Assembly (NCBI RefSeq): GCF_017875325.1
Contig: NZ_JAGGMN010000001.1
Span: forward strand, 1,632,140 to 1,696,139
Length of the DNA: 64,000 nucleotides
Origin: Methanofollis sp. W23
Lineage (GTDB): Archaea; Halobacteriota; Methanomicrobia; Methanomicrobiales; Methanofollaceae
Direction of reading: 5' to 3'
Shown here: one piece after another, positions 1 through 64,000 of the stretch
How positions within the stretch are numbered: position 1 is the stretch's first letter
Layout of the letters: each line of letters begins with the position of its first letter
Position numbers and translations under genes: made by a program
Notes under the pieces: model-generated
Told to the model about the DNA's origin: nothing
The model's database searches: none
The model's input: only the letters and a program-made list of their open reading frames with translations

Positions 1-423
1 TATCCATCCTTCCGCCCCACAATATCCTCTGAATACTTTCTCCTCCTCCATGTCAACCCAGAAATAGAACGAAAGGTCATTTTTCATGAATTCGACCTCC
101 ACATATGGGTGGTCAAGAACTTCTTCGTCGAACTCCTGCCTTACCGAGGTGATATTCCACCCGTGATCGAGGAGAAGCGTGGCGCGCCTGTCCGTGAGAA
201 CCGTCGAGATCGTTGACGTAAGATTTGCGGTGAAGAGTTCAGGGTCTTTGATCTCGATCTCAGAGAGATCGATCGCGATCTCACCGTGGTGAAGGACCGG
301 GAGCGTTGGCGTCTCGTTCACCGGCACCACTTCAGGTGGCGGGGTCGTGGTGCACCCCGAGGAGAGCAGAAGCACGATGAGAACCAGGAGGAACAGGAAC
401 AGGATCGTGATTTGACGTGCCAT
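1..423 (-). CDS. Lipoprotein of unknown function, C-terminus outside the window
   Basis: The first 141 codons are present, reading out of the window at position 1. The N-terminus has a hydrophobic stretch (residues 6-20) ending in a lipobox, LLSSGC, with Cys24 as the predicted lipid-anchored residue, followed by a Thr/Pro-rich linker. The rest is hydrophilic with no motif I recognise; it probably lies on the outer face of the membrane. ATG is at 423. It is divergent from the arginine decarboxylase gene. Function unknown; the protein is cut by the window edge. Confidence 0.75.
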   Translation of the reverse strand, partial: MARQITILFLFLLVLIVLLLSSGCTTTPPPEVVPVNETPTLPVLHHGEIAIDLSEIEIKDPELFTANLTSTISTVLTDRRATLLLDHGWNITSVRQEFDEEVLDHPYVEVEFMKNDLSFYFWVDMEEEKVFRGYCGAEGWI

Positions 424-791
424 CAGTATCCCTGATCCCGATCTGCGACCCGTCTATATGTGATCTCTGACCACTTCCTCTACAGGCCGCTCCACGGATA
501 AACAAGAGCCTCTGAAAAAGATACAACGTATTCTGACCTCCAAAAGAGGAGATCATCTCCCGAACAGAACTCCAGATGATAATCCCGACTGATCCCCCAG
601 CTAGACAGCATATCACGACGACACCACCATCCGATCACCTGGAAGAAACCAATCACCGACCAGAACACCAGGAGAATCCGCAGCGCCGGACAATATCACG
701 AAATCTCGAAAATATTCTGCAAAGAAATATACTTTTAAGTAGAGGCGGGTCTCAAATAGAGACGCAATTAATTTTACAGGTGAGCGATGGA
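424..791. other. Divergent intergenic region, promoter and 5' region of the arginine decarboxylase gene
   Basis: I see no convincing gene here. An open frame reads from 576 into the decarboxylase, but its translation is low-complexity and has no counterpart in the family. An A/T-rich segment at about 705-745 contains TATA-like sequence and probably carries the promoter for the gene on the right. Confidence 0.4.
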
Positions 792-1295
792 TTGACCAGA
801 ACATTTGTGCCGAAACGGGTATTTTTCACCTGCGGCGTGGGGCGGGACTCCGAATATCTCGGGTCCTTTGAGATGGCGTTGCGAGCAGCGAAGATCGAGT
901 GCTACAATCTGGTAACGGTGAGTTCAATCCTGCCGCCCAAGTGCCAGATCATCTCGCGCCGTGAAGGGCTCGCCGACCTTGAACCAGGAAGCGTGGTCTT
1001 CACCGTCATGTCACGGATCGCCTCCAACGAACCACACCGGAGGATCTCGGCCTCTGTCGGCGTGGCAATCCCTGAAGACATGGAACACCAGTGGGGATAT
1101 TTCGCCGAGCACCACGCCTTCGGCGACACCAAGGAAAAGACCGGCGACTATGCCGAGCGCCTTGCCTACAGAATGTATAACAGCATCACCGACAAGACCC
1201 CGGAAGAAACCCTGAACATTACCGAGAGTGCCGTCGTCGATGAAGAAGGCTCCTGGACTACGGTACTCGCAGCCACCGTCTTTCTCATGGAGTAG
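792..1295 (+). CDS. pdaD: Pyruvoyl-dependent arginine decarboxylase
   Basis: Converts arginine to agmatine, the first step of polyamine (and agmatidine) synthesis in archaea, using a covalently bound pyruvoyl group rather than PLP. From the TTG at 792 the protein is 167 aa, close to the 165 aa of the Methanocaldococcus enzyme. The self-cleavage site is visible as VSSILPP: cleavage between Ser44 and Ser45 would give the beta chain and the pyruvoyl-bearing alpha chain. TTG is preferred because AGGTGAG at 778-784 sits 7 nt upstream and the family starts just before the VPKRVFFT motif. A GTG at 780 is the alternative. The zinc-ribbon gene follows after 2 nt. Confidence 0.9.
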   Translation: MTRTFVPKRVFFTCGVGRDSEYLGSFEMALRAAKIECYNLVTVSSILPPKCQIISRREGLADLEPGSVVFTVMSRIASNEPHRRISASVGVAIPEDMEHQWGYFAEHHAFGDTKEKTGDYAERLAYRMYNSITDKTPEETLNITESAVVDEEGSWTTVLAATVFLME

Positions 1296-1297
1296 AG

Positions 1298-1756
1298 ATG
1301 ACATCACGCACACGCGCCCACCACACGGTCTGCCCGTTCTGCAACGAGGAGGTCTACCTCGAGGAGTTGGTCGGCGGGAAGTGCCCGCTCTGTGGTTCTC
1401 CGCTGGAGGATATGGACGACGAGTGCCTTGAGATCGGTGACGACCTCGACCGCTCAGATCTCTCCTGGCTTATCTGCCACTACTTCCTCTTCAAAAGACT
1501 CGACGACCTCGGCGCCAACCCCTTCCAGGTCATGGAGGTCATTGAGAAGTACGAAGAGAAGAGGGGAACCGGGAACGAAGGGGAGAAACTCTCCTTCGAG
1601 ATCGAGGTGCCATACACCCTCAGGGAACGGGTCATACCAAAGCGCTGTGCAGACTGTAGCCGCCTCTTCTTCAAAGGCGGGAAAAAGATCTTCAGGTGGG
1701 ACGCGGAGAAGCCGATAGACTCTGTCATCTACCGCTGTCCCACCTGTTCTCAGTGA
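1298..1756 (+). CDS. Zinc-ribbon protein of unknown function
   Basis: A 152-aa soluble protein with two Cys4-type metal sites: CPFC (12-15) with CPLC (29-32) near the N-terminus, and CADC (117-120) with CPTC (147-150) at the C-terminus, separated by an acidic helical middle. The spacing suggests two zinc ribbons, one at each end. It starts 2 nt after the arginine decarboxylase stop, so the two are probably co-transcribed. I do not recognise a named family; nucleic-acid or protein binding is a guess from the ribbons only. Confidence 0.75.
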   Translation: MTSRTRAHHTVCPFCNEEVYLEELVGGKCPLCGSPLEDMDDECLEIGDDLDRSDLSWLICHYFLFKRLDDLGANPFQVMEVIEKYEEKRGTGNEGEKLSFEIEVPYTLRERVIPKRCADCSRLFFKGGKKIFRWDAEKPIDSVIYRCPTCSQ

Positions 1757-1812
1757 ACATATTCCACACGATCCAGGGAGTTTTCACCCTGGATCAGAAC
1801 TCTCCTTTTTTC

Positions 1813-2046
1813 GGTCCTGTAGAAATTCTCTTGATGGTGCTCTTCGACGGGGGCATGCCGCCCCCCAAACCCCCGCATGAGGAGAGGCAGAGGACGGCAA
1901 TTCCCTCCACACGGCTGTTGATTCTGCCTTCCCGGTCCTATCTTCATCCTGGGGGGTGCGGGCGGCACTCGTCCCCGGCCAAAGAGATAGATGGGAAGAC
2001 GGGTGAATCGCGCTCGCAACGAGAATTAGTGAGTATCTACAGGGCC
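1813..2046 (+). mobile_element. MITE-like element, subtype A
   Basis: Starts GGTCCTGTAGAAA and ends with ATCTACAGGGCC, inverted versions of one another. The inside has the subtype-A order: a CTCTTGATG segment, a GCCGCCCCCC hairpin, a CTGCCTTCCCGG segment and a GAATCGCGCTCGCA segment near the right end. The left flank is a C(T)6C run just after the zinc-ribbon gene. I see no clear target duplication. Confidence 0.7.
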
Positions 2047-2055
2047 CAAATTCCA

Positions 2056-2371
2056 GGTTTGTAAAAACCCTCTGGATGGGTCTCTCTGGCGGGGGGTTGG
2101 TTGCGCCCCCCGAACCCCCGCCGATGAAGATTGGCGAGGGATTCCATCCCGTCTTCATGGTTTTTTTCTCTGCCTTCCCAGCTCTATCGCTATCCCAGGG
2201 GTCCGGGGGCAGAGCCCCCGGAGTGGGGATGGAGGGAGGTGAAAAATGTATGGATACGCGATGAAAGAACAGGAATCTCTTCATTATCATCCGATCGCGA
2301 TCATCGGCGAGGAGGAGGGCGCAAAAGTTCTGGGATGACCTTGAAGAATGAGGGAGGGATTCTACAGAGCC
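2056..2371 (+). mobile_element. MITE-like element, divergent subtype A
   Basis: Follows the previous copy after 9 bp. It has the CTCTGGATGG/CTCTCTGGCGG left segment, the perfect hairpin CCGGGGGCAGAGCCCCCGG near 2208-2226 and the right end ATTCTACAGAGCC. Flanks AAATTCCA (2048-2055) and TCATTCCA (2373-2380) match at 6 of 8 positions, so an old target duplication is possible. The right third (TTCTGGGATGACC near 2325) belongs to another subtype. Confidence 0.65.
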
Positions 2372-2379
2372 CTCATTCC

Positions 2380-2387
2380 AAAAAAAA
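2380..2387 (-). terminator. Poly-T terminator of proS
   Basis: A run of eight T on the minus strand lies 17 nt past the proS stop codon. Archaeal transcription commonly ends at such runs. Confidence 0.5.
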
Positions 2388-2403
2388 GAGAGTTTAGAAA
2401 ATC

Positions 2404-3840
2404 TCAGTACGTCCGTGCGATGACGGTCGAAGTCCCCTTCTTGCCGCAGACCGCACACGAACCCTCAGTCTTTTTAATATGCGGGCTGCGGATCTCGGTA
2501 CCGAGGACGCTCCCGTTGGTCGCCTTTTCCAGTTCTTCGGCGCACGCCTCGTCGCCACACCAGTGGACGACCGCGATCCCGGTCTTGACCGCCTCGACCG
2601 CCTCCTCGACACTCCCGGCCTCGGTGATATGGGAGGTGAGGAACTCCTCGGCCTGCGTGCGGAGACGGGCCGCATAGGCGCCCAGGATCTCAGGGACCGC
2701 CGTGACGACCTCGTCCCTCTGCACCGACATCTTCTCGCCGTCTCTCGTCGCGGCGACGACCGTCCCGGCGTCCAGGTCACGCGGCCCGACCTCGACCCGC
2801 ATGGGCACGCCGTGCATCTCCCAGTGATAGTACTTCGCCCCAGGACGCATATCCCTGGTATCGATCCGCACCCTGAGACCGGAGTCTTCGAGCTCGGCCT
2901 TCAGCGCTTCGGCCGCCGCCAGCACCTCTTCGGCACGCTTCTTCATGATGATCGGGATGACGACCACCTGGACCGGGGCCACCTTCGGCGGGAGGACCAG
3001 GCCCTTGTCGTCGCCATGGACCCCGATCGTCGCCGCAACGCACCGCTCAGAGATCCCGTAGCACGTCTGGTAGACATACTGCTGCTGCCCCTCGGCGTCC
3101 TCGTAGGTGATCTCGAAGGTCTTTGAGAAGTGGTCGCCGAGATGGTGGACCGTCCCGACCTGGAGCGTCCGGCCGTCTGGCATCAGGGCATCGACGGCCA
3201 TCGTGTAGTCGGCGCCAGGGAACTTGTCCCAGTCTGGCCGGCGCGAGATCGTGATCGGGATGCAGAGGTCGTCGTAGAACCTGGTGTACAGGGAGAGCGC
3301 CGTCTCCACCTGCGCCGCCGCCTCGTCCCAGGTGGCATGGGCGGTGTGGGCCTCCTTGAACGAGGTGATCTCCCGCAGACGGATGAGCGGCCGTGTATGC
3401 TTCGTCTCGTACCTGAAGGTGTTGACGATCTGGTAGACCTTCAGCGGGAGATCGGCATGCGACCTGATCCAGAGGGCGAACATCGGGTAGATGGAGGTCT
3501 CGCTCGTCGGCCGCAGGGCCAGGGGGACCTCGAGTTCGGAGAGCCCGCCATGGGTGACCCAGTAGACCTCGTCCTCGAACCCCTTGATGTGCTCGGCCTC
3601 CTTCATGAACTCGGTCTTCGGAATGAGAAGCGGAAAGAGCGTCTCCTCATGCCCGGTGCCGTCGAGGAGGTCGCGGAGGATGGCATAGGTCTGCCGCCGC
3701 AGCCCGAACCCGAAGGGGTACCAGACATACAGCCCCTTGACCGGGTAGCGGACGTCCATGATCTCCGCCCGCCAGAGCACGTCATTATACCATGCCGAAA
3801 AGTCAGATTTTGGTGGGAGTGAACCGCTCTCTTCTTCCAT
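2404..3840 (-). CDS. proS: Prolyl-tRNA synthetase, archaeal/eukaryotic type
   Basis: Class II synthetase that charges tRNA-Pro with proline in the cytoplasm. At 478 aa it has the length of the short archaeal form, which lacks the bacterial editing insertion. Visible motifs are RPTSE (110-114), motif 2 FRYE with its basic loop (142-156), YGISER and the downstream IGVHGD loop, an anticodon-binding domain, and a C-terminal domain with CGDEAC and CAVCG for zinc, ending in the typical RTY. It is the last gene of an operon with DUF63 and SpoIIM genes. A GAGGT ribosome-binding site lies 5 nt before ATG 3840. Confidence 0.97.
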
Positions 3841-3849
3841 TAGGGTACC

Positions 3850-4422
3850 TCAAATCACTATCTGTAGGAGCGCGGGCGTAATAAATCCCTCTATAACGGC
3901 CGCCACGACGAGAAGAGGGACGACAATACGGAGAAATTGCCCCCCCATCCTGCTGGCCTCGGCCACGGCGTCACCCTGACCCACCAGTTCTGCCACCAGC
4001 GCCCTGGCCAGGGCAAGTCCGAGGGCGCCCGAGATAAAGATCGCAGGGAGCTCGAAGATCCCGTGAGGAGCAAGCCCTGCGGCCAGGCCGAGCGGCCCGA
4101 TGACATCTTTGATCTCGTTGACGAAGATGCCGATGACCAGGCCGTTGGTGAGAAGGATAAAGATCGTGAGCAGCCCAAAGGTCGCCCCGCCCAGGAAAAG
4201 GATCACGCAGGCCTGGAGGTTGTTGAGAAAGATCTTTGCGGCGAGTATGAGAGATGAATCGTCGGCGACCTGGCTGAAGACCCCCTCGGTCACTGTCTCC
4301 ATCAGGGTCTGGGCGGCGGGATCGCCCGAGGCCGCAAGATAATACCCGGCCCCGCCACCCCCGAAAAAGATGAGGAGGGTGACGGCAAGGGAGAGGAGAA
4401 AGATGTGCCTGGCCTCAGACAT
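3850..4422 (-). CDS. SpoIIM/DUF95-family membrane protein
   Basis: 190-aa integral membrane protein with about five hydrophobic segments. The family signature is clear: an N-L-x-A segment near residue 67, a G-rich membrane helix with TNGLVIGIF, and APHGIFELPAIFISGALG, which is diagnostic of the SpoIIM (stage II sporulation protein M) superfamily. The role in archaea is unknown; in Bacillus the family works in peptidoglycan remodelling, which cannot apply directly here. It overlaps the DUF63 gene by 8 nt and is followed by proS after 9 nt, so the three are one transcription unit. Confidence 0.85.
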   Translation of the reverse strand: MSEARHIFLLSLAVTLLIFFGGGGAGYYLAASGDPAAQTLMETVTEGVFSQVADDSSLILAAKIFLNNLQACVILFLGGATFGLLTIFILLTNGLVIGIFVNEIKDVIGPLGLAAGLAPHGIFELPAIFISGALGLALARALVAELVGQGDAVAEASRMGGQFLRIVVPLLVVAAVIEGFITPALLQIVI

Positions 4423-5260
4423 AGAGCACCATCCGCATCAGGTCCCTGATCCCCGGCGCCATCCCGACGATGATCATCGCAAGCAGGACCAGGTGCCAGA
4501 AGGCCGGGCTCCCCTCTTTGCGATAGAGTTCAAGGACGTAGATCGCCGGGACGATCACCGCCAGTTTCAGGAGGAACATCGAGAAGGCCGTCCCGGTCAA
4601 CTCGATGAGAGAGGACCCGACGACATGCTGCTCCACATAGTGGAGGGGATGGAGGTCGATCCCGAAACTCGTGGCACTCGCATCGAGCATATGCCCGAAG
4701 ATAAGGAGGGTGTACAGGGGTTCGGAGACATATTCCCATCCGGCAAGATACCGCAGGGCGCCCCAGATCGCGGCCGTCGAGGCCACCGCCATCAGCGGGA
4801 TGACCGTGAGGACGACGAGGTCGATCTGGGTGTGCGTCGCCCCCCAGTAGATCAGGAGGAAGAACGATGCCACCGAGAGCGCGGTCCCGGTCCAGGCATA
4901 GGGCCGGGTGTAGTCGGCGACCACGCCTTTGAGCTCAAGGAGACGGGAGAGAAAGAGGGCCCCGACCGTGATAAAGAAGATCACGAAGAATATGAGCGGG
5001 GTGATCAGCAGAAACCTGGCGTCAGAGGTGATCATCCCGGTGTCCTCGACCACCCGCAGGAGTCCGCCGAGCACGACGAATGGGATGGTGGAGAGGACGA
5101 ACTTCCGGTCCACCGTGATCCCGAACCGCTGGAGCCCCCGGTAGACAAGATAGACCGCGATGATCAGGATGATCGCATAGGTCAGCGTATCGACGACCGT
5201 GTACGCCTGGCCGTATCTGATCGGATCGATGTAATATTTGTAGATGAAGTCCCTAATCAT
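4415..5260 (-). CDS. DUF63-family membrane protein
   Basis: 281-aa polytopic membrane protein, about seven or eight transmembrane segments, with the conserved DUF63 features: an N-terminal FIYKYYIDPI segment, R-x-x-ED-T-G near residue 75, and a late GHMLDASAT-x-x-G-ID motif with conserved His and Asp inside the membrane region. The function is unknown; the buried charged residues suggest a membrane enzyme or transporter. ATG 5260 is used; a TTG at 5272 is the alternative. First gene of the DUF63-spoIIM-proS unit, divergent from egsA with only 11 bp between the starts. Confidence 0.85.
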   Translation of the reverse strand: MIRDFIYKYYIDPIRYGQAYTVVDTLTYAIILIIAVYLVYRGLQRFGITVDRKFVLSTIPFVVLGGLLRVVEDTGMITSDARFLLITPLIFFVIFFITVGALFLSRLLELKGVVADYTRPYAWTGTALSVASFFLLIYWGATHTQIDLVVLTVIPLMAVASTAAIWGALRYLAGWEYVSEPLYTLLIFGHMLDASATSFGIDLHPLHYVEQHVVGSSLIELTGTAFSMFLLKLAVIVPAIYVLELYRKEGSPAFWHLVLLAMIIVGMAPGIRDLMRMVLYV

Positions 5261-5271
5261 CTGTGATCTCA

Positions 5272-6354
5272 ATGGGCGGAGAGGATATTAAAGTACTCAG
5301 GGAGAAGGTCTTTGACAAGTCCAAGTGGATGCAGCTCCCGCGTGACGTGCTCATCGGGCATAACGTGCTCGACGAACTTCCCTCCGTCTGCCAGGACCTG
5401 GGGCTTGGGAGAGATGTCCTGCTCATCACCGGTGAACGGACACAGGAGATCGCGGGCAACCGGATCGCCGCCCTCCTGGAAGACCGGTGCGAAGTGACCA
5501 CCTTTCTCGTCCGCACCGGGTCGCTTGACGAGATCGCTGAAGCCGAGAAGTGTGGGGCCGGGGCCGACTTCGTCATCGGTGCAGGTGGCGGGCGGGTCAT
5601 CGACACCGCGAAGATCGTCTCGTACAATCTTGACCGCCAGTTCATCTCGGTCCCGACGGCCGGAGCCCATGACGGGATCGCCTCGGCACGCGCCTCGGTC
5701 CCGACGGCAGAGGGGAGTGTCTCGCTCGACGCTCACCCACCGATCGCCGTCGTCGCCGACACCGCGATCATCGCCGCCGCCCCGCCGCGCCTCCTGGCCG
5801 CGGGGTGTGCCGACATCATCTCCAATTATACCGCGATCCTGGACTGGGAACTTGCCCACCGTCTCAGGGGCGATGCGGTCTCGGAGTACGCGATGGCTCT
5901 CTCGAAGATGACGGCCGAGATCGTCGTGAAGAACACCGGGGTGATCGGTGCCAGGACTGAGGAGAGTGCATGGATCGTGATGAAGGCCCTGGTCTCGTCA
6001 GGGGTGGCGATGTCCATCGCCGGGTCGTCGAGGCCGGCAAGCGGGGGCGAGCACAAGTTCTCCCATGCCCTCGACCGTCTCGCTCCTGGACGGGCGCTCC
6101 ATGGGGAGCAGTGTGGGGTCGGGGCGATCATGACCATGTACCTGCACGGCGGGGACTGGCGGTGGATCAGGGACTCGTTGAAGAGGCTCGGGGCCCCGAC
6201 GACCCCGGCGGAACTCGGGATCGACGATGAGACTGCGGTCGAGGCTCTCCTGGCGGCGAGGTCCATCAGGCCTGAGCGGTTCACGATCCTGGACATGGGG
6301 CTCTCGAGGGAGAGTGCCGGGCGACTTGTCAGGATGCTCTATGAGGAGGAGTGA
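5272..6354 (+). CDS. egsA: sn-Glycerol-1-phosphate dehydrogenase
   Basis: Reduces dihydroxyacetone phosphate to sn-glycerol-1-phosphate with NAD(P)H, fixing the stereochemistry of archaeal membrane lipids. The 360-aa protein shows the N-terminal VFDKSKWMQLPRDVLIGH block, the nucleotide-binding GAGGGRVID motif (103-111), and the metal ligands of the Fe/Zn dehydrogenase superfamily in GAHDG (131-135), HKFSH (261-265) and LHGEQ (276-280). ATG 5272 is preceded by GTGATC, which fits an extended ribosome-binding site; GTG 5263 is also in frame. UPF0179 follows after 7 nt. Confidence 0.95.
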   Translation: MGGEDIKVLREKVFDKSKWMQLPRDVLIGHNVLDELPSVCQDLGLGRDVLLITGERTQEIAGNRIAALLEDRCEVTTFLVRTGSLDEIAEAEKCGAGADFVIGAGGGRVIDTAKIVSYNLDRQFISVPTAGAHDGIASARASVPTAEGSVSLDAHPPIAVVADTAIIAAAPPRLLAAGCADIISNYTAILDWELAHRLRGDAVSEYAMALSKMTAEIVVKNTGVIGARTEESAWIVMKALVSSGVAMSIAGSSRPASGGEHKFSHALDRLAPGRALHGEQCGVGAIMTMYLHGGDWRWIRDSLKRLGAPTTPAELGIDDETAVEALLAARSIRPERFTILDMGLSRESAGRLVRMLYEEE

Positions 6355-6361
6355 GGAGACA

Positions 6362-6817
6362 ATGGCCAAACCAAAAGCAAAAGTGACCCTGATCGGGACG
6401 TGTCTCGCGGAGATCGGGCTTGAGTTCATATATGAGGGCGAGGCGACCGAGTGCCGGAACTGCAAGATCTGGAAGGTCTGCCACAATCTCCAGCCAGGAA
6501 AAAAATATCAGGTGGTGGCGGTCAGGCCGAATACCAGGCAGGACTGTGCCGTCCACAAGGACGGGATCTGTGCGGTCGAGGTGATCGAGGCGCCGGTCAC
6601 CGCACTCGTCCCGGCCGACCGGGCCATCCTCAACTCAAGTCTTCGCTTCGAGCCGCCCTGCACCAGGAGCGGGTGCCGGAGTTATCATCTCTGCCACCCT
6701 GACGGGGTTATTGAGGGCGAGAAGTACACTGTCACCAAGGTGCTTGGCAGCGGGCCCGACATCTGCGAGAAGGGGCATACCCTCAAGCTTGTCGAACTGC
6801 GCCCGGTCGGGGCCTGA
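6362..6817 (+). CDS. UPF0179-family protein
   Basis: 151-aa soluble protein conserved in euryarchaea. It is cysteine-rich, with CRNCKIWKVC (from about residue 31), an isolated CAVHKDGIC, and a late CTRSGC-x5-C-x-P segment, suggesting a metal centre or Fe-S cluster. Function unknown. It starts 7 nt after egsA with GAGGAG upstream, so it is probably co-transcribed with it. The reading frame is open farther upstream inside egsA, but MAKPKAKVTLIGTCLA is the family's normal start. Confidence 0.9.
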   Translation: MAKPKAKVTLIGTCLAEIGLEFIYEGEATECRNCKIWKVCHNLQPGKKYQVVAVRPNTRQDCAVHKDGICAVEVIEAPVTALVPADRAILNSSLRFEPPCTRSGCRSYHLCHPDGVIEGEKYTVTKVLGSGPDICEKGHTLKLVELRPVGA

Positions 6818-7537
6818 GTACAGAAGATTCAGATCTTTTTAGACCGCCCCCACTTTTTTGACCCTTGAGAAATCCTCACCAGTTCCTGGCGAGCATACCC
6901 CAGAACTCCCCGAGGCCTGACCAATCGTCTTGAACTGAAGGCTTTCCCCCGCACCCGCCGGTGATAAAGAGTGGCGGGGGGTCGTAGACCATCGTCACGA
7001 TCACAGTTTTGCTTTCCCGGCCCAATCGTCAAATCATCACCGTAGTGTCGTGTCATCACTCACATGTCCGACCGGGATGCCGCGGATCACACTCTTCATG
7101 AGTAGGCAGGAAGCGGGATCGCCGCTTCCTCGCCGCCCCCACCCCTATCTCCATCGTGGAGGTCCGGGGGGGTGAAACCCCCCGACGCGAGAGAGTGACA
7201 ACAATGTCTTCGTTTTTCTGTGGGGGCGGCACCGTGGATCGACGTCCCTTCCCGTGCCCTCGCCCCTGGGGCGCGGCTCCCCCGGAACCCCGGGATGAAG
7301 AGAGGGACGGGAAGGCAGGGGCGAGAACATGAAGAGGATAGTGGCGAGACCTACGTTCTCTTCACGCGAGGAGAGAGACCTCTCGTTCTATTGCATCGTG
7401 GTGACGACTTTTCGTTCTTGACTCGACAGTAGTCTCGTGTCGGGGGGTCCAACCCTCCGGACCCTCTACGATGAGGAGAGACGGGGTCAGGAAATTGAAC
7501 ACGGCCTCCACCAATTCTTCTGTCTTAAAATAATGAT
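6818..7537. repeat. Degenerate repeat block after the UPF0179 gene
   Basis: No gene is credible here. The stretch is a patchwork of decayed copies of the element family: a subtype-C end (GAGCATACCCCAGAACT, near 6891), a GGGGGGTGAAACCCCCC hairpin near 7168, a reversed subtype-A core around 7220-7330 (CCCCGGGATGAAGAG), and an ATTGAACACG-CTCCACC segment near 7494 that recurs at 60066. Short open frames inside are products of the G/C-rich hairpins. Confidence 0.6.
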
Positions 7538-7545
7538 CCAACAAC

Positions 7546-7973
7546 GTCTCTGTAGAATCGGGCATGAACGTGGGGTTCAAGCATACGTGATGAAAATTTC
7601 TCATCACATGCTCTCTCTTTTCAAGAGAGGAGAATCGGGGGGGATCGTGTTCCATTCGCCGCCCCCACCTCTCTTTGTCGTGGGGGGTCCGGGGGGGTGA
7701 AACCCCCCGGCGCAAGATGGCAGGGAAATCTCGACGATGGGAGCGGCCGATCCATCAGAAGAATTTTTTTATCCTCTGCGTATCGGCTTCAACGTGATAT
7801 TACGAGTGCAAACTCTCATGCAAACTTGAAGAGAGGATCGTCTGGATCATTTTCATGGTAAACCCTCACCGATTCCTGGTGTGAGTGTGACTCACCCCCC
7901 GTCCCCTATCTTCTCGCCGGGGGCGGCACGCCCCCCTGCCAGAGAGTTCCATCCTGAAGGTTTCTACAAAGCC
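7546..7973 (+). mobile_element. Composite MITE-like element (B + D + A modules)
   Basis: Begins GTCTCTGTAGAATC followed by the subtype-B hairpin (GCATGAA...TTCAAGCAT), then a GGGGGGTGAAACCCCCC hairpin. Next comes module D, which ends GGATCATTTTCATGGTAAA at about 7845-7863. It closes with a shortened subtype-A half ending TTTCTACAAAGCC. The left flank CCAACAAC (7538-7545) is repeated as CAAACAAC on the right (7974-7981) and exactly at 8218-8225, after the next element. Confidence 0.75.
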
Positions 7974-7981
7974 CAAACAAC

Positions 7982-8217
7982 AGGCTCTGTAGAAACCCTT
8001 ACCTATTCTCAGTGCGAGCGCGATTCAGGCGCCTTCCCCCATCATCTCTCCGGGGGCGCTGCCCCCGGACCCCCAGGATTGAAGATAGGGCCGGGAAGGC
8101 ACATTCATTGAACATGAAGCGAGTATTGCCATCCCCCGCCTCTCGAATCGCGCGGGGGGACCAGGGGGCGGCCAAGCCCCCCGCAGAGATCGTCATCAAG
8201 AGCATTTCTACAAAGCC
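7982..8217 (-). mobile_element. MITE-like element, subtype A, reversed
   Basis: Reads GGCTCTGTAGAAACCC at the left and ATTTCTACAAAGCC at the right. The GAGCGCGATTCA segment near the left end and CCCCCGCAGAGAT near the right show that it lies opposite to the copy at 16553. It shares its 8-bp flank with the upstream composite: CAAACAAC on the left, CCAACAAC on the right. Confidence 0.75.
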
Positions 8218-8225
8218 CCAACAAC

Positions 8226-8489
8226 AGGGAATGTTCATCCCATCTGGTGAGGCGTGAATCGCCTCATGCCGAATTAAAGAACTGTTTCTCAACCTCTTTC
8301 CAGCCGCATACCCCTGACCACCAGGGGGAAGACTGGGCAGGGGAGGCATCAACAGGTCGCGGGGATTCCCCCTTTTTCTACAGCACCCTGCCAATCGCCA
8401 TGCAGGAGTCCGGGGGTGAAACCCCCGGCACGAGAAGTAACAGTTAAAACATCAAGGGCATCTCTACAGCGCCGATCACCGGGAGCATT
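8226..8489. repeat. Degenerate repeat remnants upstream of the ADP-ribosylglycohydrolase stop
   Basis: Contains a decayed subtype-B end (TTCATCCCATCTGG ... CTCATGCCGAATT, 8231-8272), a GTCCGGGGGTGAAACCCCCGG hairpin split across 8410-8430, and a final CATCTCTACAGCGCC near 8460-8474. No gene seen. Confidence 0.55.
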
Positions 8490-9362
8490 TCACTCCCTGG
8501 CCACCGCACAGAGCCCCCTTGAAAGCGCAAGGAGTCTCCCGGTATGACGGAGGCCGACGAGCCACCGGTGCGGGATGGATGAAAACCCATAACCGGCCCC
8601 GGCAAGCGCTCCGGCGATCGCCCCCACCGTATCGGCGTCGCCGCCCAGGTTCACCGCCCGCACCAGCGTCTGCTCGAAGGTGTCCGAGTCCATGAAGACC
8701 GTTACGGCGGCATGGGTGGCAAGGACGGCATCAAGCGAGGAGTCGAGGGGCCAGCGACGAAAATCACCCAGGCGCTCGGCGACCTCGGGGTGCTCGCACC
8801 GGGCAAGGGCATGGACGAAGGCCCGCCCCTTCGTGACCCCGCGGCACATCTCCGAGATCATCTGGTTTACGAAGGCCGAACACTCGCCGGCGACCGGGTC
8901 ATAATGGGTGAGTGCCGAGCACGCACGACTCACCTCACGCACCGCGCGCGGCGGATAGTAGACCCCAAGGGGCGGGGCACGCATCACACTTCCGTTCGTC
9001 CTGCTCCCTCCGTTTATGATATGCGCAACGGCCGCCGCCTCTTCAAGAGCGCATCCCTCGCGGACCAGGGCAAAGACCGTCCTCGAGGTCGGCCCATAAA
9101 ACTCAGGCGCCTCCTCATAGGCCCTGACCAGCCTCCCCATGAAGTCCGCGGGGGCATAGCCCCGGCACGAGATGAGAGATTCTACAAGTCCAATCGCCTG
9201 GAACGTATCGTCTGTGACCTCGCCTCTCACCATATGATGGACCCCTCCACCACGCATTCCGGTCACCGGGATCTCCGGGGGAAGCATCCCCTCAAGGGGC
9301 GCACCCAACGCGTCGCCTACCGCAAGCCCTACAAGGCACCCAGCCGCCCGTGCGAAGTCCAA
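8490..9362 (-). CDS. ADP-ribosylglycohydrolase family protein
   Basis: About 290 aa, DraG/ARH-like fold, all helical, with a binuclear Mg centre expected to hydrolyse ADP-ribose from protein or nucleotide targets. The metal motifs are present: GDALG (16-20), TDDT (50-53), and NLGGDADTVG near the C-terminus. TTG 9362 is chosen because GGTGATC (9369-9375) lies 6 nt upstream and the family starts just before GCLVGLAVGDALG. No nitrogenase or ADP-ribosyltransferase gene is visible nearby, so the substrate is unknown. The gene stands alone, flanked by repeats. Confidence 0.88.
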   Translation of the reverse strand: MDFARAAGCLVGLAVGDALGAPLEGMLPPEIPVTGMRGGGVHHMVRGEVTDDTFQAIGLVESLISCRGYAPADFMGRLVRAYEEAPEFYGPTSRTVFALVREGCALEEAAAVAHIINGGSRTNGSVMRAPPLGVYYPPRAVREVSRACSALTHYDPVAGECSAFVNQMISEMCRGVTKGRAFVHALARCEHPEVAERLGDFRRWPLDSSLDAVLATHAAVTVFMDSDTFEQTLVRAVNLGGDADTVGAIAGALAGAGYGFSSIPHRWLVGLRHTGRLLALSRGLCAVARE

Positions 9363-9428
9363 TATAAAGATCACCAATAAACTATATCAACCGCTGAAAA
9401 AATGTAATTTTTGAAGTTAGGTGATAGT

Positions 9429-9704
9429 GTGCAGAAAGAAGAGTTGCTCCATTTACACATGCTCTTGATACACATCAAGAAGTACTATGAGACCACGACC
9501 GGAGATGAGGTCTATACCCCTGACTACGATGTGCTCGGCGTCTCCCCCGCCCACATCCACAAGAACAAGATCTCCCACAAGAAAGCGATCCTCGCCCTCG
9601 GCGAGGACCTGGTCCACCAGCTGCGCGACGTCACTCCCCACGCCCAGCAGGTGGAAGGGATCCACAAGGCAACCCATAATGAGGGCGTAGCACAAGAGCA
9701 TTAA
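9429..9704 (+). CDS. UPF0058-family protein
   Basis: 91-aa small helical protein conserved in euryarchaea, starting V/MQKEELLHLHMLLIHIKKYYE, which is typical of UPF0058. GTG 9429 is chosen: AGGTGAT at 9417-9423 gives a good ribosome-binding site 5 nt upstream. It lies 6 nt before elp3 and is probably co-transcribed. Function unknown; the two-helix N-terminus and charged C-terminus suggest a small regulatory or binding protein. Confidence 0.85.
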   Translation: MQKEELLHLHMLLIHIKKYYETTTGDEVYTPDYDVLGVSPAHIHKNKISHKKAILALGEDLVHQLRDVTPHAQQVEGIHKATHNEGVAQEH

Positions 9705-9710
9705 GACGGT

Positions 9711-11282
9711 ATGGATAATGTTGACCTCTGTCGGGAGATCATCTCCCGCATCTCTTCTCAACCCTGTGAACCCGCAGACCTCCAGCGAATTAAAATCGCG
9801 GTCTGCCGGAAATATCGCGTGAGTTCTATCCCCAAGAACTCCGCGATCCTTGCTGCAGCCACTCCAGACGAAGAGCCCGTGCTGCGCGAGGTCCTCATGG
9901 TCAAACCTACCCGGACGATCTCGGGTGTCGCCCCGATCGCGGCGATGACCTCACCGGCCCCCTGTCCGCACGGCAAGTGCCTCCCCTGCCCTGGCGGCCC
10001 AGACCACCCCTTTGGTTCGCCGCAGAGTTACACCGGGCAGGAGCCCGCGGCCCTCCGCGGCACCCAGCACGAGTTCGATCCCTATGCCCAGGTCCAGGCC
10101 AGGCTCTCGCAGCTCGAGGCCCTGGGCCACCACGTGGACAAGGCCGAACTGATCGTGATGGGCGGGACGATCACCGCACGTCCACGGGAGTATCAGGAAT
10201 GGTTCGTCCACTCGTGCGTCCACGCCATGAACGAGTACCGCTCAGACGCACACCGTCCCTTTGACCCGGCGACGGTCCTGGAGAAGAACGAGTCGGCGCC
10301 GGTGCGGTGCATCGCCACGACCTTCGAGACCCGTCCAGACTGGTGCAGGCGCGAGCATGTCGACGAGATGCTCGGCCTTGGGGTGACCAAGGTCGAACTC
10401 GGGGTCCAGCACACCGACGACGCCGTCCTCACCCTCAACCGGCGCGGGTGCACCGTGGCCGACGCGGTCGAGGCAAACCGTCTGTTGCGGGACGCCGGGA
10501 TCAAGGTCGGGTTTCACATGATGCCAAACCTTCCTGGGAGCGACCTCGAAAATGACCGCGAGATGTTTCGGACGCTCTTTGCAGACGAACGGTTCAGGCC
10601 CGACTTTCTCAAGATCTATCCCACCCTGGTGACGCCGGGTTCTGAGATCGAGGGTCTCTGGGAGAAGGGGGAATTCGCCCCGTACCCTGAAGACGACCTG
10701 GTGGACCTCGTCGCCTATGCAAAGTCTCTCCTGCCCGAATACGTCCGCCTCCAGCGGGTGCAGCGCGACATCCCGGCGCGGCTGATCGTCGCGGGGTCGC
10801 ACCACTCCAACTTCAGGCAGCTTGCCCAGCAGCGGTTGCATGAGCAGGGCAGGGAGTGCCGGTGCATCAGGTGCCGCGAGGCCGGGCGGCGCAGACCTTC
10901 CGGCGAACCCGGGATGCGGGACTTCGCCTATGGGTGCTGCGGCGGGACCGAACACTTCATCCAGGTCGAGGCCGGCGACGCCCTTATCGGATTTGCGCGC
11001 CTGCGCTCTCCAGGCGAAGCGGTCAGGCCCGAACTCGACGGGGCGGCCTTGCTGCGCGAACTCCATGTCTACGGGATGATGGTCCCTCTCGGGACACACG
11101 GCCGGGAAGGCGAGTTCCAGCACCGCAATTTCGGCAGAGAACTTCTTGCCAGGGCCGAGGAGACCGCACGCACCGACGGGTTCGAAAAGATCGCCGTCAA
11201 CAGCGGGGTCGGAGTCAGGCCTTATTACCGGGGTCAGGGCTATGAACGCGAAGGGCCATACATGATAAAGAGACTGCAATGA
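9711..11282 (+). CDS. elp3: Elp3-like radical SAM/GNAT tRNA modification enzyme
   Basis: 523-aa archaeal Elp3, which makes 5-carboxymethyl-type modifications on wobble uridine 34 of tRNA from acetyl-CoA using a SAM radical. The radical SAM cluster ligands are in CPHGKCLPCPGG (Cys85, Cys90, Cys93). A second cysteine/arginine-rich patch, CRCIRCREAGRR, lies in the middle. The C-terminal GNAT domain (about 400-523) shows HRNFGRELL for acetyl-CoA binding and GVGVRPYYRGQGYEREGPYM. The priS gene overlaps its stop by 4 nt. Confidence 0.95.
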   Translation: MDNVDLCREIISRISSQPCEPADLQRIKIAVCRKYRVSSIPKNSAILAAATPDEEPVLREVLMVKPTRTISGVAPIAAMTSPAPCPHGKCLPCPGGPDHPFGSPQSYTGQEPAALRGTQHEFDPYAQVQARLSQLEALGHHVDKAELIVMGGTITARPREYQEWFVHSCVHAMNEYRSDAHRPFDPATVLEKNESAPVRCIATTFETRPDWCRREHVDEMLGLGVTKVELGVQHTDDAVLTLNRRGCTVADAVEANRLLRDAGIKVGFHMMPNLPGSDLENDREMFRTLFADERFRPDFLKIYPTLVTPGSEIEGLWEKGEFAPYPEDDLVDLVAYAKSLLPEYVRLQRVQRDIPARLIVAGSHHSNFRQLAQQRLHEQGRECRCIRCREAGRRRPSGEPGMRDFAYGCCGGTEHFIQVEAGDALIGFARLRSPGEAVRPELDGAALLRELHVYGMMVPLGTHGREGEFQHRNFGRELLARAEETARTDGFEKIAVNSGVGVRPYYRGQGYEREGPYMIKRLQ

Positions 11283-12418
11283 AACCCGCAACCCTTGAAT
11301 TCCTCAGCCAACGGTTCAATTGGTATTATCGCGAGCATTACCTCGCCATGCCTCCAGCGCTTCAGCAGCGGGAGTGGGGCTTTGTCTTCTTCGGCCAGGG
11401 GCAGGGGATGCGGATGCGCCGCCACCTCGGGTTCGGATCGCGCGAGGAGTGCACCGACTATATCAGGTCGATGGCGCCGGCGCATGCCTACTATTCGACG
11501 GCCTATTACTCCGATCCTGGCGCCGCGACGATGGGCGAGAAGGGATGGACCGGGGCCGACCTCATCTTCGACATCGACGCCGACCACCTGGTGAAGGGCG
11601 TGGCCTATGACGCCATGCTCGCACGGGTCAAGGAGGAGGTCGAGAAACTCCTGGCCATGCTCACCGACGAACTCGGGTTCTCCAGGAAGTCGCTCACCCT
11701 GGTCTTCTCTGGCGGGCGGGGCTATCACGTCCATGTCAGGGACCCGCGGGTCCTTGGCTGGGAGAGCCAGGAACGAAGAGAGGTCGTCGACTATCTCTGC
11801 GCCACCGGGCTTGTCCCCACCTCCCTCTTTGCCGGGGGACGAGGAGGAGGAGGAGGCTGGCAGGGCAGGGTCGCCGCGGCCCTCCGCGACTACGCCGACC
11901 ACCTCCTTGCCGACGGCGAGAAGGCCGCACGCACCCATCTGCTCGGGATCGAAGGGGTGGGAGAGACTTATGCCGGACGATTCCTTGCCGCGGTCCAGTC
12001 AGAGGAGTTTGCCGCAGGCGGGATGCCAAGGAACCTTGTCTCCTCTCCGGTGCTCCACACCATCCTCTCCGAGGACGGCGGCGAACTCGTCCCCCTCCTC
12101 AAGGCCAGGGCCGCTCTCGTCGACGAACCGGTGACGACCGACATCAAACGCCTGATCAGGATGCCGACCTCCCTCCACGGCGGGAGCGGGTTGCGAGTCG
12201 TCGAAGTCCCGCTCAAGGAACTTCCCGACTTCGACCCTCTTGTCGACGCCGTCGTCTTCTCTGAGCGGGAGGTGAAGGTGGACGCCGCATTCACCCTCTC
12301 CATGCCCATCCTGGGGAACACCTACACGGTGAAGAAGGGGACCAACCTCGTCCCTGAGGCCCTGGCCGTCTTCCTCTGCTGTCGCGGGATCGCCGAGGTC
12401 GGGGGTGGGGCCAGATGA
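11279..12418 (+). CDS. priS: DNA primase, catalytic small subunit
   Basis: 379-aa archaeal/eukaryotic primase small subunit (Pri1/PriS), which synthesises primers at the replication fork together with PriL. Catalytic carboxylates are in DIDAD (98-102), with the nucleotide-binding SGGRGYHVHV block at 144-153. The C-terminal DIKRLIRMPTSLHGGSGLRV motif is also family-specific. ATG overlaps the elp3 stop by 4 nt (ATGA) and the stop overlaps gins51 by 4 nt, so translation is probably coupled. PriL is not in the window. Confidence 0.96.
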   Translation: MKPATLEFLSQRFNWYYREHYLAMPPALQQREWGFVFFGQGQGMRMRRHLGFGSREECTDYIRSMAPAHAYYSTAYYSDPGAATMGEKGWTGADLIFDIDADHLVKGVAYDAMLARVKEEVEKLLAMLTDELGFSRKSLTLVFSGGRGYHVHVRDPRVLGWESQERREVVDYLCATGLVPTSLFAGGRGGGGGWQGRVAAALRDYADHLLADGEKAARTHLLGIEGVGETYAGRFLAAVQSEEFAAGGMPRNLVSSPVLHTILSEDGGELVPLLKARAALVDEPVTTDIKRLIRMPTSLHGGSGLRVVEVPLKELPDFDPLVDAVVFSEREVKVDAAFTLSMPILGNTYTVKKGTNLVPEALAVFLCCRGIAEVGGGAR

Positions 12419-13050
12419 TGGACCTTGACGACCTCAGGATCATCGTATGGAACGAACGGGAGAGCGGGAAACTCTCCGAGATCCCAAACGACCTCTTCAG
12501 GGCGGCGAAGGTCTCTCTCGACGAACTCTACGACGAGATCGATCATATCAGAGACCCCTTCTCCGAGGAGAGCGCCGTCCTCCAGGACAGGTTCCAGGCG
12601 ATCAAGGAGACGCTCAATGCCATCATCAAGATCAGGCTCAAAAAGATCCTGAGACTCGCGGAGGCCCAGAACGAGGCCGAGTACTCAGACAAAGAAGAAC
12701 TCAAACTGATGCTGCCGGCAGAGCGGGCGATGTTTGATGCGGTCTGCGGCGAGATCGCCGCATGCCGCAGCGACCTCCTGAAAGGGACAGAGAGGGAGTT
12801 CACTCTCTCTTCTGCACCTCACGAGCCCGGACCGGTCCCTCTGCCTCATGAGGAGGAAGGGCCGGCACTCGAGGTCACGCCAGAGAGCGAGACCGCGCTG
12901 GTGCTGATCAGAGAGGAGGTTCCCGAGTTCATGGGACTTGACGGCCGCACCTATGCCCTTGAGAGAGAGGATATCGTCACCCTCCCCAGGGAGAATGCGG
13001 ACGTCCTCTGCGGGCGCAACATAGCCTTAAATATAAGGCTTATCAAATAA
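12415..13050 (+). CDS. GINS complex subunit (Gins51 type)
   Basis: 211-aa protein with the archaeal Gins51 layout: a helical A domain (about 1-125, with ERESGKLSEIPNDLF), an acidic, Pro-rich linker (130-160) and a small beta B domain (162-211, with VPEFMGLDGRTYALEREDIVTLP). GINS couples MCM helicase to the replisome, and the priS-gins51 order is conserved in many archaea. It overlaps priS by 4 nt. Its last codons lie over a palindromic TATA-like promoter for the downstream ribosomal genes. Confidence 0.88.
   Translation: MMDLDDLRIIVWNERESGKLSEIPNDLFRAAKVSLDELYDEIDHIRDPFSEESAVLQDRFQAIKETLNAIIKIRLKKILRLAEAQNEAEYSDKEELKLMLPAERAMFDAVCGEIAACRSDLLKGTEREFTLSSAPHEPGPVPLPHEEEGPALEVTPESETALVLIREEVPEFMGLDGRTYALEREDIVTLPRENADVLCGRNIALNIRLIK
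13023..13040 (+). promoter_or_regulatory. Candidate promoter with palindromic TATA region
   Basis: AGCCTTA-AATA-TAAGGCT is a perfect 7-bp inverted repeat containing TTAAATATAA, an archaeal TATA-like box, within the last codons of gins51. A start about 25 nt downstream (near 13058) would give a leader of about 150 nt before rpl44e that includes the structured region. It could also act as a hairpin at the end of the primase operon. Confidence 0.5.
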
Positions 13051-13069
13051 TACAGGTATTCGAGAGAAT

Positions 13070-13155
13070 AGTGCCGGGCAATCAGGGCGGGATAATGACG
13101 GGCGGTCCTTCTATGGATCCCCGATCCCCCAGATAATACGGTCGGACCCGGCACT
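13070..13155 (+). ncRNA. Candidate structured leader or small RNA upstream of rpl44e
   Basis: A perfect 9-bp stem, AGTGCCGGG (13070-13078) with CCCGGCACT (13147-13155), closes a region that itself folds. GGGAT pairs with ATCCC, and CGGG-GGTCC pairs with GGATC-CCCG around a TTCTAT loop. A bulge (AATGA) and an asymmetric internal loop remain. It lies between a TATA-like promoter and rpl44e and has no reading frame. It could be a leader regulating the L44e-S27e genes or a separate sRNA; I match it to no known family. Confidence 0.45.
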
Positions 13156-13205
13156 GCCGCAAAGCCCGGGACGGGCTGCAACGACCATCGTGAGGGGCTT
13201 ATTTC

Positions 13206-13484
13206 ATGAAGATGCCAGCAAAATTTAGGGCTTACTGTCCGCACTGCAGATCACATGAGGTACACGAGGTTGAAAAGGTGAAGAAAGGTCGTGTAAACGG
13301 CCTGCACTGGATCGACCGGCAGAAAGCCCGGAGAGGCAAAGTGGGCAACATGGGCAAGTTCTCAAAGGTGCCTGGTGGCGATAAGCCGACCAAGAAGGTC
13401 AACATCAGGTACCGTTGCACCAAGTGCGGGAAAGCACACCTCCGTCCGGGTTGGAGAGCAGGCAAGTTCGAGATTGTGGAGTGA
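13206..13484 (+). CDS. rpl44e: Large ribosomal subunit protein L44e
   Basis: 92-aa zinc-ribbon ribosomal protein found in archaea and eukaryotes; it contacts tRNA in the E site of the large subunit. The metal site is CPHC near the N-terminus and CTKC toward the end, in the conserved frame [13 protein letters not shown] ... [14 protein letters not shown] 13206 or 13212 are both possible starts. It heads the conserved archaeal cluster L44e-S27e-aIF2a-Nop10 and is preceded by the structured leader. Confidence 0.95.
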
Positions 13485-13489
13485 AAAAA

Positions 13490-13678
13490 ATGGTACGTCA
13501 GCACAGAGAGAACAGGAGCAAGTTCTACAAGGTCAAGTGTCCGGACTGCGAGAACGAACAGGTGATCTTCGAGAAGGCTGCAACGGTCGTCGAGTGTGCG
13601 GTCTGCGGGCATGTGCTCGCCGAACCTACCGGTGGCCGGGCAACGATCAAGGCTGAGATCACGGCAGAACTCCAGTGA
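13490..13678 (+). CDS. rps27e: Small ribosomal subunit protein S27e
   Basis: 62-aa zinc-finger ribosomal protein with CPDC (18-21) and CAVC (37-40) ligands, typical of S27e. It starts at ATG 13490, 5 nt after the L44e stop. An open frame continues upstream inside rpl44e, but its translation is unrelated. aIF2-alpha follows after 9 nt. Confidence 0.95.
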   Translation: MVRQHRENRSKFYKVKCPDCENEQVIFEKAATVVECAVCGHVLAEPTGGRATIKAEITAELQ

Positions 13679-13687
13679 GATTGACAG

Positions 13688-14473
13688 ATGCACGATAAAG
13701 ACGAATGGCCGGAAGAGGGCGAACTCGTCGTATGCACCGTTGAAAACGTCAAAGACTTTGTAGCCTTTGTGCGTCTGGATGAATACACGAGCAAGAAAGG
13801 GCTCATTCATATCTCCGAGATCGCCACCGGCTGGGTCAAGTACATCCGCGATTACGTCAGGGAGGGACAGAAGGTCGTCTGCAAGGTGCTCAGTGTCGAC
13901 CCACGCCGCGGCCACATCGACCTCTCTCTCAAGGATGTCAACGACCACCAGCGGCGCGAGAAGATCCAGGAGTGGAAGAACGAGCAGAAGGCCGAGAAGT
14001 GGATCGGGTTTGTCGCAAAAGACACTGGCACCGATCCACAAGCGATCAAAGATACGTTCTACGCTGCCTTCGGGCTGCTCTATCCGGCATTCGAGGAGAT
14101 CGTGGTCAAGGGCGACGACGCCTTGAAGACCTTCGAGCTTGACTCAAAGGTCAACGAGGCCCTCAAGACCGTCGCACAGGAAAATGTAAAGATCCCGAGG
14201 GTGACGATCACCGGCACCCTCGTCCTCACCTCGACAAAGCCGGACGGCGTAAACATCATCCGCAGGGCCCTCAGGAGCGCCCAGCCAAAGGTCGATGACG
14301 ACGTCGAGATCGAACTCACCTATCTCGGGGCACCGAACTACCGGGTGAAGGTCACCGCCCCTGATTACAAGAAGGCCGAGAAGGTCATTGACAAGGCATC
14401 GACCGCGGCAATTGGGGTCATGGAACGGGCAAAAGACTCCGGAAAGTTCGTACGAAAGGCAAAGAGTGCATGA
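13688..14473 (+). CDS. eif2a: Translation initiation factor aIF2, alpha subunit
   Basis: 261-aa alpha subunit of the heterotrimeric factor that delivers initiator tRNA to the small ribosomal subunit. Domain 1 is an S1/OB fold (about 10-85: GELVVCTVENVKDFVAFVRLDEY ... GLIHISEI), domain 2 is helical (90-165) and domain 3 is the alpha/beta domain that binds the gamma subunit (about 170-255). Length and motifs are normal. It overlaps nop10 by 4 nt (ATGA). Confidence 0.96.
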   Translation: MHDKDEWPEEGELVVCTVENVKDFVAFVRLDEYTSKKGLIHISEIATGWVKYIRDYVREGQKVVCKVLSVDPRRGHIDLSLKDVNDHQRREKIQEWKNEQKAEKWIGFVAKDTGTDPQAIKDTFYAAFGLLYPAFEEIVVKGDDALKTFELDSKVNEALKTVAQENVKIPRVTITGTLVLTSTKPDGVNIIRRALRSAQPKVDDDVEIELTYLGAPNYRVKVTAPDYKKAEKVIDKASTAAIGVMERAKDSGKFVRKAKSA

Positions 14474-14631
14474 GCGGTCGGATCCGATATTGTGAGCGGG
14501 ACCGCCGCTACACCCTGTTTTTCCGCTGTCCAGTCTGTGGGGGGCCGACAAGGACGGCACACCCGGCCAGATACTCTCCTCAGGACCGGTACGGCGCCTA
14601 CAGGAGGCTGGCAAAGCGATGGACGACATAG
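14470..14631 (+). CDS. nop10: Nop10, H/ACA ribonucleoprotein subunit
   Basis: 53-aa small protein of the H/ACA pseudouridylation complex, binding the catalytic subunit Cbf5. The family signature AHPARYSPQDRYGAYRR is intact. The zinc-ribbon half is degenerate: CPVC is present, but the first pair, normally CxxC, reads CERD and has a single cysteine. ATG overlaps the aIF2-alpha stop, and the 3' end overlaps the next gene by 13 nt. Confidence 0.93.
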   Translation: MSGRIRYCERDRRYTLFFRCPVCGGPTRTAHPARYSPQDRYGAYRRLAKRWTT

Positions 14632-15362
14632 ACATAGCGTTTCTCACCGAAGATAAGGTCAAGGCGGACGTCCTCATCGAAGGCCTGCCAGGGATCGGGC
14701 AGGTCGGCAAACTCGTCGTCGAGCACCTGATCGATGAACTCGGCGCAGAACAGATCGTGGATATTTACTCTATTTATTTCCCACCACAGGTGCTCATCGA
14801 ACCTGGCGGGGTTGCGCGCCTGCCCTCCAACGAGATCTATCTCTGGAAGGGCGAAGAGATCTCGATCGCGTTTCTCATCGGGGATTTCCAGAGCACCTCA
14901 AATGAGGGGCATTATCTCCTTTCAGAAGCATATCTCGACATCGCCGAGGAACTCGGGGTAAAGCGGGTCTATACCCTGGGCGGGTTCGGGGTCGGGCACC
15001 TGGTCGAGGAGCCGCACGTGCTCGGCGCAGTGAACGACGAGAGGCTCATCGAAGAGGTGACCACGGCCGGCGGCGTGATGACCGGCGACGAACCCGGCGG
15101 GATCGTCGGGGCGGCAGGGCTCCTCCTCGGGCTCTCTGCAGAGCGCAATATGGACGGGATATGCCTGATGGGCGAGACGTCCGGGTACCTCGTCGACCCG
15201 AAAAGTGCCAGGGAGGTGCTCCTGGTCCTTGCCAGGCTCCTCGGGATCGAGGTCGATCCCACACGGCTTACCGAGCATGCCGCGGAGATGGAGAAGATCA
15301 TCGCCAGGTACGAGGAGATGGAACGCGGCAAAGAGGACGAGTCTCTCAATTATATCGGGTGA
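14619..15362 (+). CDS. PAC2-family (proteasome assembly chaperone-like) protein
   Basis: 247-aa archaeal PAC2/DUF75-type protein. It has the N-terminal LIEGLPGIGQVGKLVVEHLIDEL block, a central GDFQSTSNEGHYLLSEA and GGFGVGHLVEEPHV, and a late GETSGYLVDPKSA. Family members act as or resemble chaperones for 20S proteasome assembly; the archaeal partner is not proven. It overlaps nop10 by 13 nt and is followed within 2 nt by the EndoQ-like gene, extending the translation/RNP operon. Confidence 0.88.
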   Translation: MDDIDIAFLTEDKVKADVLIEGLPGIGQVGKLVVEHLIDELGAEQIVDIYSIYFPPQVLIEPGGVARLPSNEIYLWKGEEISIAFLIGDFQSTSNEGHYLLSEAYLDIAEELGVKRVYTLGGFGVGHLVEEPHVLGAVNDERLIEEVTTAGGVMTGDEPGGIVGAAGLLLGLSAERNMDGICLMGETSGYLVDPKSAREVLLVLARLLGIEVDPTRLTEHAAEMEKIIARYEEMERGKEDESLNYIG

Positions 15363-15364
15363 CC

Positions 15365-16483
15365 ATGGCGGTCTATGCCGATCTCCATATCCACTCCCCC
15401 TTCTCGATGGCGACCTCACCCTCAATGACGCCGGCGTCTCTCTGCGAGGCGGCAGCGGTCAAGGGGATCGAGGTGCTGGGAAGCGGGGACGCCCTTCACC
15501 CAGAGTGGCGGGCGGCCTGGAAGGCATATGAAGATGAGACCGGGACGGTCGTCCTCCCGACCACCGAGGTGGAGGGGAAGGGACGGGTCCACCACCTCAT
15601 CATCATGGAGGACTTCTCTCTCTTCGAGGAACTCGCCGCAGTCCTTGCCCCCCACTCCCGCGACCTTCTGACCGGGGGACGGCCGCATGTGCGCCTCGAC
15701 GGCGAGACGATCGCCGCGGCGGTCCATGACCTCGGTGGTCTGGTCGGCCCAGCCCATGCCTTCACCCCCTGGACCTCGCTCTATGCGTCGCATGATTCGG
15801 TCGCCTCCTGTTATGGCGAAGAACCGATCAACTTTCTCGAACTCGGGCTCTCGGCCGACACCTCATACGGCGCCGGGATCCCTGAACTCGACGGCGTCCC
15901 CTTCCTCTCCAACTCTGACGCCCATTCAGCCCATCCGGTCAAACTGGGCCGCGAGTTCAACCGCCTCGACCTCGATACGGTCACGACGAAGGCCGCCTTC
16001 GACGCGGTGAAACAAGGGAAGGTCTCTCTCAATGCCGGGTTCTTCCCTGAGGAGGGGAAGTACAACCGCACGGCCTGCACCAGGTGCTACCGGCACTACT
16101 CCCTCGACGAGGCAGAGGCCCATGCCTGGACCTGTCCGGTCGACGGCGGGAGGATCAAGAAGGGCGTGCAGAACCGCGCCCATGAACTCGGCGGGGGCGG
16201 CGATCTCTCTGGCCGCCCCCCCTACTATCACATCATCCCGCTCGGCGAGATCATCAGGGTGGTCCTCGGCGTCTCTTCCCCCATGACCAAAAAGGTGGAG
16301 GCGCGATATGCACGCCTGACCGAGACCTTCGAGACCGAGATCGCCGTCCTTGCCGAGGTGCCCCCAGAAGAGATCGCCGGGGTCGACCCCGAGATCGGGG
16401 CGGCCATCGGCGCATTCAGGGAGGGACAGGTAAAACTCGTCCCTGGCGGCGGCGGAAAATACGGCACGTTTTCTTTTCTTTAA
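15365..16483 (+). CDS. Endonuclease Q-like PHP-domain protein
   Basis: 372-aa protein resembling archaeal EndoQ, which cuts DNA 5' of deaminated bases (uracil, hypoxanthine). The PHP metal site is visible: DLHIHS near the start, SGDALHPEW, E-x-x-H/H in TEVEGKGRVHHL, GPAHAF and SNSDAHS. A zinc finger of the type seen in EndoQ follows (CTRCYRHY ... WTCPVDGG), then a helical C-terminus. It is somewhat shorter than the Pyrococcus enzyme. ATG 15365 is chosen for the family start MAVYADLHIHS; the frame is open upstream but unrelated. Last gene of the cluster. Confidence 0.85.
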   Translation: MAVYADLHIHSPFSMATSPSMTPASLCEAAAVKGIEVLGSGDALHPEWRAAWKAYEDETGTVVLPTTEVEGKGRVHHLIIMEDFSLFEELAAVLAPHSRDLLTGGRPHVRLDGETIAAAVHDLGGLVGPAHAFTPWTSLYASHDSVASCYGEEPINFLELGLSADTSYGAGIPELDGVPFLSNSDAHSAHPVKLGREFNRLDLDTVTTKAAFDAVKQGKVSLNAGFFPEEGKYNRTACTRCYRHYSLDEAEAHAWTCPVDGGRIKKGVQNRAHELGGGGDLSGRPPYYHIIPLGEIIRVVLGVSSPMTKKVEARYARLTETFETEIAVLAEVPPEEIAGVDPEIGAAIGAFREGQVKLVPGGGGKYGTFSFL

Positions 16484-16552
16484 CATAGGAGAAAGGTGGA
16501 CCTGATCAGTCCATGTCTCCCTCTCTAAAGATGGAGAAAGATTTTAGAGAAC

Positions 16553-16784
16553 GGCTCTGTAGAAATTCTCTTGATGAATCTCTCTGGCAGGAGGCGTGCC
16601 GCCCCCCGAACCCCCCACCACACGATAGGGCGAGGGCGGCAGCACTCTCTTTATGGTCATCGATTCTGCCTTCCCGACCCTATCGTGGTCTCGGGGGTCC
16701 GGGGGCAGAGCCCCCGGCCAAAGAGGTAAGAAGGTGGGTGACACACGTCTCACCCACACAAGAGGCGAGGGTTTCTACAAAGCC
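16553..16784 (+). mobile_element. MITE-like element, subtype A, with perfect target duplication
   Basis: 232 bp, from GGCTCTGTAGAAA to TTTCTACAAAGCC (12 of 13 positions inverted-identical). It contains the 8-bp-stem hairpin CCGGGGGCAGAGCCCCCGG at 16699-16717. The flanks are a perfect 8-bp direct repeat, TAGAGAAC, at 16545-16552 and 16785-16792. This is the cleanest reference copy; it has no coding capacity. Confidence 0.85.
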
Positions 16785-16885
16785 TAGAGAACCAGATCAC
16801 TGACGATTGACAGAGGACCAGTGAGAGTGATCTCCCCCTCTTCACCCTTCATCATGGAAGGTTGGAGGGGGATGGCCGGGAATTG

Positions 16886-17122
16886 GGCTCTGTAGAAATC
16901 CTCTTGATGAATCTCTCTGGCAGGAGGCGTGCCGCCCTCCGAACCCCCCCGCGCGAGCGATTGGTGGGAGACAGCACTCCACTCTTCATCGTCATTGATG
17001 GTGCCTTCCTGTCCCTACCTCCCATCCCAGAGTCCGGGCGGCACTCGCCCCAGGTGTTGAGCATGAGGGAAGGCGGTTGAATCGCGTTCGCATCCGGAAA
17101 AAGTTAGGGATTCAACAGAAAC
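16886..17122 (+). mobile_element. MITE-like element, subtype A, older copy
   Basis: Starts GGCTCTGTAGAAAT and runs parallel to the previous copy (CTCTTGATGAATCTCTCTGG, GGCGTGCCGCCCTCC, GAATCGCGTTCGCA). The right end is decayed to GGATTCAACAGAAA, and no target duplication is clear. Confidence 0.7.
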
Positions 17123-17326
17123 GATATTCTCATGTTCGCTCTCGTTCACAGCGAATAGGAAGAGGGGGGAGGACATCGAGAGGGATCGATCACGGAGGGA
17201 AAACGACTCACCGGTCCACCGTCAATCGCTCCCCCTCGCTCTTCATAGCGAAGGGGCAAAAGGCCCCACGGCCCTCGTTGTCGCCCCGAGTAACAGCGCA
17301 GGATAAATACCATGACCGCACAGAAG

Positions 17327-17370
17327 TATGATCATATTTCCCTAACTCAAATTAAATTGATATAGGTGAT
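17327..17370 (+). promoter_or_regulatory. Palindrome and ribosome-binding site upstream of cbiM
   Basis: TATGATCATA (17327-17336) is a perfect 10-bp palindrome, placed 47 bp before the cbiM start and just downstream of a GGATAAATAC TATA-like box (about 17301). It could be an operator for a metal-responsive regulator. GGTGAT at 17365-17370 is the ribosome-binding site. Confidence 0.35.
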
Positions 17371-17373
17371 ATC

Positions 17374-18069
17374 GTGCACATCATGGAAGGGTTCCTCCCA
17401 CCGGCCTGGTGCCTCTTCTGGTTCCTGGTCTCTGCCCCGTTTGTCGTCTACGGGATGTATCAACTGAGAATACTGATGAGAGAGAAGAGAGAGGCGCTCC
17501 CCCTCCTCGCCGTCGCAGGTGCCTTCGTCTTCGTCCTCTCCTCACTCAAACTCCCGTCGGTGAGCGGGAGCTGTTCCCACCCGACCGGGACCGGGCTTGG
17601 TGCCATCCTCTTTGGCCCCTTCATCACCGCGATCCTCGGGCTGATCGTCCTCCTGTACCAGGCGATCTTCCTGGCCCACGGCGGCCTCACCACCCTGGGA
17701 GCAAACCTCTTCTCCATGGGGATCGCAGGTCCGCTCCTCGCCTATGCAATCTACCGGGGCGGCCAGAAGGTCGGGCTCAACACCTACCTCACCGTCTTCC
17801 TCGCCGCCGCCCTTGCCGATCTCTTCACCTATGTGGTGACCGCGGCCCAGCTCGCCCTCGCCTTCCCGGCAGAGGCCGGCGGGGTCGTCACCTCGTTCGT
17901 CGCCTTCGCCGCGGTCTACGCCGTCACCCAGGTGCCCCTTGCGATCATCGAGGGTGCGGTCATCGCCCTGACCTTCAAGTACATCATTGATGTCCGCGCC
18001 GAGATCCTGGTCAGACTCGGCGTGATCTCCAACGCAGTGGTCGCACGGCTGCAGGGGGTGCAGGCATGA
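17374..18069 (+). CDS. cbiM: Cobalt/nickel ECF transporter, substrate-binding membrane subunit
   Basis: 231-aa S-component of the CbiMNQO importer. The start GTG 17374 gives Met1-His2 ([10 protein letters not shown]). In NikM/CbiM proteins this N-terminal Met-His pair is part of the metal site, so the GTG is preferred over the in-frame ATG at 17383. [14 protein letters not shown] supplies the other conserved His. About six or seven membrane segments. Overlaps cbiN by 4 nt. Cobalt would feed the B12-dependent enzymes of a methanogen; nickel would serve CODH, hydrogenase and F430. Confidence 0.93.
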
Positions 18070-18356
18070 AGTACGCACTGGAGGTTACCGTCCTTGCAAT
18101 TCTCTTCATCTTCACCGGCGCATTTGTCCTCGTCCAGAACACCGGCGAGCACGAATGGAGCGGGACCGACGACCAGGCCGGCGACGTCATCAACGAGATG
18201 ACCGGCACCGAGTACGAACCCTGGGCCGACCCCCTCTACGAACCCCCGAGCGGCGAGATCGAGTCGCTCTTCTTCTGTCTCCAGTCCGCCATCGGGGCAC
18301 TGGTGATCGGGTTCTTCTTCGGGTATTATTACCGCGGGAGGCGGATTAATACCTGA
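18066..18356 (+). CDS. cbiN: Cobalt ECF transporter auxiliary subunit
   Basis: 96-aa protein with two transmembrane helices (about 5-24 and 73-90) flanking an acidic extracytoplasmic loop, as in all CbiN proteins. It contacts CbiM and is needed for metal loading. ATG lies within the cbiM stop (ATGA overlap), indicating coupled translation. Order M-N-Q-O is the standard one. Confidence 0.9.
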
Positions 18357-18401
18357 AACTTCCCTTTCTCTGTAGATGAGAGAGGAAAGCAGGAGAGGAG
18401 C

Positions 18402-19184
18402 ATGGAGAATATCCTGGACGATTATGCCCACCAGAACGCCCTGCGGGACGTCGACACCAGACTCAAACTTGTCCTCGGCGGAGGAGCGATCGCCGTCGGC
18501 ATTCTCTCGACAGGCCCGGTCGCCCCACTCCTCATCGCCGTCTCCATGGCGGCGATCACCGTCTTTCTTGCCAGGACACCAGGACGGTTCTACGCCGCCC
18601 TCCTCGCCATCCCCCTCTCCTTCGCCGCCCTCTCTGCAGGCGTGATCCTCTTTCTCCAGGGCGGGGGCGCACCCCTCATCACCCTCCCAGTCGGCGGGTT
18701 CACCCTCACCGCCACCACCGGTAGCGCCGACATGGCCGCCCTCGTCCTGGCCCGGACCTTTGCAGGGATGTGCTCCCTCTTCTTCATCGCGCTCACCACC
18801 CCGATGGTCGAGATCTTCGCGGTGATGCGTGGGCTCAGACTCCCGGCAGAGTTCGTCGACCTCGCCATGCTCATCTACCACTTCATCTTCATGCTCATCG
18901 GCGAGGCGGTGGCCACCCACAATGCCCAGGAGATCCGCCAGGGCTACACAGGGTTCAGGAACTCGCTCCGCTCTTTCCCGATGCTTGCTGGGGCACTCTT
19001 TGTGCGGGCCTGGGAGAAAGGAGAGGAACTGATCCTTGCCATGGACGCCAGGTGCTATGACGGCAAATTCCCCCTCGAAGAGGGTGGTGACGGCCCCTCG
19101 CCCCTGAGCACCGCCGCCGTCGCCGCGTACCTCCTCGCCGTCGGCGTGATCGCCCTCCTGACCAGAGGCGTACAGATATTCTGA
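18402..19184 (+). CDS. cbiQ: Cobalt ECF transporter, transmembrane coupling subunit
   Basis: 260-aa T-component with an N-terminal DVDTRLKLVLGG segment, four or five membrane helices and the two coupling motifs typical of the family: the helix with L-R-G-L-R-L-P (about residues 141-150) and A-W-E-K-G-E-E-L near residue 206, followed by MDARCYDG. These carry the charged ends that sit in the ATPase grooves. A GGAGAGGAG ribosome-binding site precedes ATG 18402. Confidence 0.93.
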   Translation: MENILDDYAHQNALRDVDTRLKLVLGGGAIAVGILSTGPVAPLLIAVSMAAITVFLARTPGRFYAALLAIPLSFAALSAGVILFLQGGGAPLITLPVGGFTLTATTGSADMAALVLARTFAGMCSLFFIALTTPMVEIFAVMRGLRLPAEFVDLAMLIYHFIFMLIGEAVATHNAQEIRQGYTGFRNSLRSFPMLAGALFVRAWEKGEELILAMDARCYDGKFPLEEGGDGPSPLSTAAVAAYLLAVGVIALLTRGVQIF

Positions 19185-19192
19185 GAACGACC

Positions 19193-20470
19193 ATGAGAGA
19201 CGCAATCGAATTCAAGGACGTACACTTCGCCTACTCAAACCAACCCGAGTCCCTCCGCGGCATCGACGTCGCCGTCAGAGAAGGGAGCAAGGTCGCCCTT
19301 GTCGGCCCGAACGGTGCCGGCAAGACCACCCTCCTCCTGATGTGCAACGGGATGCTCAGGCCGACACGGGGCGAGGTGCAGATCGGCGAGGTGCCGGTGC
19401 AGTACGACACCCGCTCCCTCCGCGAGGTGAGGCGGAAGGTCGGGCTTGTCTTCCAGAACTCAGACACCCAGCTCTTCGCCCCGACCGTCTGGCAGGACGT
19501 GGCCTTCGGCCCCCTCAACCTCGGGATGGGAAAGCACGAGATCAATGAGACGGTCGGGCGGGCCCTTCACCAGGTCGGGATGAACGGGTATGAGAAACGC
19601 CCACCCCACCACCTCTCTGGAGGGGAGAAGAAGAGAGTCGCCATCGCAGGGGTGCTTGCGATGGACCCGGAGGTGCTGGTCTTCGACGAACCGACCAGCG
19701 CCCTCGACCCGGCCACCGCCGAGGAGGTCATGGACCTGCTGGACGAACTGAACCACGAGGGCCGGACCATCCTCCTCTCCACGCACGACGTCGAACTCGC
19801 CTATCGCTGGGCCGACGAAGTTGTCCTGATGGAGGACGGAGCAGTGCTCAGGCACGGAAGCCCTGAAGCGATCTTCTCCGACCCGGCCCTCCTGCACCAG
19901 GCCAGGCTCAAGCCGCCTGCGGTGCTGGACCTCTACCAGGAACTCTCCGACCGCGGGTATTTCAAAGACAAAACGCCACCACGCAGCGCACTCGAGTTCA
20001 CCGACCTGGTCGAGGGCCTGGCCGACGGAAGGCCTACCCAGGACAGGCGTGGGACCATCCATCTCTGGGACGCCGCCGGGACCGACAACACCGCTCTCGC
20101 CACCCTCCTCTCTTCGGGCACCGTCGCCCGGGTGGGGGCGATGGGCACCAGGGCGAAACGTCGGGCATCTGAGGAAGGGATTGTCCTGGACTTCACCTAC
20201 GGCGTCATCGACAAGTGTCTCCTGCGGGCGGTCGCCGGGGAGGACTCGCTCATCCTCACTACCGGCGGGATGCTCGCCCATACCCGCGAGCGGATCGCCA
20301 CCTATGCCCGGGAAAGCGGCCGGGAGATCCAGATCCGGGCTGTCGGGCGAGATCCGCATCAGCAGGGAGACTCAGGGACAGAACACCGTGAAAGATGCAG
20401 CAATAATGAGATCGCCCCTGACTGTAGGCAGTCGAAACGGGAAGATAATATTAATGGAATGGCGGGATAA
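19193..20470 (+). CDS. cbiO: Cobalt ECF transporter ATPase with a C-terminal extension
   Basis: 425 aa. The first 270 residues are a normal ECF ATPase: Walker A GPNGAGKT (38-45), Q-loop FQNSDTQLFAPTVW, signature LSGGEKKR, Walker B VLVFDEPTSALD and switch STHD. About 140 further residues follow (TIHLWDAAG ... GAMGTRAKRRA ... DFTYGVIDKCLLRAVAGEDSLILTTGGM), forming an alpha/beta domain not found in standard CbiO, then a short low-complexity tail. The extension may be regulatory. It is 8 nt after cbiQ and 11 nt before the ferredoxin gene. Confidence 0.9.
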   Translation: MRDAIEFKDVHFAYSNQPESLRGIDVAVREGSKVALVGPNGAGKTTLLLMCNGMLRPTRGEVQIGEVPVQYDTRSLREVRRKVGLVFQNSDTQLFAPTVWQDVAFGPLNLGMGKHEINETVGRALHQVGMNGYEKRPPHHLSGGEKKRVAIAGVLAMDPEVLVFDEPTSALDPATAEEVMDLLDELNHEGRTILLSTHDVELAYRWADEVVLMEDGAVLRHGSPEAIFSDPALLHQARLKPPAVLDLYQELSDRGYFKDKTPPRSALEFTDLVEGLADGRPTQDRRGTIHLWDAAGTDNTALATLLSSGTVARVGAMGTRAKRRASEEGIVLDFTYGVIDKCLLRAVAGEDSLILTTGGMLAHTRERIATYARESGREIQIRAVGRDPHQQGDSGTEHRERCSNNEIAPDCRQSKREDNINGMAG

Positions 20471-20481
20471 TATTGTGTACA

Positions 20482-20661
20482 ATGCTCAATATTCGCCGGG
20501 AGATATGTGGGTACTGCGGTGCCTGTGTCTCTGTATGCCCTGAAGGGGCCCTCGAACTGATCGACGCATATCTGACCGTCGACAGCGAGACCTGTATCGG
20601 CTGCGGCATCTGTACAAAGGCATGCCCCCTTGGTGCGCTGGAGGTAACCGATGAAGTCTGA
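20482..20661 (+). CDS. 2x[4Fe-4S] ferredoxin-like protein
   Basis: 59-aa bacterial-type ferredoxin with two complete cluster motifs, [12 protein letters not shown] and [15 protein letters not shown] 20482 is used; a TTG at 20473 would add three residues including an extra Cys. The 3' end overlaps the geranylgeranyl reductase gene by 11 nt, so it is very likely the electron donor for that enzyme. In Methanosarcina an equivalent small ferredoxin serves archaeol hydrogenation; the same role is inferred here. Confidence 0.9.
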
Positions 20662-21850
20662 GTACGACGTCCTCGTCATCGGGGGCGGACCAGGCGGTGC
20701 CGTCGCAGCATGGACCGCCGCAAAAAAGGGACTTTCGACCTGCCTCATCGAGAAGAGGCCGGCGATCGGGGTCCCTGTCAGGTGTGCCGAAGGGGTCGGG
20801 AAAAACCTCCTCACCGAGTTTCTTGAGCCTGACCCGCGCTGGATCTCCGCAGACATCAAACGCGCCCGGATCATCGCCCCTGACGGGACCCAGATCCAAC
20901 TCAAGGAGGACCAGGCCGGTGCAGAGGTCGGGTACGTCCTCGATCGGAAGATCTTTGACCGTGAACTGGTCTGGAAGGCCTCTGAAGCCGGTGCAGACGT
21001 TTATGTCAAGACACGGGCCGTCAGACCACTCATCAAGGACGGCAAAGTCATGGGAGCGGTTGTCGAGTCCTGCGGCACACAGCAGGAGGTCAGGGCTGCG
21101 GTCACCATCGCCGCCGACGGGGTGGAGTCCAAGTTCGCCAGGTGGTGCGGGATCGACTCAACAGTCCCGGCAGACGAACTGATGAGTTGCATCCAGTATC
21201 TTGTCACCGATATCGACATCGACCCGGTCTGCAACGACTTCTACCTCGGCAACGAGGTCTCCCCGCAGGGGTATCTCTGGGTCTTTGCCAAGGGAGAGCG
21301 GTGCGCCAATATCGGGATCGGGATCCCGGCCGCAAAGAGGGGGCCAGGGAACCGTGCCAAGGACTATCTCGACCGCTTTATGGCCGAGCACTACCCTGAC
21401 GGCAAGATCATCGAGTGTGTCTTCGGCGGCGATCCGGTCTGTCAGCCCCTCGACTGCACGGTGGCGGACGGGCTGATGGTCGTCGGCGATGCCGCACGGG
21501 TCGTCGACCCGATCACCGGCGGCGGGATCGGCAACGCGATGGTCACCGGAAGGCTCGCTGCAGAGGTGGCGGCAGAGGCGATCGCAGCAGGCGACACGTC
21601 GAAGGCGGCCCTGATGCCGTACGACGAGGAGTGGCGCAACTCGAAGATGGGCCAGAGCCTTGAGCGCAATTACAAGGTCAAAGAGTTCTTTATAAAACTC
21701 TCTGACGAGAAGATGAACGACCTCGCCGATTCGATCGCACATATCGACTTCGCCGAGTTCTCGGTCAGGGCCCTGGTCATGGAACTGATCAAGAGAAATC
21801 CAAAGATGCTCTTTGAGTTGAGAGAACTCAAAGATGCCCTGAAACATTAA
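20651..21850 (+). CDS. Digeranylgeranylglycerophospholipid reductase (geranylgeranyl reductase family)
   Basis: 399-aa FAD enzyme that saturates the isoprenoid chains of archaeal lipids. The FAD Rossmann motif is [12 protein letters not shown] (residues 9-20), with the family's RCAEGVGK segment near 45-52, the YLW-x-FAKG motif, and the second FAD motif [19 protein letters not shown]. Length is normal. Overlap with the ferredoxin gene indicates a functional pair. A strong hairpin-plus-T terminator follows 17 nt after the stop. Confidence 0.93.
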
Positions 21851-21867
21851 GACCAATACGTGCCTGG

Positions 21868-21920
21868 CAGGGAGGGGTGCGCCGGATCGCGATCCGCACC
21901 TGCCTCCCTGATTCTTTTTT
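21868..21920 (+). terminator. Hairpin terminator after the geranylgeranyl reductase gene
   Basis: CAGGGAGG pairs with CCTCCCTG around an inner GGTGCG/CGCACC stem and a GGATCGCGATCC palindrome, followed directly by ATTCTTTTTT. The next repeat element begins 2 nt later, so its insertion point is at the T run. Confidence 0.7.
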
Positions 21921-21921
21921 C

Positions 21922-22432
21922 GGCTTTGTAGAATCGAGTATGAACCTGAGTTCACGCATACGAGATGAACATGATCGTGGGTCTCCAGGGTGTGTGGACC
22001 CGTGATCCCCCGTTCGCGCAGGACACACACACACCACGGGGGGACCACCACTCACCTCCCGCCCACCTATCCTCGTCGCGGGGCACGGCGCCCCCGCACC
22101 CCGGGATGGCAATAGGGGCGGGGAGGCAGAACGCCGATCATGCTGAAGGGGTCTCAGTAATCTGAATATCATCTTCAACAAGATATGGATAGTTCTAATT
22201 CTCATAAAAACCCGGAGAGATAATCGTCAGGATCATTTTCATGGTAAATCCTCTTGATGAAACACTCTGGCGGACGGCACCCGCCCGAACCCCCGGGATG
22301 AAGATTGAACTGGGAAGGCATATTCGAAATCCTTGAAGAGGGATTGCCGTCCACGACCTATCGTGGCGCGGGGGGTTCGGGGGGCGGCACGACCCCCGCA
22401 GAGATAATCATTAAGAGCATTTCTATAGAGCC
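21922..22432 (+). mobile_element. Composite MITE-like element (B + D + A), full length
   Basis: 511 bp. Begins GGCTTTGTAGAATC with the subtype-B hairpin (TATGAACCTGAGTTCACGCATA). Module D ends GGATCATTTTCATGGTAAA at about 22225-22243 and runs straight into a subtype-A half (CCTCTTGATGAAACAC) that ends TTTCTATAGAGCC. It is the uninterrupted counterpart of the reversed copy at 55899-56683. No reading frame is credible. Confidence 0.75.
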
Positions 22433-22449
22433 AAAAAAATGAAAAAACA

Positions 22450-22779
22450 GCTCTAGTAGAATTGAGCATGAACCGTAGGTTCACGCATACGCGATTGAAA
22501 CTTTCATGTCACAGGGTTCCAGGGCGTGGAAGGATCTCTGGTCATTCTCCTCGTGACGGGGGAACGGCCAGAAATCTTGCATCGTGTCGCCTCCGCCTAT
22601 TTTCTCCAGGGGGGTCGGGGGGAAAAGCCCTCCGGCGCGAGACCGCGGGAAAGAGTCTGCGATGAGGGCGGCACGACTGATCATCATGCCTTCCCATACC
22701 CTTGCGCCGGGGGCGATTCACGAGAGAAGGCAGGAGAATCGCGCGTGCACCCATAAAAGGCGAGAGTCTCTACAGAGCC
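22450..22779 (+). mobile_element. MITE-like element, B left end with A right end
   Basis: Left end GCTCTAGTAGAATTGAGCATGAACC with the B hairpin, core with a GGGGGGTCGGGGGGAAAAGCCC hairpin interrupted by substitutions, right end GAGTCTCTACAGAGCC. Flanks AAAAAACA (22442-22449) and AAAAAGCA (22780-22787) agree at 7 of 8 positions, but both are A-rich. Confidence 0.65.
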
Positions 22780-22801
22780 AAAAAGCACACGAAGGGGATA
22801 T

Positions 22802-23470
22802 TCAGGGTTCTGGACTCTTCAACTGCCGGTTAAGGATGGTGATACACTCCTTCTCGGCCTCTTTTTTGGTGAAGACCGTGATGATGTCACTTGGCCGGAT
22901 CTTCACGTCGCCACTCGGGATGATCAGTTCGCCGCCTGCCCGCCTGATCGCGATGAAGACGAAGTTCTTCACTTCAAGTTCCCTGATCTCGTGGTTGATG
23001 ATCGGCGCCCCCTCCTCTGCCACGACCTCGAAGATCGTCCCGCCCGGGATGGAGGCGAGTTGCTGCATGTTCGGGTTCTCGGCCCAGTAATAGAGCCTGG
23101 TCGCCACGAGTTCGTCCGGGTTCTCGCTGATCTTCACGCCCACCTCTTTGAAGAGGGCCGAGTGCTCCTTCTGGTTCACGATGGAGACGACGTTGGGGAC
23201 CTTGAAACGTTTCGCAAGCCAGCAGGTCATCAGGTTCACGGCATCATCGCTCGTCGTCGCGACAAGGCTCTGCGCCCGGTCGATCCCGGCGTCGTCGAGG
23301 ATCGAACTGTCGGTGGAGTCGCCGGCGATCGCCAGCACATCATAGTGCTCAAGGATGTCGTTGCACTTCGTCTCGTCCTGGTCGATGACCACGACGCTGT
23401 CGCCGCGGTATGCCGATATCGCCGTCAGATTCCGCCCGATCCCGCCGAGACCAACGATGATGATATACAC
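22802..23470 (-). CDS. TrkA-type potassium uptake regulator (RCK/KTN domain)
   Basis: 222-aa cytosolic regulator of a Trk/Ktr K+ channel. The N-terminal Rossmann domain binds NAD(H) (VYIIIVGLGGIGRNL at the start, VVVIDQDE for the acidic residue, SLVATTSDDAVNLM). The C-terminal half (about 140-215) is a TrkA_C/RCK-C domain ending VFTKKEAE. GTG 23470 is chosen because the family starts right at the first beta strand; the upstream open frame is Arg/Pro-rich and antisense to rnhB. No TrkH gene is visible in the window. Confidence 0.9.
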   Translation of the reverse strand: MYIIIVGLGGIGRNLTAISAYRGDSVVVIDQDETKCNDILEHYDVLAIAGDSTDSSILDDAGIDRAQSLVATTSDDAVNLMTCWLAKRFKVPNVVSIVNQKEHSALFKEVGVKISENPDELVATRLYYWAENPNMQQLASIPGGTIFEVVAEEGAPIINHEIRELEVKNFVFIAIRRAGGELIIPSGDVKIRPSDIITVFTKKEAEKECITILNRQLKSPEP

Positions 23471-23526
23471 ACCACCAATTTGCCGCCCCTGGCTTGAAAT
23501 ACCTTGTGCATCCAATCTACCCGTAC

Positions 23527-24165
23527 ATGATCTGTGGCGTCGACGAGGCGGGAAAAGGCGCAGTCCTCGGCCCTCTGGTGGTCGGAGTCGTCGGGTGCGA
23601 GGCCGAAGAAGCTCTGCCGGACGGGGTGCGGGACTCAAAGGCCCTCACCCCCAGGCGGCGGGAGGTGCTCTATACCGAGATCACGGCGTCGTTCCCCTGG
23701 CAGACGGTGGTGGTCGAGGCGGCCGAGATCGACCGGCTCAGGCAGGAGATGACGATGAACGACCTGGTGGCCAGGGCCCATGCCAGGGCGGTCATGCGCC
23801 TGGGAGGTGCCGGGCGGGCCTATCTTGATGCCTGCGATGTGAATGAGGAACGCTACCGCTCAAAGGTCGCTGCACTCATCGGCGGCGACTGCGAAGTCGT
23901 CGCCCGCCATCACGGCGACGCCCTCTTCCCGGTGGTGAGCGCTGCAAGCATCGTCGCCAAGGTGACGAGGGACCGGGCGCTCGAAGATCTCAGGGCAGAA
24001 TTCGGCGCGGTCGGGAGCGGGTATCCCTCAGACCGGGTCACCATCGCCTATCTCAAGGACTATATCGCGGGACACGGCACCGCCCCGGCTTTTGCCCGCA
24101 CGAGCTGGGAGACGGTCTCCCGACTCTTCGACCGGCGGCGGCAGACAAGTCTTGGCGATTTTTAG
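23527..24165 (+). CDS. rnhB: Ribonuclease HII
   Basis: 212-aa RNase HII, which removes RNA primers and single ribonucleotides from RNA/DNA hybrids. Start MICGVDEAGKG carries the first two catalytic acids (Asp6, Glu7); DSKAL, YLDACDV (third acid) and the VSAASIVAKVTRD motif are all present. ATG 23527 matches the family start; a TTG at 23494 would add 11 residues. It is divergent from the TrkA gene with 56 bp between the starts. Confidence 0.95.
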   Translation: MICGVDEAGKGAVLGPLVVGVVGCEAEEALPDGVRDSKALTPRRREVLYTEITASFPWQTVVVEAAEIDRLRQEMTMNDLVARAHARAVMRLGGAGRAYLDACDVNEERYRSKVAALIGGDCEVVARHHGDALFPVVSAASIVAKVTRDRALEDLRAEFGAVGSGYPSDRVTIAYLKDYIAGHGTAPAFARTSWETVSRLFDRRRQTSLGDF

Positions 24166-24957
24166 CAGGTGAGACGAGAGAGTTGGGCAACGGAGGAGAA
24201 GTCCCGTAGACTTCTCATCTGTTTTTAGTTCGAATGTGACGCAATCGTCCCCCTCCATGCTCGCACCGGGGGAGATCTCGATGATCATAGATATTCTCAA
24301 GTTCCCTCCGGTCGCACAGCGAAGATCAAAGATCTCCTCAAACTTGCTCACGCACGTTTCCACTAGATCCGCGGGACGAAGATTGGACAGGGAAAGCAAA
24401 GAGAAGACCATAAAGACCGTAGGGAATCCCCCGTCAATCTTCGAGCATATCCCAAAACCCTCTGAGGCCTGAATTGAAACACTCCTTTCCAAGAATTTAG
24501 AATGCGTATCTTCCGCCGGGGGGCGGCAGCCCCCCGGTCCCTCCGCAGAAGATAGGGAGGAGGACAGTAATCCTTCCTTCGTGATTATAAAAGACGCCAT
24601 CCTCCACCTATCGCCATCCCGGGGGTCCAAGGGGCAGCGCCCCCGCCCCCAGCACAAGCGTGCGGGAAGGCCATAGGTGCTTCTTTAGGCTACGAGGGGG
24701 CGAGGATCTTTCAACCATCATCCATCGCTATATTCTGTAAAGGTAAGGTCGGAGAGTTTTGGGATGACCTCTTCATTAACGGGGGGTCCGGGGGGTGCGA
24801 GCGCCAGTGAGCTTGAGAAGATCTTTGATCTCCGAGTACGACCGGAAGAAGTCGAGAAAATTTATGATTTTCGAGAGGTAAGCCCTCCGGCGGAGGAGAG
24901 AGGCCAGAATTTCTGGAAGGAAGCGCTTCGGTTCAAAGGGATATTCTAGCCACAGAG
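24166..24957. repeat. Repeat block: inverted pair of subtype C plus an A-like core
   Basis: No gene is credible. Two related segments of about 70 bp lie in opposite orientation at 24279-24349 and 24809-24876 (GAGATCTTTGATCTTCG against GAAGATCTTTGATCTCCG, then GACCGGA in both). Between them lie a subtype-C motif (GAGCATATCCCAAAACC at 24443; TTTTGGGATGACCTCTTCA at 24757) and an A-like core with GGGGGGCGGCAGCCCCCC near 24518 and GGGGGTCCAAGGGGCAGCG near 24620. Confidence 0.55.
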
Positions 24958-24998
24958 ATTTTTGGGATGAACTCAAGGATCAGCCAGTTGCCCGGATA

Positions 24999-26072
24999 CT
25001 ACCCCAGAGGCACCCCCCACCACCGAGTGAACGCCATCAGCAATCCAGTGAGAAGAGCGACGAGGAGGAGGAGGGTGATCGTCCTGACGACGTGGCGGCG
25101 CTGGAGGGCAGAGCGACGTGACCGCCATGCCCGTCCCTTCTTGGTACAACAGCAGATGAGGACGAACGCGATCACGCCTGCGGCCAGCACCCCGGCCAGG
25201 GCATGGCAGAGTCCGCCTACGCAGGTCAACCCTGACCACCCCCCGATCTCGACGACCGCAAGCCCGGCACCGGCGAGGACCAGGAGCATCCCGACGAAGG
25301 TCGGCGTGTCTGTCCCTTGCGGGAGCGTCCCCTCGCTCGCCGCCTTGTTGCGGGTGTAGGCAAGGAGGGCGATGCCGAGGAGGGCGGGAAGCCAGTGGAA
25401 GATTAGACTCCAGTCTGCCGGGGGGAGAGGGCCGGCGGGTGTCGGGGGGACGACCGATCCGTCTGCGACCACGGTTCTATTCTCAGGCTCAACCCCATCC
25501 ATCCCTGTTGCGGATGGGAACCAGTATCTCACTTTCTTCCCGCCGTCTCCTGGACCAGAGGGTGACGGGGTGGTGGGAGGTACCTCGACAAGATGATAGG
25601 TGACCTCGAAGGTGAGAGTATCACCCTGAGCGTCGTTCTGCGGAGTATGGGCCTCAAGAAATTCCCAGTGCCAGGTGAGGGCGACGCTCTCCCCAGGACC
25701 GAGACCTGAGACCTGGATCGAATTCGGATCATCCGGGCCATGCGGGAAGGCCGCGAGAGGTGCCGGGAACGTGACCCTGCTCTCCAGTCCCTCGCCCGAG
25801 AGATTGAAGAGGAGGTAGCGGCCGAGGGCGGCACCGTCACCACCGGCGTCGGTCTCGGTGAGGGCGCTCACCCAGAGAGAGAGGGTGCCGGGCCTGTTCC
25901 CGGCGTTCCTGAGCATGACCACCCCCTCTCCCTCGTCGCCTGGGGCGAGCCCGGTCTCGTTCCAGGAGACCGCAGTCTCCTCGTCGATGACGAGATCGAT
26001 CGCCGCGGCAGAGACAGGGGTTGTGAGGACGATCGCGAGGAGCACCATGAAGAGCAGAGGGGCGGGCCGCAT
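24999..26072 (-). CDS. Membrane-anchored TasA/camelysin-like domain protein
   Basis: 357 aa. Signal peptide at 1-24, then an extracytoplasmic beta domain (about 25-165), a Pro-rich linker and four transmembrane helices (about 222-239, 258-277, 286-309, 331-348). The beta domain shares with the TasA-like protein at 28632 the pattern LxPGDxxE, LxNxGNxxG (54-62) and NDAQGDTLTFEVTYHL (146-161). It therefore looks like a second, anchored copy of that fold, perhaps a fibre base or assembly factor. Start MRPAPLL is chosen for its signal peptide. The DUF2341 gene ends 2 nt upstream; this is the last gene of the operon. Confidence 0.75.
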   Translation of the reverse strand: MRPAPLLFMVLLAIVLTTPVSAAAIDLVIDEETAVSWNETGLAPGDEGEGVVMLRNAGNRPGTLSLWVSALTETDAGGDGAALGRYLLFNLSGEGLESRVTFPAPLAAFPHGPDDPNSIQVSGLGPGESVALTWHWEFLEAHTPQNDAQGDTLTFEVTYHLVEVPPTTPSPSGPGDGGKKVRYWFPSATGMDGVEPENRTVVADGSVVPPTPAGPLPPADWSLIFHWLPALLGIALLAYTRNKAASEGTLPQGTDTPTFVGMLLVLAGAGLAVVEIGGWSGLTCVGGLCHALAGVLAAGVIAFVLICCCTKKGRAWRSRRSALQRRHVVRTITLLLLVALLTGLLMAFTRWWGVPLG

Positions 26073-26074
26073 CG

Positions 26075-28099
26075 TCAGGATCCTCCCGGGGTGTACCAGA
26101 CCCGCACCTCTTCGAGGATGGGAGTCTGGGTTTCGTCGGCCGTCGAGAGAGTGGCCCGCCACTGGAGGTAGCGGCCCTGGGGGAGGGCGTCCGCGCTTAC
26201 TGGTGAGGTGTTTCCCACCGCTATCCATCCGGAGAACGCGTTCGAATTGTTCGAGGCCCGCACCGCAAATGCGATCTCTGTTCTCGCAGGGAGGTCGGCG
26301 TCCCAGGCAAGGGAGTCCCATTTCGAGGTGGTGTCGCCGGTGTCGAAGACGTCTGAGGTGAGGGTGCCGGTCTGATGATACCCCCCATAGACCGGGCAGT
26401 AGCGGCGGACGATGTGTTCGTCACGGTATTGAGGAATAATATCTAAGACATAGAGGCCAGTCTTCCCATATTCTGGAGCATTCTCAGGCGACATGGTGCT
26501 CCCAAGCCAATCTCCGTCGACAGAGAGGTCGGCCCGACCCCCGGAGAGGCCAAGTTCTTCGGTATGCCATGTCCCCTGATCCCAGGGTACATCCCATATC
26601 TCACCGAGCCATAATCTCCCTTCAGTACAACCAGAAATCCCTGTAAAACTCCCTAGCACATATGCTGAGAGATGATTTTCTGGACTCTCATATCGAGCAG
26701 TGATTCCCGCGACTCCAATAGAACCACCATCTAACTTGATACGCTCCCTGACAGCGATATTATCCCAACTCTCGTTGTGATCTGCGATGAGATATCCACC
26801 GTTGTCAATGATCCAGGATGGAAGATCATCCCGAAATGGAGGACCATTCCATAACGGACTAGAGACTTTCAGAACATAATTTCCGCCATCATTGAACACC
26901 TCTGTCTCAATGGTACCCTCTGAAGTCCATCGATCCAAAGAACCAGTGGTGGTATCTCCAAAGTCGTCATAGAAGAGAAATGTAGCCGTCCCATTGCTCG
27001 CGCTCTGTGCATTCTTATTCCAATAGAGGATATAGATGGTCGAATTTCCTGAAGGGATGGACGGCACCCGCACCCAGAAGACCGCCGAACTCTTCTTCTC
27101 ATATCCCTCGCACCAGTGAGGGAGGGACTCCTGGCCTGTTGTATTGGTAAATCTAATATTACGGAAGTCGTTCTTCATCCCCTTTGAATACAGCACCTCA
27201 ACCCTCACCTGATAATCAGTGAGCAGGCCGCCTGGATTGATGATGGTGACCGGTGCACAACGCTTCCAGACCCTTCCCCCGGCGCCCGTCACCTCGGTCC
27301 CGATGCCTGCGGCCGGCGGGGAGGGGGCCAGGACGGGATCGTATTCCCCAATCATCTCCTGGCCTGCAGGTTCCCGCACCGGGATCTCTCCTGCACTCTT
27401 GTTGCATCCCAGGACCTCAAGGGGATCGTCATCGTTTCCATCCTCTTCTCCTGCGGCAGGCAGAACAGGCGCTGGCGACAACACCTCGACCCCATCTGGA
27501 TCTATAAGTTCCTCTTCGACCGTGAGGTTCGCCGCCGTCGCATTCATCTGTGTCGCCATGATCTGTGCAGACACCCTGCGAGTGGACTGATCAGGAGCGG
27601 AAACATGCTCGGACCCTTTACCGCCTCCACCCTCCTCTCCATCCTCCATCGAGGTATTTGCGGCCGTCTCGTTCTCAAGGGAAGGATCCGGATCAGCGAG
27701 CAAATCAGTGGGAGAGGGAGAGGGTTCGTCCTCCAGATCAATGGGAGGCGGGGCAGCAACATCATTCCCCACGTCCCGGTCCACCTCAGGCCCGGCCCAT
27801 TGTTGAGGACTCCACTCCCCTACCACCGCTCGTGGTTCAAGTGGTTTGCCACTCCCCTTCAGCGCCAGGGTCACACTGCCAGGTCTCAGGTGCACATCGA
27901 CGTTTTCAGGCGTACAGTTCACAAAGTCCGCCTGCGTCGTCCACTCCCGGCACTCTGACCGCCATGCCTCAAAGGCGATCTCCCTGGTCTTCTCATGATC
28001 GACAAAGACACACCCGCTCTCACCGAACAGAAGAGCACAGAAGGCGAGGACAAGGAGAAAAAATAAAACCAACCCGGCGCCCCGCTCACGAAGGTCCAT
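26075..28099 (-). CDS. Large secreted protein with DUF2341 domain
   Basis: 674 aa. An N-terminal hydrophobic helix (about 8-27, ERGAGLVLFFLLVLAFCALLF) could be a signal anchor. Then come an acidic, Asn/Thr/Pro-rich low-complexity stretch (about 100-250), a DUF2341 domain (about 285-370: CAPVTIINPGG ... SLPHWCEGYEKKSSAVFWVRVPSIPSGNSTIYILYWN), and beta-rich, lectin-like sequence to the end. Many N-x-S/T sequons suggest a glycosylated surface protein. It abuts the signal peptidase gene (1 nt apart). Probably an adhesin or accessory subunit of the fibre system; the exact role is unknown. Confidence 0.75.
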   Translation of the reverse strand: MDLRERGAGLVLFFLLVLAFCALLFGESGCVFVDHEKTREIAFEAWRSECREWTTQADFVNCTPENVDVHLRPGSVTLALKGSGKPLEPRAVVGEWSPQQWAGPEVDRDVGNDVAAPPPIDLEDEPSPSPTDLLADPDPSLENETAANTSMEDGEEGGGGKGSEHVSAPDQSTRRVSAQIMATQMNATAANLTVEEELIDPDGVEVLSPAPVLPAAGEEDGNDDDPLEVLGCNKSAGEIPVREPAGQEMIGEYDPVLAPSPPAAGIGTEVTGAGGRVWKRCAPVTIINPGGLLTDYQVRVEVLYSKGMKNDFRNIRFTNTTGQESLPHWCEGYEKKSSAVFWVRVPSIPSGNSTIYILYWNKNAQSASNGTATFLFYDDFGDTTTGSLDRWTSEGTIETEVFNDGGNYVLKVSSPLWNGPPFRDDLPSWIIDNGGYLIADHNESWDNIAVRERIKLDGGSIGVAGITARYESPENHLSAYVLGSFTGISGCTEGRLWLGEIWDVPWDQGTWHTEELGLSGGRADLSVDGDWLGSTMSPENAPEYGKTGLYVLDIIPQYRDEHIVRRYCPVYGGYHQTGTLTSDVFDTGDTTSKWDSLAWDADLPARTEIAFAVRASNNSNAFSGWIAVGNTSPVSADALPQGRYLQWRATLSTADETQTPILEEVRVWYTPGGS

Positions 28100-28600
28100 C
28101 TATGTCCCCCCTTTCCCGCCCTGCCGCAGGAGCGACACGGTCTCGGTCAGAAGGAGGAGAAATACGGGAACGAGGACCAGAAGGACAAAACCCGGAGGGC
28201 TCCTGACAAAGTGGCCAAGATACCCGAGGAAGGGGAGGGAGAGACAGACGACACCGACCACGTCCCCGGCCGAGACCGGTGTGGGGTCTGGATCCTCATT
28301 GGCGTCGCCCTTCGTCACGAAGGTACGCGGCGGGCCAGGGACGACCTCGACGACGCGGTGGGTGGTGAGGTGCCCTCTGGTCTGGTAGGTGATGACCTCC
28401 CCCACCCCGATCTCAGAGGCCGCCACCGGCCGGGTGACCACCACCCCGCCGACAGGGATCGCAGGCTCCATGCTCCCCGAGAGCACGGCGTCCACCCGCC
28501 ACCCCCCCATCGCCGCAAGGAGTATGGCGCCCGCTGCCACGACCAGGAGCAGGAGGAGCACCCCCCGCCGCCCGGCCAGGGCCTTCCCTTTCTCTGTCAT
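28100..28600 (-). CDS. Signal peptidase I, SipW/Sec11-like (S26B)
   Basis: 166-aa membrane peptidase with an N-terminal helix (about 12-32), the catalytic Ser43 in SGSMEP, His81 in TTHRVVE replacing the bacterial lysine, and Asp residues in TKGDANEDPDP (from residue 97), as in ER/archaeal S26B enzymes and SipW. A C-terminal helix follows. It lies between a TasA-like substrate with a SipW-type signal and the DUF2341 gene, so it probably processes the surface proteins of this operon. Confidence 0.9.
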   Translation of the reverse strand: MTEKGKALAGRRGVLLLLLVVAAGAILLAAMGGWRVDAVLSGSMEPAIPVGGVVVTRPVAASEIGVGEVITYQTRGHLTTHRVVEVVPGPPRTFVTKGDANEDPDPTPVSAGDVVGVVCLSLPFLGYLGHFVRSPPGFVLLVLVPVFLLLLTETVSLLRQGGKGGT

Positions 28601-28631
28601 TGTTCAACGCGTGTGCTGTGTGGGTCTGGTC

Positions 28632-29264
28632 TTACGGCTGCTGGGGTGGCTGCCTCAACTCGAAGGTGACATTAAACGAGCAACTGTCCCCCTGGACCTC
28701 GTTGCCGGTCTCGTAGGGGAGGTCGTAGGCGATGTGGAAGGTACCGAGATTGGGGTCTCCAGTGCCCTGAGAGATCGTCTCTGTCGTGCTCTTCCCGCTG
28801 AAATCGTTCAGAAGAGCGTAGGTTTCAGTATCAGCCCACACCAGAGAGTCACCCTCGGGTTTGAGATATTTTTTCTCCGTATCCTGTTCAATCCAGAGGG
28901 AGACATTCAGTCTCTCCTCAAGTCCAACAGAGGTACCCTCCTCGGCGTCCCCTTCAGGTTCGTTCGGATTTCCTCCTTCGTTACCTGACACCACACCTAC
29001 CGAGACATTGAGCACCCCCGCAACGTTCCCAGTGTTTGTAAGGGTCCACTCGGCATAGGTCTCATCCTTATCCCCTGGCTTCAGCGGATCGACAGCAACC
29101 GGCACCGTGACATCCCCAAGGTCCAGGTCCAGCGTCCCGGCCGTGAAGGTGCTGTTCTGAGTCTTCTCAATATCACTGAAGTACGCGTACGTCCCGCCGC
29201 CGATCAGGAATGCCACTAAAGCAATCCCAATAGACGCCAAAAGAATTTTTTTCGTCGCATCCAT
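28632..29264 (-). CDS. TasA/CalY-like fibre subunit with SipW-type signal peptide
   Basis: 210-aa secreted protein. The N-terminus is a SipW-dependent signal: KKILLASIGIALVAFLIGGG followed by TYAYFSDIEKTQNSTFTAG, where cleavage would fall near residue 24. The mature part has the TasA/camelysin pattern: LKPGDKDE (61-68), LTNTGN (75-80) and QGDSCSFNVTFEL (191-203), with several N-x-S/T sites. Homologous proteins build biofilm fibres in Bacillus (TasA) and bundling pili in Pyrobaculum (AbpA). A TATA box 22 nt upstream indicates a leaderless ATG at 29264; ATG 29273 is also in frame. First gene of the operon. Confidence 0.85.
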   Translation of the reverse strand: MDATKKILLASIGIALVAFLIGGGTYAYFSDIEKTQNSTFTAGTLDLDLGDVTVPVAVDPLKPGDKDETYAEWTLTNTGNVAGVLNVSVGVVSGNEGGNPNEPEGDAEEGTSVGLEERLNVSLWIEQDTEKKYLKPEGDSLVWADTETYALLNDFSGKSTTETISQGTGDPNLGTFHIAYDLPYETGNEVQGDSCSFNVTFELRQPPQQP

Positions 29265-29281
29265 GAATTTCATCGCCCAAG

Positions 29282-29308
29282 ATTTATATGTGCGATCATA
29301 AGATCGCA
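29282..29308 (-). promoter_or_regulatory. Promoter and candidate operator of the TasA-like operon
   Basis: On the minus strand CATATAAAT (29282-29290) is a TATA box at the right distance for a leaderless start at 29264. Immediately upstream, over the BRE position, lies a perfect inverted repeat, TGCGATC-N4-GATCGCA (29291-29308), well placed for a repressor or activator. Confidence 0.6.
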
Positions 29309-29570
29309 TGAAAATATAAATAATTGCCGATTTTGGTCAACCCATCATTTCCAGGATAACATCATCGCAAAATGACGATAAATCGTCGGCCCACCCCCAT
29401 ACCCCCGCCCCATCCCCGGGCCGATGGAAAAAAATCACGCGCACAGTCCAGGCCCCCCCGCAAACCCTCCAGGCACGACACGCATCCCTGCGCATCTCCT
29501 GGGAGCGCCGGTGTCCCAGATCAAAAAGACAGTAGTTTAATCAGAGAGCGACAACTACCAGTATCTTCAG

Positions 29571-30884
29571 ATGGACTGGGTACTGGTACTTGCATCTCTC
29601 CTTGCGATCTACATCGCCATCTCGATCTATATCCTGAAAACCGGGCGGTTCAGTGATCACGTCACATTCTGGGGCCCAGTCATGATGATCCGGACCTCAA
29701 GGGTCGGGTTCTTCGACCTCTTCAAACCCCTCTCCAGGTTTCTCCGCGCCTACGGGACATTCGGCGTCGCGATGGTCATCCTGGCCTCCATCGGGATGGC
29801 GCTCATGGTCATCCTCTCCTTCCAGTTGACTCTCACCAACATCGACCAGCAGGCCGGGTCGCTCGCCCCCCAGGCCGTCCTCCTTATCCCAGGACTCAAC
29901 CCCTTCATCCCCTCGACCGTCGCCGTCTGGATCGCCTTCTTCGTCACCCTCCTGGTGCACGAATGCGGCCACGGGATCCTCTGCAGGATCGAGAACATCA
30001 AGGTAAAAAGTGCAGGCCTCCTGTACGCCGTCATCCCCATCGGCGCCTTCGTCGAACCCGATGAAGAGGACGTCGAGAAGACCACCGGCATGCCCAAGGC
30101 CAGGATGTACGGGGCCGGGATCACGAACAACATCGTCCTCGGCGCGATCTGCATCCTCCTCTTTGTCGCCCTCATGGGCATGGCCGTCCCCACCAACGCT
30201 CCCGTCGTCTACGGCATCTACCAGGACGGCCCCGCCGACCGCGCCGACCTCCCGACACCGAGTCTCATCACCGAAGTGAACGGGATCGGGGTCGCAACCC
30301 CGGCAGACGTCGCCGCCGTCCTCAATACCACCAGCCCGGGCGACACCCTCGACCTCGTCCTCGAAAACGACGGGACAGAGACCGCATACACCCTCACCCT
30401 CGACCCCTGGCCTGAGAGCCTTACCCCCCAGACCGGACCGCGGGAGAGCGGCTACATGGGCATCTATTATTACCAGCCCGAGATCGTCACCAGCACCGCC
30501 GAAAGCATCCTCTCGGTGCCAGGCCTTCTCCTGTTCATCGCAATCCCGCTGGCACACCTCTACAACCCGGTCCTCGGACAGCACCTGATGATCCTCACCT
30601 CGCCCACGCCCGACGTCCAGTTCTTCGCCGTCCCCTTCCCCTTCTTCTGGGAAGTGATCCACCTCCTCTTCTGGCTGGCCTGGATCAACATCAACGTCGG
30701 GATCTTCAACGCCCTTCCCATGCTCCCCCTCGACGGTGGGCTCATCCTCAAGGAAGGACTGGAACGAGTCCTCGAACCACGGGGCCTCAAACGCTACGCA
30801 GAGACAATCATCTCGGTCGTCACCTGGGGCTTCTTCGCCATCATCGCAACGACGATCTGGATCATGGTCTTCTACCACCCCTGA
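29571..30884 (+). CDS. Site-2 protease-type M50 metalloprotease with PDZ domain
   Basis: 437-aa intramembrane zinc protease. HECGH (residues 130-134) is the HExxH zinc motif, and LPLDGG near residue 391 supplies the third ligand (the LDG motif). A PDZ domain (about 205-275, GPADRADLPTPSLITEVNGI) interrupts the membrane core. About seven membrane helices. Such proteases cut membrane-anchored regulators or signal remnants. It is divergent from the TasA-like operon, with a 306-bp gap holding the latter's promoter; whether the two are linked is unknown. Confidence 0.92.
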   Translation: MDWVLVLASLLAIYIAISIYILKTGRFSDHVTFWGPVMMIRTSRVGFFDLFKPLSRFLRAYGTFGVAMVILASIGMALMVILSFQLTLTNIDQQAGSLAPQAVLLIPGLNPFIPSTVAVWIAFFVTLLVHECGHGILCRIENIKVKSAGLLYAVIPIGAFVEPDEEDVEKTTGMPKARMYGAGITNNIVLGAICILLFVALMGMAVPTNAPVVYGIYQDGPADRADLPTPSLITEVNGIGVATPADVAAVLNTTSPGDTLDLVLENDGTETAYTLTLDPWPESLTPQTGPRESGYMGIYYYQPEIVTSTAESILSVPGLLLFIAIPLAHLYNPVLGQHLMILTSPTPDVQFFAVPFPFFWEVIHLLFWLAWININVGIFNALPMLPLDGGLILKEGLERVLEPRGLKRYAETIISVVTWGFFAIIATTIWIMVFYHP

Positions 30885-30896
30885 CCAGGGGCAGGA

Positions 30897-31096
30897 GTCA
30901 GGGGGCGTGCCGCCCCCCGAGCCCCCTCGCAACAGACCAGTCGAGGACGGCATAATCCCCTTCAAGAACATCAGATGTGCCTCCTGGCCCCTTCTTCATC
31001 CAGGGGATGCGGGCGGCACTCGCCCGGGGACGAAAGATGCAGGAAGGCAATAGAGCTACAGTCACACCAAGAATAAACGAGAGATACTACAGCGCC
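30897..31096 (+). repeat. MITE-like element, subtype A, left end missing
   Basis: Begins at the hairpin GGGGGCGTGCCGCCCCC and continues through ATGCGGGCGGCACTCGCCC to the right end GATACTACAGCGCC. The left terminal repeat is absent, so this is a truncated copy placed 13 bp after the protease stop. Confidence 0.6.
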
Positions 31097-31152
31097 ACAA
31101 AACCTATATTTTATATATCCAGTAACATCCCCTATTCTTTCCATTGAGCATC

Positions 31153-31160
31153 TTTATATC
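31153..31160 (+). promoter_or_regulatory. TATA box of the nfeD-stomatin operon
   Basis: TTTATATC centred 26 nt before ATG 31182, which implies a leaderless mRNA for the NfeD-like gene. Confidence 0.5.
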
Positions 31161-31181
31161 TTGAGAAACCAATTCCAACCC

Positions 31182-31640
31182 ATGGAACTGCTGGGCATCT
31201 CTATCGGATGGATCCTCATCGTCCTCGGCGCCCTTTTTCTCCTGATAGAAGCGACCAACCCGGGCTTCTTCATCGCCGTGCCAGGCACCGTGATGATCAT
31301 CCTTGGAGTCCTCTTCGTCCTCGGGGTCGACGTCTTTGGTTCAACCCTTGGGGTCATCGTAGGCGTGGTGACCGCCCTTGCGGCCGCAATCATAACGGTC
31401 TGGCTCTATTCCAGGATCACCCCCGACGAAAACCCCCCGACGACCCTCAGCCGCGACTCGGTCGTCGGCCTCGAAGGACTGGTGACAAAAGAAGTCGAGC
31501 CCGAGAGTATCAGAGGCAAGGTCACGATCGAGGGCGTCGAATGGAGTGCTCGCTCAGCAGACGGCACCATCCAGGCAGGGGCCAGGGTGGTCGTCGTGCG
31601 TTCCGAGGGTGTGCATATTGTGGTGGAGGAGATGAAATAA
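31182..31640 (+). CDS. NfeD-like membrane protein
   Basis: 152-aa short-form NfeD: three or four N-terminal membrane helices (about 4-85, GISIGWILIVLGALFLLIEA) and a C-terminal OB-fold domain (about 95-152, SVVGLEGLVTKEVEPESIRGKV). The short form usually pairs with a stomatin-type SPFH protein, which follows directly; the stop codon and next ATG are adjacent. The pair is thought to organise membrane microdomains. Confidence 0.9.
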   Translation: MELLGISIGWILIVLGALFLLIEATNPGFFIAVPGTVMIILGVLFVLGVDVFGSTLGVIVGVVTALAAAIITVWLYSRITPDENPPTTLSRDSVVGLEGLVTKEVEPESIRGKVTIEGVEWSARSADGTIQAGARVVVVRSEGVHIVVEEMK

Positions 31641-32711
31641 ATGGTACTTGAAGAGATTGCCAGTAATCTCATCACGATCTTTCTGATCCTGGTCGTGATC
31701 TATATCATGTCCAAGGGAGTCGTGATCATCCAGCCCTATGAACAAGGGCTGCAGATCAGGCTCGGAAAATATATCGGACGATTGAACCCCGGGTTCAGGT
31801 GGGTGGTCCCGGTCATCACGACCGTGGAGAAACTCGACCTCAGGACCCAGGTGATGGACGTCCCCTCGCAGGAGGTGATCACCAAGGACAACTCCCCGAC
31901 CAACGTCGATGCGATCGTGTATACCAGAGTGGTCGACCCGGAGAAGGCGTTCTTCGAGGTCTCGAACTACCGGATGGCGACGGTCGCCCTCGCCCAGACA
32001 AGCCTGAGAGGGATCATCGGCGACATGGAACTCGACGAGGTGCTGTACAACCGCGACCTCATCAACACCAAACTCCGCGACATCCTGGACCGCGAGACCG
32101 ACCAGTGGGGCGTGAAGGTCGAGCGGGTGGAGATCAAGGAGGTCGACCCGGTGGGCGTGGTCAAGCAGGCGATGACCGAGCAGACCGCGGCCGAGCGTGA
32201 ACGGCGTGCGGCAATTCTCCGCGCCGAGGGCGACAAGCGTTCCGCGATCCTCCGTGCCGAGGGCGAGCGGCAGTCCATGATCCTCCAGGCCGAGGGCGAG
32301 CGGCAGAGCAAAGTGCTCCGTGCCGAGGGTGACCGGCTCTCGAAGATCCTCCAGGCGCAGGGCGAGGCACAGGGGCTGCGGGTGCTCTCCCTCGGGTCCA
32401 GGCCGCTGGACAAGAAGGCGATCACCGTCCTCTCCCTCGACGCCCTCAAACAGATGGCCGACGGCCAGGCGACAAAGATCATCTTCCCCTTCGAGATCTC
32501 GAGCCTGGTAAAACAGAGCGCAAAGTTCCTCGGGGCGACCGACGAGATGGCCGAAGAGGAGGGCGCAGAGGCGGCGCAGGCCCTTGACGAGACGATCCTC
32601 GGTGAGATCCCGACCTCAAAGGAGGTCGAGACCCTCCTCCGCCAGCTCGAAGAGAAGATCGATGAGGGAGAGTCGATCGAAGAACTGAAGTCTGGGAAGA
32701 AATTAGATTAA
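31641..32711 (+). CDS. Stomatin-like SPFH/Band 7 membrane protein
   Basis: 356 aa. One N-terminal helix (about 10-30), the SPFH domain (about 30-190: GLQIRLGKYIGRLNPGFRWVVPVI, VPSQEVITKDN) and a long helical segment. The latter contains at least four tandem repeats of about 12 residues of the form RAEGDRQSxIL (residues 196-250), which build the coiled coil. An acidic C-terminal tail follows. It probably oligomerises into rings with the NfeD protein encoded immediately upstream. Confidence 0.92.
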   Translation: MVLEEIASNLITIFLILVVIYIMSKGVVIIQPYEQGLQIRLGKYIGRLNPGFRWVVPVITTVEKLDLRTQVMDVPSQEVITKDNSPTNVDAIVYTRVVDPEKAFFEVSNYRMATVALAQTSLRGIIGDMELDEVLYNRDLINTKLRDILDRETDQWGVKVERVEIKEVDPVGVVKQAMTEQTAAERERRAAILRAEGDKRSAILRAEGERQSMILQAEGERQSKVLRAEGDRLSKILQAQGEAQGLRVLSLGSRPLDKKAITVLSLDALKQMADGQATKIIFPFEISSLVKQSAKFLGATDEMAEEEGAEAAQALDETILGEIPTSKEVETLLRQLEEKIDEGESIEELKSGKKLD

Positions 32712-32717
32712 TTTTTC

Positions 32718-33416
32718 TGCTCTGTAAAACCCCCCACCTATTGTGGGAGATGTGTGTCGCCTGCCTTCCCCCCTCTTCGGCCAGGAAGGCACACTCAACC
32801 GCCATGAGGAGGGTAATGCCATTCACCGCCTCTCGAATCGCGCGCGGGGGCCCGGGGGGCGGCACGCCCCCCGCCAAAGATAATATCCCAAAAATATCCA
32901 GGGCTCGATCGATCCCTTCTGCCATTTCTCTGCCTTCCCCGCGTCAATCGCAATCCCGGGGATTTCAGGGGCGGGACACCTGACTTGACTGATGATGGTG
33001 GGCAGACCGATCCAACGTGCCGCCCACATCAAGAATAAATGAGCGTTTCCTTGCTCTCTCGCGCCAGGAGGTGACTGTCCAGGGCCCTACACGGCCGCTC
33101 TTCTCAAGCCTCTGAAAAACATTCTCCAGACAGCTCTCCGTGACAGGGAACGTGCCGGCCCAGATGAGAAAAGAAGAGAAGGCGCCCCTATCATGCTCAC
33201 ATCTGGCGATGGCGAGAACCTGAACAATCACAGGCCTGCGAGGAAGAGGGGCATCATCACCCAGATGGAGACCGGCCTGACACCCCAATCGGGGGCACAT
33301 GGGCCGATAAAATAGAGAAAAAATCATTAAAAATGTAGAATCGTACGAATAATATATGTTATTGCCTACGAAACTATAAATATCATGGATTGGATCCAAT
33401 ACCGTAGAGCACACAG
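32718..33416. repeat. Degenerate repeats and promoter region before the TPR gene
   Basis: No gene seen. 32718-32990 holds a damaged element (CTGCTCTGTAAAACCC at the left, GGGGGGCGGCACGCCCCCCG near 32855, CGCGCGGGGGCCCGG). 33000-33300 has no feature I can name. The last 110 bp is A/T-rich with TATAAATA at 33375-33382, a TATA box about 40 nt before the TPR gene start. Confidence 0.5.
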
Positions 33417-34133
33417 ATGACCAAGAACCACAGGATCTCTGGACTGAAACGGTATGCCCTTGGCTGGTACCACGAGGGGATCACCCACCTCTCCATTCAT
33501 GAATACGAGGACGCCCTTTCCTACTTCGACCGCGCCCTCAGGGCTGTCCCCAACCATCCCGACTTTCTCATCGGCAAAGGGAAGGTCCTGATGGCCCTGA
33601 AAAACTATCACGAGGCGTACGAATACTTCCTTGCGGCGACAACCGCCGAACCTGAGAATAGTACGGGCTACCTCCACCTCGGCACCGCCCTCCTCACACT
33701 GGAGAGATATGACCCGGCCAACGAGGCCTTTCTTGCGGCGATCACCCTCGACACGCACGACGGCGAGGCATGGCTCGGCCACGGGATCGCGCGCTATCAT
33801 CTCGGGAATGAAGTCGGGGCAAAGGAGGCATTGCTCACCGCATACCGTCTCAAGCCCAACCAACCGGCACTGATGTATTATCTTGCCAGGACCGCCAGTT
33901 CAGAGAGGGAGGCGATCGACTATCTTCTGAGAGGCTGGCGTCTCGACCCCGAGAACCTCTCGCTCATCACCGGACTCGCCGAGCGACTCATGGACATCGG
34001 ACGTCCAAAAGAGGCAGCGGGGTTCTGCAGGCGTGCCCTTGCACTCTGTCCCGACGACCCAAGGGTCAGGGCGATCACAAAGAGATGCAGAGAAGCGCAG
34101 AAAGACGAGCGGAGTGGAGATCCCGGAGAGTGA
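33417..34133 (+). CDS. Tetratricopeptide repeat protein
   Basis: 238-aa soluble protein made of about six TPR units (for example YEDALSYFDRALRAVPNHPDFLIGKGKVLMALKNYHEAYEYFLAA), covering nearly its entire length. TPR proteins act as protein-protein scaffolds; no catalytic domain is attached. TATAAATA at 33375 provides a promoter. It is followed by a decayed repeat and then tRNA-Pro. Partner unknown. Confidence 0.88.
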   Translation: MTKNHRISGLKRYALGWYHEGITHLSIHEYEDALSYFDRALRAVPNHPDFLIGKGKVLMALKNYHEAYEYFLAATTAEPENSTGYLHLGTALLTLERYDPANEAFLAAITLDTHDGEAWLGHGIARYHLGNEVGAKEALLTAYRLKPNQPALMYYLARTASSEREAIDYLLRGWRLDPENLSLITGLAERLMDIGRPKEAAGFCRRALALCPDDPRVRAITKRCREAQKDERSGDPGE

Positions 34134-34219
34134 CCTCCCCCAGGGGCGGGGGGCGGCGACGGAGAAATGTTCATCACATATGCGTGAGCCAGAAGGTCAT
34201 GCCTGATTCTACAAAGCCG
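34134..34219 (-). repeat. Terminal fragment of a subtype-B element
   Basis: Read on the minus strand it begins GGCTTTGTAGAATCAGGCATGACC, then the second arm CTCACGCATATGTGATGAACA and a GGGGGCGG-rich core: the left end of subtype B. The rest of the element is missing. Confidence 0.6.
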
Positions 34220-34407
34220 GATATAAATTCTGTCGGTCTTCCAGAGAGCACATTCCTTGGATTGAGAGGACTCCTACAGGAGCCATTTCAGGCAAATCAT
34301 GCCACTCTGTCGGCAGATAAGGAGGGCTGCGCACCCCCCTGCCCTGCCAGGCATATCCCAGGACGGAAGAGTACATATACCGTGAAGTCGAATAGTAATG
34401 AGTCATT

Positions 34408-34482
34408 GGGGTCATAGGGTAGCCTGGACCATCCTAGGAGACTGGGGGTCTTCTGACCCGCGTTCGAATCGCGGTGACCCCA
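34408..34482 (+). tRNA. tRNA-Pro (anticodon GGG)
   Basis: Acceptor GGGGTCA pairs with TGACCCC; D arm GGGT/ATCC; anticodon stem GGAGA/TCTTC around loop CTGGGGG with anticodon GGG at 34444-34446; T arm CCGCG/CGCGG with loop TTCGAAT. Discriminator A at 34482; CCA is not encoded. A TATA-like ACATATAC lies about 30 nt upstream. G37 next to GGG is typical of proline tRNAs. Confidence 0.93.
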
Positions 34483-34504
34483 TTCCTTTGTTTTTGGTGT
34501 TTTT

Positions 34505-35362
34505 ATGAAATTTCAGCCACGATGTACTGACTGCCTCATCTCCCGTGCCGTCTATGAGGCAGGCCTGGTGCTCGACGACCAGGACCAGATCGAAGCAGTG
34601 CGCCGCACTGCCGAGAGTATTCTGACTGAAGGGAAGGACCGCGGAATTGCCGCCCCGGTCATCGCAAGCACGGTGCACCGGTGCGCCTACAAGATGATCG
34701 GTTCAAACGACCCCTACTCTGAACTCAAACGACAGAACAATGCCGACGCACTTGCCGCAGCAAAAGTGGTCGCCCCCCGCCTCTCGACCTTCAGGGACCA
34801 TGTCTGTGCGGCGGTGCTTGCCAACACCTTCGACTATGGCGTCCAGTCGCATCATGTAACCGACGACTTTCTTGCATTCTTTGATGAAGAGTTCCCGAAG
34901 GGCCTGACCATCGACGAGACCGATGCGATCCTCCCCCTCTGCGACCGGGTGGTATACCTGACCGACAACTGCGGCGAGGTCGTCTTCGACCGCCTCCTGA
35001 TCAGGTACCTCAAGGAGGCCGGGGCCGAGGTGACGGTCGTGGTACGGGGTGCCCCCATCCTCAACGACGCCACGCTCGAGGACGCCCATGCCCTGGGCCT
35101 GGACACGCTCGCCGACCATCTGCTCACGACGACGGCAGGGGAGCGCGAACTCGGGGTGAACCTGGACGTGGCCACGCCCGAACTGCTCGACGCCTTCGAC
35201 CGGTGTACGCTGGTCATCGCCAAGGGGATGGCAAACTATGAATCACTCACCGAGTACGACGATTTCCCACCGGTCGCGCACATGATGGCGGTGAAGTGCG
35301 AGACGATCGCGGAGATGGTCGGGGTGCCGAAGGGGTCGCGGGTTGCCCTCCTCAGGGAGTAA
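34505..35362 (+). CDS. DUF89 (ARMT1-like) metal-dependent phosphatase family protein
   Basis: 285-aa archaeal DUF89 protein, a family of metal-dependent damage-control phosphatases. The N-terminal CTDC pair (Cys7, Cys10) and the core motifs YLTDNCGEVVFDRLLI, with the Asp/Asn metal ligands, and IAKGMANYESL are present. Substrate is unknown; phosphorylated sugars or damaged metabolites are likely from family knowledge. ATG 34505 lies 22 nt after the tRNA-Pro gene. Confidence 0.88.
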   Translation: MKFQPRCTDCLISRAVYEAGLVLDDQDQIEAVRRTAESILTEGKDRGIAAPVIASTVHRCAYKMIGSNDPYSELKRQNNADALAAAKVVAPRLSTFRDHVCAAVLANTFDYGVQSHHVTDDFLAFFDEEFPKGLTIDETDAILPLCDRVVYLTDNCGEVVFDRLLIRYLKEAGAEVTVVVRGAPILNDATLEDAHALGLDTLADHLLTTTAGERELGVNLDVATPELLDAFDRCTLVIAKGMANYESLTEYDDFPPVAHMMAVKCETIAEMVGVPKGSRVALLRE

Positions 35363-35380
35363 CCGCACCACCCGGGCCTG

Positions 35381-35640
35381 TAGAATTCGGCATGGGGCGA
35401 GATCGCGCCTCACATATACGGGATGAACATTTTTTCATCGCGTGATCTCCCATATAAAGGCAGGAAAATCAGTGAGAGCCGTGTTCAATGCGTCGCCCCG
35501 CCAGCCCTCATCATAGGGGGTCCGGGGGGTTGGACTCACCGGTGCGAAATTACAATGAAGATTTTTTTACAATAAGAGGCAGGCAAGGCCACACACACCC
35601 AATATTGGCGAGAGACCTTACTGAACCAAAAAAGAGAATG
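35381..35640 (+). repeat. Subtype-B repeat remnant
   Basis: Left end CCTGTAGAATTCGGCATGGGG with the B hairpin (GCGAGATCGCGCCTCACATATACGG in two parts), a CATTTTTTCATCGCGTG segment and a GGGGGTCCGGGGGGTT core. The right end is not recognisable, apart from a degenerate ACCTTACTGAACC near 35618. Confidence 0.55.
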
Positions 35641-35665
35641 ATTCCAGGATATATCGACCGACCAA

Positions 35666-35878
35666 TCAGATCCTGAGCTCTTTGAACTTCTCCACATTCT
35701 TTGTGAGCGCTTCAAGTTCGCTGTCCGTAATCTGCATCCTGCTCCCAAGGACATCCACCTCATGAAGGAGCTGCTGGATCCTGACGTACATGACGTACAT
35801 GATAAAGAGCTGGATCACGATCACGATGCCAAAGATAATGAGGAGAATCCCTCCCATGTCAAATGCTTCTGCTGTCAT
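35666..35878 (-). CDS. Small membrane protein with coiled coil, next to minD
   Basis: 70 aa: one transmembrane helix (about 9-30, GGILLIIFGIVIVIQLFIMYV) followed by a heptad-like helix (about 33-66). Its start lies 1 nt after the MinD stop, so it is expressed with the MinD gene. No family recognised. A role as a membrane anchor for the MinD-like ATPase is a guess from position and topology. Confidence 0.65.
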   Translation of the reverse strand: MTAEAFDMGGILLIIFGIVIVIQLFIMYVMYVRIQQLLHEVDVLGSRMQITDSELEALTKNVEKFKELRI

Positions 35879-35879
35879 T

Positions 35880-36665
35880 CTAATTCTTCACCTTGAACAA
35901 TGTTCTTGCAAGACGGTCAATGAACCCTTCACGCGCGGCGCCGCCCTCGTCATGATACTCACACCCTGCGATCTCCGCCGCGATCTTCTTGATCGCCCGC
36001 GACGCAGGGCACGTCGGGTGCCTGATCACCATGGGAGTCTTATACGCCGCCGACTCCCTGACAAACGTGTCCTCTGGAACCGCACCCAGCGTCCTGACTC
36101 CAAGCGATTTTTCGATCTTGTGCTCGACCAGATCGATATTGTCTCTCCCGGCCCGGTTGATGATGGCATGCTGGACACGACCCCCCACCAGTTCGGTCAG
36201 GATCTTTGTCTTGAGGGCATCCACAATAGAGGAGATCTCGGGGTTGACCACCAGGATCACCTCGTCGGCAACCGCAAGCGGGACCACCCCGTCCCGGCTG
36301 ATGCCAGCCGGGGCATCGATGAGGAGATAGTCACACCGGTTGGTGAGTTCATGCATCACATCGCGAAGACTGTCAGGATTCGAGTCCTGGAAACCCTGGA
36401 GCGAGATCCCACAGGGGACCACCTTCAGGCCGGCAGGCCCATCATAGATCGCCTCGTCGATGGTGGCCTTCCCGGCAAGCACCTCATGGAGGGTCACCGG
36501 CACATTTTCAAGCCCGAGCAGGATCCCGATGTTGGCCATGCCCACGTCAGCGTCGAGGATATAGGTTTCTTTGCCGAGTTGTGCGAGCGCGGTCCCGAGA
36601 TTGACCGTCGTGGTCGTCTTGCCCGTTCCGCCCTTGCCTGAAGCGATCGTATATGCTTTGATCAT
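35880..36665 (-). CDS. minD: MinD/ParA-type P-loop ATPase
   Basis: 261 aa. Deviant Walker A GKGGTGKTTT (10-19) with the signature lysine, switch I DADVGMANIG (39-48), Walker B YLLIDAPAG and a C-terminal amphipathic stretch (GFIDRLARTLFKVKN) that could bind membrane. Archaeal MinD proteins pattern the positions of surface structures rather than septa. Its neighbours are a small membrane protein downstream and two roadblock-like or sensory proteins upstream, all on the same strand. Confidence 0.9.
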   Translation of the reverse strand: MIKAYTIASGKGGTGKTTTTVNLGTALAQLGKETYILDADVGMANIGILLGLENVPVTLHEVLAGKATIDEAIYDGPAGLKVVPCGISLQGFQDSNPDSLRDVMHELTNRCDYLLIDAPAGISRDGVVPLAVADEVILVVNPEISSIVDALKTKILTELVGGRVQHAIINRAGRDNIDLVEHKIEKSLGVRTLGAVPEDTFVRESAAYKTPMVIRHPTCPASRAIKKIAAEIAGCEYHDEGGAAREGFIDRLARTLFKVKN

Positions 36666-36721
36666 CTCATTCCTCGTCCAAATTTCAGTGTTCCTTCATG
36701 TGGGTGTGCACCACAAACGAA

Positions 36722-37318
36722 CTACAGCCACTGCTGCAGGATCTTAACTGCGTCGTGCTCCATGTCCTGCACCCACCGTTCAGGGATGTTGTGCTCTGTA
36801 CGCAGGATGCCCACCAGGTTCGATCCCTTGTGCTGGATACCAAAGAGCATCACCGTGGGGTCGTCAGGATATCCTCCTTCTGAGAAGATGTAACTATACT
36901 TCGCGGCGTCCGAGGCGGCATCCTCCTCAGAAGAGGCAACAACAAGACCGTCGTCGGTCGAAATCGTGAAGCAGTCAAGGTAATACTTCTCACAGAGCGC
37001 CTTCATGCTCCCCATGATATCGGCACGCCCCTCAATAAGATCGGTCTCACGGGGCGGCTTTTCCCACTCGACCTCGCGGGACCGCTGGATATGTTTAAAG
37101 AGTTTGAACATATCGACCGGCCCCTGGGCCGCCGTCCCACCGACCATCTCCCGCAGGCGTCCGGCCTGCTGGGTCTCAAGCGTCTCGGTCTTGACCTCTT
37201 CAATGAGCCCCCTGACCCTGATCAACTGGAGCACACACCCGGCGATGCCGACACCAATCAGGGTAAGGAGGACCACTATGATCTCTCCCAAAACAACGAG
37301 CATCGTTCCGTCATCCAT
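36722..37318 (-). CDS. Membrane-anchored roadblock-like protein
   Basis: 198 aa. An N-terminal helix (about 6-31, MLVVLGEIIVVLLTLIGVGIAGCVLQ in parts), a coiled-coil linker (33-60) and a C-terminal alpha/beta domain (about 90-198: MGSMKALCEKYYLDCFTISTDDG, VVASSEEDAASDAAKYSYI) with the look of a roadblock/LC7 domain. The fold call is by pattern only. It lies between the MinD gene and the duplicated-domain gene, 9 nt from the latter. Confidence 0.7.
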   Translation of the reverse strand: MDDGTMLVVLGEIIVVLLTLIGVGIAGCVLQLIRVRGLIEEVKTETLETQQAGRLREMVGGTAAQGPVDMFKLFKHIQRSREVEWEKPPRETDLIEGRADIMGSMKALCEKYYLDCFTISTDDGLVVASSEEDAASDAAKYSYIFSEGGYPDDPTVMLFGIQHKGSNLVGILRTEHNIPERWVQDMEHDAVKILQQWL

Positions 37319-37327
37319 ATTCTTACT

Positions 37328-38323
37328 TCACTCCTTTTTCTTCTCTTTCTCTACGAGATGGCCAAGTTCCAGACGGTCGAGTATCGAGAGATAACTCTCT
37401 TTCAGATCGACCGCCATCTGATCCGCATCAATGGTATCAAGGGCGGCCAGGTCTTTGAGGACCGGGTCCACATAAGACTCAGGTGCGGGTTCCCCGGGAT
37501 GATGCACTTTTTTTGAACGTTTTTCCGGGCCCAGTCCTGGGACCGTACCCTGAGCACCAGGACGCACGGGCACAGGTGCGGCATCGGCCTCGCGCCTGCG
37601 GCGCAGCACGGGAGGGGGGGACGCGGGACGTGTCCTGCCGCCCCCCACCTTGCACTCCTGATTGAATTCCATGGCGAGAGCGAGTTGCGGGCCGGTCAGC
37701 GAGTAGACAGCCACCACACAGGGCCCATCCGTCTCCCGCATCGTTCTGAGCACAGGAGCGCCGCGTTCGCGCCCGCCCCCTGCAAGGACACAGGCACCGC
37801 CCGAGAAAACGAGGGTGTGACTGCTTGAATCAAGGTTGAAAATGGCATATCCCGTGAAACCATCACGTTCCAATTCTTCAAGAAGTGTGTTGCCGACCAC
37901 ACCCTGCCTGATCTCAATGAGACGACCCCTGGGCACCTGGAGAGGAGTGGCCTGACCCTGTGCCGGTCTCGGGTCCGGCCTCTGATTTTTGACCGGACCC
38001 TCTTCCTGACGTTTTTCAGGGCGCGGGACGGCCGCCTTTGCATTGAACTCAGCCGCCAACCGGATCTGCGGGCCGGTCAGGAGATAGAGAGCCACCTCTG
38101 CCGGGCCCTCCAGAGTTCTGACCGCGTCCCATGCACGGGCCCCCTGCAGGGTCTGATACTCGGCGAGAATGCAGGTGCCCTCCGAGAAGACCAGCGAGAT
38201 TGAGGTCCCCCCGTGGTTCACCATCGCATAACCTGAGAACGAGGTTTCTGCCATCTCAGCGAGTATGGTAGATAAAGGAATATCTCGCTTGATGGAAGAG
38301 AAGTTACCTCTCGGAATATCCAT
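37328..38323 (-). CDS. Protein with two tandem DUF2226-like domains
   Basis: 331 aa, soluble. Two homologous units cover residues 1-94 and 129-222, each reading PRG ... L..E.....F(S/T)GYA..N....S..LVFS.G.CVLA ... VA.Y.LTGPQ..LA.EFN. A Pro/Arg-rich linker separates them, and a disordered region plus a short helical C-terminus follow. The pattern resembles the archaeal DUF2226 family, a sensory-type domain; that is from memory. ATG 38323 is chosen because the upstream extension is A/T-rich and unrelated. First gene of the minus-strand cluster. Confidence 0.7.
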   Translation of the reverse strand: MDIPRGNFSSIKRDIPLSTILAEMAETSFSGYAMVNHGGTSISLVFSEGTCILAEYQTLQGARAWDAVRTLEGPAEVALYLLTGPQIRLAAEFNAKAAVPRPEKRQEEGPVKNQRPDPRPAQGQATPLQVPRGRLIEIRQGVVGNTLLEELERDGFTGYAIFNLDSSSHTLVFSGGACVLAGGGRERGAPVLRTMRETDGPCVVAVYSLTGPQLALAMEFNQECKVGGGRTRPASPPPVLRRRREADAAPVPVRPGAQGTVPGLGPEKRSKKVHHPGEPAPESYVDPVLKDLAALDTIDADQMAVDLKESYLSILDRLELGHLVEKEKKKE

Positions 38324-38676
38324 TACTAGGTTGTAGCGTTTGTAGATATTATAACTATATGTTAATTGGGCCAAATGGAATAAGATATATATGACGATGC
38401 GATGGTAGTGAGATACCGATAAAAATATACCTATTGCAGATAACCTCATTTCTTGGGCCATAGACTGAAATAGAAGATTTTCACACAGAACCCCGCGGGC
38501 AGATTCAGAAATGGAGCAAATCAGCTTCAAAAGACAAAAAATCCAAAAAATTCAACAAAGATTCCAGATCGTACCGCGAAGGGAGATCTGAGCTCTCTTT
38601 ATCGGAGGGTACGCCCCATATGTAGACCGAGAGAAAGCAAAAAATGTTATATGAGCAGAGGTAAGGTACGGTGGGC
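38324..38676. other. A/T-rich divergent promoter region
   Basis: No gene seen. The stretch is clearly richer in A/T than its surroundings and carries TATA-like sequences for both directions (ATTATAACTA near 38350 for the minus-strand cluster). GGTG at 38670-38673 serves the roadblock gene. Confidence 0.45.
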
Positions 38677-39051
38677 ATGACAGAACAACTGGGATTGAAG
38701 GAGAGGATCAACCGGTTTATCAAGGCCATCATGGGAGTGGAGGGCGTCTCGGCCTGCGCTCTCTCCTCAAGAGATGGGATCTTGATCGGCAAGGCATTTC
38801 CTGACGGGATATCAGCACCCTCTTTCGCCGCGATGAGTGCAACACTCCTCGCATCCGCCGAAGCGGCCGCCAGCATCGCACACGTCCATCCCCCCAAACA
38901 GATCGTGGCCACCAGCGAGGGGGCGTCGCTGATGGTGATCAGTGCAGGGGAGCGGACACTAATTGCAGCAATAGTCGACGACAACACCGACCACGAAAAG
39001 ATCTATACCTCCCTCACAGAGATCGCGCACGAGATCGCGGAGGTACTGTAA
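38677..39051 (+). CDS. Roadblock/LC7-domain protein
   Basis: 124-aa stand-alone roadblock protein: helix, then GVEGVSACALSSRDGILIGKAFPDG, a long helix rich in Ala (ATLLASAEAAASI) and the beta strands VATSEGASLMVISAGERTLIAAI. In bacteria MglB of this family regulates a small GTPase in polarity control; no GTPase is visible here. ATG 38677 preferred over GTG 38671. Its stop overlaps the response-regulator start (TAATG). Confidence 0.88.
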   Translation: MTEQLGLKERINRFIKAIMGVEGVSACALSSRDGILIGKAFPDGISAPSFAAMSATLLASAEAAASIAHVHPPKQIVATSEGASLMVISAGERTLIAAIVDDNTDHEKIYTSLTEIAHEIAEVL

Positions 39052-39689
39052 TGTACTCCGTCATGGTGATCGACGACAGTCCCTTCATCGTAGACGTCTT
39101 TGTCACGATGCTGGAGCGAGGGGGCTATCAGGCCATTGCGGCCTACAGTGGAGAAGAGGGGCTTGAGATCCTCAAGACCGTGACCCCCGACCTCATCCTC
39201 CTTGACATCATGATGGAACCGATGGACGGCTGGGAGACGCTTGAGAACATCAAGATCAACCCGAAGACCAGGGAGGTCCCGGTGTTGATGCTGACCGCCA
39301 AGCAGCTGACCCCAGACGAAGCGGAGGGATATGGGTCGTACATCGAGGACTATATTCTCAAACCGATCACCCACCGCGAGCTGTACGAGGCGATCGAACG
39401 AGTGCTCCAGCGCCGCGAGATGATCAGGAGCGATGTCGAGAACGCACAGCAGGTCGGGCTCGACCAGCACCTGGTCGACGAATACACCCGTCTTGCCAAG
39501 GGCGTCGACGTGAACTCGCGACTCTTGCGCATCCTGGAGACCACCTACAATATCCACGACTCCAAGGCAAGCGAGAAGATCTCGCTGGCGATCAAGAATA
39601 TGGAGAACAGCATCAAGTTTCAGGAAAACCGGCTCACGCAGATCAAGGAACAGATCAAAGCACTCCAGGGAAAGCAGACCCAGGAGTGA
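39051..39689 (+). CDS. Response regulator, receiver domain with helical C-terminus
   Basis: 212 aa. Receiver domain 1-120 with the acidic pair Asp8-Asp9, phosphoacceptor Asp52 in LILLDIMM, Thr82 and Lys104 (ILKPI). The remaining 90 residues are helical and coiled-coil-like (SEKISLAIKNMENSIKFQENRL), without a DNA-binding domain. It is translationally coupled to the roadblock gene, so it may signal through it. No histidine kinase is encoded in the window. Confidence 0.92.
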   Translation: MYSVMVIDDSPFIVDVFVTMLERGGYQAIAAYSGEEGLEILKTVTPDLILLDIMMEPMDGWETLENIKINPKTREVPVLMLTAKQLTPDEAEGYGSYIEDYILKPITHRELYEAIERVLQRREMIRSDVENAQQVGLDQHLVDEYTRLAKGVDVNSRLLRILETTYNIHDSKASEKISLAIKNMENSIKFQENRLTQIKEQIKALQGKQTQE

Positions 39690-40043
39690 CCCCCTGACAT
39701 CAGATCCTGGGGCGGCCGCGAGGCATGCGCCCCGGACCGATCGCCCTATGGCGAGAACATCTGAGCCACACACTTTTTTTGGATGCATCCAGGAATTCAT
39801 CTTCACGCCTTTCCCCTGACCACCCAGATTTGGGCAGGAGGTCACATGACAGGATCAACGCCCCATCTGGAACAATTTCAGGACCATACCCCCCCAATTC
39901 ATGCAATTTCCCGCTCGATGAAACAGATCGGAGCAGTTATATCCTCACATGACTCATAGAGTCTGAGATGGGTAGGGCCCAGACCGAACGGTCCGAAACC
40001 CTTATCTTCTCTGAAAGCATTGTAATAGTGCTGTCTGCACAAT
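39690..40043. other. Intergenic region between the response regulator and tRNA-Lys
   Basis: No gene seen. A GGGGCG/CGCCCC hairpin at 39709-39733 lies soon after the response-regulator stop and may help termination, though no T run follows directly. Confidence 0.4.
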
Positions 40044-40117
40044 GGGCCCATAGCTCAGTTAGGTAGAGCGCTTGGCTTTTAACCAGGTGGTCGGGGGTTC
40101 AAATCCCTCTAGGCCCG
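40044..40117 (+). tRNA. tRNA-Lys (anticodon TTT)
   Basis: Acceptor GGGCCCA, D arm GCTC/GAGC, anticodon stem CTTGG/CCAGG with loop CTTTTAA (anticodon 40078-40080), T arm GGGGG/CCCTC with loop TTCAAAT, 3' acceptor TAGGCCC and discriminator G at 40117. Position 6-67 is a C-A mismatch in an otherwise good acceptor stem. No CCA is encoded. Confidence 0.93.
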
Positions 40118-40192
40118 CTGCCATGGCGCAGACTGTGGTTTTTATGTGGTGATACACCTGAACTTGACTCTTTCTCACTCGGGGGACAAAAA

Positions 40193-40444
40193 TTGAGCAC
40201 CAAATTTAATGTTATAGAGCACGAGATGGTGCCGGACCACCAGAAAATGAGCGAGGGGGAGGTTGCGGAACTGCTGTCCCGCTACCAGATCACGCTCGAC
40301 CAGCTTCCACGGATCTATGGCGACGATCCGGCAGTGAAGTCAATCGGAGCAACAACCGGAGACGTCATCAAAATTGTTCGGAAAAGTCAGACAGCAGGAC
40401 TTGCCGAGTCGTATCGGTACGTGGTCAAGAGACCGAAAAAATAA
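40193..40444 (+). CDS. rpoH: DNA-directed RNA polymerase subunit H
   Basis: 83-aa archaeal RpoH (Rpb5 C-terminal domain homologue). It has the conserved [20 protein letters not shown] start, [21 protein letters not shown], and the ending [11 protein letters not shown] ... YRYVVKR. The TTG start at 40193 places the first residues as in other RpoH proteins. First gene of the polymerase operon; rpoB2 follows after 17 nt. Confidence 0.95.
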
Positions 40445-40461
40445 CGGGGCGGATAAACCTG

Positions 40462-42024
40462 TTGGATAGAAGTATTTTATCGCGGGCATACTTCTCAGGC
40501 GATCATGTTGCCCGCCACCAGCTGGACTCGTTCAATCACTTCCTTGAACACAACCTGCAGAAGGTGGTGGACGAACAGCGCATCATTGAGACTGACATCG
40601 AGAACAGAGGTAAGAACAGTGAGGCGGTATGGGTCGAACTCGGGACGATCCGTGTCAAGAAACCGGTCGTCAGGGAGGCTGACGGTTCCCAGAGCACTCT
40701 TTTCCCAGCCGAAGCGCGTCTGCGCAACCTCACCTACGCAGCACCACTCGAACTGGAGATGACTCTGGTCCAGGGCGATGTACGCGGCGAACCGATCACC
40801 ACCGTGATCGGGCAGTTGCCCATCATGATCGGGTCAGAGGCCTGCAACCTGGCCGAGATCCCGGTATCTGAGCGGGTCACCCACGGCGAAGACGCCTATG
40901 ATCCAGGTGGCTATTTCATCGTGAACGGCTCAGAACGGGTGCTGATGACCCTTGAGGACCTTGCCTCGAACAAGATCATGACCGAGTTCACCGAGCGCTA
41001 CAACGAGCGTATCTACGTGGCAAAGGTCTTCTCACAGTACCGTGGCTACCGTGCACTCGTCGTCGTGGAGAAGAACAAGAAGAACCTTCTTGAGGTCTCG
41101 TTCCCCTCGGTCGCCGGCCACCTGAACTTCGTCGACCTGATGCGGGCACTCGGGCTTGGAACCGACCGCGAGGTCGTGGAGGCCGTCTCGACCGACGAAG
41201 AGATCCTCACCTACATGATGCAGAACCTCGAAGCATCTGAGTGCGACTCGATCGAGAGCGGGATCATGTACGTGGGCAAGAAACTCGCGCCCAACCAGAC
41301 CAAAGAATACCAGCGGCGGCGGGCCGAGTTTGTCCTCGACTCCTATCTCCTCCCGCACCTCAACTACCTGATGCCCGAGCACCTCAAGGAAGGCGACGAG
41401 GGATATGAACAGGCGGTCGTAAGCGTGAGACTTGCGAAGGCGCATTATCTCGGACGCATGGCCGAAGCGTGCTTCGACCTCGTGCTCGGGCGGCGTAAGG
41501 TCGATGACAAGGACCACTACTCAAACAAACGGCTCAAACTTGCCGGCGACCTGATGGAAGACCTCTTCAGGATCTCCCTCAACCGGCTTACCAGGGACGT
41601 CAAATACCAGCTCGAACGGGCAAGCATGCGCCACCGCGACCTCTCGATCTCGACCGCGGTCAGGGCCGACGTGCTCACCGAACGCCTCCTCCACCCCCTG
41701 GCCACCGGGAACTGGGTCGGCGGAAGGACGGGGGTTTCCCAGTTGATGGACCGGACCGACCGGATGAGCGTACTCTCGCACCTGCGCAGGGTCATCTCGC
41801 CGCTGTCCAGGTCGCAACCCCATTTCGAGGCCCGTGACCTGCACCCGACCCAATGGGGTCGGATCTGTCCGTCCGAGACCCCAGAAGGTCCGAACTGTGG
41901 GCTTGTGAAAAACTTTGCACAGATGGTAGAGATCTCAAAAGGCTATGACAACACAGAGGAGGTCAAGAACATCTTTTACAACCTCGGCGTTGAACCGTTG
42001 ACCCTCGGGGGTGAACAGCAGTGA
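40462..42024 (+). CDS. rpoB2: RNA polymerase subunit B'' (N-terminal half of B)
   Basis: 520 aa, the protrusion, lobe and fork part of the Rpb2/beta homologue, which is split in most methanogens. Recognisable blocks are [48 protein letters not shown] and the fork [20 protein letters not shown] near the end. Start TTG 40462. The stop overlaps rpoB1 by 4 nt, which keeps the two halves in equal amounts. Confidence 0.96.
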
Positions 42025-43835
42025 AAAAATCACGCATATTCCTGGACGGTTCACTCATCGGGCTGGTAGAAAACCCGAAAGAACTCGTCGAAAAGGCCAA
42101 GGCAATGCGCCGCCACGGCGCAATCTCAAACGAGGTGAACATTGCCTACGAGGAGTTCAACGGCGACGTGGTCATCAACACCGACCGCGGCCGGGCACGC
42201 CGTCCCCTTATCGTCCTCAAGGACGGCAAACCCCTCATCACCAATGAAGACCTTGCTCACCTTCAAAACCATGACGAAACCTTCGAAGATCTTGTAGGCC
42301 AGGGTTTCATCGAGTACGTCGATGCAGAAGAGGAAGAGAACCTCTTCATCGCGATCACCGAGGACGAGGTCACTCCAGAACATACCCACCTCGAGATCGA
42401 CCCTTCGCTGATCCTCGGAATCGGAGCGGCCCACGTTCCTTTCCCAGAACACAACGCTTCCCCGCGTGTCACCATGGGTGCAGGCATGGTCAAGCAGGCC
42501 CTCGGGTTTGCGACCGCCAACATGAAACTGCGTCCTGACACCAGGGCCAACTTCCTCCACTATGCCCAGAAACCGATGGTCTACACCCAGGCCTCCGACC
42601 TGATCGGATCTGACGACCGGCCTGCAGGCCAGAACTTCGTCGTGGGCATTCTCTCCTATGAAGGCTACAACATCGAGGATGCCCTCATCTTCAACAAGGC
42701 CTCCATCGAGCGCGGGCTTGGTAGGTCCCACTTCTTCAGGACCTATGAAGGCGAAGAGCGGCGGTACCCCGGCGGCCAAGTCGACCGGATCGAGATCCCG
42801 GACGAAGAGGTCTCAGGCGCCCATGGCGCAGAATATTATCAAAACCTCGACGACGACGGGATCATCAACCCCGAGACCGTCGTGCGCGAGAAGGACATCC
42901 TCATCGGCAAGACATCCCCGCCGCGGTTCCTTGAAGAACCGAGCGGCGAACTGATCGCCGTCGAGAAGCGGCGCGACACCTCGGTGACGATGCGCAGCAA
43001 CGAGCACGGGATCGTCGATACCGTGATCATCACCGAGGGCGAAAATTCGGCCCGCCTCGTCAAGGTGCGGACTCGCGACCTCAGGGTACCCGAAGTCGGG
43101 GACAAGTTTGCGTCCAGGCACGGGCAGAAGGGTGTCATCGGCTGGATCGTCCCGCAGGAGGACATGCCCTTCACCGAGGCAGGGATCGCCCCTGACCTCG
43201 TCATCAATCCCCACGCCGTCCCGAGCCGGATGACCATCGGGCACATGCTCGAGATGCTCGGCGGCAAGGTCGGGGCACTGGAAGGGCGGCGGATCGACGC
43301 CACCCCATTCCGTGGCGAGAAAGAAGAAGATCTCAGAGCGTCCCTGAAAAAATTCGGGTTCTCGCATACCGGCCGTGAAGTGATGTACGACGGCTACACC
43401 GGCAAACACTTCCTCACCGACATCTACGTCGGGGTCATCTACTACCAGAAACTCTACCACATGGTCTCCTCAAAGATGCATGCCCGGTCCCGCGGCCCGA
43501 TCCAGGTGCTCACCAGACAACCGACCGAAGGTCGTGCCCGCGAGGGTGGTCTGCGGTTCGGTGAGATGGAGCGCGACGTGATGATCGGGCACGGCGCCGC
43601 CATGGTCCTCAAAGAACGTCTGCTCGAGGAGTCCGACAAGGTGGAGCAGTATGTCTGCGCCAAGTGCGGGATGATCGCGATGGTCGACCGCAAGCGCAAC
43701 GTGACCAGGTGCCTTACCTGCGACAGCGAGACCGACATCTACCCGGTGGAGATGAGTTATGCGTTCAAACTCCTCCTCGACGAGATGAAGAGTATGGGGA
43801 TCGCGCCCAGAATGCGGCTTGAAGACATGGTATAA
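42021..43835 (+). CDS. rpoB1: RNA polymerase subunit B' (C-terminal half of B)
   Basis: 604 aa, the wall, hybrid-binding and clamp part of Rpb2. Shows [16 protein letters not shown]-type and [22 protein letters not shown] motifs (active-site region), [28 protein letters not shown], and a C-terminal zinc ribbon CAKC ... CLTC. Coupled to rpoB2 by a 4-nt overlap; rpoA1 follows after 14 nt. Confidence 0.97.
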
Positions 43836-43849
43836 GGGGGGGAAAAGAG

Positions 43850-46507
43850 ATGACAAGTCCGAAAAGAGTTGGAAAGATCGAGTTCGGCCTGCTCTCGCCG
43901 AAAGAGATCCGCCAGATGTCAGTCAGGAAGATCATCTGGGCTGACACCTATGACGACGACGGCTACCCCTATTCGCAGGGGCTGATGGACCTCCACCTCG
44001 GGGTCATCGACCCGGGGATGCGGTGCAAGACCTGCGGCCAGAAAGCAAGCGAATGTCCAGGGCACTTTGGCCATATCGAACTTGCAAAGCCGGTGATCCA
44101 CGTCGGGTACACCAGGCTGATCAGGAAACTCCTGCGTGTCGCCTGCCGCAGCTGCGGCAGGATCCTCCTCTCCCCCGAGGAGATCACCAAGATCGTCGGG
44201 GAGAAGAAAGACGAGGTCGTTGGGGAACTGGTCACCGAGAAAGATATCAAGAAAGAACGGGTCTGCCCCTACTGCGGCGAGCAGCAGTTGAAGGTCAACT
44301 TCGAGAAACCGACGACCTTCTCTGAAGTCTTCATCGTCACCGACGACAATGGAAAGGAGAAGAAAGAGGAGCACAAGTTGACCCCGGCGGACATCCGCGC
44401 CAGACTCGAGCGGATCCCTGACGAAGACCTCCGCCTCTTTGGGATCGATCCCACGGTGGCGCGGCCTGAGTGGACGATCCTGACCGTGCTCCCGGTCCCG
44501 CCGGTGACAATGCGCCCGTCGATTATCCTGGAGAACGGGCAGCGGTCTGAGGACGACCTCACCCACAAACTCGTCGACATCATCAGGATCAACCAGCGGT
44601 TCAAGGAGAACCAGGACGCCGGGGCACCCCAGTTAATTATCGAGGATCTGTGGGAACTCCTCCAGTACCACGTGACCACCTACATGGACAACGAGGTGGC
44701 CGGGTGTCCGCCAGCGCGCCACCGTTCTGGCCGGCCCCTCAAGACCCTTTCCCAGCGTCTGAAAGGGAAAGACGGCCGGTTCAGGGGTTCACTCTCTGGG
44801 AAACGTGTGAACTTCTCGGCCCGTACCGTCATCTCGCCCTGCCCGTACCTGGAGGTAAACGAGGTCGGGGTACCCCTGGCTATCGCCAACGAGATGACGA
44901 TCCCGGTCCCGGTGACCTCCCAGAACATCGAAGTGGCCAGGTCATATATCAGAAACGGCCCTGAACGCACAAAACTCACCGAACCGCCTGGTGCCAACTA
45001 TGCCATCCGCCCTGACCAGCGGCGCCTGCGTCTCTCCGAAGAGAACAAGGAAGACGTCGCCGACCAGATCGAACCAGGGTGGACCATCGAGCGGCAGATG
45101 CAGGACGGCGACCTCGTCCTCTTCAACCGTCAGCCCTCCCTGCACAGGATGTCGATCATGGCCCATCACGTCAAGGTCATGGACGGCAAGACCTTCAGGT
45201 TGAACCCGGCGGTCTGTCCTCCATACAACGCCGACTTCGATGGCGACGAGATGAACATGCATGTCCTGCAGACCGAGGAGGCGCGGGCCGAGGCCGAGAT
45301 TCTGGTCAATGTCCAGGAGAACATCCTCTCGCCGCGTTTTGGCGGGCCGATCATCGGGGGCATCCACGACCACATCTCAGGGATCTTCCTTTTAACTCAC
45401 GAAAAGCGCTGGTTCGATAAGAGCGAGACCCTCTACCTGTTGCGCTACGCCCATATCGAACACCTCCCAGAGCCCGACAGGGTCGTGGACGGAAAGCCCT
45501 ACTGGACGAACAAGCAGGTCTTCTCGATGATCCTCCCCGACAAGATCAACATGATCTTCAAGGCCTCGTCCTGCGAGCACTGCGAGGTCTGCAAGCGGGA
45601 GGCATGCGAGCGTGACGCCTATGTGCGGATCAAAGACGGCGAACTCATCTCGGGCACCATCGACAAAAAGGCGATCGGCGCCTTCGACGGTGAGATCGTC
45701 ACCCGTATCATCCGTCAATATTCCCAGAAGCGGGGCGCACAGTTCATCAACGATGTGACCAGGCTCTCCATCCGCGGGATCATGCACGACGGGTTCTCCT
45801 TCGGTATCAACGACGAAGACCTTTCCAAGACCGAATATGGCCTCATCCACGAGATGCTCGACAAGGCCGAGGACGATGTCCGCCGCCGGATCCAGATCTA
45901 CGAGGAAGGCCAGCTCGAACCGATGCCTGGCCGGACCGAGGAAGAGACCCTGGAAATGCAGATCATGCAGGTGCTCGGCAAGGCCCGTGACCGCACCGGT
46001 GAGATCGCCTCCAGGCACCTGGGTCTCTCCAACAGTGCAGTGGTGATGGCGGTCTCTGGTGCTCGTGGTTCGATCCTGAACCTGACCCAGATGGCCGGGT
46101 GTGTCGGGCAGCAGTCTGTCCGTGGTGAGCGTATCGTGCGTGGGTACGACCAGCGGACCCTGCCGCACTTCAAGCGCGGCGACCGGGGCGCGGGGGCCCA
46201 CGGGTTTGTCAGGTCTTCATATAAGAAAGGGCTCAACCCGACCGAGTTCTTCTTCCACGCCATCGGTGGGCGTGAAGGTCTGGTCGATACGGCGGTCAGG
46301 ACGTCACAGAGCGGCTACCTGCAGCGGCGGATGATCAACGCCCTCCAGGACCTCAAGGTCGAATATGACCGTTCAGTGCGGACGACCGGCGGGCGGATCC
46401 TCCAGTTCAAGTACGGCGAGGACGGGACCGACCCGACAAAGAGCAGTTATGGTGAACCGGTGGACGTGAAAGGTGTGATCGAGAACGTGCTCAAGGAGGA
46501 GATCTGA
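43850..46507 (+). CDS. rpoA1: RNA polymerase subunit A' (N-terminal part of A)
   Basis: 885 aa, the Rpb1 N-terminal part. Clamp zinc ligands CKTC ... C-x-GHFGHI and CRSC ... CPYC, the metal A loop [12 protein letters not shown] with the three catalytic aspartates, and the start of the bridge helix with [21 protein letters not shown]. Normal archaeal length. Its last base overlaps the first base of rpoA2. Confidence 0.97.
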
Positions 46508-47679
46508 TGTTGGACGAGGGGATGCATGACGCGATCAGTCATGCCGAGATCCCGGACAGTACTAAGCAGGAGATGGTCAAGTACCTCGAAGAGAAGGAGC
46601 TCACTCCTGAACAGTTCGAGTCGATCATGGCCGGGATCACCGAGGAGTACACGCAGACCAGGATCGAACCATGCGAGGCCTGTGGGATCGTGGCTGCCCA
46701 GTCCCTGGGCGAACCTGGTACGCAGATGACCATGCGTACCTTCCACTACGCGGGTGTGGCCGAGATCAACGTAACCCTTGGTCTCCCGCGTCTTATCGAG
46801 ATCATGGACGCCAGGAAGGAACCGTCCACTCCGACGATGACCATCCATCTCGAAGATGAGTACGCCTCAGACCGTGACAAAGCACGAGAGGTCTCCTGGC
46901 AGATCGAGGCGGCGCCGCTCCACGAGTTCGGGGATGTCGTCACCGACATGGCAAACCTGAAGGTGGAGATGCGGTTGAACCCGGCGGTCTGCGACAAGCG
47001 CAAGATCTCGGTCGAGGAGATCCTGGAACGGGCCCCGCAGAAGATCAAGGAACGCCGGCACTACCGGGACTTCGAGTCAGAGGCGGACGTCGCCGAGGCG
47101 AGGATCACCTTTTTCCCCAAGAACGAGAGTTACCAGAATCTCTTCCAGCTTGCCGAGCACGTCAGGGGCGTGATCGTGCAGGGGATTGACGACATCGAGC
47201 GGGTCGTCGTCAGGAAAGAGAAGGGAGAGTATATACTTTATACTGAAGGCTCCAACCTAAAGGATGTGTTCGAGGTCGTGGGTGTCGACACCACCCGTAC
47301 CCGCACAAACAATATCAACGAGATCTCCCAGATCCTCGGGATCGAAGCGGCACGAAACGCGATCATCGACGAGATGAAAAGCACCCTGGGAGAACAGGGT
47401 ATCTCGGTCGATGTCCGTCACATCATGCTCATCGCAGATATGATGTGCATGGACGGCGAGGTCAAGCAGATCGGGAGGCACGGGATCGCAGGCGAGAAGG
47501 AGAGTGTCCTTTCGCGTGCAGCCTTCGAGGTGACGGTTAACCACCTTCTCGATGCTGCAGTCGCGCACGAGACTGATATTCTCAACGGCGTGACCGAGAA
47601 CGTCATCGTCGGCCAGCCGATCCAGCTCGGGACTGGAGATGTCAAGTTGATTGCAAAACCCTTACACCAGGAGAATTAA
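46507..47679 (+). CDS. rpoA2: RNA polymerase subunit A'' (C-terminal part of A)
   Basis: 390 aa, the C-terminal part of Rpb1. Trigger-loop region [27 protein letters not shown] followed by [25 protein letters not shown], and the cleft segment [29 protein letters not shown]. No intein is present at these often-invaded sites. L30e follows after 2 nt. Confidence 0.97.
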
Positions 47680-47681
47680 AA

Positions 47682-47972
47682 ATGGACTTTAACGAGTCTT
47701 TAAGAAGAGCCATCAAAACCGGAGAGGTCTTCCTTGGACAGAACTCGACCGAAGAGTGTGTCAAGGCGGGGAAGGCCAAACTCGTAGTCATCGCAAAGAA
47801 CTGCCCTGCAGAGTTCAAAGAGGCCATGCTGGCCCGCGAGGACATCGAGACATATGTCTACAATGATTCAGGTGTCCAGCTCGGGAAGGCGTGCGGAAGG
47901 CCGCATGTTGTCAGCGCACTCGCCATCGTAGACGGAGGCGAGTCCGACATCCTCAGCATCAAGAGGGCCTAA
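47682..47972 (+). CDS. rpl30e: Large ribosomal subunit protein L30e
   Basis: 96-aa L7Ae/L30e-fold ribosomal protein (MDFNESLRRAIKTGEVFLGQNSTEECVKAG, split here, then KLVVIAKNCP and LGKACGRPHVVSALAIVD). It occupies its usual place between rpoA2 and nusA. Start and stop are tightly packed with both neighbours (2 nt and 0 nt). Confidence 0.95.
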   Translation: MDFNESLRRAIKTGEVFLGQNSTEECVKAGKAKLVVIAKNCPAEFKEAMLAREDIETYVYNDSGVQLGKACGRPHVVSALAIVDGGESDILSIKRA

Positions 47973-48425
47973 ATGGCGGAAATTAAAATCACTGAAGACT
48001 GCATGCAGTTGATCTCTCAGTTCGAGAATATGACCGGCGCCGGGAGCCGCGACTGCATCATCGACGAGCGAAACGATCGTATCATCTTTGTCATCAATCC
48101 TGGCGATATGGGGCTTGCAATCGGGAAGCGGGGTTCGACGATCAAGAAGGCTTCCGAGATCTTCGGCAAGAGGATCGAGGTCGTCGAGTATTCGGACGAG
48201 CCTGAGCAGTTTGTCAAGAACTGCTTCATGCCGGCTCAGGTTCTCTCGGTCACCTTCGAGGAAGACGAAGAGGGTGAGACTGTTGCGTACGTCGACGTAA
48301 AGCCCGAAGAACGCGGTCTTGCCATCGGAAAGGAAGGCAAGAACATTTTCAAGGCAAAGAGACTCGCGGAACGGCAGCACAGCATCGGCGATGTGCAGCT
48401 CGTGCAGGACGACGAGGACTTCTAA
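47973..48425 (+). CDS. nusA: NusA-like transcription/RNA-binding protein
   Basis: 150-aa archaeal NusA consisting only of two KH domains, without the N-terminal and S1 domains of bacterial NusA. KH loops are visible as MGLAIGKRGSTIKKASEIF and GLAIGKEGKNIFKAKRLAE. It begins at the base after the L30e stop. A T7 tract follows the stop, closing the operon; the genes usually found next in archaea (S12, S7, EF-2) are not present. Confidence 0.95.
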   Translation: MAEIKITEDCMQLISQFENMTGAGSRDCIIDERNDRIIFVINPGDMGLAIGKRGSTIKKASEIFGKRIEVVEYSDEPEQFVKNCFMPAQVLSVTFEEDEEGETVAYVDVKPEERGLAIGKEGKNIFKAKRLAERQHSIGDVQLVQDDEDF

Positions 48426-48430
48426 CCCTC

Positions 48431-48437
48431 TTTTTTT
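48431..48437 (+). terminator. T-tract terminator after nusA
   Basis: A run of seven T starting 6 nt past the nusA stop, with no strong hairpin; consistent with termination of the polymerase operon. Confidence 0.5.
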
Positions 48438-48482
48438 CTGGCAACCGGATCGTCTATATAGATAGGCAACCCCTGCCCTGGC

Positions 48483-49133
48483 ATGGTACTGAAGGCGCTC
48501 TTTCTCAACTGTACCCTGAAGTATTCCCCTGAAGTCTCGAATACCGAGGCGTTGATCCAGAAGGCGGCGGCACTCTTCCTCGACCTCGGGGTGGAGAGCG
48601 AGGTGGTGCGGCTTACCGAATATGCGGTGAGGTTTGGGACGTCGTCAAACGAGGGAGAGGGGGACGAGTGGCCGGCGGTCCTCCAGAAGATCAAGGACTG
48701 CGATATCCTGGTGATCGGGTCGCCGATCTGGTTTGGGGTACGGTCGTCGGTGGCCCAGCAGGTCCTCGAGCGTCTGGACGGGACATATGCCGAGGGAGAT
48801 CCCGAGAACGGGCAGTACCCGCTGTACGGGAAGGTGGCCGGGGTGATCGTCACCGGCAACGAGGACGGGGCCCATACAGTGGCGGCCCACACGCTCTTCA
48901 ATCTCACGCACCTGGGGTGCACGATCCCGCCAAATGCCGACTGTTACTGGGTGGGGGACGCCGGGCCCGGGCCGAGTTATATCGAGGCGGGAGGCGACCG
49001 TCACCTGTACACGAACCGGACGGTGCGCTATATGGTCCACAACCTGGTGTTCATGGCCGGGCTCCTGAAGGCGCACCCGATCCCGACCGACCTGAAGGCG
49101 CTCGATGAGGAGGCGCGGGGGGTCAGCCGGTGA
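48483..49133 (+). CDS. Flavodoxin-like NAD(P)H-dependent FMN reductase family protein
   Basis: 216-aa flavodoxin-fold protein. The FMN phosphate loop is near the start (ALFLNCTLKYSPEVSNTEAL), with GSPIWFGVRSSVAQQVLERL for the second FMN contact and VIVTGNEDGAHTVAAHTLFNLTHLGCTIPP. Such proteins reduce quinones, metals or disulfides, but the substrate here is unknown. It follows the polymerase operon after 57 nt but behind a T tract, so probably has its own promoter. Confidence 0.85.
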   Translation: MVLKALFLNCTLKYSPEVSNTEALIQKAAALFLDLGVESEVVRLTEYAVRFGTSSNEGEGDEWPAVLQKIKDCDILVIGSPIWFGVRSSVAQQVLERLDGTYAEGDPENGQYPLYGKVAGVIVTGNEDGAHTVAAHTLFNLTHLGCTIPPNADCYWVGDAGPGPSYIEAGGDRHLYTNRTVRYMVHNLVFMAGLLKAHPIPTDLKALDEEARGVSR

Positions 49134-49218
49134 ATTGTCTCCAGGCCTCTTGAACAAGACGCCTGGGGTCTGCAGAGAGCGGCACCCGAGGATTTACCAT
49201 ACATATGATCTCGAAGAG

Positions 49219-49490
49219 CGACTGTGTAGAATCAGGCATGAACCCCTGGCTCACGCATATGGCATAAAATGATCATAGGTCTCCTGGGACACCATGCAGG
49301 AAGATCATCATATGGCCGCCCCCGCCTCCCCTCGTCGTGGGGGCTTCCCCAGGCGTGGTGGCGGGAGAAGGCAGGCAGGCAGGCAGGCAGGCACAGGTGC
49401 GCAACAAAAAGGGGGAAGACGAGAGTTCTGAGATGACCTCATCACCTATGCCTGAACCCGTCCAGGGTTCATGACGAATTCTACAGAGCC
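49219..49490. mobile_element. MITE-like element, subtype B, both termini intact
   Basis: The left end CTGTGTAGAATCAGGCATGAACC and the right end, read backwards as CTCTGTAGAATTCGTCATGAACC, are long inverted repeats of about 45 bp, each with its own small hairpin. The core has a C-rich segment with CCTCGTCGTGGGGG, then six tandem GGCA units (49370-49393). It ends TTCTACAGAGCC. No protein is encoded. Confidence 0.75.
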
Positions 49491-49644
49491 TGAACGAAAA
49501 CCTGTATTGACTCTCTAGAACCGCCGGTGATACATCTCATCAGGCACTTCTTCTTCCCATACCCCCCCACCTCCAGGACATGGTACCTTCCCCAAGAGTT
49601 ATTGCCATGGAGAGGTATGGAACACCCGGAATTCCGGAGGGGGA

Positions 49645-49827
49645 ATGAGCAATGGGGATAGGTCTGAAGACTTTTACTGTCGGTTGATCCCGGTTCCACC
49701 GGAGGGAGAGGGGCGGCTCGCACAGATGACACCGGTCCCTCATGGCCCGGGCAGGGTGGAAGGAGGCCATGCCTGTCAGGAGAGAACTGCTGAGCCAGAG
49801 GCACGGACCCTGGAGCGGAGTGCATGA
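49645..49827 (+). CDS. Possible small protein, translationally coupled to the CooC-like gene
   Basis: 60-codon frame with GGAGGGGG just upstream of its ATG, whose TGA overlaps the next ATG (ATGA), the arrangement used by coupled genes throughout this window. The product is hydrophilic, Pro/Glu/Arg-rich, and matches no family I know. It may be real or a chance frame in a leader; the coupling is the only argument for it. Confidence 0.35.
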   Translation: MSNGDRSEDFYCRLIPVPPEGEGRLAQMTPVPHGPGRVEGGHACQERTAEPEARTLERSA

Positions 49828-50630
49828 ACAGGAGAGACTGGGCCTGTCAGGCACATGAGGCCATGCACGACGTCGCCAGGGCGGGGAAGGGGTCCAGGCT
49901 TCTTGTCACCGGCGGAGTGGGCACAGGCCGGACAGTCCTTGTTGCCCTGCTCGCCCACCTCTTCGCCATGCAGGGCATGGAGGTGCTTGCCGTGGACGCC
50001 GACCCCGAGCAGCATCTTGCGGCCTCACTCGGGTTCCCGCTGGCACGACTCTACGAAGGCGGGGTAGAAGAGCAGCACGCAAATGGTACGGGTACGCTCC
50101 TGCACCTGGGTCCGCAGGTCTCAGGTCCTCATGAATGCTGTGAGATGCGTCTCGCAGACCGCCTCACGCTGTGCATCACCGGAGATCTCGACGGCACCGG
50201 GTATGGCAGGTTCGGGGAGATGACCCGTGAGTTTCTCCGCCTGACCGAAGGGGTGGTGCTCCTCGACACCCTTGCGGGGGCGGAGCACCTCTACCAGGCG
50301 ACGGCAGAAGGATTTTCCAGGGCATTGGTGATGGCCGATTCTTCACAGGGCGCACTTTCTGTCGCGCTCAGGGCGGCCGCCTTTGTCCACACCCGCGGGA
50401 TCGATGAGATCCACCTGGTGGTGAACCAGGTCTGCGGGGAGACCGACCTGGAGGAGGTGGGGCGGGCAATCGGTCCCTGTCATCTCTTTACCACGATCAC
50501 CTACCTGCCGTACGACGAGGGGGTGGGACGGGCCTGGCCGGCGGTTTTTCCTCTTCTCCAGGAGGAGACGCCCTTCATGAACGGGGTCAGGGGGATATTC
50601 AGGATTTTATCCAGGACAGACCGGAGATAA
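49824..50630 (+). CDS. CooC-like ATPase, CO dehydrogenase maturation factor family
   Basis: 268-aa SIMIBI-type P-loop protein related to CooC/MinD. The Walker A loop reads GGVGTGRT (30-37), with Arg36 where the lysine should be, and the usual signature lysine of GKGGxGKT is also missing. Switch I is present as AVDADPEQHLAASLG (56-70). No CxC metal motif is seen where CooC has one. It lies directly upstream of cooS, so a role in nickel insertion or as a regulator is likely, but its ATPase activity is in doubt. A 60-codon frame may overlap its start. Confidence 0.75.
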   Translation: MNRRDWACQAHEAMHDVARAGKGSRLLVTGGVGTGRTVLVALLAHLFAMQGMEVLAVDADPEQHLAASLGFPLARLYEGGVEEQHANGTGTLLHLGPQVSGPHECCEMRLADRLTLCITGDLDGTGYGRFGEMTREFLRLTEGVVLLDTLAGAEHLYQATAEGFSRALVMADSSQGALSVALRAAAFVHTRGIDEIHLVVNQVCGETDLEEVGRAIGPCHLFTTITYLPYDEGVGRAWPAVFPLLQEETPFMNGVRGIFRILSRTDRR

Positions 50631-50653
50631 AATCTCTTCCCCATATCTAAAAC

Positions 50654-50693
50654 CCCGATAACAGACTTAAGTCATATCGGGCGTCATATATAA
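50654..50693 (+). promoter_or_regulatory. Nested palindrome and TATA box upstream of cooS
   Basis: CCCGATA (50654-50660) and TATCGGG (50675-50681) form a perfect 7-bp inverted repeat whose spacer holds the perfect palindrome GACTTAAGTC (50664-50673). TATATAA follows at 50687-50693, about 26 nt before the cooS start, suggesting a leaderless transcript controlled by a regulator bound just upstream. Confidence 0.55.
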
Positions 50694-50716
50694 CTCTCCT
50701 CCTGAATATACTCGTG

Positions 50717-52537
50717 ATGAGGTGTGGAAAGGACAAGAATCCCAGGAAAGAAATCGAGACCGTCTGGGACCGGTTTAAGCAGCAGCAACCACCCTGCCGA
50801 TTCTGTGCACAGGGGGTTTCGTGTAGCCGATGTGCCATGGGGCCATGTCGGATCATCCCGGCGACCGGTCGGGTGCATGGGGTCTGCGGGGCCGACGCCG
50901 ACCTGATCGTGGCCAGAAACCTCCTTGACACCATCGTCACCGGAGCGGCGGCGCATGCCGACCATGGCCTCGATCTTGTAGAAGCACTGCACCGGATGGC
51001 AGAGGCCGGGGGGGTTGGTGCCGACCCTGGGGAACTGAGAGAGAGTGCCAGGCGACACGGAGTCCAGACCGACCCCCAGGACGACACTCATGTCGCCCAT
51101 GACCTGGCGCATGCCCTCTATGAGGAGTGCTGGAGTGCACGGAGCGAAACGAGCGGGGTCAGGTCTGCTCCCGCACAGACCAGGGCGATCTGGGCAGAAG
51201 CCGGGATCAGCCCGCGGGGCGTGGGCAGGGAGATCGTGGAGGCGATGCACCGGGTCCACATGGGGGTGGGAGCGGATTATCGGTCTCTCCTCCTGCACGG
51301 ACTGCGGACAGCCCTCAGCGACGGGTGGGGAGGCTCGATGGTTGCGACCGAATGCTCTGATTTCCTCTTTGGCACACCGACAGTCCGCACCGCCGAGGTG
51401 AATCTGGGGGTGCTCAGGGATGACCAGGTGAACATCGCCCTCCATGGTCACAACCCACTTCTCTGTGCAGAGATGGTGAGGGGCGCCGCTGACCCCGACC
51501 TCCTGGCCCGTGCCAGGGCCCTGGGTGCGACCGGGATCAACCTTGTCGGGCTCTGCTGCACAGGGAGCGAACTCCTGATGCGGGGAGGCATACCCCTGGC
51601 CGGCAACCACCTCGATCAGGAACTTGTCATCGCCACCGGAGCACTGGAGGCGGCGGTGGTGGACTACCAGTGTATCTTCCCATCCCTCCCCCAGACCGCG
51701 GCATGTTTCCACACACATATCATCTCCACGAGTCAGAAGGCGCGGTTGCCTGGGGCGCTCTATATACCGTTCAACCAAGAGAGCGCACACAAGACGGCCC
51801 ACGAGATCATACGCCTCGCGGTGGAAAACTTCCAGCACCGGGACCATGAAAGGGCGTACATCCCAGGGGGTCCGGTCCGTGCCATGACCGGGTATTCGGT
51901 AGAAGCGCTCACCCATGCCCTCGGCGGCGGACTCGACCCTCTTGCCAGGGCCCTTACCGATGGGCAGGTCCAGGGAATTGCGGCGGTCGTCGGGTGCAAC
52001 AACCCAAAGGTCAGTCATGACGCCGGGCATGTGACCCTTGTGAGGGAACTGCTCAGCCGCGATATCCTGGTGGTCGGAACCGGATGTGCGGCCATCGCTG
52101 CAGGAAAGGCCGGACTCATGCGACGGGAGGCGGCGGACGCCGCCGGGCCAGGGCTTGCGTCATTCTGCAAGACCTATGGGATCCCGCCAGTCCTCCATAT
52201 GGGCTCATGCGTCGACAACTCCAGGGTGCTGACCCTGGCCGCGGCCCTGGCAGAGGCGTTCAACGTGGGGATCGACCGTCTCCCCCTGGCAGGTGCGGCA
52301 CCTGAATGGTACTCCCAGAAGGCGGTCTCGATTGCGCTCTATTTTGTTGCGTCAGGGATCACCACCGTCCTCGGAGTGATGCCGATGATCGCCGGGAGCC
52401 AGAAGGTCGTCGATCTCCTGACAACAGACCTTGCCGGGGTGGTGGGCGCGACCCTGCTCGTGGAGCCGTCGCCACTCGGGGCCGCCGACCTCATCGAGGC
52501 GCACATCATGCAGAAGAGGGAAGAGCTCAGAATTTAA
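50717..52537 (+). CDS. cooS: Anaerobic Ni-CO dehydrogenase catalytic subunit (CooS type)
   Basis: 606-aa homodimeric-type CODH that interconverts CO and CO2 at a Ni-Fe-S C-cluster. B/D-cluster cysteines are Cys27, 30, 36, 39, 44 and 57. C-cluster ligands are all present: HGHNP (243-247), LCCTG (279-283), DYQC (319), VVGCNNPK, VGTGCAA and MGSCVDNSR. The AAHADHG histidine motif (78-84) and the acid-base lysine in YSQKA are intact. It is not the ACS/CODH alpha subunit of methanogens. ATG 50717 preferred over GTG 50714. Preceded by the CooC-like gene; no hydrogenase or CooF genes follow. Confidence 0.94.
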   Translation: MRCGKDKNPRKEIETVWDRFKQQQPPCRFCAQGVSCSRCAMGPCRIIPATGRVHGVCGADADLIVARNLLDTIVTGAAAHADHGLDLVEALHRMAEAGGVGADPGELRESARRHGVQTDPQDDTHVAHDLAHALYEECWSARSETSGVRSAPAQTRAIWAEAGISPRGVGREIVEAMHRVHMGVGADYRSLLLHGLRTALSDGWGGSMVATECSDFLFGTPTVRTAEVNLGVLRDDQVNIALHGHNPLLCAEMVRGAADPDLLARARALGATGINLVGLCCTGSELLMRGGIPLAGNHLDQELVIATGALEAAVVDYQCIFPSLPQTAACFHTHIISTSQKARLPGALYIPFNQESAHKTAHEIIRLAVENFQHRDHERAYIPGGPVRAMTGYSVEALTHALGGGLDPLARALTDGQVQGIAAVVGCNNPKVSHDAGHVTLVRELLSRDILVVGTGCAAIAAGKAGLMRREAADAAGPGLASFCKTYGIPPVLHMGSCVDNSRVLTLAAALAEAFNVGIDRLPLAGAAPEWYSQKAVSIALYFVASGITTVLGVMPMIAGSQKVVDLLTTDLAGVVGATLLVEPSPLGAADLIEAHIMQKREELRI

Positions 52538-52604
52538 GGGTCTCCTCTCTCATCAATATGGCCCTCGCAGTGATCGGTGGTGTGTCTCCTCACCAGATCC
52601 TTCT

Positions 52605-52660
52605 CGTCCCGATCTTCGTCCTGGGGGCCCGGGGGTGAAACCCCGGCAGAAGATATGGGA
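52605..52660 (+). repeat. Element fragment with G/C hairpin
   Basis: CCCGGGGGTGAAACCCCGG with flanking CCGATCTTCGTCCTGG and AGATATGGGAAGGC matches the core of the intergenic element family; the ends are missing. Confidence 0.45.
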
Positions 52661-52710
52661 AGGCATCCCCTCTTTATATCACCCATGAGGGCCATTCCCC
52701 CTGACCGCCC

Positions 52711-53451
52711 ATGCTCGACCTCTTCAGGATCGTCCTCACGGTCGCGGGTCTCTGTCTTTTCAAGACCATCTCCTCCATCGACAAGGTGCTCGGCACGATG
52801 GGGGGGCGTGCCAGGCGCTGGTTCCTTCTCTGGGGTCTACTCCTCGCGGTCTTTGTGGTCAGGGGGCTCATTGCCACCTTCTCCGACGACCCTGCGGCGG
52901 GCGGGGCGAACGCTACCTTGCCGGGAAGGGCGTCTGGTTTTATGCCGCCGTCTCGGTGGCCCCTGCAATCATCGTCTGGTTCGCGATCACCCGCGAACCT
53001 CTCATGGCCTTTGGTGCGGTCATGGGTTCGACGGCATTTTTTATCGTGCAGGAGTTTCGGAACAATGCCGAGCTTAAAGAACAGCAACTGAAAGAGGCAC
53101 ACCTCTCAGACATCTCGAAGTGATCGATGCCACCTTCTCCATCGACGGCGTCCTCGGGGCCTTTGCCTTCACCTTCTCGGTCCCCTCCATCATCCCCGGT
53201 AATGGGATGGATCAGGGCAGTGGGGGTACGGCAGGTGAGCGTCGGGAACATCGAGCAGATCAGGCGCTATGTCTTTCTCAAGAACGGGGCAATGTACTCA
53301 TCCTCTGTCTGGGCCTGGTGATGCTCCTCGACGCCTTCGGGCTGCACGTCCCTTCCTATGTTCGCCGGTCGTCACCTTCGCCGTCGTCGGGGATTTCATG
53401 TATAAATCAATACAATTCGCACGCTACATGGACCGGCGGACCGGAACGTAA
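52711..53451 (+). pseudogene. Decayed DUF475-family membrane protein gene
   Basis: Pieces of one protein lie in successive frames. First FRIVLTVAGLCLFKTISSIDK-VLGTMGGRARRWFLLWG (52711-52900), with a deletion after SSID. Next come AAVSVAPAIIVWFA ... QLKEAHLSDIS up to a stop near 53122, then VIDATFSIDGVLGAFAFTFSVPSI (53120 on) and QVSVGNIEQIRRYVFLKNGAMYS in another frame. Last are GLVMLLDAFGLHVP and PVVTFAVVGDFMYKSIQFA to 53451. Order and spacing match the DUF475 (TerC-related) family. At least four frame changes make it non-functional. Confidence 0.75.
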
Positions 53452-53516
53452 GAGGGCCCGGTTGTGTAGAACATCACCTTCGTCTCGCGCAGGAGGGGAT
53501 ACGATCTTCATGACAG

Positions 53517-53785
53517 ATGCTGTAGAATTACTCATGAAGCGAAGGCACGCTTCACGCATACGGGAGGAAAATATCTCGTCGCTTGCTCACTCTTTTTCAA
53601 GACTGAAAATCCGCTGGGGGTCTTGTTTCATCGCCGCCCCCACCTCTCCTCGTCGTGGGGGTCCGGGGGGTGCAACCCCCCGGCGCGAGAGATGACAGGA
53701 AAGATTCTGCAATGAGGGGCGGCACATCGGATCGGCACCCCGGAAGCGCGTTCTCCGGACCCCGGGCATGACGATAGGGACGGAA
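53517..53785 (+). repeat. Subtype-B element, right end unclear
   Basis: Left end GCTGTAGAATTACTCATGAAGCG with the B hairpin (second arm CGCTTCACGCATACGGG). Then GCCGCCCCCACCTCTCCTCG and the hairpin GGTCCGGGGGGTGCAACCCC, then GAGGGGCGGCACATCGGATC, as in the copy at 7546. Confidence 0.65.
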
Positions 53786-53858
53786 GGCAGAGAGCCTGAA
53801 CGTTCTGAGGACGGTTCTTTTCTCCGTATATCAAGGTATGAGGGATATCTCTGTTTTC

Positions 53859-54089
53859 GGCCCTGTAGAAATCCTCTGGATGGATCTCTCTGCCGGGAGG
53901 TTTCACCCCCCGGACCCCCCGCCACACGAAAAGGTCGAGGACGGCAGCACTCTCTTTATGGTCATCGATTCTGCCTGCCCGGCCCTATCTTCATCCCGGG
54001 GGCCCGGGGGCAGAGCCCCCGGCGAGAAGATGGGGGAAGACGGTTGAATCGCGCTCGCACCCAGAAAAAGTAAGGGTTTCTACAGAGCC
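53859..54089 (+). mobile_element. MITE-like element, subtype A, with perfect target duplication
   Basis: 231 bp, GGCCCTGTAGAAA to TTTCTACAGAGCC, with the hairpin GGGGGCAGAGCCCCCGG near 54007-54023 and GAATCGCGCTCGCA near the right end. Flanked by the perfect 8-bp repeat CTGTTTTC at 53851-53858 and 54090-54097. It is about the same length as the copy at 16553. Confidence 0.85.
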
Positions 54090-54097
54090 CTGTTTTC

Positions 54098-54699
54098 GAG
54101 TTCTCATCGAAGTTATCCCAAAACTTCTCTGGCCTTGATCGGTGAGTGAAAGACGTTTCTGAAGCAGGGTGTCGTTCAAGAGATTGTTGCCGCCCCACCC
54201 CTACCTTCGTCGTGGAGGGTCCGGAGGGTTTCCCCTCAGCAGGAGAGAGCGAGGAAACATTCTTTATTCTTTCTGTGGGCGGCATGGCTGATCGATCTGC
54301 CTTTCTCTGTCATTCGCACAGGGGCCACCCCCCCCCTGGACCTCTGGGATTGAAGTGGAGGAGGCAGAGGAATGGCTGGAAAATGTCTCGATCCTGATGA
54401 TTGATCGAGCCTGGGATACTTTTGGGATATGCTCATCCATAACTCCAGAATTGAACGTCTGGATCATTTTCATGGTAAATCCTTGAGATGATGCTCTGTG
54501 CAGGGAGGTGCCGCCTCCACAACCCGCTGTCACACGATAAAAGGTTGAGGACTGCAAGCGCCCTCGTCATGGTCGTCTATTCTGCTTTCCCAATTCTATC
54601 GTCATCCTGGGGTCCGGGAGCAGAGCCCCAGGCAAGAAGTTGAAGGAAGGCGGGAGAGTCGCGCTCACACCAGGAATTAGTGAGGGTCTATACTGAACC
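54098..54699. repeat. Degenerate repeats: subtype C, module D and a subtype-A copy
   Basis: No gene seen. 54108-54135 carries the subtype-C motif (GTTATCCCAAAACTTCTCTGG) and 54415-54440 its reverse (TTTTGGGATATGCTC). GGATCATTTTCATGGTAAA at 54461-54479 is the end of module D and leads into a damaged subtype-A half running to about 54699 (GGGTCTATACTGAACC). Confidence 0.55.
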
Positions 54700-54804
54700 T
54701 TATGAAGAACGTTCTCTGTTCAGCCACTATTCACCGGTTCTCATCACAGATGAGTGGAGTGCGTAGAGTTCGCAACCCTCGCCAGGCCCTTCATGTAGTG
54801 TTTC

Positions 54805-55305
54805 TCATTTCATTTCCGCGTTCACCGCAGCAACGAGTGCCGCAGGGTCACAGGTCCCAAGAAGGACCATCTCCCCGTCCCTGCGGTACACCCGCACCCC
54901 ACGGTTCCCGCCGGTGGAGTAGCCCCTCTGTCTCAGACCGCCCCACCTGATCCCCCACCCCCCGAACTCTGCAAAGGGACGGTAGGTGCAGGCCTCCAGG
55001 CGAGTGATCTCCTCCCAGGGGATCGCCCTGAACCTGAGGTGAAAAGGGAAGAACCGATAATAGATCCCGTCGTCCCGCACCTCAAGGGTGAGGTTCGTGA
55101 CGACGAAGAAAAGGGGGAAGAGTATCCCGAAAATGAGGGCGACGACCGCGATCCCTTCATCAGACGCCGGATTATTCCCAAAAGGGATACCCAGCACAAG
55201 CTGTTGCACTGCGCCCCACCAGATCAATCCCGCGATGAAGATCAGGAGCCCCCAGAGCCAGGGGGAGGTGAAGTGCTGCACCTCCCTGTACCTCACCTCA
55301 GTCAC
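54805..55305 (-). CDS. Small membrane protein with PH-like domain
   Basis: 166 aa. Two transmembrane helices (about 14-35 and 51-72) followed by a compact beta domain (LEVRDDGIYYRFFPFHLRFRAIPWEEI, GGWGIRWG, GNRGVRVYRRDGEMVLLGTCDPAALVAAV). The arrangement and the RGVRV-x-G-x-x-LLIG pattern match bacterial-PH-like membrane proteins (DUF6141-like, from memory). GTG 55305 overlaps the end of the VOC gene by 8 nt, so the two are co-translated. Function unknown. Confidence 0.7.
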   Translation of the reverse strand: MTEVRYREVQHFTSPWLWGLLIFIAGLIWWGAVQQLVLGIPFGNNPASDEGIAVVALIFGILFPLFFVVTNLTLEVRDDGIYYRFFPFHLRFRAIPWEEITRLEACTYRPFAEFGGWGIRWGGLRQRGYSTGGNRGVRVYRRDGEMVLLGTCDPAALVAAVNAEMK

Positions 55306-55783
55306 AACACTCTCCCCGGAGGAACGCCTCGACCACCGGCATGGGAAGGAGGGTCCGCTCTGCGATCTCGTCTGCAGAGAGTCCCTCATCGGAAAGACGG
55401 AGGACCACCGCGTCCATCGGTTCGGCCACCTCGACCAGGTGACCGTCAGGATCATAGAACCGCACCGCCAGTTGCGCCCAGGGCTGTGCGGTGAGAGGAT
55501 GGAGGAACCTGGCCCCGGCCTCCTCTGCCCGCCGGGCCACCTCCCTCACCGCAGTCGTCTCAAAGTAGATCTCCACCCTGGGTGCCCCCTCGTCTCCCGG
55601 CATCTTCCCCTCGAAGAGGAAGTCGTTCACATACCCCCGTTCCCAGAGAGCGAACCCCCCGACAAATCCGACATTCACCCCAAGGTCCAGGCCCACCTCC
55701 TGTCCCAGGACATTGACATAGAATTCTTTCGCACGCTCCATATCCCTGACAAAGAGGACCGGGCCTCTGAACGCAATCTCCAT
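55298..55783 (-). CDS. VOC (glyoxalase/bleomycin-resistance) family protein
   Basis: 161 aa. The first 120 residues are a VOC fold: FRGPVLFVRDMERAKEFYVNVLGQEVGLDLGVNVGF and a second half with FYDPDGHLVEVAEP, including the conserved Glu. The last 40 residues (LRLSDEGLSADEIAERTLLPMPVVEAFL) look like a small helix-turn-helix appended to it. Substrate unknown. It is the first gene of a two-gene unit with the PH-like membrane protein. Confidence 0.85.
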   Translation of the reverse strand: MEIAFRGPVLFVRDMERAKEFYVNVLGQEVGLDLGVNVGFVGGFALWERGYVNDFLFEGKMPGDEGAPRVEIYFETTAVREVARRAEEAGARFLHPLTAQPWAQLAVRFYDPDGHLVEVAEPMDAVVLRLSDEGLSADEIAERTLLPMPVVEAFLRGECCD

Positions 55784-55898
55784 GATCTCCCCTCTTCATC
55801 TACCGTCATAAATCGATTGGTGCTGGCAGACCGGGGGCGCGGAAATCCTCCCCTGCCCTACCAAATGTACAGAATATCTGGAATAACAGCCAGATTAT

Positions 55899-56683
55899 GG
55901 CGGTATAGACACCCCTCACCTCTTCCTGGTGCACGCGTGCCTCGGCCGCCGTGCTCAATGCTCGCGCCGGGGGCGTTGCCCCCGAACCCCCGGGAAGAGG
56001 ATAGGAGCAGTAAGGCAGAACTAATGGCCATGATGAGGGGGTTGCCGTCTCCCACCTATCTTCGCAGGAGGGATTCTGAGGGAGGCATGCACCCTGTCGA
56101 AGACAACCATCAAGAGGATTTACCATGAAAATGATCCTGAAAATAATCTCTCCGGGTTTTTATGAGAATTTGAACCATCCTGATCTCGTTGAAGAGGATA
56201 TACAGATGAGAGGGCTCTATAGAAACCCTCTTGATGGTCCTCTTCGACGGGGGGCTGGCCGCCCCCCGAACCCCCCGCGTCATGATAGGTCGTGGACTGC
56301 AATCCCCTCTTCATGGTCATTTTTTATGCCTTCCCGGCTCCATCGTTGTCCCGGGGGTCCGGGGGCAGAGCCCCCGGCGTGATTGTGTGGGAAGGCGATT
56401 GAGTTACCCTTGCACCGAGAGAAAGTGAGGGCTTCTACAAAGCCGATGAGAGAAAAACCTTCAGCATGATCGGCGTTCTGCATTCCCACCTCACCGCGCC
56501 GGGGGTGCACGCACCCCGTGACCCCCCGAGAGAGGAGAGGTGGAAGCGGCAGGTGAGTGGTGGTCCCTCCGTGGTATCCCGCGCGAAAGGGGGAGCACGG
56601 ATCCACACACCCTGGAGATCTGTGATGAAAAATTTCCATCGCGTATGCCTGAACCAGGGGTTCATGCCCGATTCTACAGGACC
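55899..56683 (-). mobile_element. Composite MITE-like element, reversed, interrupted by another copy
   Basis: Read on the minus strand: B left end (GGTCCTGTAGAATCGGGCATGAACC, in parts), B core with GGTGTGTGGATCC, module D ending GGATCATTTTCATGGTAAA (56121-56139), then a subtype-A half ending at 55899. It matches the order of the intact copy at 21922. The stretch 56213-56452 is a later insertion. Outer flanks CAGATTAT and CAGACAAT agree at 6 of 8. Confidence 0.75.
56213..56444 (+). mobile_element. MITE-like element, subtype A, inserted inside another element
   Basis: 232 bp, GGCTCTATAGAAACCC to GCTTCTACAAAGCC, hairpin CCGGGGGCAGAGCCCCCGG near 56357. Flanked by the perfect 8-bp direct repeat GATGAGAG at 56205-56212 and 56445-56452. 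Removing it with one repeat copy restores the surrounding composite element. Confidence 0.87.
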
Positions 56684-56865
56684 CAGACAATATTGATTTC
56701 ACAATTCTGGGGCGGGTACGAGCGGGCCCACACCCCGGACAAAACCATAATAAGTCATCCTCCTGATCCAGGTGTGGGGGGAGTTCCACGGACCACCGCA
56801 TACCGCCGCTCATCCTGCTTGCCGTCCTCTGCCTGGTCTCCCAGGGGGCCGCCGACGAACCGACG

Positions 56866-58014
56866 GTGATCGTCTCGAATGCCACGCTCACCCCGCAGGT
56901 GCTGATGCCTGGGGACGAGGGGACGATCACCGTCACCCTGACCAACACCGCAAAGGAGGCGGTCAGGACCAGTTCGGATACCTCGACCGAACCTGGTACC
57001 GGGACCAGGACCGAGACGACGAGCACGGCCATCAACGCCTATGTCGAGAGTGTCAGCCTCAAGGGTAAGGGGCTCCAGGTGCTGAACGGGGCCTACGGCC
57101 AGGTCGGCGAGGTCGGCCCAGGCCAGTCGGTCACCCTCACCTTCCTGGTCAGGGCCCCGGCCGAGGAGGGGATCTACTTTCCCGAGGTCTGGGTGCGAGT
57201 TCAGGGGGCGCGGAGCGTGAAGTTCCCGGTCCCGGTCAATGTGAACTCGGCCTATGCCGTCATCAAGAGACCGGCGATCACGGTGGCACGGACCGTCCCC
57301 GACCAGGTGATCCCCGGCGAGTCCTTCTCCCTCGGGCTCGTCCTCACGAACGTCGGCGGGGCGAGGGCCCGCGACCTCTCGGTCCAGGTCTCGACAAACG
57401 ACTCCCTCGTCTCCCTCACCCCTGAACACTACTACTTCGAGTCGCTCGAACCAGGCGAGGAGGTCGGGCTCAACCTCACCTTCTCGACCGACCGAAAGAC
57501 CCCGACCGGCGTCCAGCAGGTCCCGCTCGCCCTCGCCTACCGCGCCCCGGACACCACCAGGACGAACATGACCGAGACCGTCGGGGTGCAGGTGAAGGGC
57601 CAGGCCCAGATGGGGATCGCCTCCCTCTCCACCGACCCGCCGCGCCTTGCCTCTGGCAACCCCTTCACCCTCATCATCAGGATCGAGAACACTGGCACCG
57701 ACGACGCCAACTCGGTGCGGGCGACGATCGACCTCCCGTTCGAGGGGAACAAAGAAGCCTTTGTCGGGACGATCGAGCCCGACAACGACGCACCTGCGGT
57801 TTTCCTCCTCAGGGCCGGTGAGGCCGGCGACCGGCCCTACCGGTTGACCGTCACCTACCAGGACGACTGGGGCGAGCATGTCGTCGAAGAGAACCTCGCT
57901 CTCACTGTCGAGGCCACCGACCGCTCAGGGCTTCTCATCGCCCTCGCCGTCCTCGTTGTGGCGGCGGCCGCGGTCGTCCTCTGGATGAGGCGGCGGAAAA
58001 ACGAGGAGGAGTGA
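56866..58014 (+). CDS. COG1361-type S-layer/NPCBM-like secreted protein
   Basis: At least 382 aa. Three Ig-like beta domains of the COG1361 type (GDEGTITVTLTNTAKEAV; PGESFSLGLVLTNVGGARA; SGNPFTLIIRIENTGTDDA) precede a C-terminal membrane helix (about 352-372) and an RRRKNEEE cytoplasmic tail. The frame continues upstream to 56767 and encodes a good signal sequence (PPLILLAVLCLVSQGAADE), but no ATG, GTG or TTG begins it; GTG 56866 is the first standard start and would omit the signal. The gene is adjacent to an FtsX permease and ATPase, a common export/adhesion grouping. Confidence 0.75.
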   Translation: MIVSNATLTPQVLMPGDEGTITVTLTNTAKEAVRTSSDTSTEPGTGTRTETTSTAINAYVESVSLKGKGLQVLNGAYGQVGEVGPGQSVTLTFLVRAPAEEGIYFPEVWVRVQGARSVKFPVPVNVNSAYAVIKRPAITVARTVPDQVIPGESFSLGLVLTNVGGARARDLSVQVSTNDSLVSLTPEHYYFESLEPGEEVGLNLTFSTDRKTPTGVQQVPLALAYRAPDTTRTNMTETVGVQVKGQAQMGIASLSTDPPRLASGNPFTLIIRIENTGTDDANSVRATIDLPFEGNKEAFVGTIEPDNDAPAVFLLRAGEAGDRPYRLTVTYQDDWGEHVVEENLALTVEATDRSGLLIALAVLVVAAAAVVLWMRRRKNEEE

Positions 58015-58019
58015 AGGGG

Positions 58020-59216
58020 ATGAGTCTCTCGGTCTCGCTCTTCCTGGCGGCACGGGCGGTGCAGCGCGGGAACAGGTGGACCTTCCTCCTGACCGTGGCG
58101 ATCATTGCCCTCGTCTTTGTGAACCTGGTCTTCCTCCCCTCCATCATCCTTGGGGTCATCGATATCTTCGACCGCCAGTCGGTCGACTACACCTATGGCG
58201 ACCTGGTCATCGAGCCACGGGACGACGACCTCTATATCGACGAGGTCTCACGCCTCACGCACCGGGTCGACCGGGTGCCGGGCGTCGCCGGCACCTCGCC
58301 GCGGGTCCAGGTCGGGGCGACCATCGAGTACAGGGGCACGTCGCTTGCCACTTCAGTCGTCGGGTTCCAGCCGAGCGAGGAACGGGAGGTGACGCAGATC
58401 GCCTCCAGGGTCGTGGACGGCGAGTTCCTCTCCGACGGCGACAGGGGCCAGGTCCTCCTCGGCACCCTTCTTGCGGGCAACGAGGACGAGACCAAGGACA
58501 AGGTCGACTCGCTGGGCGGGGTGCAGGTCGGCGACACGGTCACGGTCACCTTCGGGAACGGGGTGGCCAGGGACCTACGGGTGAAGGGGATCATCGAGAC
58601 CCAGGCGGTCGGGGTGGACGCCCAGGCCTATGTGACGACGCAGGAGATCGAGGAGGTCTACGGCATCTCGGACCAGGCCTCTCAGGTGCTGGTCAGGCTG
58701 GTCGAGCCCGGCACCGAGGCCGAGATGAAGGTCGCCCTCCTGAGTTACGGCGTCCAGGAGGAGGTCAAGACCTTCAGGGAGAAGGCGCAGGGGTTTGTGA
58801 AGGACGCCATCGGGAGCTTCGACATCATCAATGCCATCTCGACCCTGGTCTCCCTGATCATCGCCATCGTCGTCATCTTCATCATCATCTTCATCAACAC
58901 CGTCAACAAGCGCAAGCAGATCGGGATCCTCAAGGCGATCGGGATCGAACGCCAGGTGATCGTCAACTCGTACGTCGCCCAGGTCGCCTTCATCGCCCTC
59001 CTGGGGACGGCGGTCGGGCTCGCCTTCACCGCCGCCCTCTTCCTGTACCTCACCGCCAACCCCCTGGTCTTCCCTGGCGGCGAGGTGCGGCCGGTGGTCG
59101 GGGCCTGGATCATCGCCCGGAGTATCCTCGGGCTCTTCGCCGTCTCGCTCGTCGCCGGATACGTCCCGGCATGGCTGACCACCAGGGAGGAGATCCTGGA
59201 TGCGATCAGGGGGTAG
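58020..59216 (+). CDS. ABC transporter permease, FtsX/MacB type
   Basis: 398 aa. One membrane helix near the N-terminus (about 20-45), a large extracytoplasmic domain (45-255: MacB-PCD-like, VDRVPGVAGTSPRVQVGATIEYRG), then three helices at the C-terminus in the FtsX domain (KRKQIGILKAIGIERQVI is the coupling region). Such permeases do mechanotransmission or lipoprotein-type export rather than import. ATG 58020 has GGAGGAG 9 nt upstream; GTG 58011 also fits. It is followed by its ATPase after 3 nt. Confidence 0.88.
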   Translation: MSLSVSLFLAARAVQRGNRWTFLLTVAIIALVFVNLVFLPSIILGVIDIFDRQSVDYTYGDLVIEPRDDDLYIDEVSRLTHRVDRVPGVAGTSPRVQVGATIEYRGTSLATSVVGFQPSEEREVTQIASRVVDGEFLSDGDRGQVLLGTLLAGNEDETKDKVDSLGGVQVGDTVTVTFGNGVARDLRVKGIIETQAVGVDAQAYVTTQEIEEVYGISDQASQVLVRLVEPGTEAEMKVALLSYGVQEEVKTFREKAQGFVKDAIGSFDIINAISTLVSLIIAIVVIFIIIFINTVNKRKQIGILKAIGIERQVIVNSYVAQVAFIALLGTAVGLAFTAALFLYLTANPLVFPGGEVRPVVGAWIIARSILGLFAVSLVAGYVPAWLTTREEILDAIRG

Positions 59217-59219
59217 GAG

Positions 59220-59924
59220 ATGATCGTCGTCACCGATCTTGCCAGGACCTATATGATGGGAGCGGTCGCGGTCCGTGCGCTGCGCGGGGTCAGTTTCACC
59301 ATAGGGAGCGGGGAGTTCGTCGGGATCATGGGGCCGTCGGGCTCTGGCAAGTCGACCCTCCTCCATGCCCTCGGGCTCCTCGACCGCCCGACGGCGGGCA
59401 CGATCGCGATCGACGGGACCGATGTCCTCGCCCTCTCTGAGAAGCAGAAGACGAGGTTTCGGCTGCATCGTCTGGGCTACGTCTTCCAGGACTATGCCCT
59501 CATGCCCGAACTGACTGTGGAGGAGAATGTCTTTCTGCCGGCCCTGGTGGGGGGGATGCACAAGGAGGAGGCGATCAGGATAAGCGGAGAGATCCTGGCC
59601 GAAGTGGGGTTATGGGAACGGCGGGGCCACCTCCAGAGCGAACTCTCCGGCGGCGAGCAGCAGCGGGTGGCCATCGCCCGCGCCCTGGTGAACAACCCGT
59701 CCATCCTCTTTGCCGATGAACCGTGTGCCAACCTCGACACCGTCACCTCGAAGACGATCCTCGATCTCTTCGAGCGCCTCAACGAGGAACGGGGCCAGAC
59801 GATCGTGATGGTCACCCACGAGGACTGGCATATCGACTATTTCTGCCGGGTGATCTACCTGAAGGACGGGTTGATCGAGCGGACCGATGAGTGCGTGCCG
59901 AGGAGAATGCGGAAGGAGCGGTGA
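59220..59924 (+). CDS. ABC transporter ATPase, LolD/MacB family
   Basis: 234 aa. Walker A GPSGSGKST (39-47), Q-loop VFQDYALMPELTVEENV, signature LSGGEQQR, Walker B ILFADEPCANLD and the H-loop VTHE. Length and sequence are those of the ATPases that pair with FtsX/MacB permeases; the permease gene ends 3 nt upstream. With the COG1361 protein they form a three-gene surface/export unit. Confidence 0.92.
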   Translation: MIVVTDLARTYMMGAVAVRALRGVSFTIGSGEFVGIMGPSGSGKSTLLHALGLLDRPTAGTIAIDGTDVLALSEKQKTRFRLHRLGYVFQDYALMPELTVEENVFLPALVGGMHKEEAIRISGEILAEVGLWERRGHLQSELSGGEQQRVAIARALVNNPSILFADEPCANLDTVTSKTILDLFERLNEERGQTIVMVTHEDWHIDYFCRVIYLKDGLIERTDECVPRRMRKER

Positions 59925-59944
59925 GGAGGAACGCCGGTCCTTCA

Positions 59945-60162
59945 GTCACACGATATGAGTGAAAAGACCACGATGTCCTGTTCAAGATCTTCACCTCCAG
60001 ATCCCCGGGATGAAGAGGGGACCGGGAAGGCAGAACCAATGGACATGAAGAGGGAGGGGGCGACGAATTGAACACGATCTCCACCGATTTTCCTGTCTTC
60101 ATAGGGGAGATCAGGCGGCAAAAAAATTCTCATCCCATATGTCCGAGCCACGGGGTTCATGC
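59945..60162. repeat. Degenerate element remnants after the ABC ATPase
   Basis: A CCCCGGGATGAAGAGGGG segment (from 60004), GGGAAGGCAGAAC and ATTGAACACGATCTCCACCG repeat the order seen near 7270-7520. TTCTCATCCCATATGTCC and GGTTCATGCCGAATT (to 60162) are a reversed subtype-B end. Confidence 0.55.
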
Positions 60163-60440
60163 CGAATTACCATGAAAATGATCCAGAAGATCCTCTCTTC
60201 AGGTTTGCATGAGAGTGTGAACTCGCCATATCCCGTTGAAGCCGATACGCAGAGGATAGAAAATCCCTCTGATGGATCTGCCGCTCCCAATCCTCGAGAT
60301 TTCCCTGCTGTCTCGCGCCGGGGGAAAACCCCCGGACCCCCCACGACGAAGAGAGCCGAGGGGCGGCACGATGCTCGACTTCGATTCGCTCCTCGTTTGT
60401 AAGGATGGGGGTCAAGAACTCATGCCGAATTCTACAGAGC
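60163..60440 (-). mobile_element. MITE-like element, subtypes B + D, reversed
   Basis: Opens with the reversed module D (TTACCATGAAAATGATCC), followed by GCATGAGAGTGTGAAC, GTTGAAGCCGATACGCAG, a hairpin GGGGGAAAACCCCC and CCCCACGACGAAGAGAG, and ends CATGCCGAATTCTACAGAGC. Colinear with the copy at 7546-7863 in the opposite orientation. Confidence 0.7.
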
Positions 60441-60509
60441 AGAATTATATGAACCCATGATCGGCCTTTCTTCGGTCGATCTCTCCGATTTCAGGACCAT
60501 ACAACCCCT

Positions 60510-60875
60510 TCACACCGCCCTGATCGTCAGCACAAATTCTTTTTCCGCATCTGTCACCGGGTCCCATGCCCCGACCAGGGAGGCCCTGAAAGTGAAGGTC
60601 CCGGTGGAGAGGGGTTCGACCGTCCACTCCTGCGTCCCAGGGAGGGTCTCGTCATCGGTGATGACCAGGCCGTCGCTGAGGTCGGTCTGCCACTGACTTC
60701 CGGTGATGGTGTCGTACGGGAGGGTGATGACCACCTGCCCGCCAGAGGCGACGGTGACTGTGTTCCCGTTCTCCTCCTCCCCGACCCTGACCAGGTCAGG
60801 GGCGCCGGTGCACCCGGCAGCAGCGAGGGTGAGGACGAGGACCAGGAGCATGATGGGCGTGACCAGAGATTTCAT
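60510..60875 (-). CDS. Chagasin-type (I42) protease inhibitor lipoprotein
   Basis: 121 aa. Lipoprotein signal with lipobox AAAGC (Cys22), then a small beta domain with the three inhibitor loops of family I42: DTITGSQW (normally NPTTGY), the middle loop in DETLPGTQEW, and GAWDPV (normally RPW). The protein would inhibit papain-type cysteine proteases at the cell surface. The loop residues differ somewhat from consensus, so inhibitory strength is uncertain. It stands alone between repeats and the aminotransferase. Confidence 0.82.
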   Translation of the reverse strand: MKSLVTPIMLLVLVLTLAAAGCTGAPDLVRVGEEENGNTVTVASGGQVVITLPYDTITGSQWQTDLSDGLVITDDETLPGTQEWTVEPLSTGTFTFRASLVGAWDPVTDAEKEFVLTIRAV

Positions 60876-61136
60876 TGACCGGCATCGATCTCGGGAAGTG
60901 ATAAATGTTGGGCTTCGTGGAGACCCCCAGGGCAGGACTTTCCGGTGGGGGGCGTGCCGTCCCCGACTCTCTCCTGACCAGGGGACCGGGAGGCGGTCAC
61001 CTCACGGCGGCGGGATATATTTTTGGCCTCTCTCCTCGAATCTGTGAGATACGTTCTCTCACAGCGTCCGGCACGGGGGGGCCTCAAGGTCCGGGGTGCC
61101 TGTGAGACCAGAGATCTGAGTGAGGTAAGAGTCGTG

Positions 61137-62315
61137 GTGAGTTATCGTTTTGCAGACCGGATGTACAAAGCCCCAGAATCATTTATCGAAGAACTCTTCC
61201 GTGTCTCGGGAGAACCCGGCGTCATCTCCTTTGCCGGCGGCCTCCCTGACGGTTCTTTCATCGACGTGGCCGGGATCGCCCGTGCGACCCGCGAGGTGAT
61301 GGAGGAGGAGGGGCAGTGCGCTCTCCAGTATTCGACGACCGACGGCTACCTGCCGCTCCGCGAGTTCATCGCAGAACGCTACCGGAAACGTCTCGGCATC
61401 CCGGCCACTGCCTCGGAGATCCAGATCGTCAACGGTTCCCAGCAGTGCCTCGACCTGGTGGCCAAGATCTTCCTCGACCCCGGCGATGTCGTGGGGGTCG
61501 AGCGCCCCGGCTACCTTGGGGCCATCGAGGCTTTCTCGATGTACGAGCCTGAGTTCTGTGCCGTCCCCCTCCAGGAGGACGGCCCCGACCTGGAGGCCTT
61601 CGAGAGGATGGTCGCCGAGAAGGCCCCCAAGTTCTTCTACGGGATCCCCAATTCCCAGAACCCCTCGGGCCTCACCTACTCACAGGAGACGCGGCAGGCC
61701 ATCGCCGGGATCCTCGAAGATTCCGGGACCGTCTTTTACGAGGACGACGCCTTCGGAGAACTCTTCTTCGACGGTCAGCCGCGCCTGCCGGTGAAGAAGT
61801 ACCTCCCTGACGGGGCGCTCATCTCAGGGTCCTTCTCCAAGATCGTCTCGCCAGGGATGCGGATCGGATGGATCTATGCCCCCGCCCCCCTCCTGGAACA
61901 GTTCAATGTCGCCAAACAGGCGGCCGACCTCCACTCCAACTTCCTCTGCCAGATGATCCTCCACCGCTACCTCTCCCAGACCGACCTCGACGCCCATGTC
62001 AGGAAGGTCTCGGCGATCTATGGCGAGCGCTGCCGGTTGATGTGCGACCTCCTCGACGACCGCTTCCCTGCGGGCGTCACCCACACCACTCCCCGGGGTG
62101 GGATGTTCATGCTGGTCACGCTGCCCGAGGGGGTTTCCTCGATGGACGTCTTCTATGCCGGGGTGAAGGAAGGGGTTGCCGTCCTGCCTGGTGTCCCCTT
62201 CTATGCAAACGGCGGCGGGGAGAACACCATCCGTCTCAACTTCTCCAATGCCGATGACGCAAGCATCAAAGAGGGAATGGAACGGCTTTCCCGCGTCATC
62301 ACCTCCTTTGTCTGA
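61137..62315 (+). CDS. PLP-dependent aminotransferase, class I/II (LysN/KAT-like)
   Basis: 392 aa, fold type I. ISFAGGLPDGSFID near the N-terminus and QYSTTDGYLPLRE are typical of the alpha-aminoadipate/kynurenine/multi-substrate aminotransferase group. NPSG (176-179), YEDDAF (201-206, Asp for the pyridine nitrogen), and the PLP lysine Lys235 in SGSFSKIVSPGMRIGWI are present; the C-terminal Arg lies in NTIRLNFS. Probably transfers amino groups from branched-chain or aromatic amino acids; exact substrate unknown. GTG 61137 is chosen, with GAGGT 10 nt upstream. Confidence 0.88.
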   Translation: MSYRFADRMYKAPESFIEELFRVSGEPGVISFAGGLPDGSFIDVAGIARATREVMEEEGQCALQYSTTDGYLPLREFIAERYRKRLGIPATASEIQIVNGSQQCLDLVAKIFLDPGDVVGVERPGYLGAIEAFSMYEPEFCAVPLQEDGPDLEAFERMVAEKAPKFFYGIPNSQNPSGLTYSQETRQAIAGILEDSGTVFYEDDAFGELFFDGQPRLPVKKYLPDGALISGSFSKIVSPGMRIGWIYAPAPLLEQFNVAKQAADLHSNFLCQMILHRYLSQTDLDAHVRKVSAIYGERCRLMCDLLDDRFPAGVTHTTPRGGMFMLVTLPEGVSSMDVFYAGVKEGVAVLPGVPFYANGGGENTIRLNFSNADDASIKEGMERLSRVITSFV

Positions 62316-62321
62316 GAGAGT

Positions 62322-62541
62322 GGCCGTGTAAAAATTCTCACCTCTTCCAGGCACAGGCGTGAACCAACCGCCTTCCCACATCGAAGGCGCCGGGGGGAGA
62401 CCCCCCGGGCCCCTGCATGAAGAGAGGGCGTGGACGGCACAGTTTTCTTCAGATTCATCGGTCCTGCCGTCCTGGTCGGAGGGGGATGTAGGCGGGCGAG
62501 TCTCGCCCTTCCCTGGAATGAGCAAGGGGATCTACAGGGCT
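62322..62541 (-). mobile_element. MITE-like element, subtype A, reversed
   Basis: Left end GGCCGTGTAAAAATTCTCACC, then CGCCGGGGGGAGACCCCCCGG hairpin in two parts near 62388-62408 and the right end GGATCTACAGGGC. Ends are clearly inverted but imperfect; no target duplication is seen. Confidence 0.6.
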
Positions 62542-63010
62542 ATTTTTATCATTTTTTATCGTTTACCGGGCGTTATACTCCACAAGATGCACCATGAGAG
62601 AGTCTTTTCTCTCGTTTGACCCGCATATTGATTTAATGTGTTTTCACCGCATTTCAAGTAATTAACATGAAAATTATATCTAAAAACCATAAATACGACT
62701 AAAAAATATGTAAAAAATAAAGAATAACTATAAATAATAAATCTACATATTCCCTTCATTGTAGCAGACCAGTTTATGATCCCATGACCATACAAGCAAT
62801 GAAATCAAAACCAATCCTGATCGTCACCCGGACAGCGTGTGCCGGTTCTCCCGGGTCAGGTTCCGCACGATTCGCCCCATTTCCCCGGGGCATATCGAGA
62901 CCAGAAGAGAGCGCCCCCCCCACTTCAAGGACCTGCAAAATCTCCCGTCCTTGCAGCTCCCGGTCTCTTCCACCAACGACTCCCCCCTCACCAGGGAAGG
63001 TGATATTTTG
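62542..63010. other. A/T-rich region upstream of the Mrr-type gene
   Basis: 62620-62790 is strikingly A/T-rich for this chromosome (AAAAAATATG, TAAATAATAAATC and similar) and holds several possible TATA boxes. No gene is supported here, although a G/C-rich open frame precedes the ATG at 63011. GGTGAT at 62999-63004 is the ribosome-binding site of the next gene. Confidence 0.45.
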
Positions 63011-64000
63011 ATGAAGACGCTGGATGCCGCGTATGAGGTCCTCCGCCAGGCAGGCAACCCCAGAGACTGCCATGAGATCGCCCGGCAGATGCTTGATCTA
63101 AAGATCTGGGAAACAAAGAGCAGAAACCCTGCAAAGATAGTATATAACATATTATATGACGATATCAGTAGATTCGGCGACAACTCCCTATTTTATCGTA
63201 TCGATGATCGAGCGAGTGAATACTACGGGTTCTTTAATCTGAGGGAAAACCATGTCACTCCCAGGGACCAGGTGCGTCCATTCACCCGTGTCGATGCTGC
63301 AGAATATGTGCTGGAGCATTATGGCAAGAACAAACCGATGCACTATGCAGATATCGCAGATATGGCAGAGTGTCTCGATCTGATCCAGAGCAGGGCTCTT
63401 GATCCAGGGAAGACGATGTACTCGGCGATCCACCGGGAGGTCAGGAGGATGACCGCACAGGGGCATGTGGCCAGGTTTGAGATCTACAGGGACGGGATGA
63501 TCGGGCTGCAGCGATGGCATCTCAATCCCCTGACCAGGGTGATTGAAGGCCACAACCACGGGATCAGGGAGGACCTGAAAACACTGGTGGCAGACCTGGA
63601 TGCAGTGGAATTTAAAAAATTGATTGGCTATGACCTCCTGCCCGCCCTTGGGTTCGAAGACGTGGCCGTCACCCCCTCTCCCCATGAAGGGGAACCCGAT
63701 ATACAGGGCACCCTTATCATAGGGGAGGTGATGAGGATCCAGGTTGCGATGCAGGTCAAGCACTGGAACAAAAAAGAAGTGCAATCTCCAGATATTCAGA
63801 AACTCAGGAGTGCCCTGCAGCACCATGAACAGGGCGTGTTCATCACCTTTAGCGACTTCAGCAAAGGTGCAATCGCAGAGGCAAAGGGGCAGGATGAGAT
63901 GCCGATCACTCTGATCAATGGCGAACAACTGCTCTCGCTCTTTATCGATCACGAGGTCCTGACAAAACAGGTCTCTCGCACGATCATCGATCTCGCCTGA
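63011..64000 (+). CDS. Mrr-like restriction endonuclease with two HARE-HTH domains
   Basis: 329 aa, ending exactly at the window edge. Two N-terminal winged-helix HARE-HTH-like domains (about 1-70, MKTLDAAYEVLRQAG ... IWETKSRNPAKIVYN; and 92-165, VDAAEYVLEHYGKNKPMHYADIA) precede an Mrr catalytic domain (about 195-315). The PD-(D/E)xK nuclease site is in EPDIQG (Asp230) and QVK (Gln248, Lys250), followed by GVFITFSDFSKGAIAEA. This suggests a modification-dependent restriction or defence nuclease. ATG 63011 follows GGTGAT. Confidence 0.85.
   Translation: MKTLDAAYEVLRQAGNPRDCHEIARQMLDLKIWETKSRNPAKIVYNILYDDISRFGDNSLFYRIDDRASEYYGFFNLRENHVTPRDQVRPFTRVDAAEYVLEHYGKNKPMHYADIADMAECLDLIQSRALDPGKTMYSAIHREVRRMTAQGHVARFEIYRDGMIGLQRWHLNPLTRVIEGHNHGIREDLKTLVADLDAVEFKKLIGYDLLPALGFEDVAVTPSPHEGEPDIQGTLIIGEVMRIQVAMQVKHWNKKEVQSPDIQKLRSALQHHEQGVFITFSDFSKGAIAEAKGQDEMPITLINGEQLLSLFIDHEVLTKQVSRTIIDLA

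Follow-up and report, generated by a model that had tools for sequence, protein, structure and literature searches.

A highly abundant family of MITEs in a Methanofollis genome and its likely IS5-family partner in a sister species

Archaeal MITEs usually resemble their parent insertion sequence (IS) in fewer than about 20 terminal nucleotides and nowhere else, and 19 archaeal MITE-like families have been listed without an IS partner having been found (PMC3852290). The IS5-associated MITEs of Methanosarcina acetivorans are 140-252 bp long and occur in 12-24 copies, newly tabulated archaeal MITEs number 2-34 copies, and the duplications listed for IS5-associated MITEs measure 0 or 3 bp (PMC3852290). 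Here we describe MITEs from the genome of Methanofollis sp. W23 (G000) that are like these IS-associated elements in size, in their short inverted ends and in resembling a parent at the ends only, but that differ from them in copy number, which we estimate at several hundred (at least 150 candidates, all passing), and in a duplication of 8 bp. A literature search found no earlier description of this MITE family, and Rfam holds no family at its place; it is a known kind of element and a new family.

We analysed a 64-kb stretch of this genome (the window), to which coordinates refer unless a genome, contig or locus is named. The family unit is about 232 bp long and GC-rich inside, has no gene of its own and could not accommodate a transposase as long as the parent's (301 aa). 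The full-length, 232-bp copy at 16553-16784 (plus strand) lies between exact 8-bp direct repeats, TAGAGAAC, at 16545-16552 and 16785-16792, and the plus-strand copies at 53859-54089 (231 bp) and 56213-56444 (232 bp) have exact duplications of their own, CTGTTTTC and GATGAGAG, all three being mutually different. A first-pass annotation of the window had given the coordinates, length and duplication of the first copy, and perfect, different duplications for the other two, exactly as we find them; it had also called the terminal inverted repeats perfect, and these prove near-perfect, pairing over 12 of 13 bp in copy 16553 (GGCTCTGTAGAAA and GGCTTTGTAGAAA), 12 of 13 in copy 53859 and 10 of 13 in copy 56213. 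Terminal inverted repeats are also present in the consensus, whose ends are GGCTCTGTAGAAATCCT and GGCTCTGTAGAAACCCT. The interior is partly self-complementary (fold z -2.9) and the element as a whole partly palindromic, so the family profile was built from oriented copies, as orientations are otherwise mixed.

The window contains 31 family matches at E<1e-3, of which the "more than a dozen relatives" noticed at first pass was an understatement. Just downstream of the copy at 16553-16784 stands a second one (16886-17119, plus strand) with an intact left end, a degraded right end and no duplication; the cobalt-transport genes CbiM and CbiQ (17374-19181) lie directly downstream of the copies at 16553-17119. 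A copy of nearly full model span at 1813-2046 (plus) has a decayed duplication (4 of 8 positions), and truncated copies lie at 2058-2243 (plus; model positions 4-187) and 22282-22432 (minus; model positions 1-153). Copies at 54477-54698 (plus) and 55904-56121 (minus) correspond to model positions 11-231 and 11-227, respectively. Profile searches also returned diverged copies at 24502-24709 and 30897-31095 (both plus) and at 32719-32891 (minus), and a strongly diverged copy of full span lies at 62323-62540 (minus; 60 bits).

The full-length copy at 7983-8217 (minus) is the right member of a tandem pair, whose left member is a 428-bp element (7546-7973) with a left end of another subtype (GTCTCTGTAGAATCGGGCATGA) and a right end of the present kind. 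From left to right the pair reads CCAACAAC, 7546-7973, CAAACAAC(A), 7983-8217, CCAACAAC. The view that copy 7983-8217 lacks a duplication was rejected, because the tandem insertion re-used one 8-bp target; on the simplest account, one element inserted into the target that the other had already duplicated. The second end type, GGCTCTGTAGAATC(G/A)GGCATGA..., stands at 7546-7567, 21922-21943, 34197-34218 and 49220-49241, with further examples at 49469-49490, 56662-56683 and 60420-60441, and probably marks another MITE subtype, with the outer 12 bp in common. In G005, another species of the genus, similar ends of this second type bound a 1,488-bp locus (L078:1398-2885) that has DDE-transposase-type frames as well as an exact GATAATAT duplication. 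A different dispersed repeat of about 85 bp flanks one MITE copy (approximately L020:1818-1901) and has dozens of matches in G000, G005 and G001, a sister species and the closest relative sampled.

Abundance was gauged in a 464-kb sample consisting of the window and 20 evenly spaced 20-kb stretches of the same genome. A profile search of this sample, following a check proposed at first pass, gave 181 matches at E<1e-3 (members or fragments), against no family matches in a Markov-shuffled control, and family DNA makes up 5.2-5.5% of the sample, depending on the E-value limit. Extrapolated to 2.9 Mb, the genome would hold about 1,100 matches of any length, of which about 450-480 would cover 150 or more model positions and about 100-125 would be close to full length; the short-match counts are upper estimates, as the GC-rich interior may draw in pieces of related subtypes. 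A separate model search scored at least 150 candidates, all with E<1e-26. The MITE is unusually abundant in this genome, at an estimated hundreds of copies. Greedy open reading frames (ORFs) cover 45% of family bases compared with 81% of the sample, placing the MITEs mostly outside long ORFs.

By DNA search, 11 of 12 genomes in the genus have the family (G000 included; in one of the 11 the match is single and weak), and the 29 genomes from elsewhere in the order have none; among the genomes searched, it was found only in this genus. Plasmids, phages and viral contigs gave no match to the MITE. Densities, counting copies and fragments per 100 kb, are 59 in G001, 36 in G000, 15 in G004 and 11 in G009, and then 3.7 in G008, 2.5 in G005, 1.2 in G003 and 0 in G002 and G006, the sister-genome figures coming from 80 kb sampled each and the low values being rough.

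A search for loci with a DDE_Tnp_1 transposase yielded L060, a 1,008-bp IS in G005 with ends GGCTCTGTAGAATTCCT and GGCCCTGTAGAAACCCT, an exact 8-bp duplication (GAACAATC) and a single 301-aa open frame. Its product matches NF033579 (transpos_IS5_2, IS5 family; 2.4e-70, 237 bits against a cut-off of 140) and PF01609 (77 bits, cut-off 23) and is, as judged from its sequence, an IS5-family DDE transposase. A decayed relative, L063, lies in G009 with the duplication CGAAAATC, and G004 holds fragments 91-96% alike. The MITE consensus agrees with the L060 ends at 16 of 17 bp on each side and shares their left-right asymmetry; L063 has one end that matches the MITE at 17 of 17. By the criterion set at first pass, the parent would be recognised as a full-length IS that shares the MITE's ends and duplicates 8 bp of its target, and L060 is such an element. 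The likeness between the MITE and these IS5-family ISs (NF033579, including L060 and L063) extends to the terminal 17 bp, the 8-bp duplication and A/T-rich targets, whereas the ISs are about 1,008 bp long with a transposase gene and the MITE is a gene-free unit of about 232 bp with a GC-rich inside. Comparison with L060 gave no convincing internal homology, the resemblance being confined to the outer 17 bp or so on either side. IS5-type ISs over the whole order share this terminal motif and also have perfect 8-bp duplications. Within the IS5 family, the ISH1-type subgroup is archaeal and makes 8-bp duplications, and it has these features in common with the partner IS, together with a length of about 1 kb.

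With its matching ends and 8-bp duplication, L060 identifies the repeat as the MITE of an IS5-type IS, and we regard it as very likely that the roughly 232-bp elements are MITEs that an IS5-family transposase mobilised in trans; the action in trans of the partner transposase is one that we infer from sequence. The first-pass annotation, which had no name for the element and saw no transposase, had read it as the footprint of a transposed non-autonomous, MITE-like element, a reading supported by length-specific 8-bp duplications, by two empty sites (both described below) and by the partner IS. Nor is any IS5-type transposase detected in the whole of G000, by protein search or with the IS5_2 model, an unusual absence, as some copies are 96-99% alike and would have moved fairly recently; the partner resides in a sister species. 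G001, which with G000 forms the pair of densest genomes, likewise has no match to the IS5_2 model and gave one weak fragment by protein search, G001 being 81% complete. The only DDE_Tnp_1 match in G000, L065 (G000:C1:20983-21840 and surroundings), is a decayed IS1634-family transposase (NF033559) with an internal stop; this locus was rejected as an element bounded by MITE ends, as its outer 8-mers do not match. Since G000 and G001 have no recognisable intact transposase of this kind, the last mobilisation in this lineage rests on a lost or unseen gene, and the helper IS was probably lost from this lineage after the burst. Because similar ends occur across the IS5-type group and the homology spans about 17 bp, any of several related ISs may have been the driver.

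That the MITE is still mobile in G000 in the absence of an IS5-type transposase, driven by an unrelated enzyme of the host or of another mobile element, seems unlikely; if true, a truly orphan MITE would make up about 5% of an archaeal genome. Less probable again is movement by another transposase family with 8-bp duplications (IS1595, IS6 or ISL3) and GG..CTGT-like ends: ends starting GGCTCTGT together with 8-bp duplications are known in several IS families, but no IS1595-type transposase was detected in G000 and none of the IS6 or ISL3 type in the 12 genomes of the genus, and it is an IS5-type element that matches the MITE ends at 16-17 of 17 bp.

The target sites bear the signature of a fixed duplication length. 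In 39 full-length copies, the two flanks are exactly equal at length 8 in 21 cases, where mismatched pairs predict 0.18; every other length from 4 to 12 gives 0 or 1 exact matches in the same copies. Among 85 distinct full-length copies from G000, the duplication is intact (8/8) in 31, against a chance expectation of 0.13, and 7/8 in 14 (0.79 expected), giving 45 with at least 7/8 (0.9 expected); the 8-bp identity to which the first-pass annotation had pointed thus survives when all copies are scored (21/39; 31/85). Exact duplications flank 16 of 30 young copies (nearest-neighbour identity of at least 0.90) and 10 of 44 old ones (below 0.85), the excess in copies with a close relative being expected if duplications decay with age. 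Within the duplicated sites, C or G is favoured at the outer positions and A/T inside.

Mobility was addressed by searching the joined flanks of five clean copies across the genus. For two of the five, G001 has the orthologous sequence without interruption: copy G000:C1:1458575-1458803 has an empty site there, with 91% identity across the junction, as has copy 909091-909321 of G000, with 83% identity. Base-by-base alignment at both sites places a single target copy and no element in G001. The first of these insertions lies inside a 366-aa ORF for an APH-type (kinase-like) phosphotransferase, which is intact in G001 (L218:1137-2237) and split by the MITE in G000 (L011:972-2138). Two clean empty sites in a sister species show that the element has been mobile and that, contrary to what the first-pass annotation had named as grounds against its reading, copies are not confined to orthologous sites. 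One further copy stands in both G000 and G001, flanked in each by a CTTTTTTC duplication, and together with the empty sites this indicates insertions of a range of ages. Some transposition events appear to have been fairly recent, to judge from pairs of copies with identities of 99.1%, 97.8% and 95.7% in which either member has a perfect duplication of its own, although gene conversion could inflate the similarity of such pairs.

These same observations bear on two readings that do without transposition. A REP/BIME-like or structural repeat, that is, a hairpin with a host role such as transcription ending that mimics a transposon, would fit the GC-rich, partly self-complementary interior and the position mostly outside long ORFs; such depletion from genes is, however, also expected from selection on insertions, and this reading is opposed by the duplications specific to 8 bp, by the empty sites, by the copy that interrupts a gene and by an autonomous IS sharing the element's ends. 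The duplications and empty sites refute such an origin, to which we give very little credence, and the hairpin may still have a secondary host role. Weakest of all, and in our view barely credible and refuted as the main route, is spread through exchange between repeats, by homologous recombination or gene conversion, which would suit the mosaic-looking copies in the alignment (L010, L011 and L033, with halves of different subfamilies seemingly exchanged) but can neither make a new site with an 8-bp duplication nor fill an empty site exactly between terminal GG and CC. Some exchange between MITE copies is nonetheless likely from these mosaics, and may shuffle interiors.

Under the favoured reading, of MITEs mobilised in trans, an IS5-type DDE transposase would bind the terminal GGCTCTGTAGAAANCCT repeats, mobilise the element and insert it at A/T-rich sites tending to C/G borders, cutting the two strands with an 8-bp stagger, and gap filling by host repair would then leave the 8-bp duplication. 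Because the GC-rich, partly self-folding interior is unrelated to the IS, only the ends appear to have been taken from the parent. The lineage of this species and G001 would have seen most of the spread, with most copies presumably decaying now, a few others young, and no IS5-type transposase detectable in the genome any more.

Collectively, these results give a parent to a large family of repeats that otherwise occupies unannotated gaps in genomes of this methanogen genus, and they describe an archaeal MITE amplified about tenfold beyond the 2-34 copies previously tabulated (PMC3852290). Gene-finders and comparative studies of the genus should mask it. Across the genus, abundance per 100 kb reaches about 59, fragments included, in one species, while in others no copy was detected, and the helper IS is present in some genomes and absent in others; this range of copy numbers and patchy helper make the genus a ready natural series for studying the factors that permit or halt MITE amplification.
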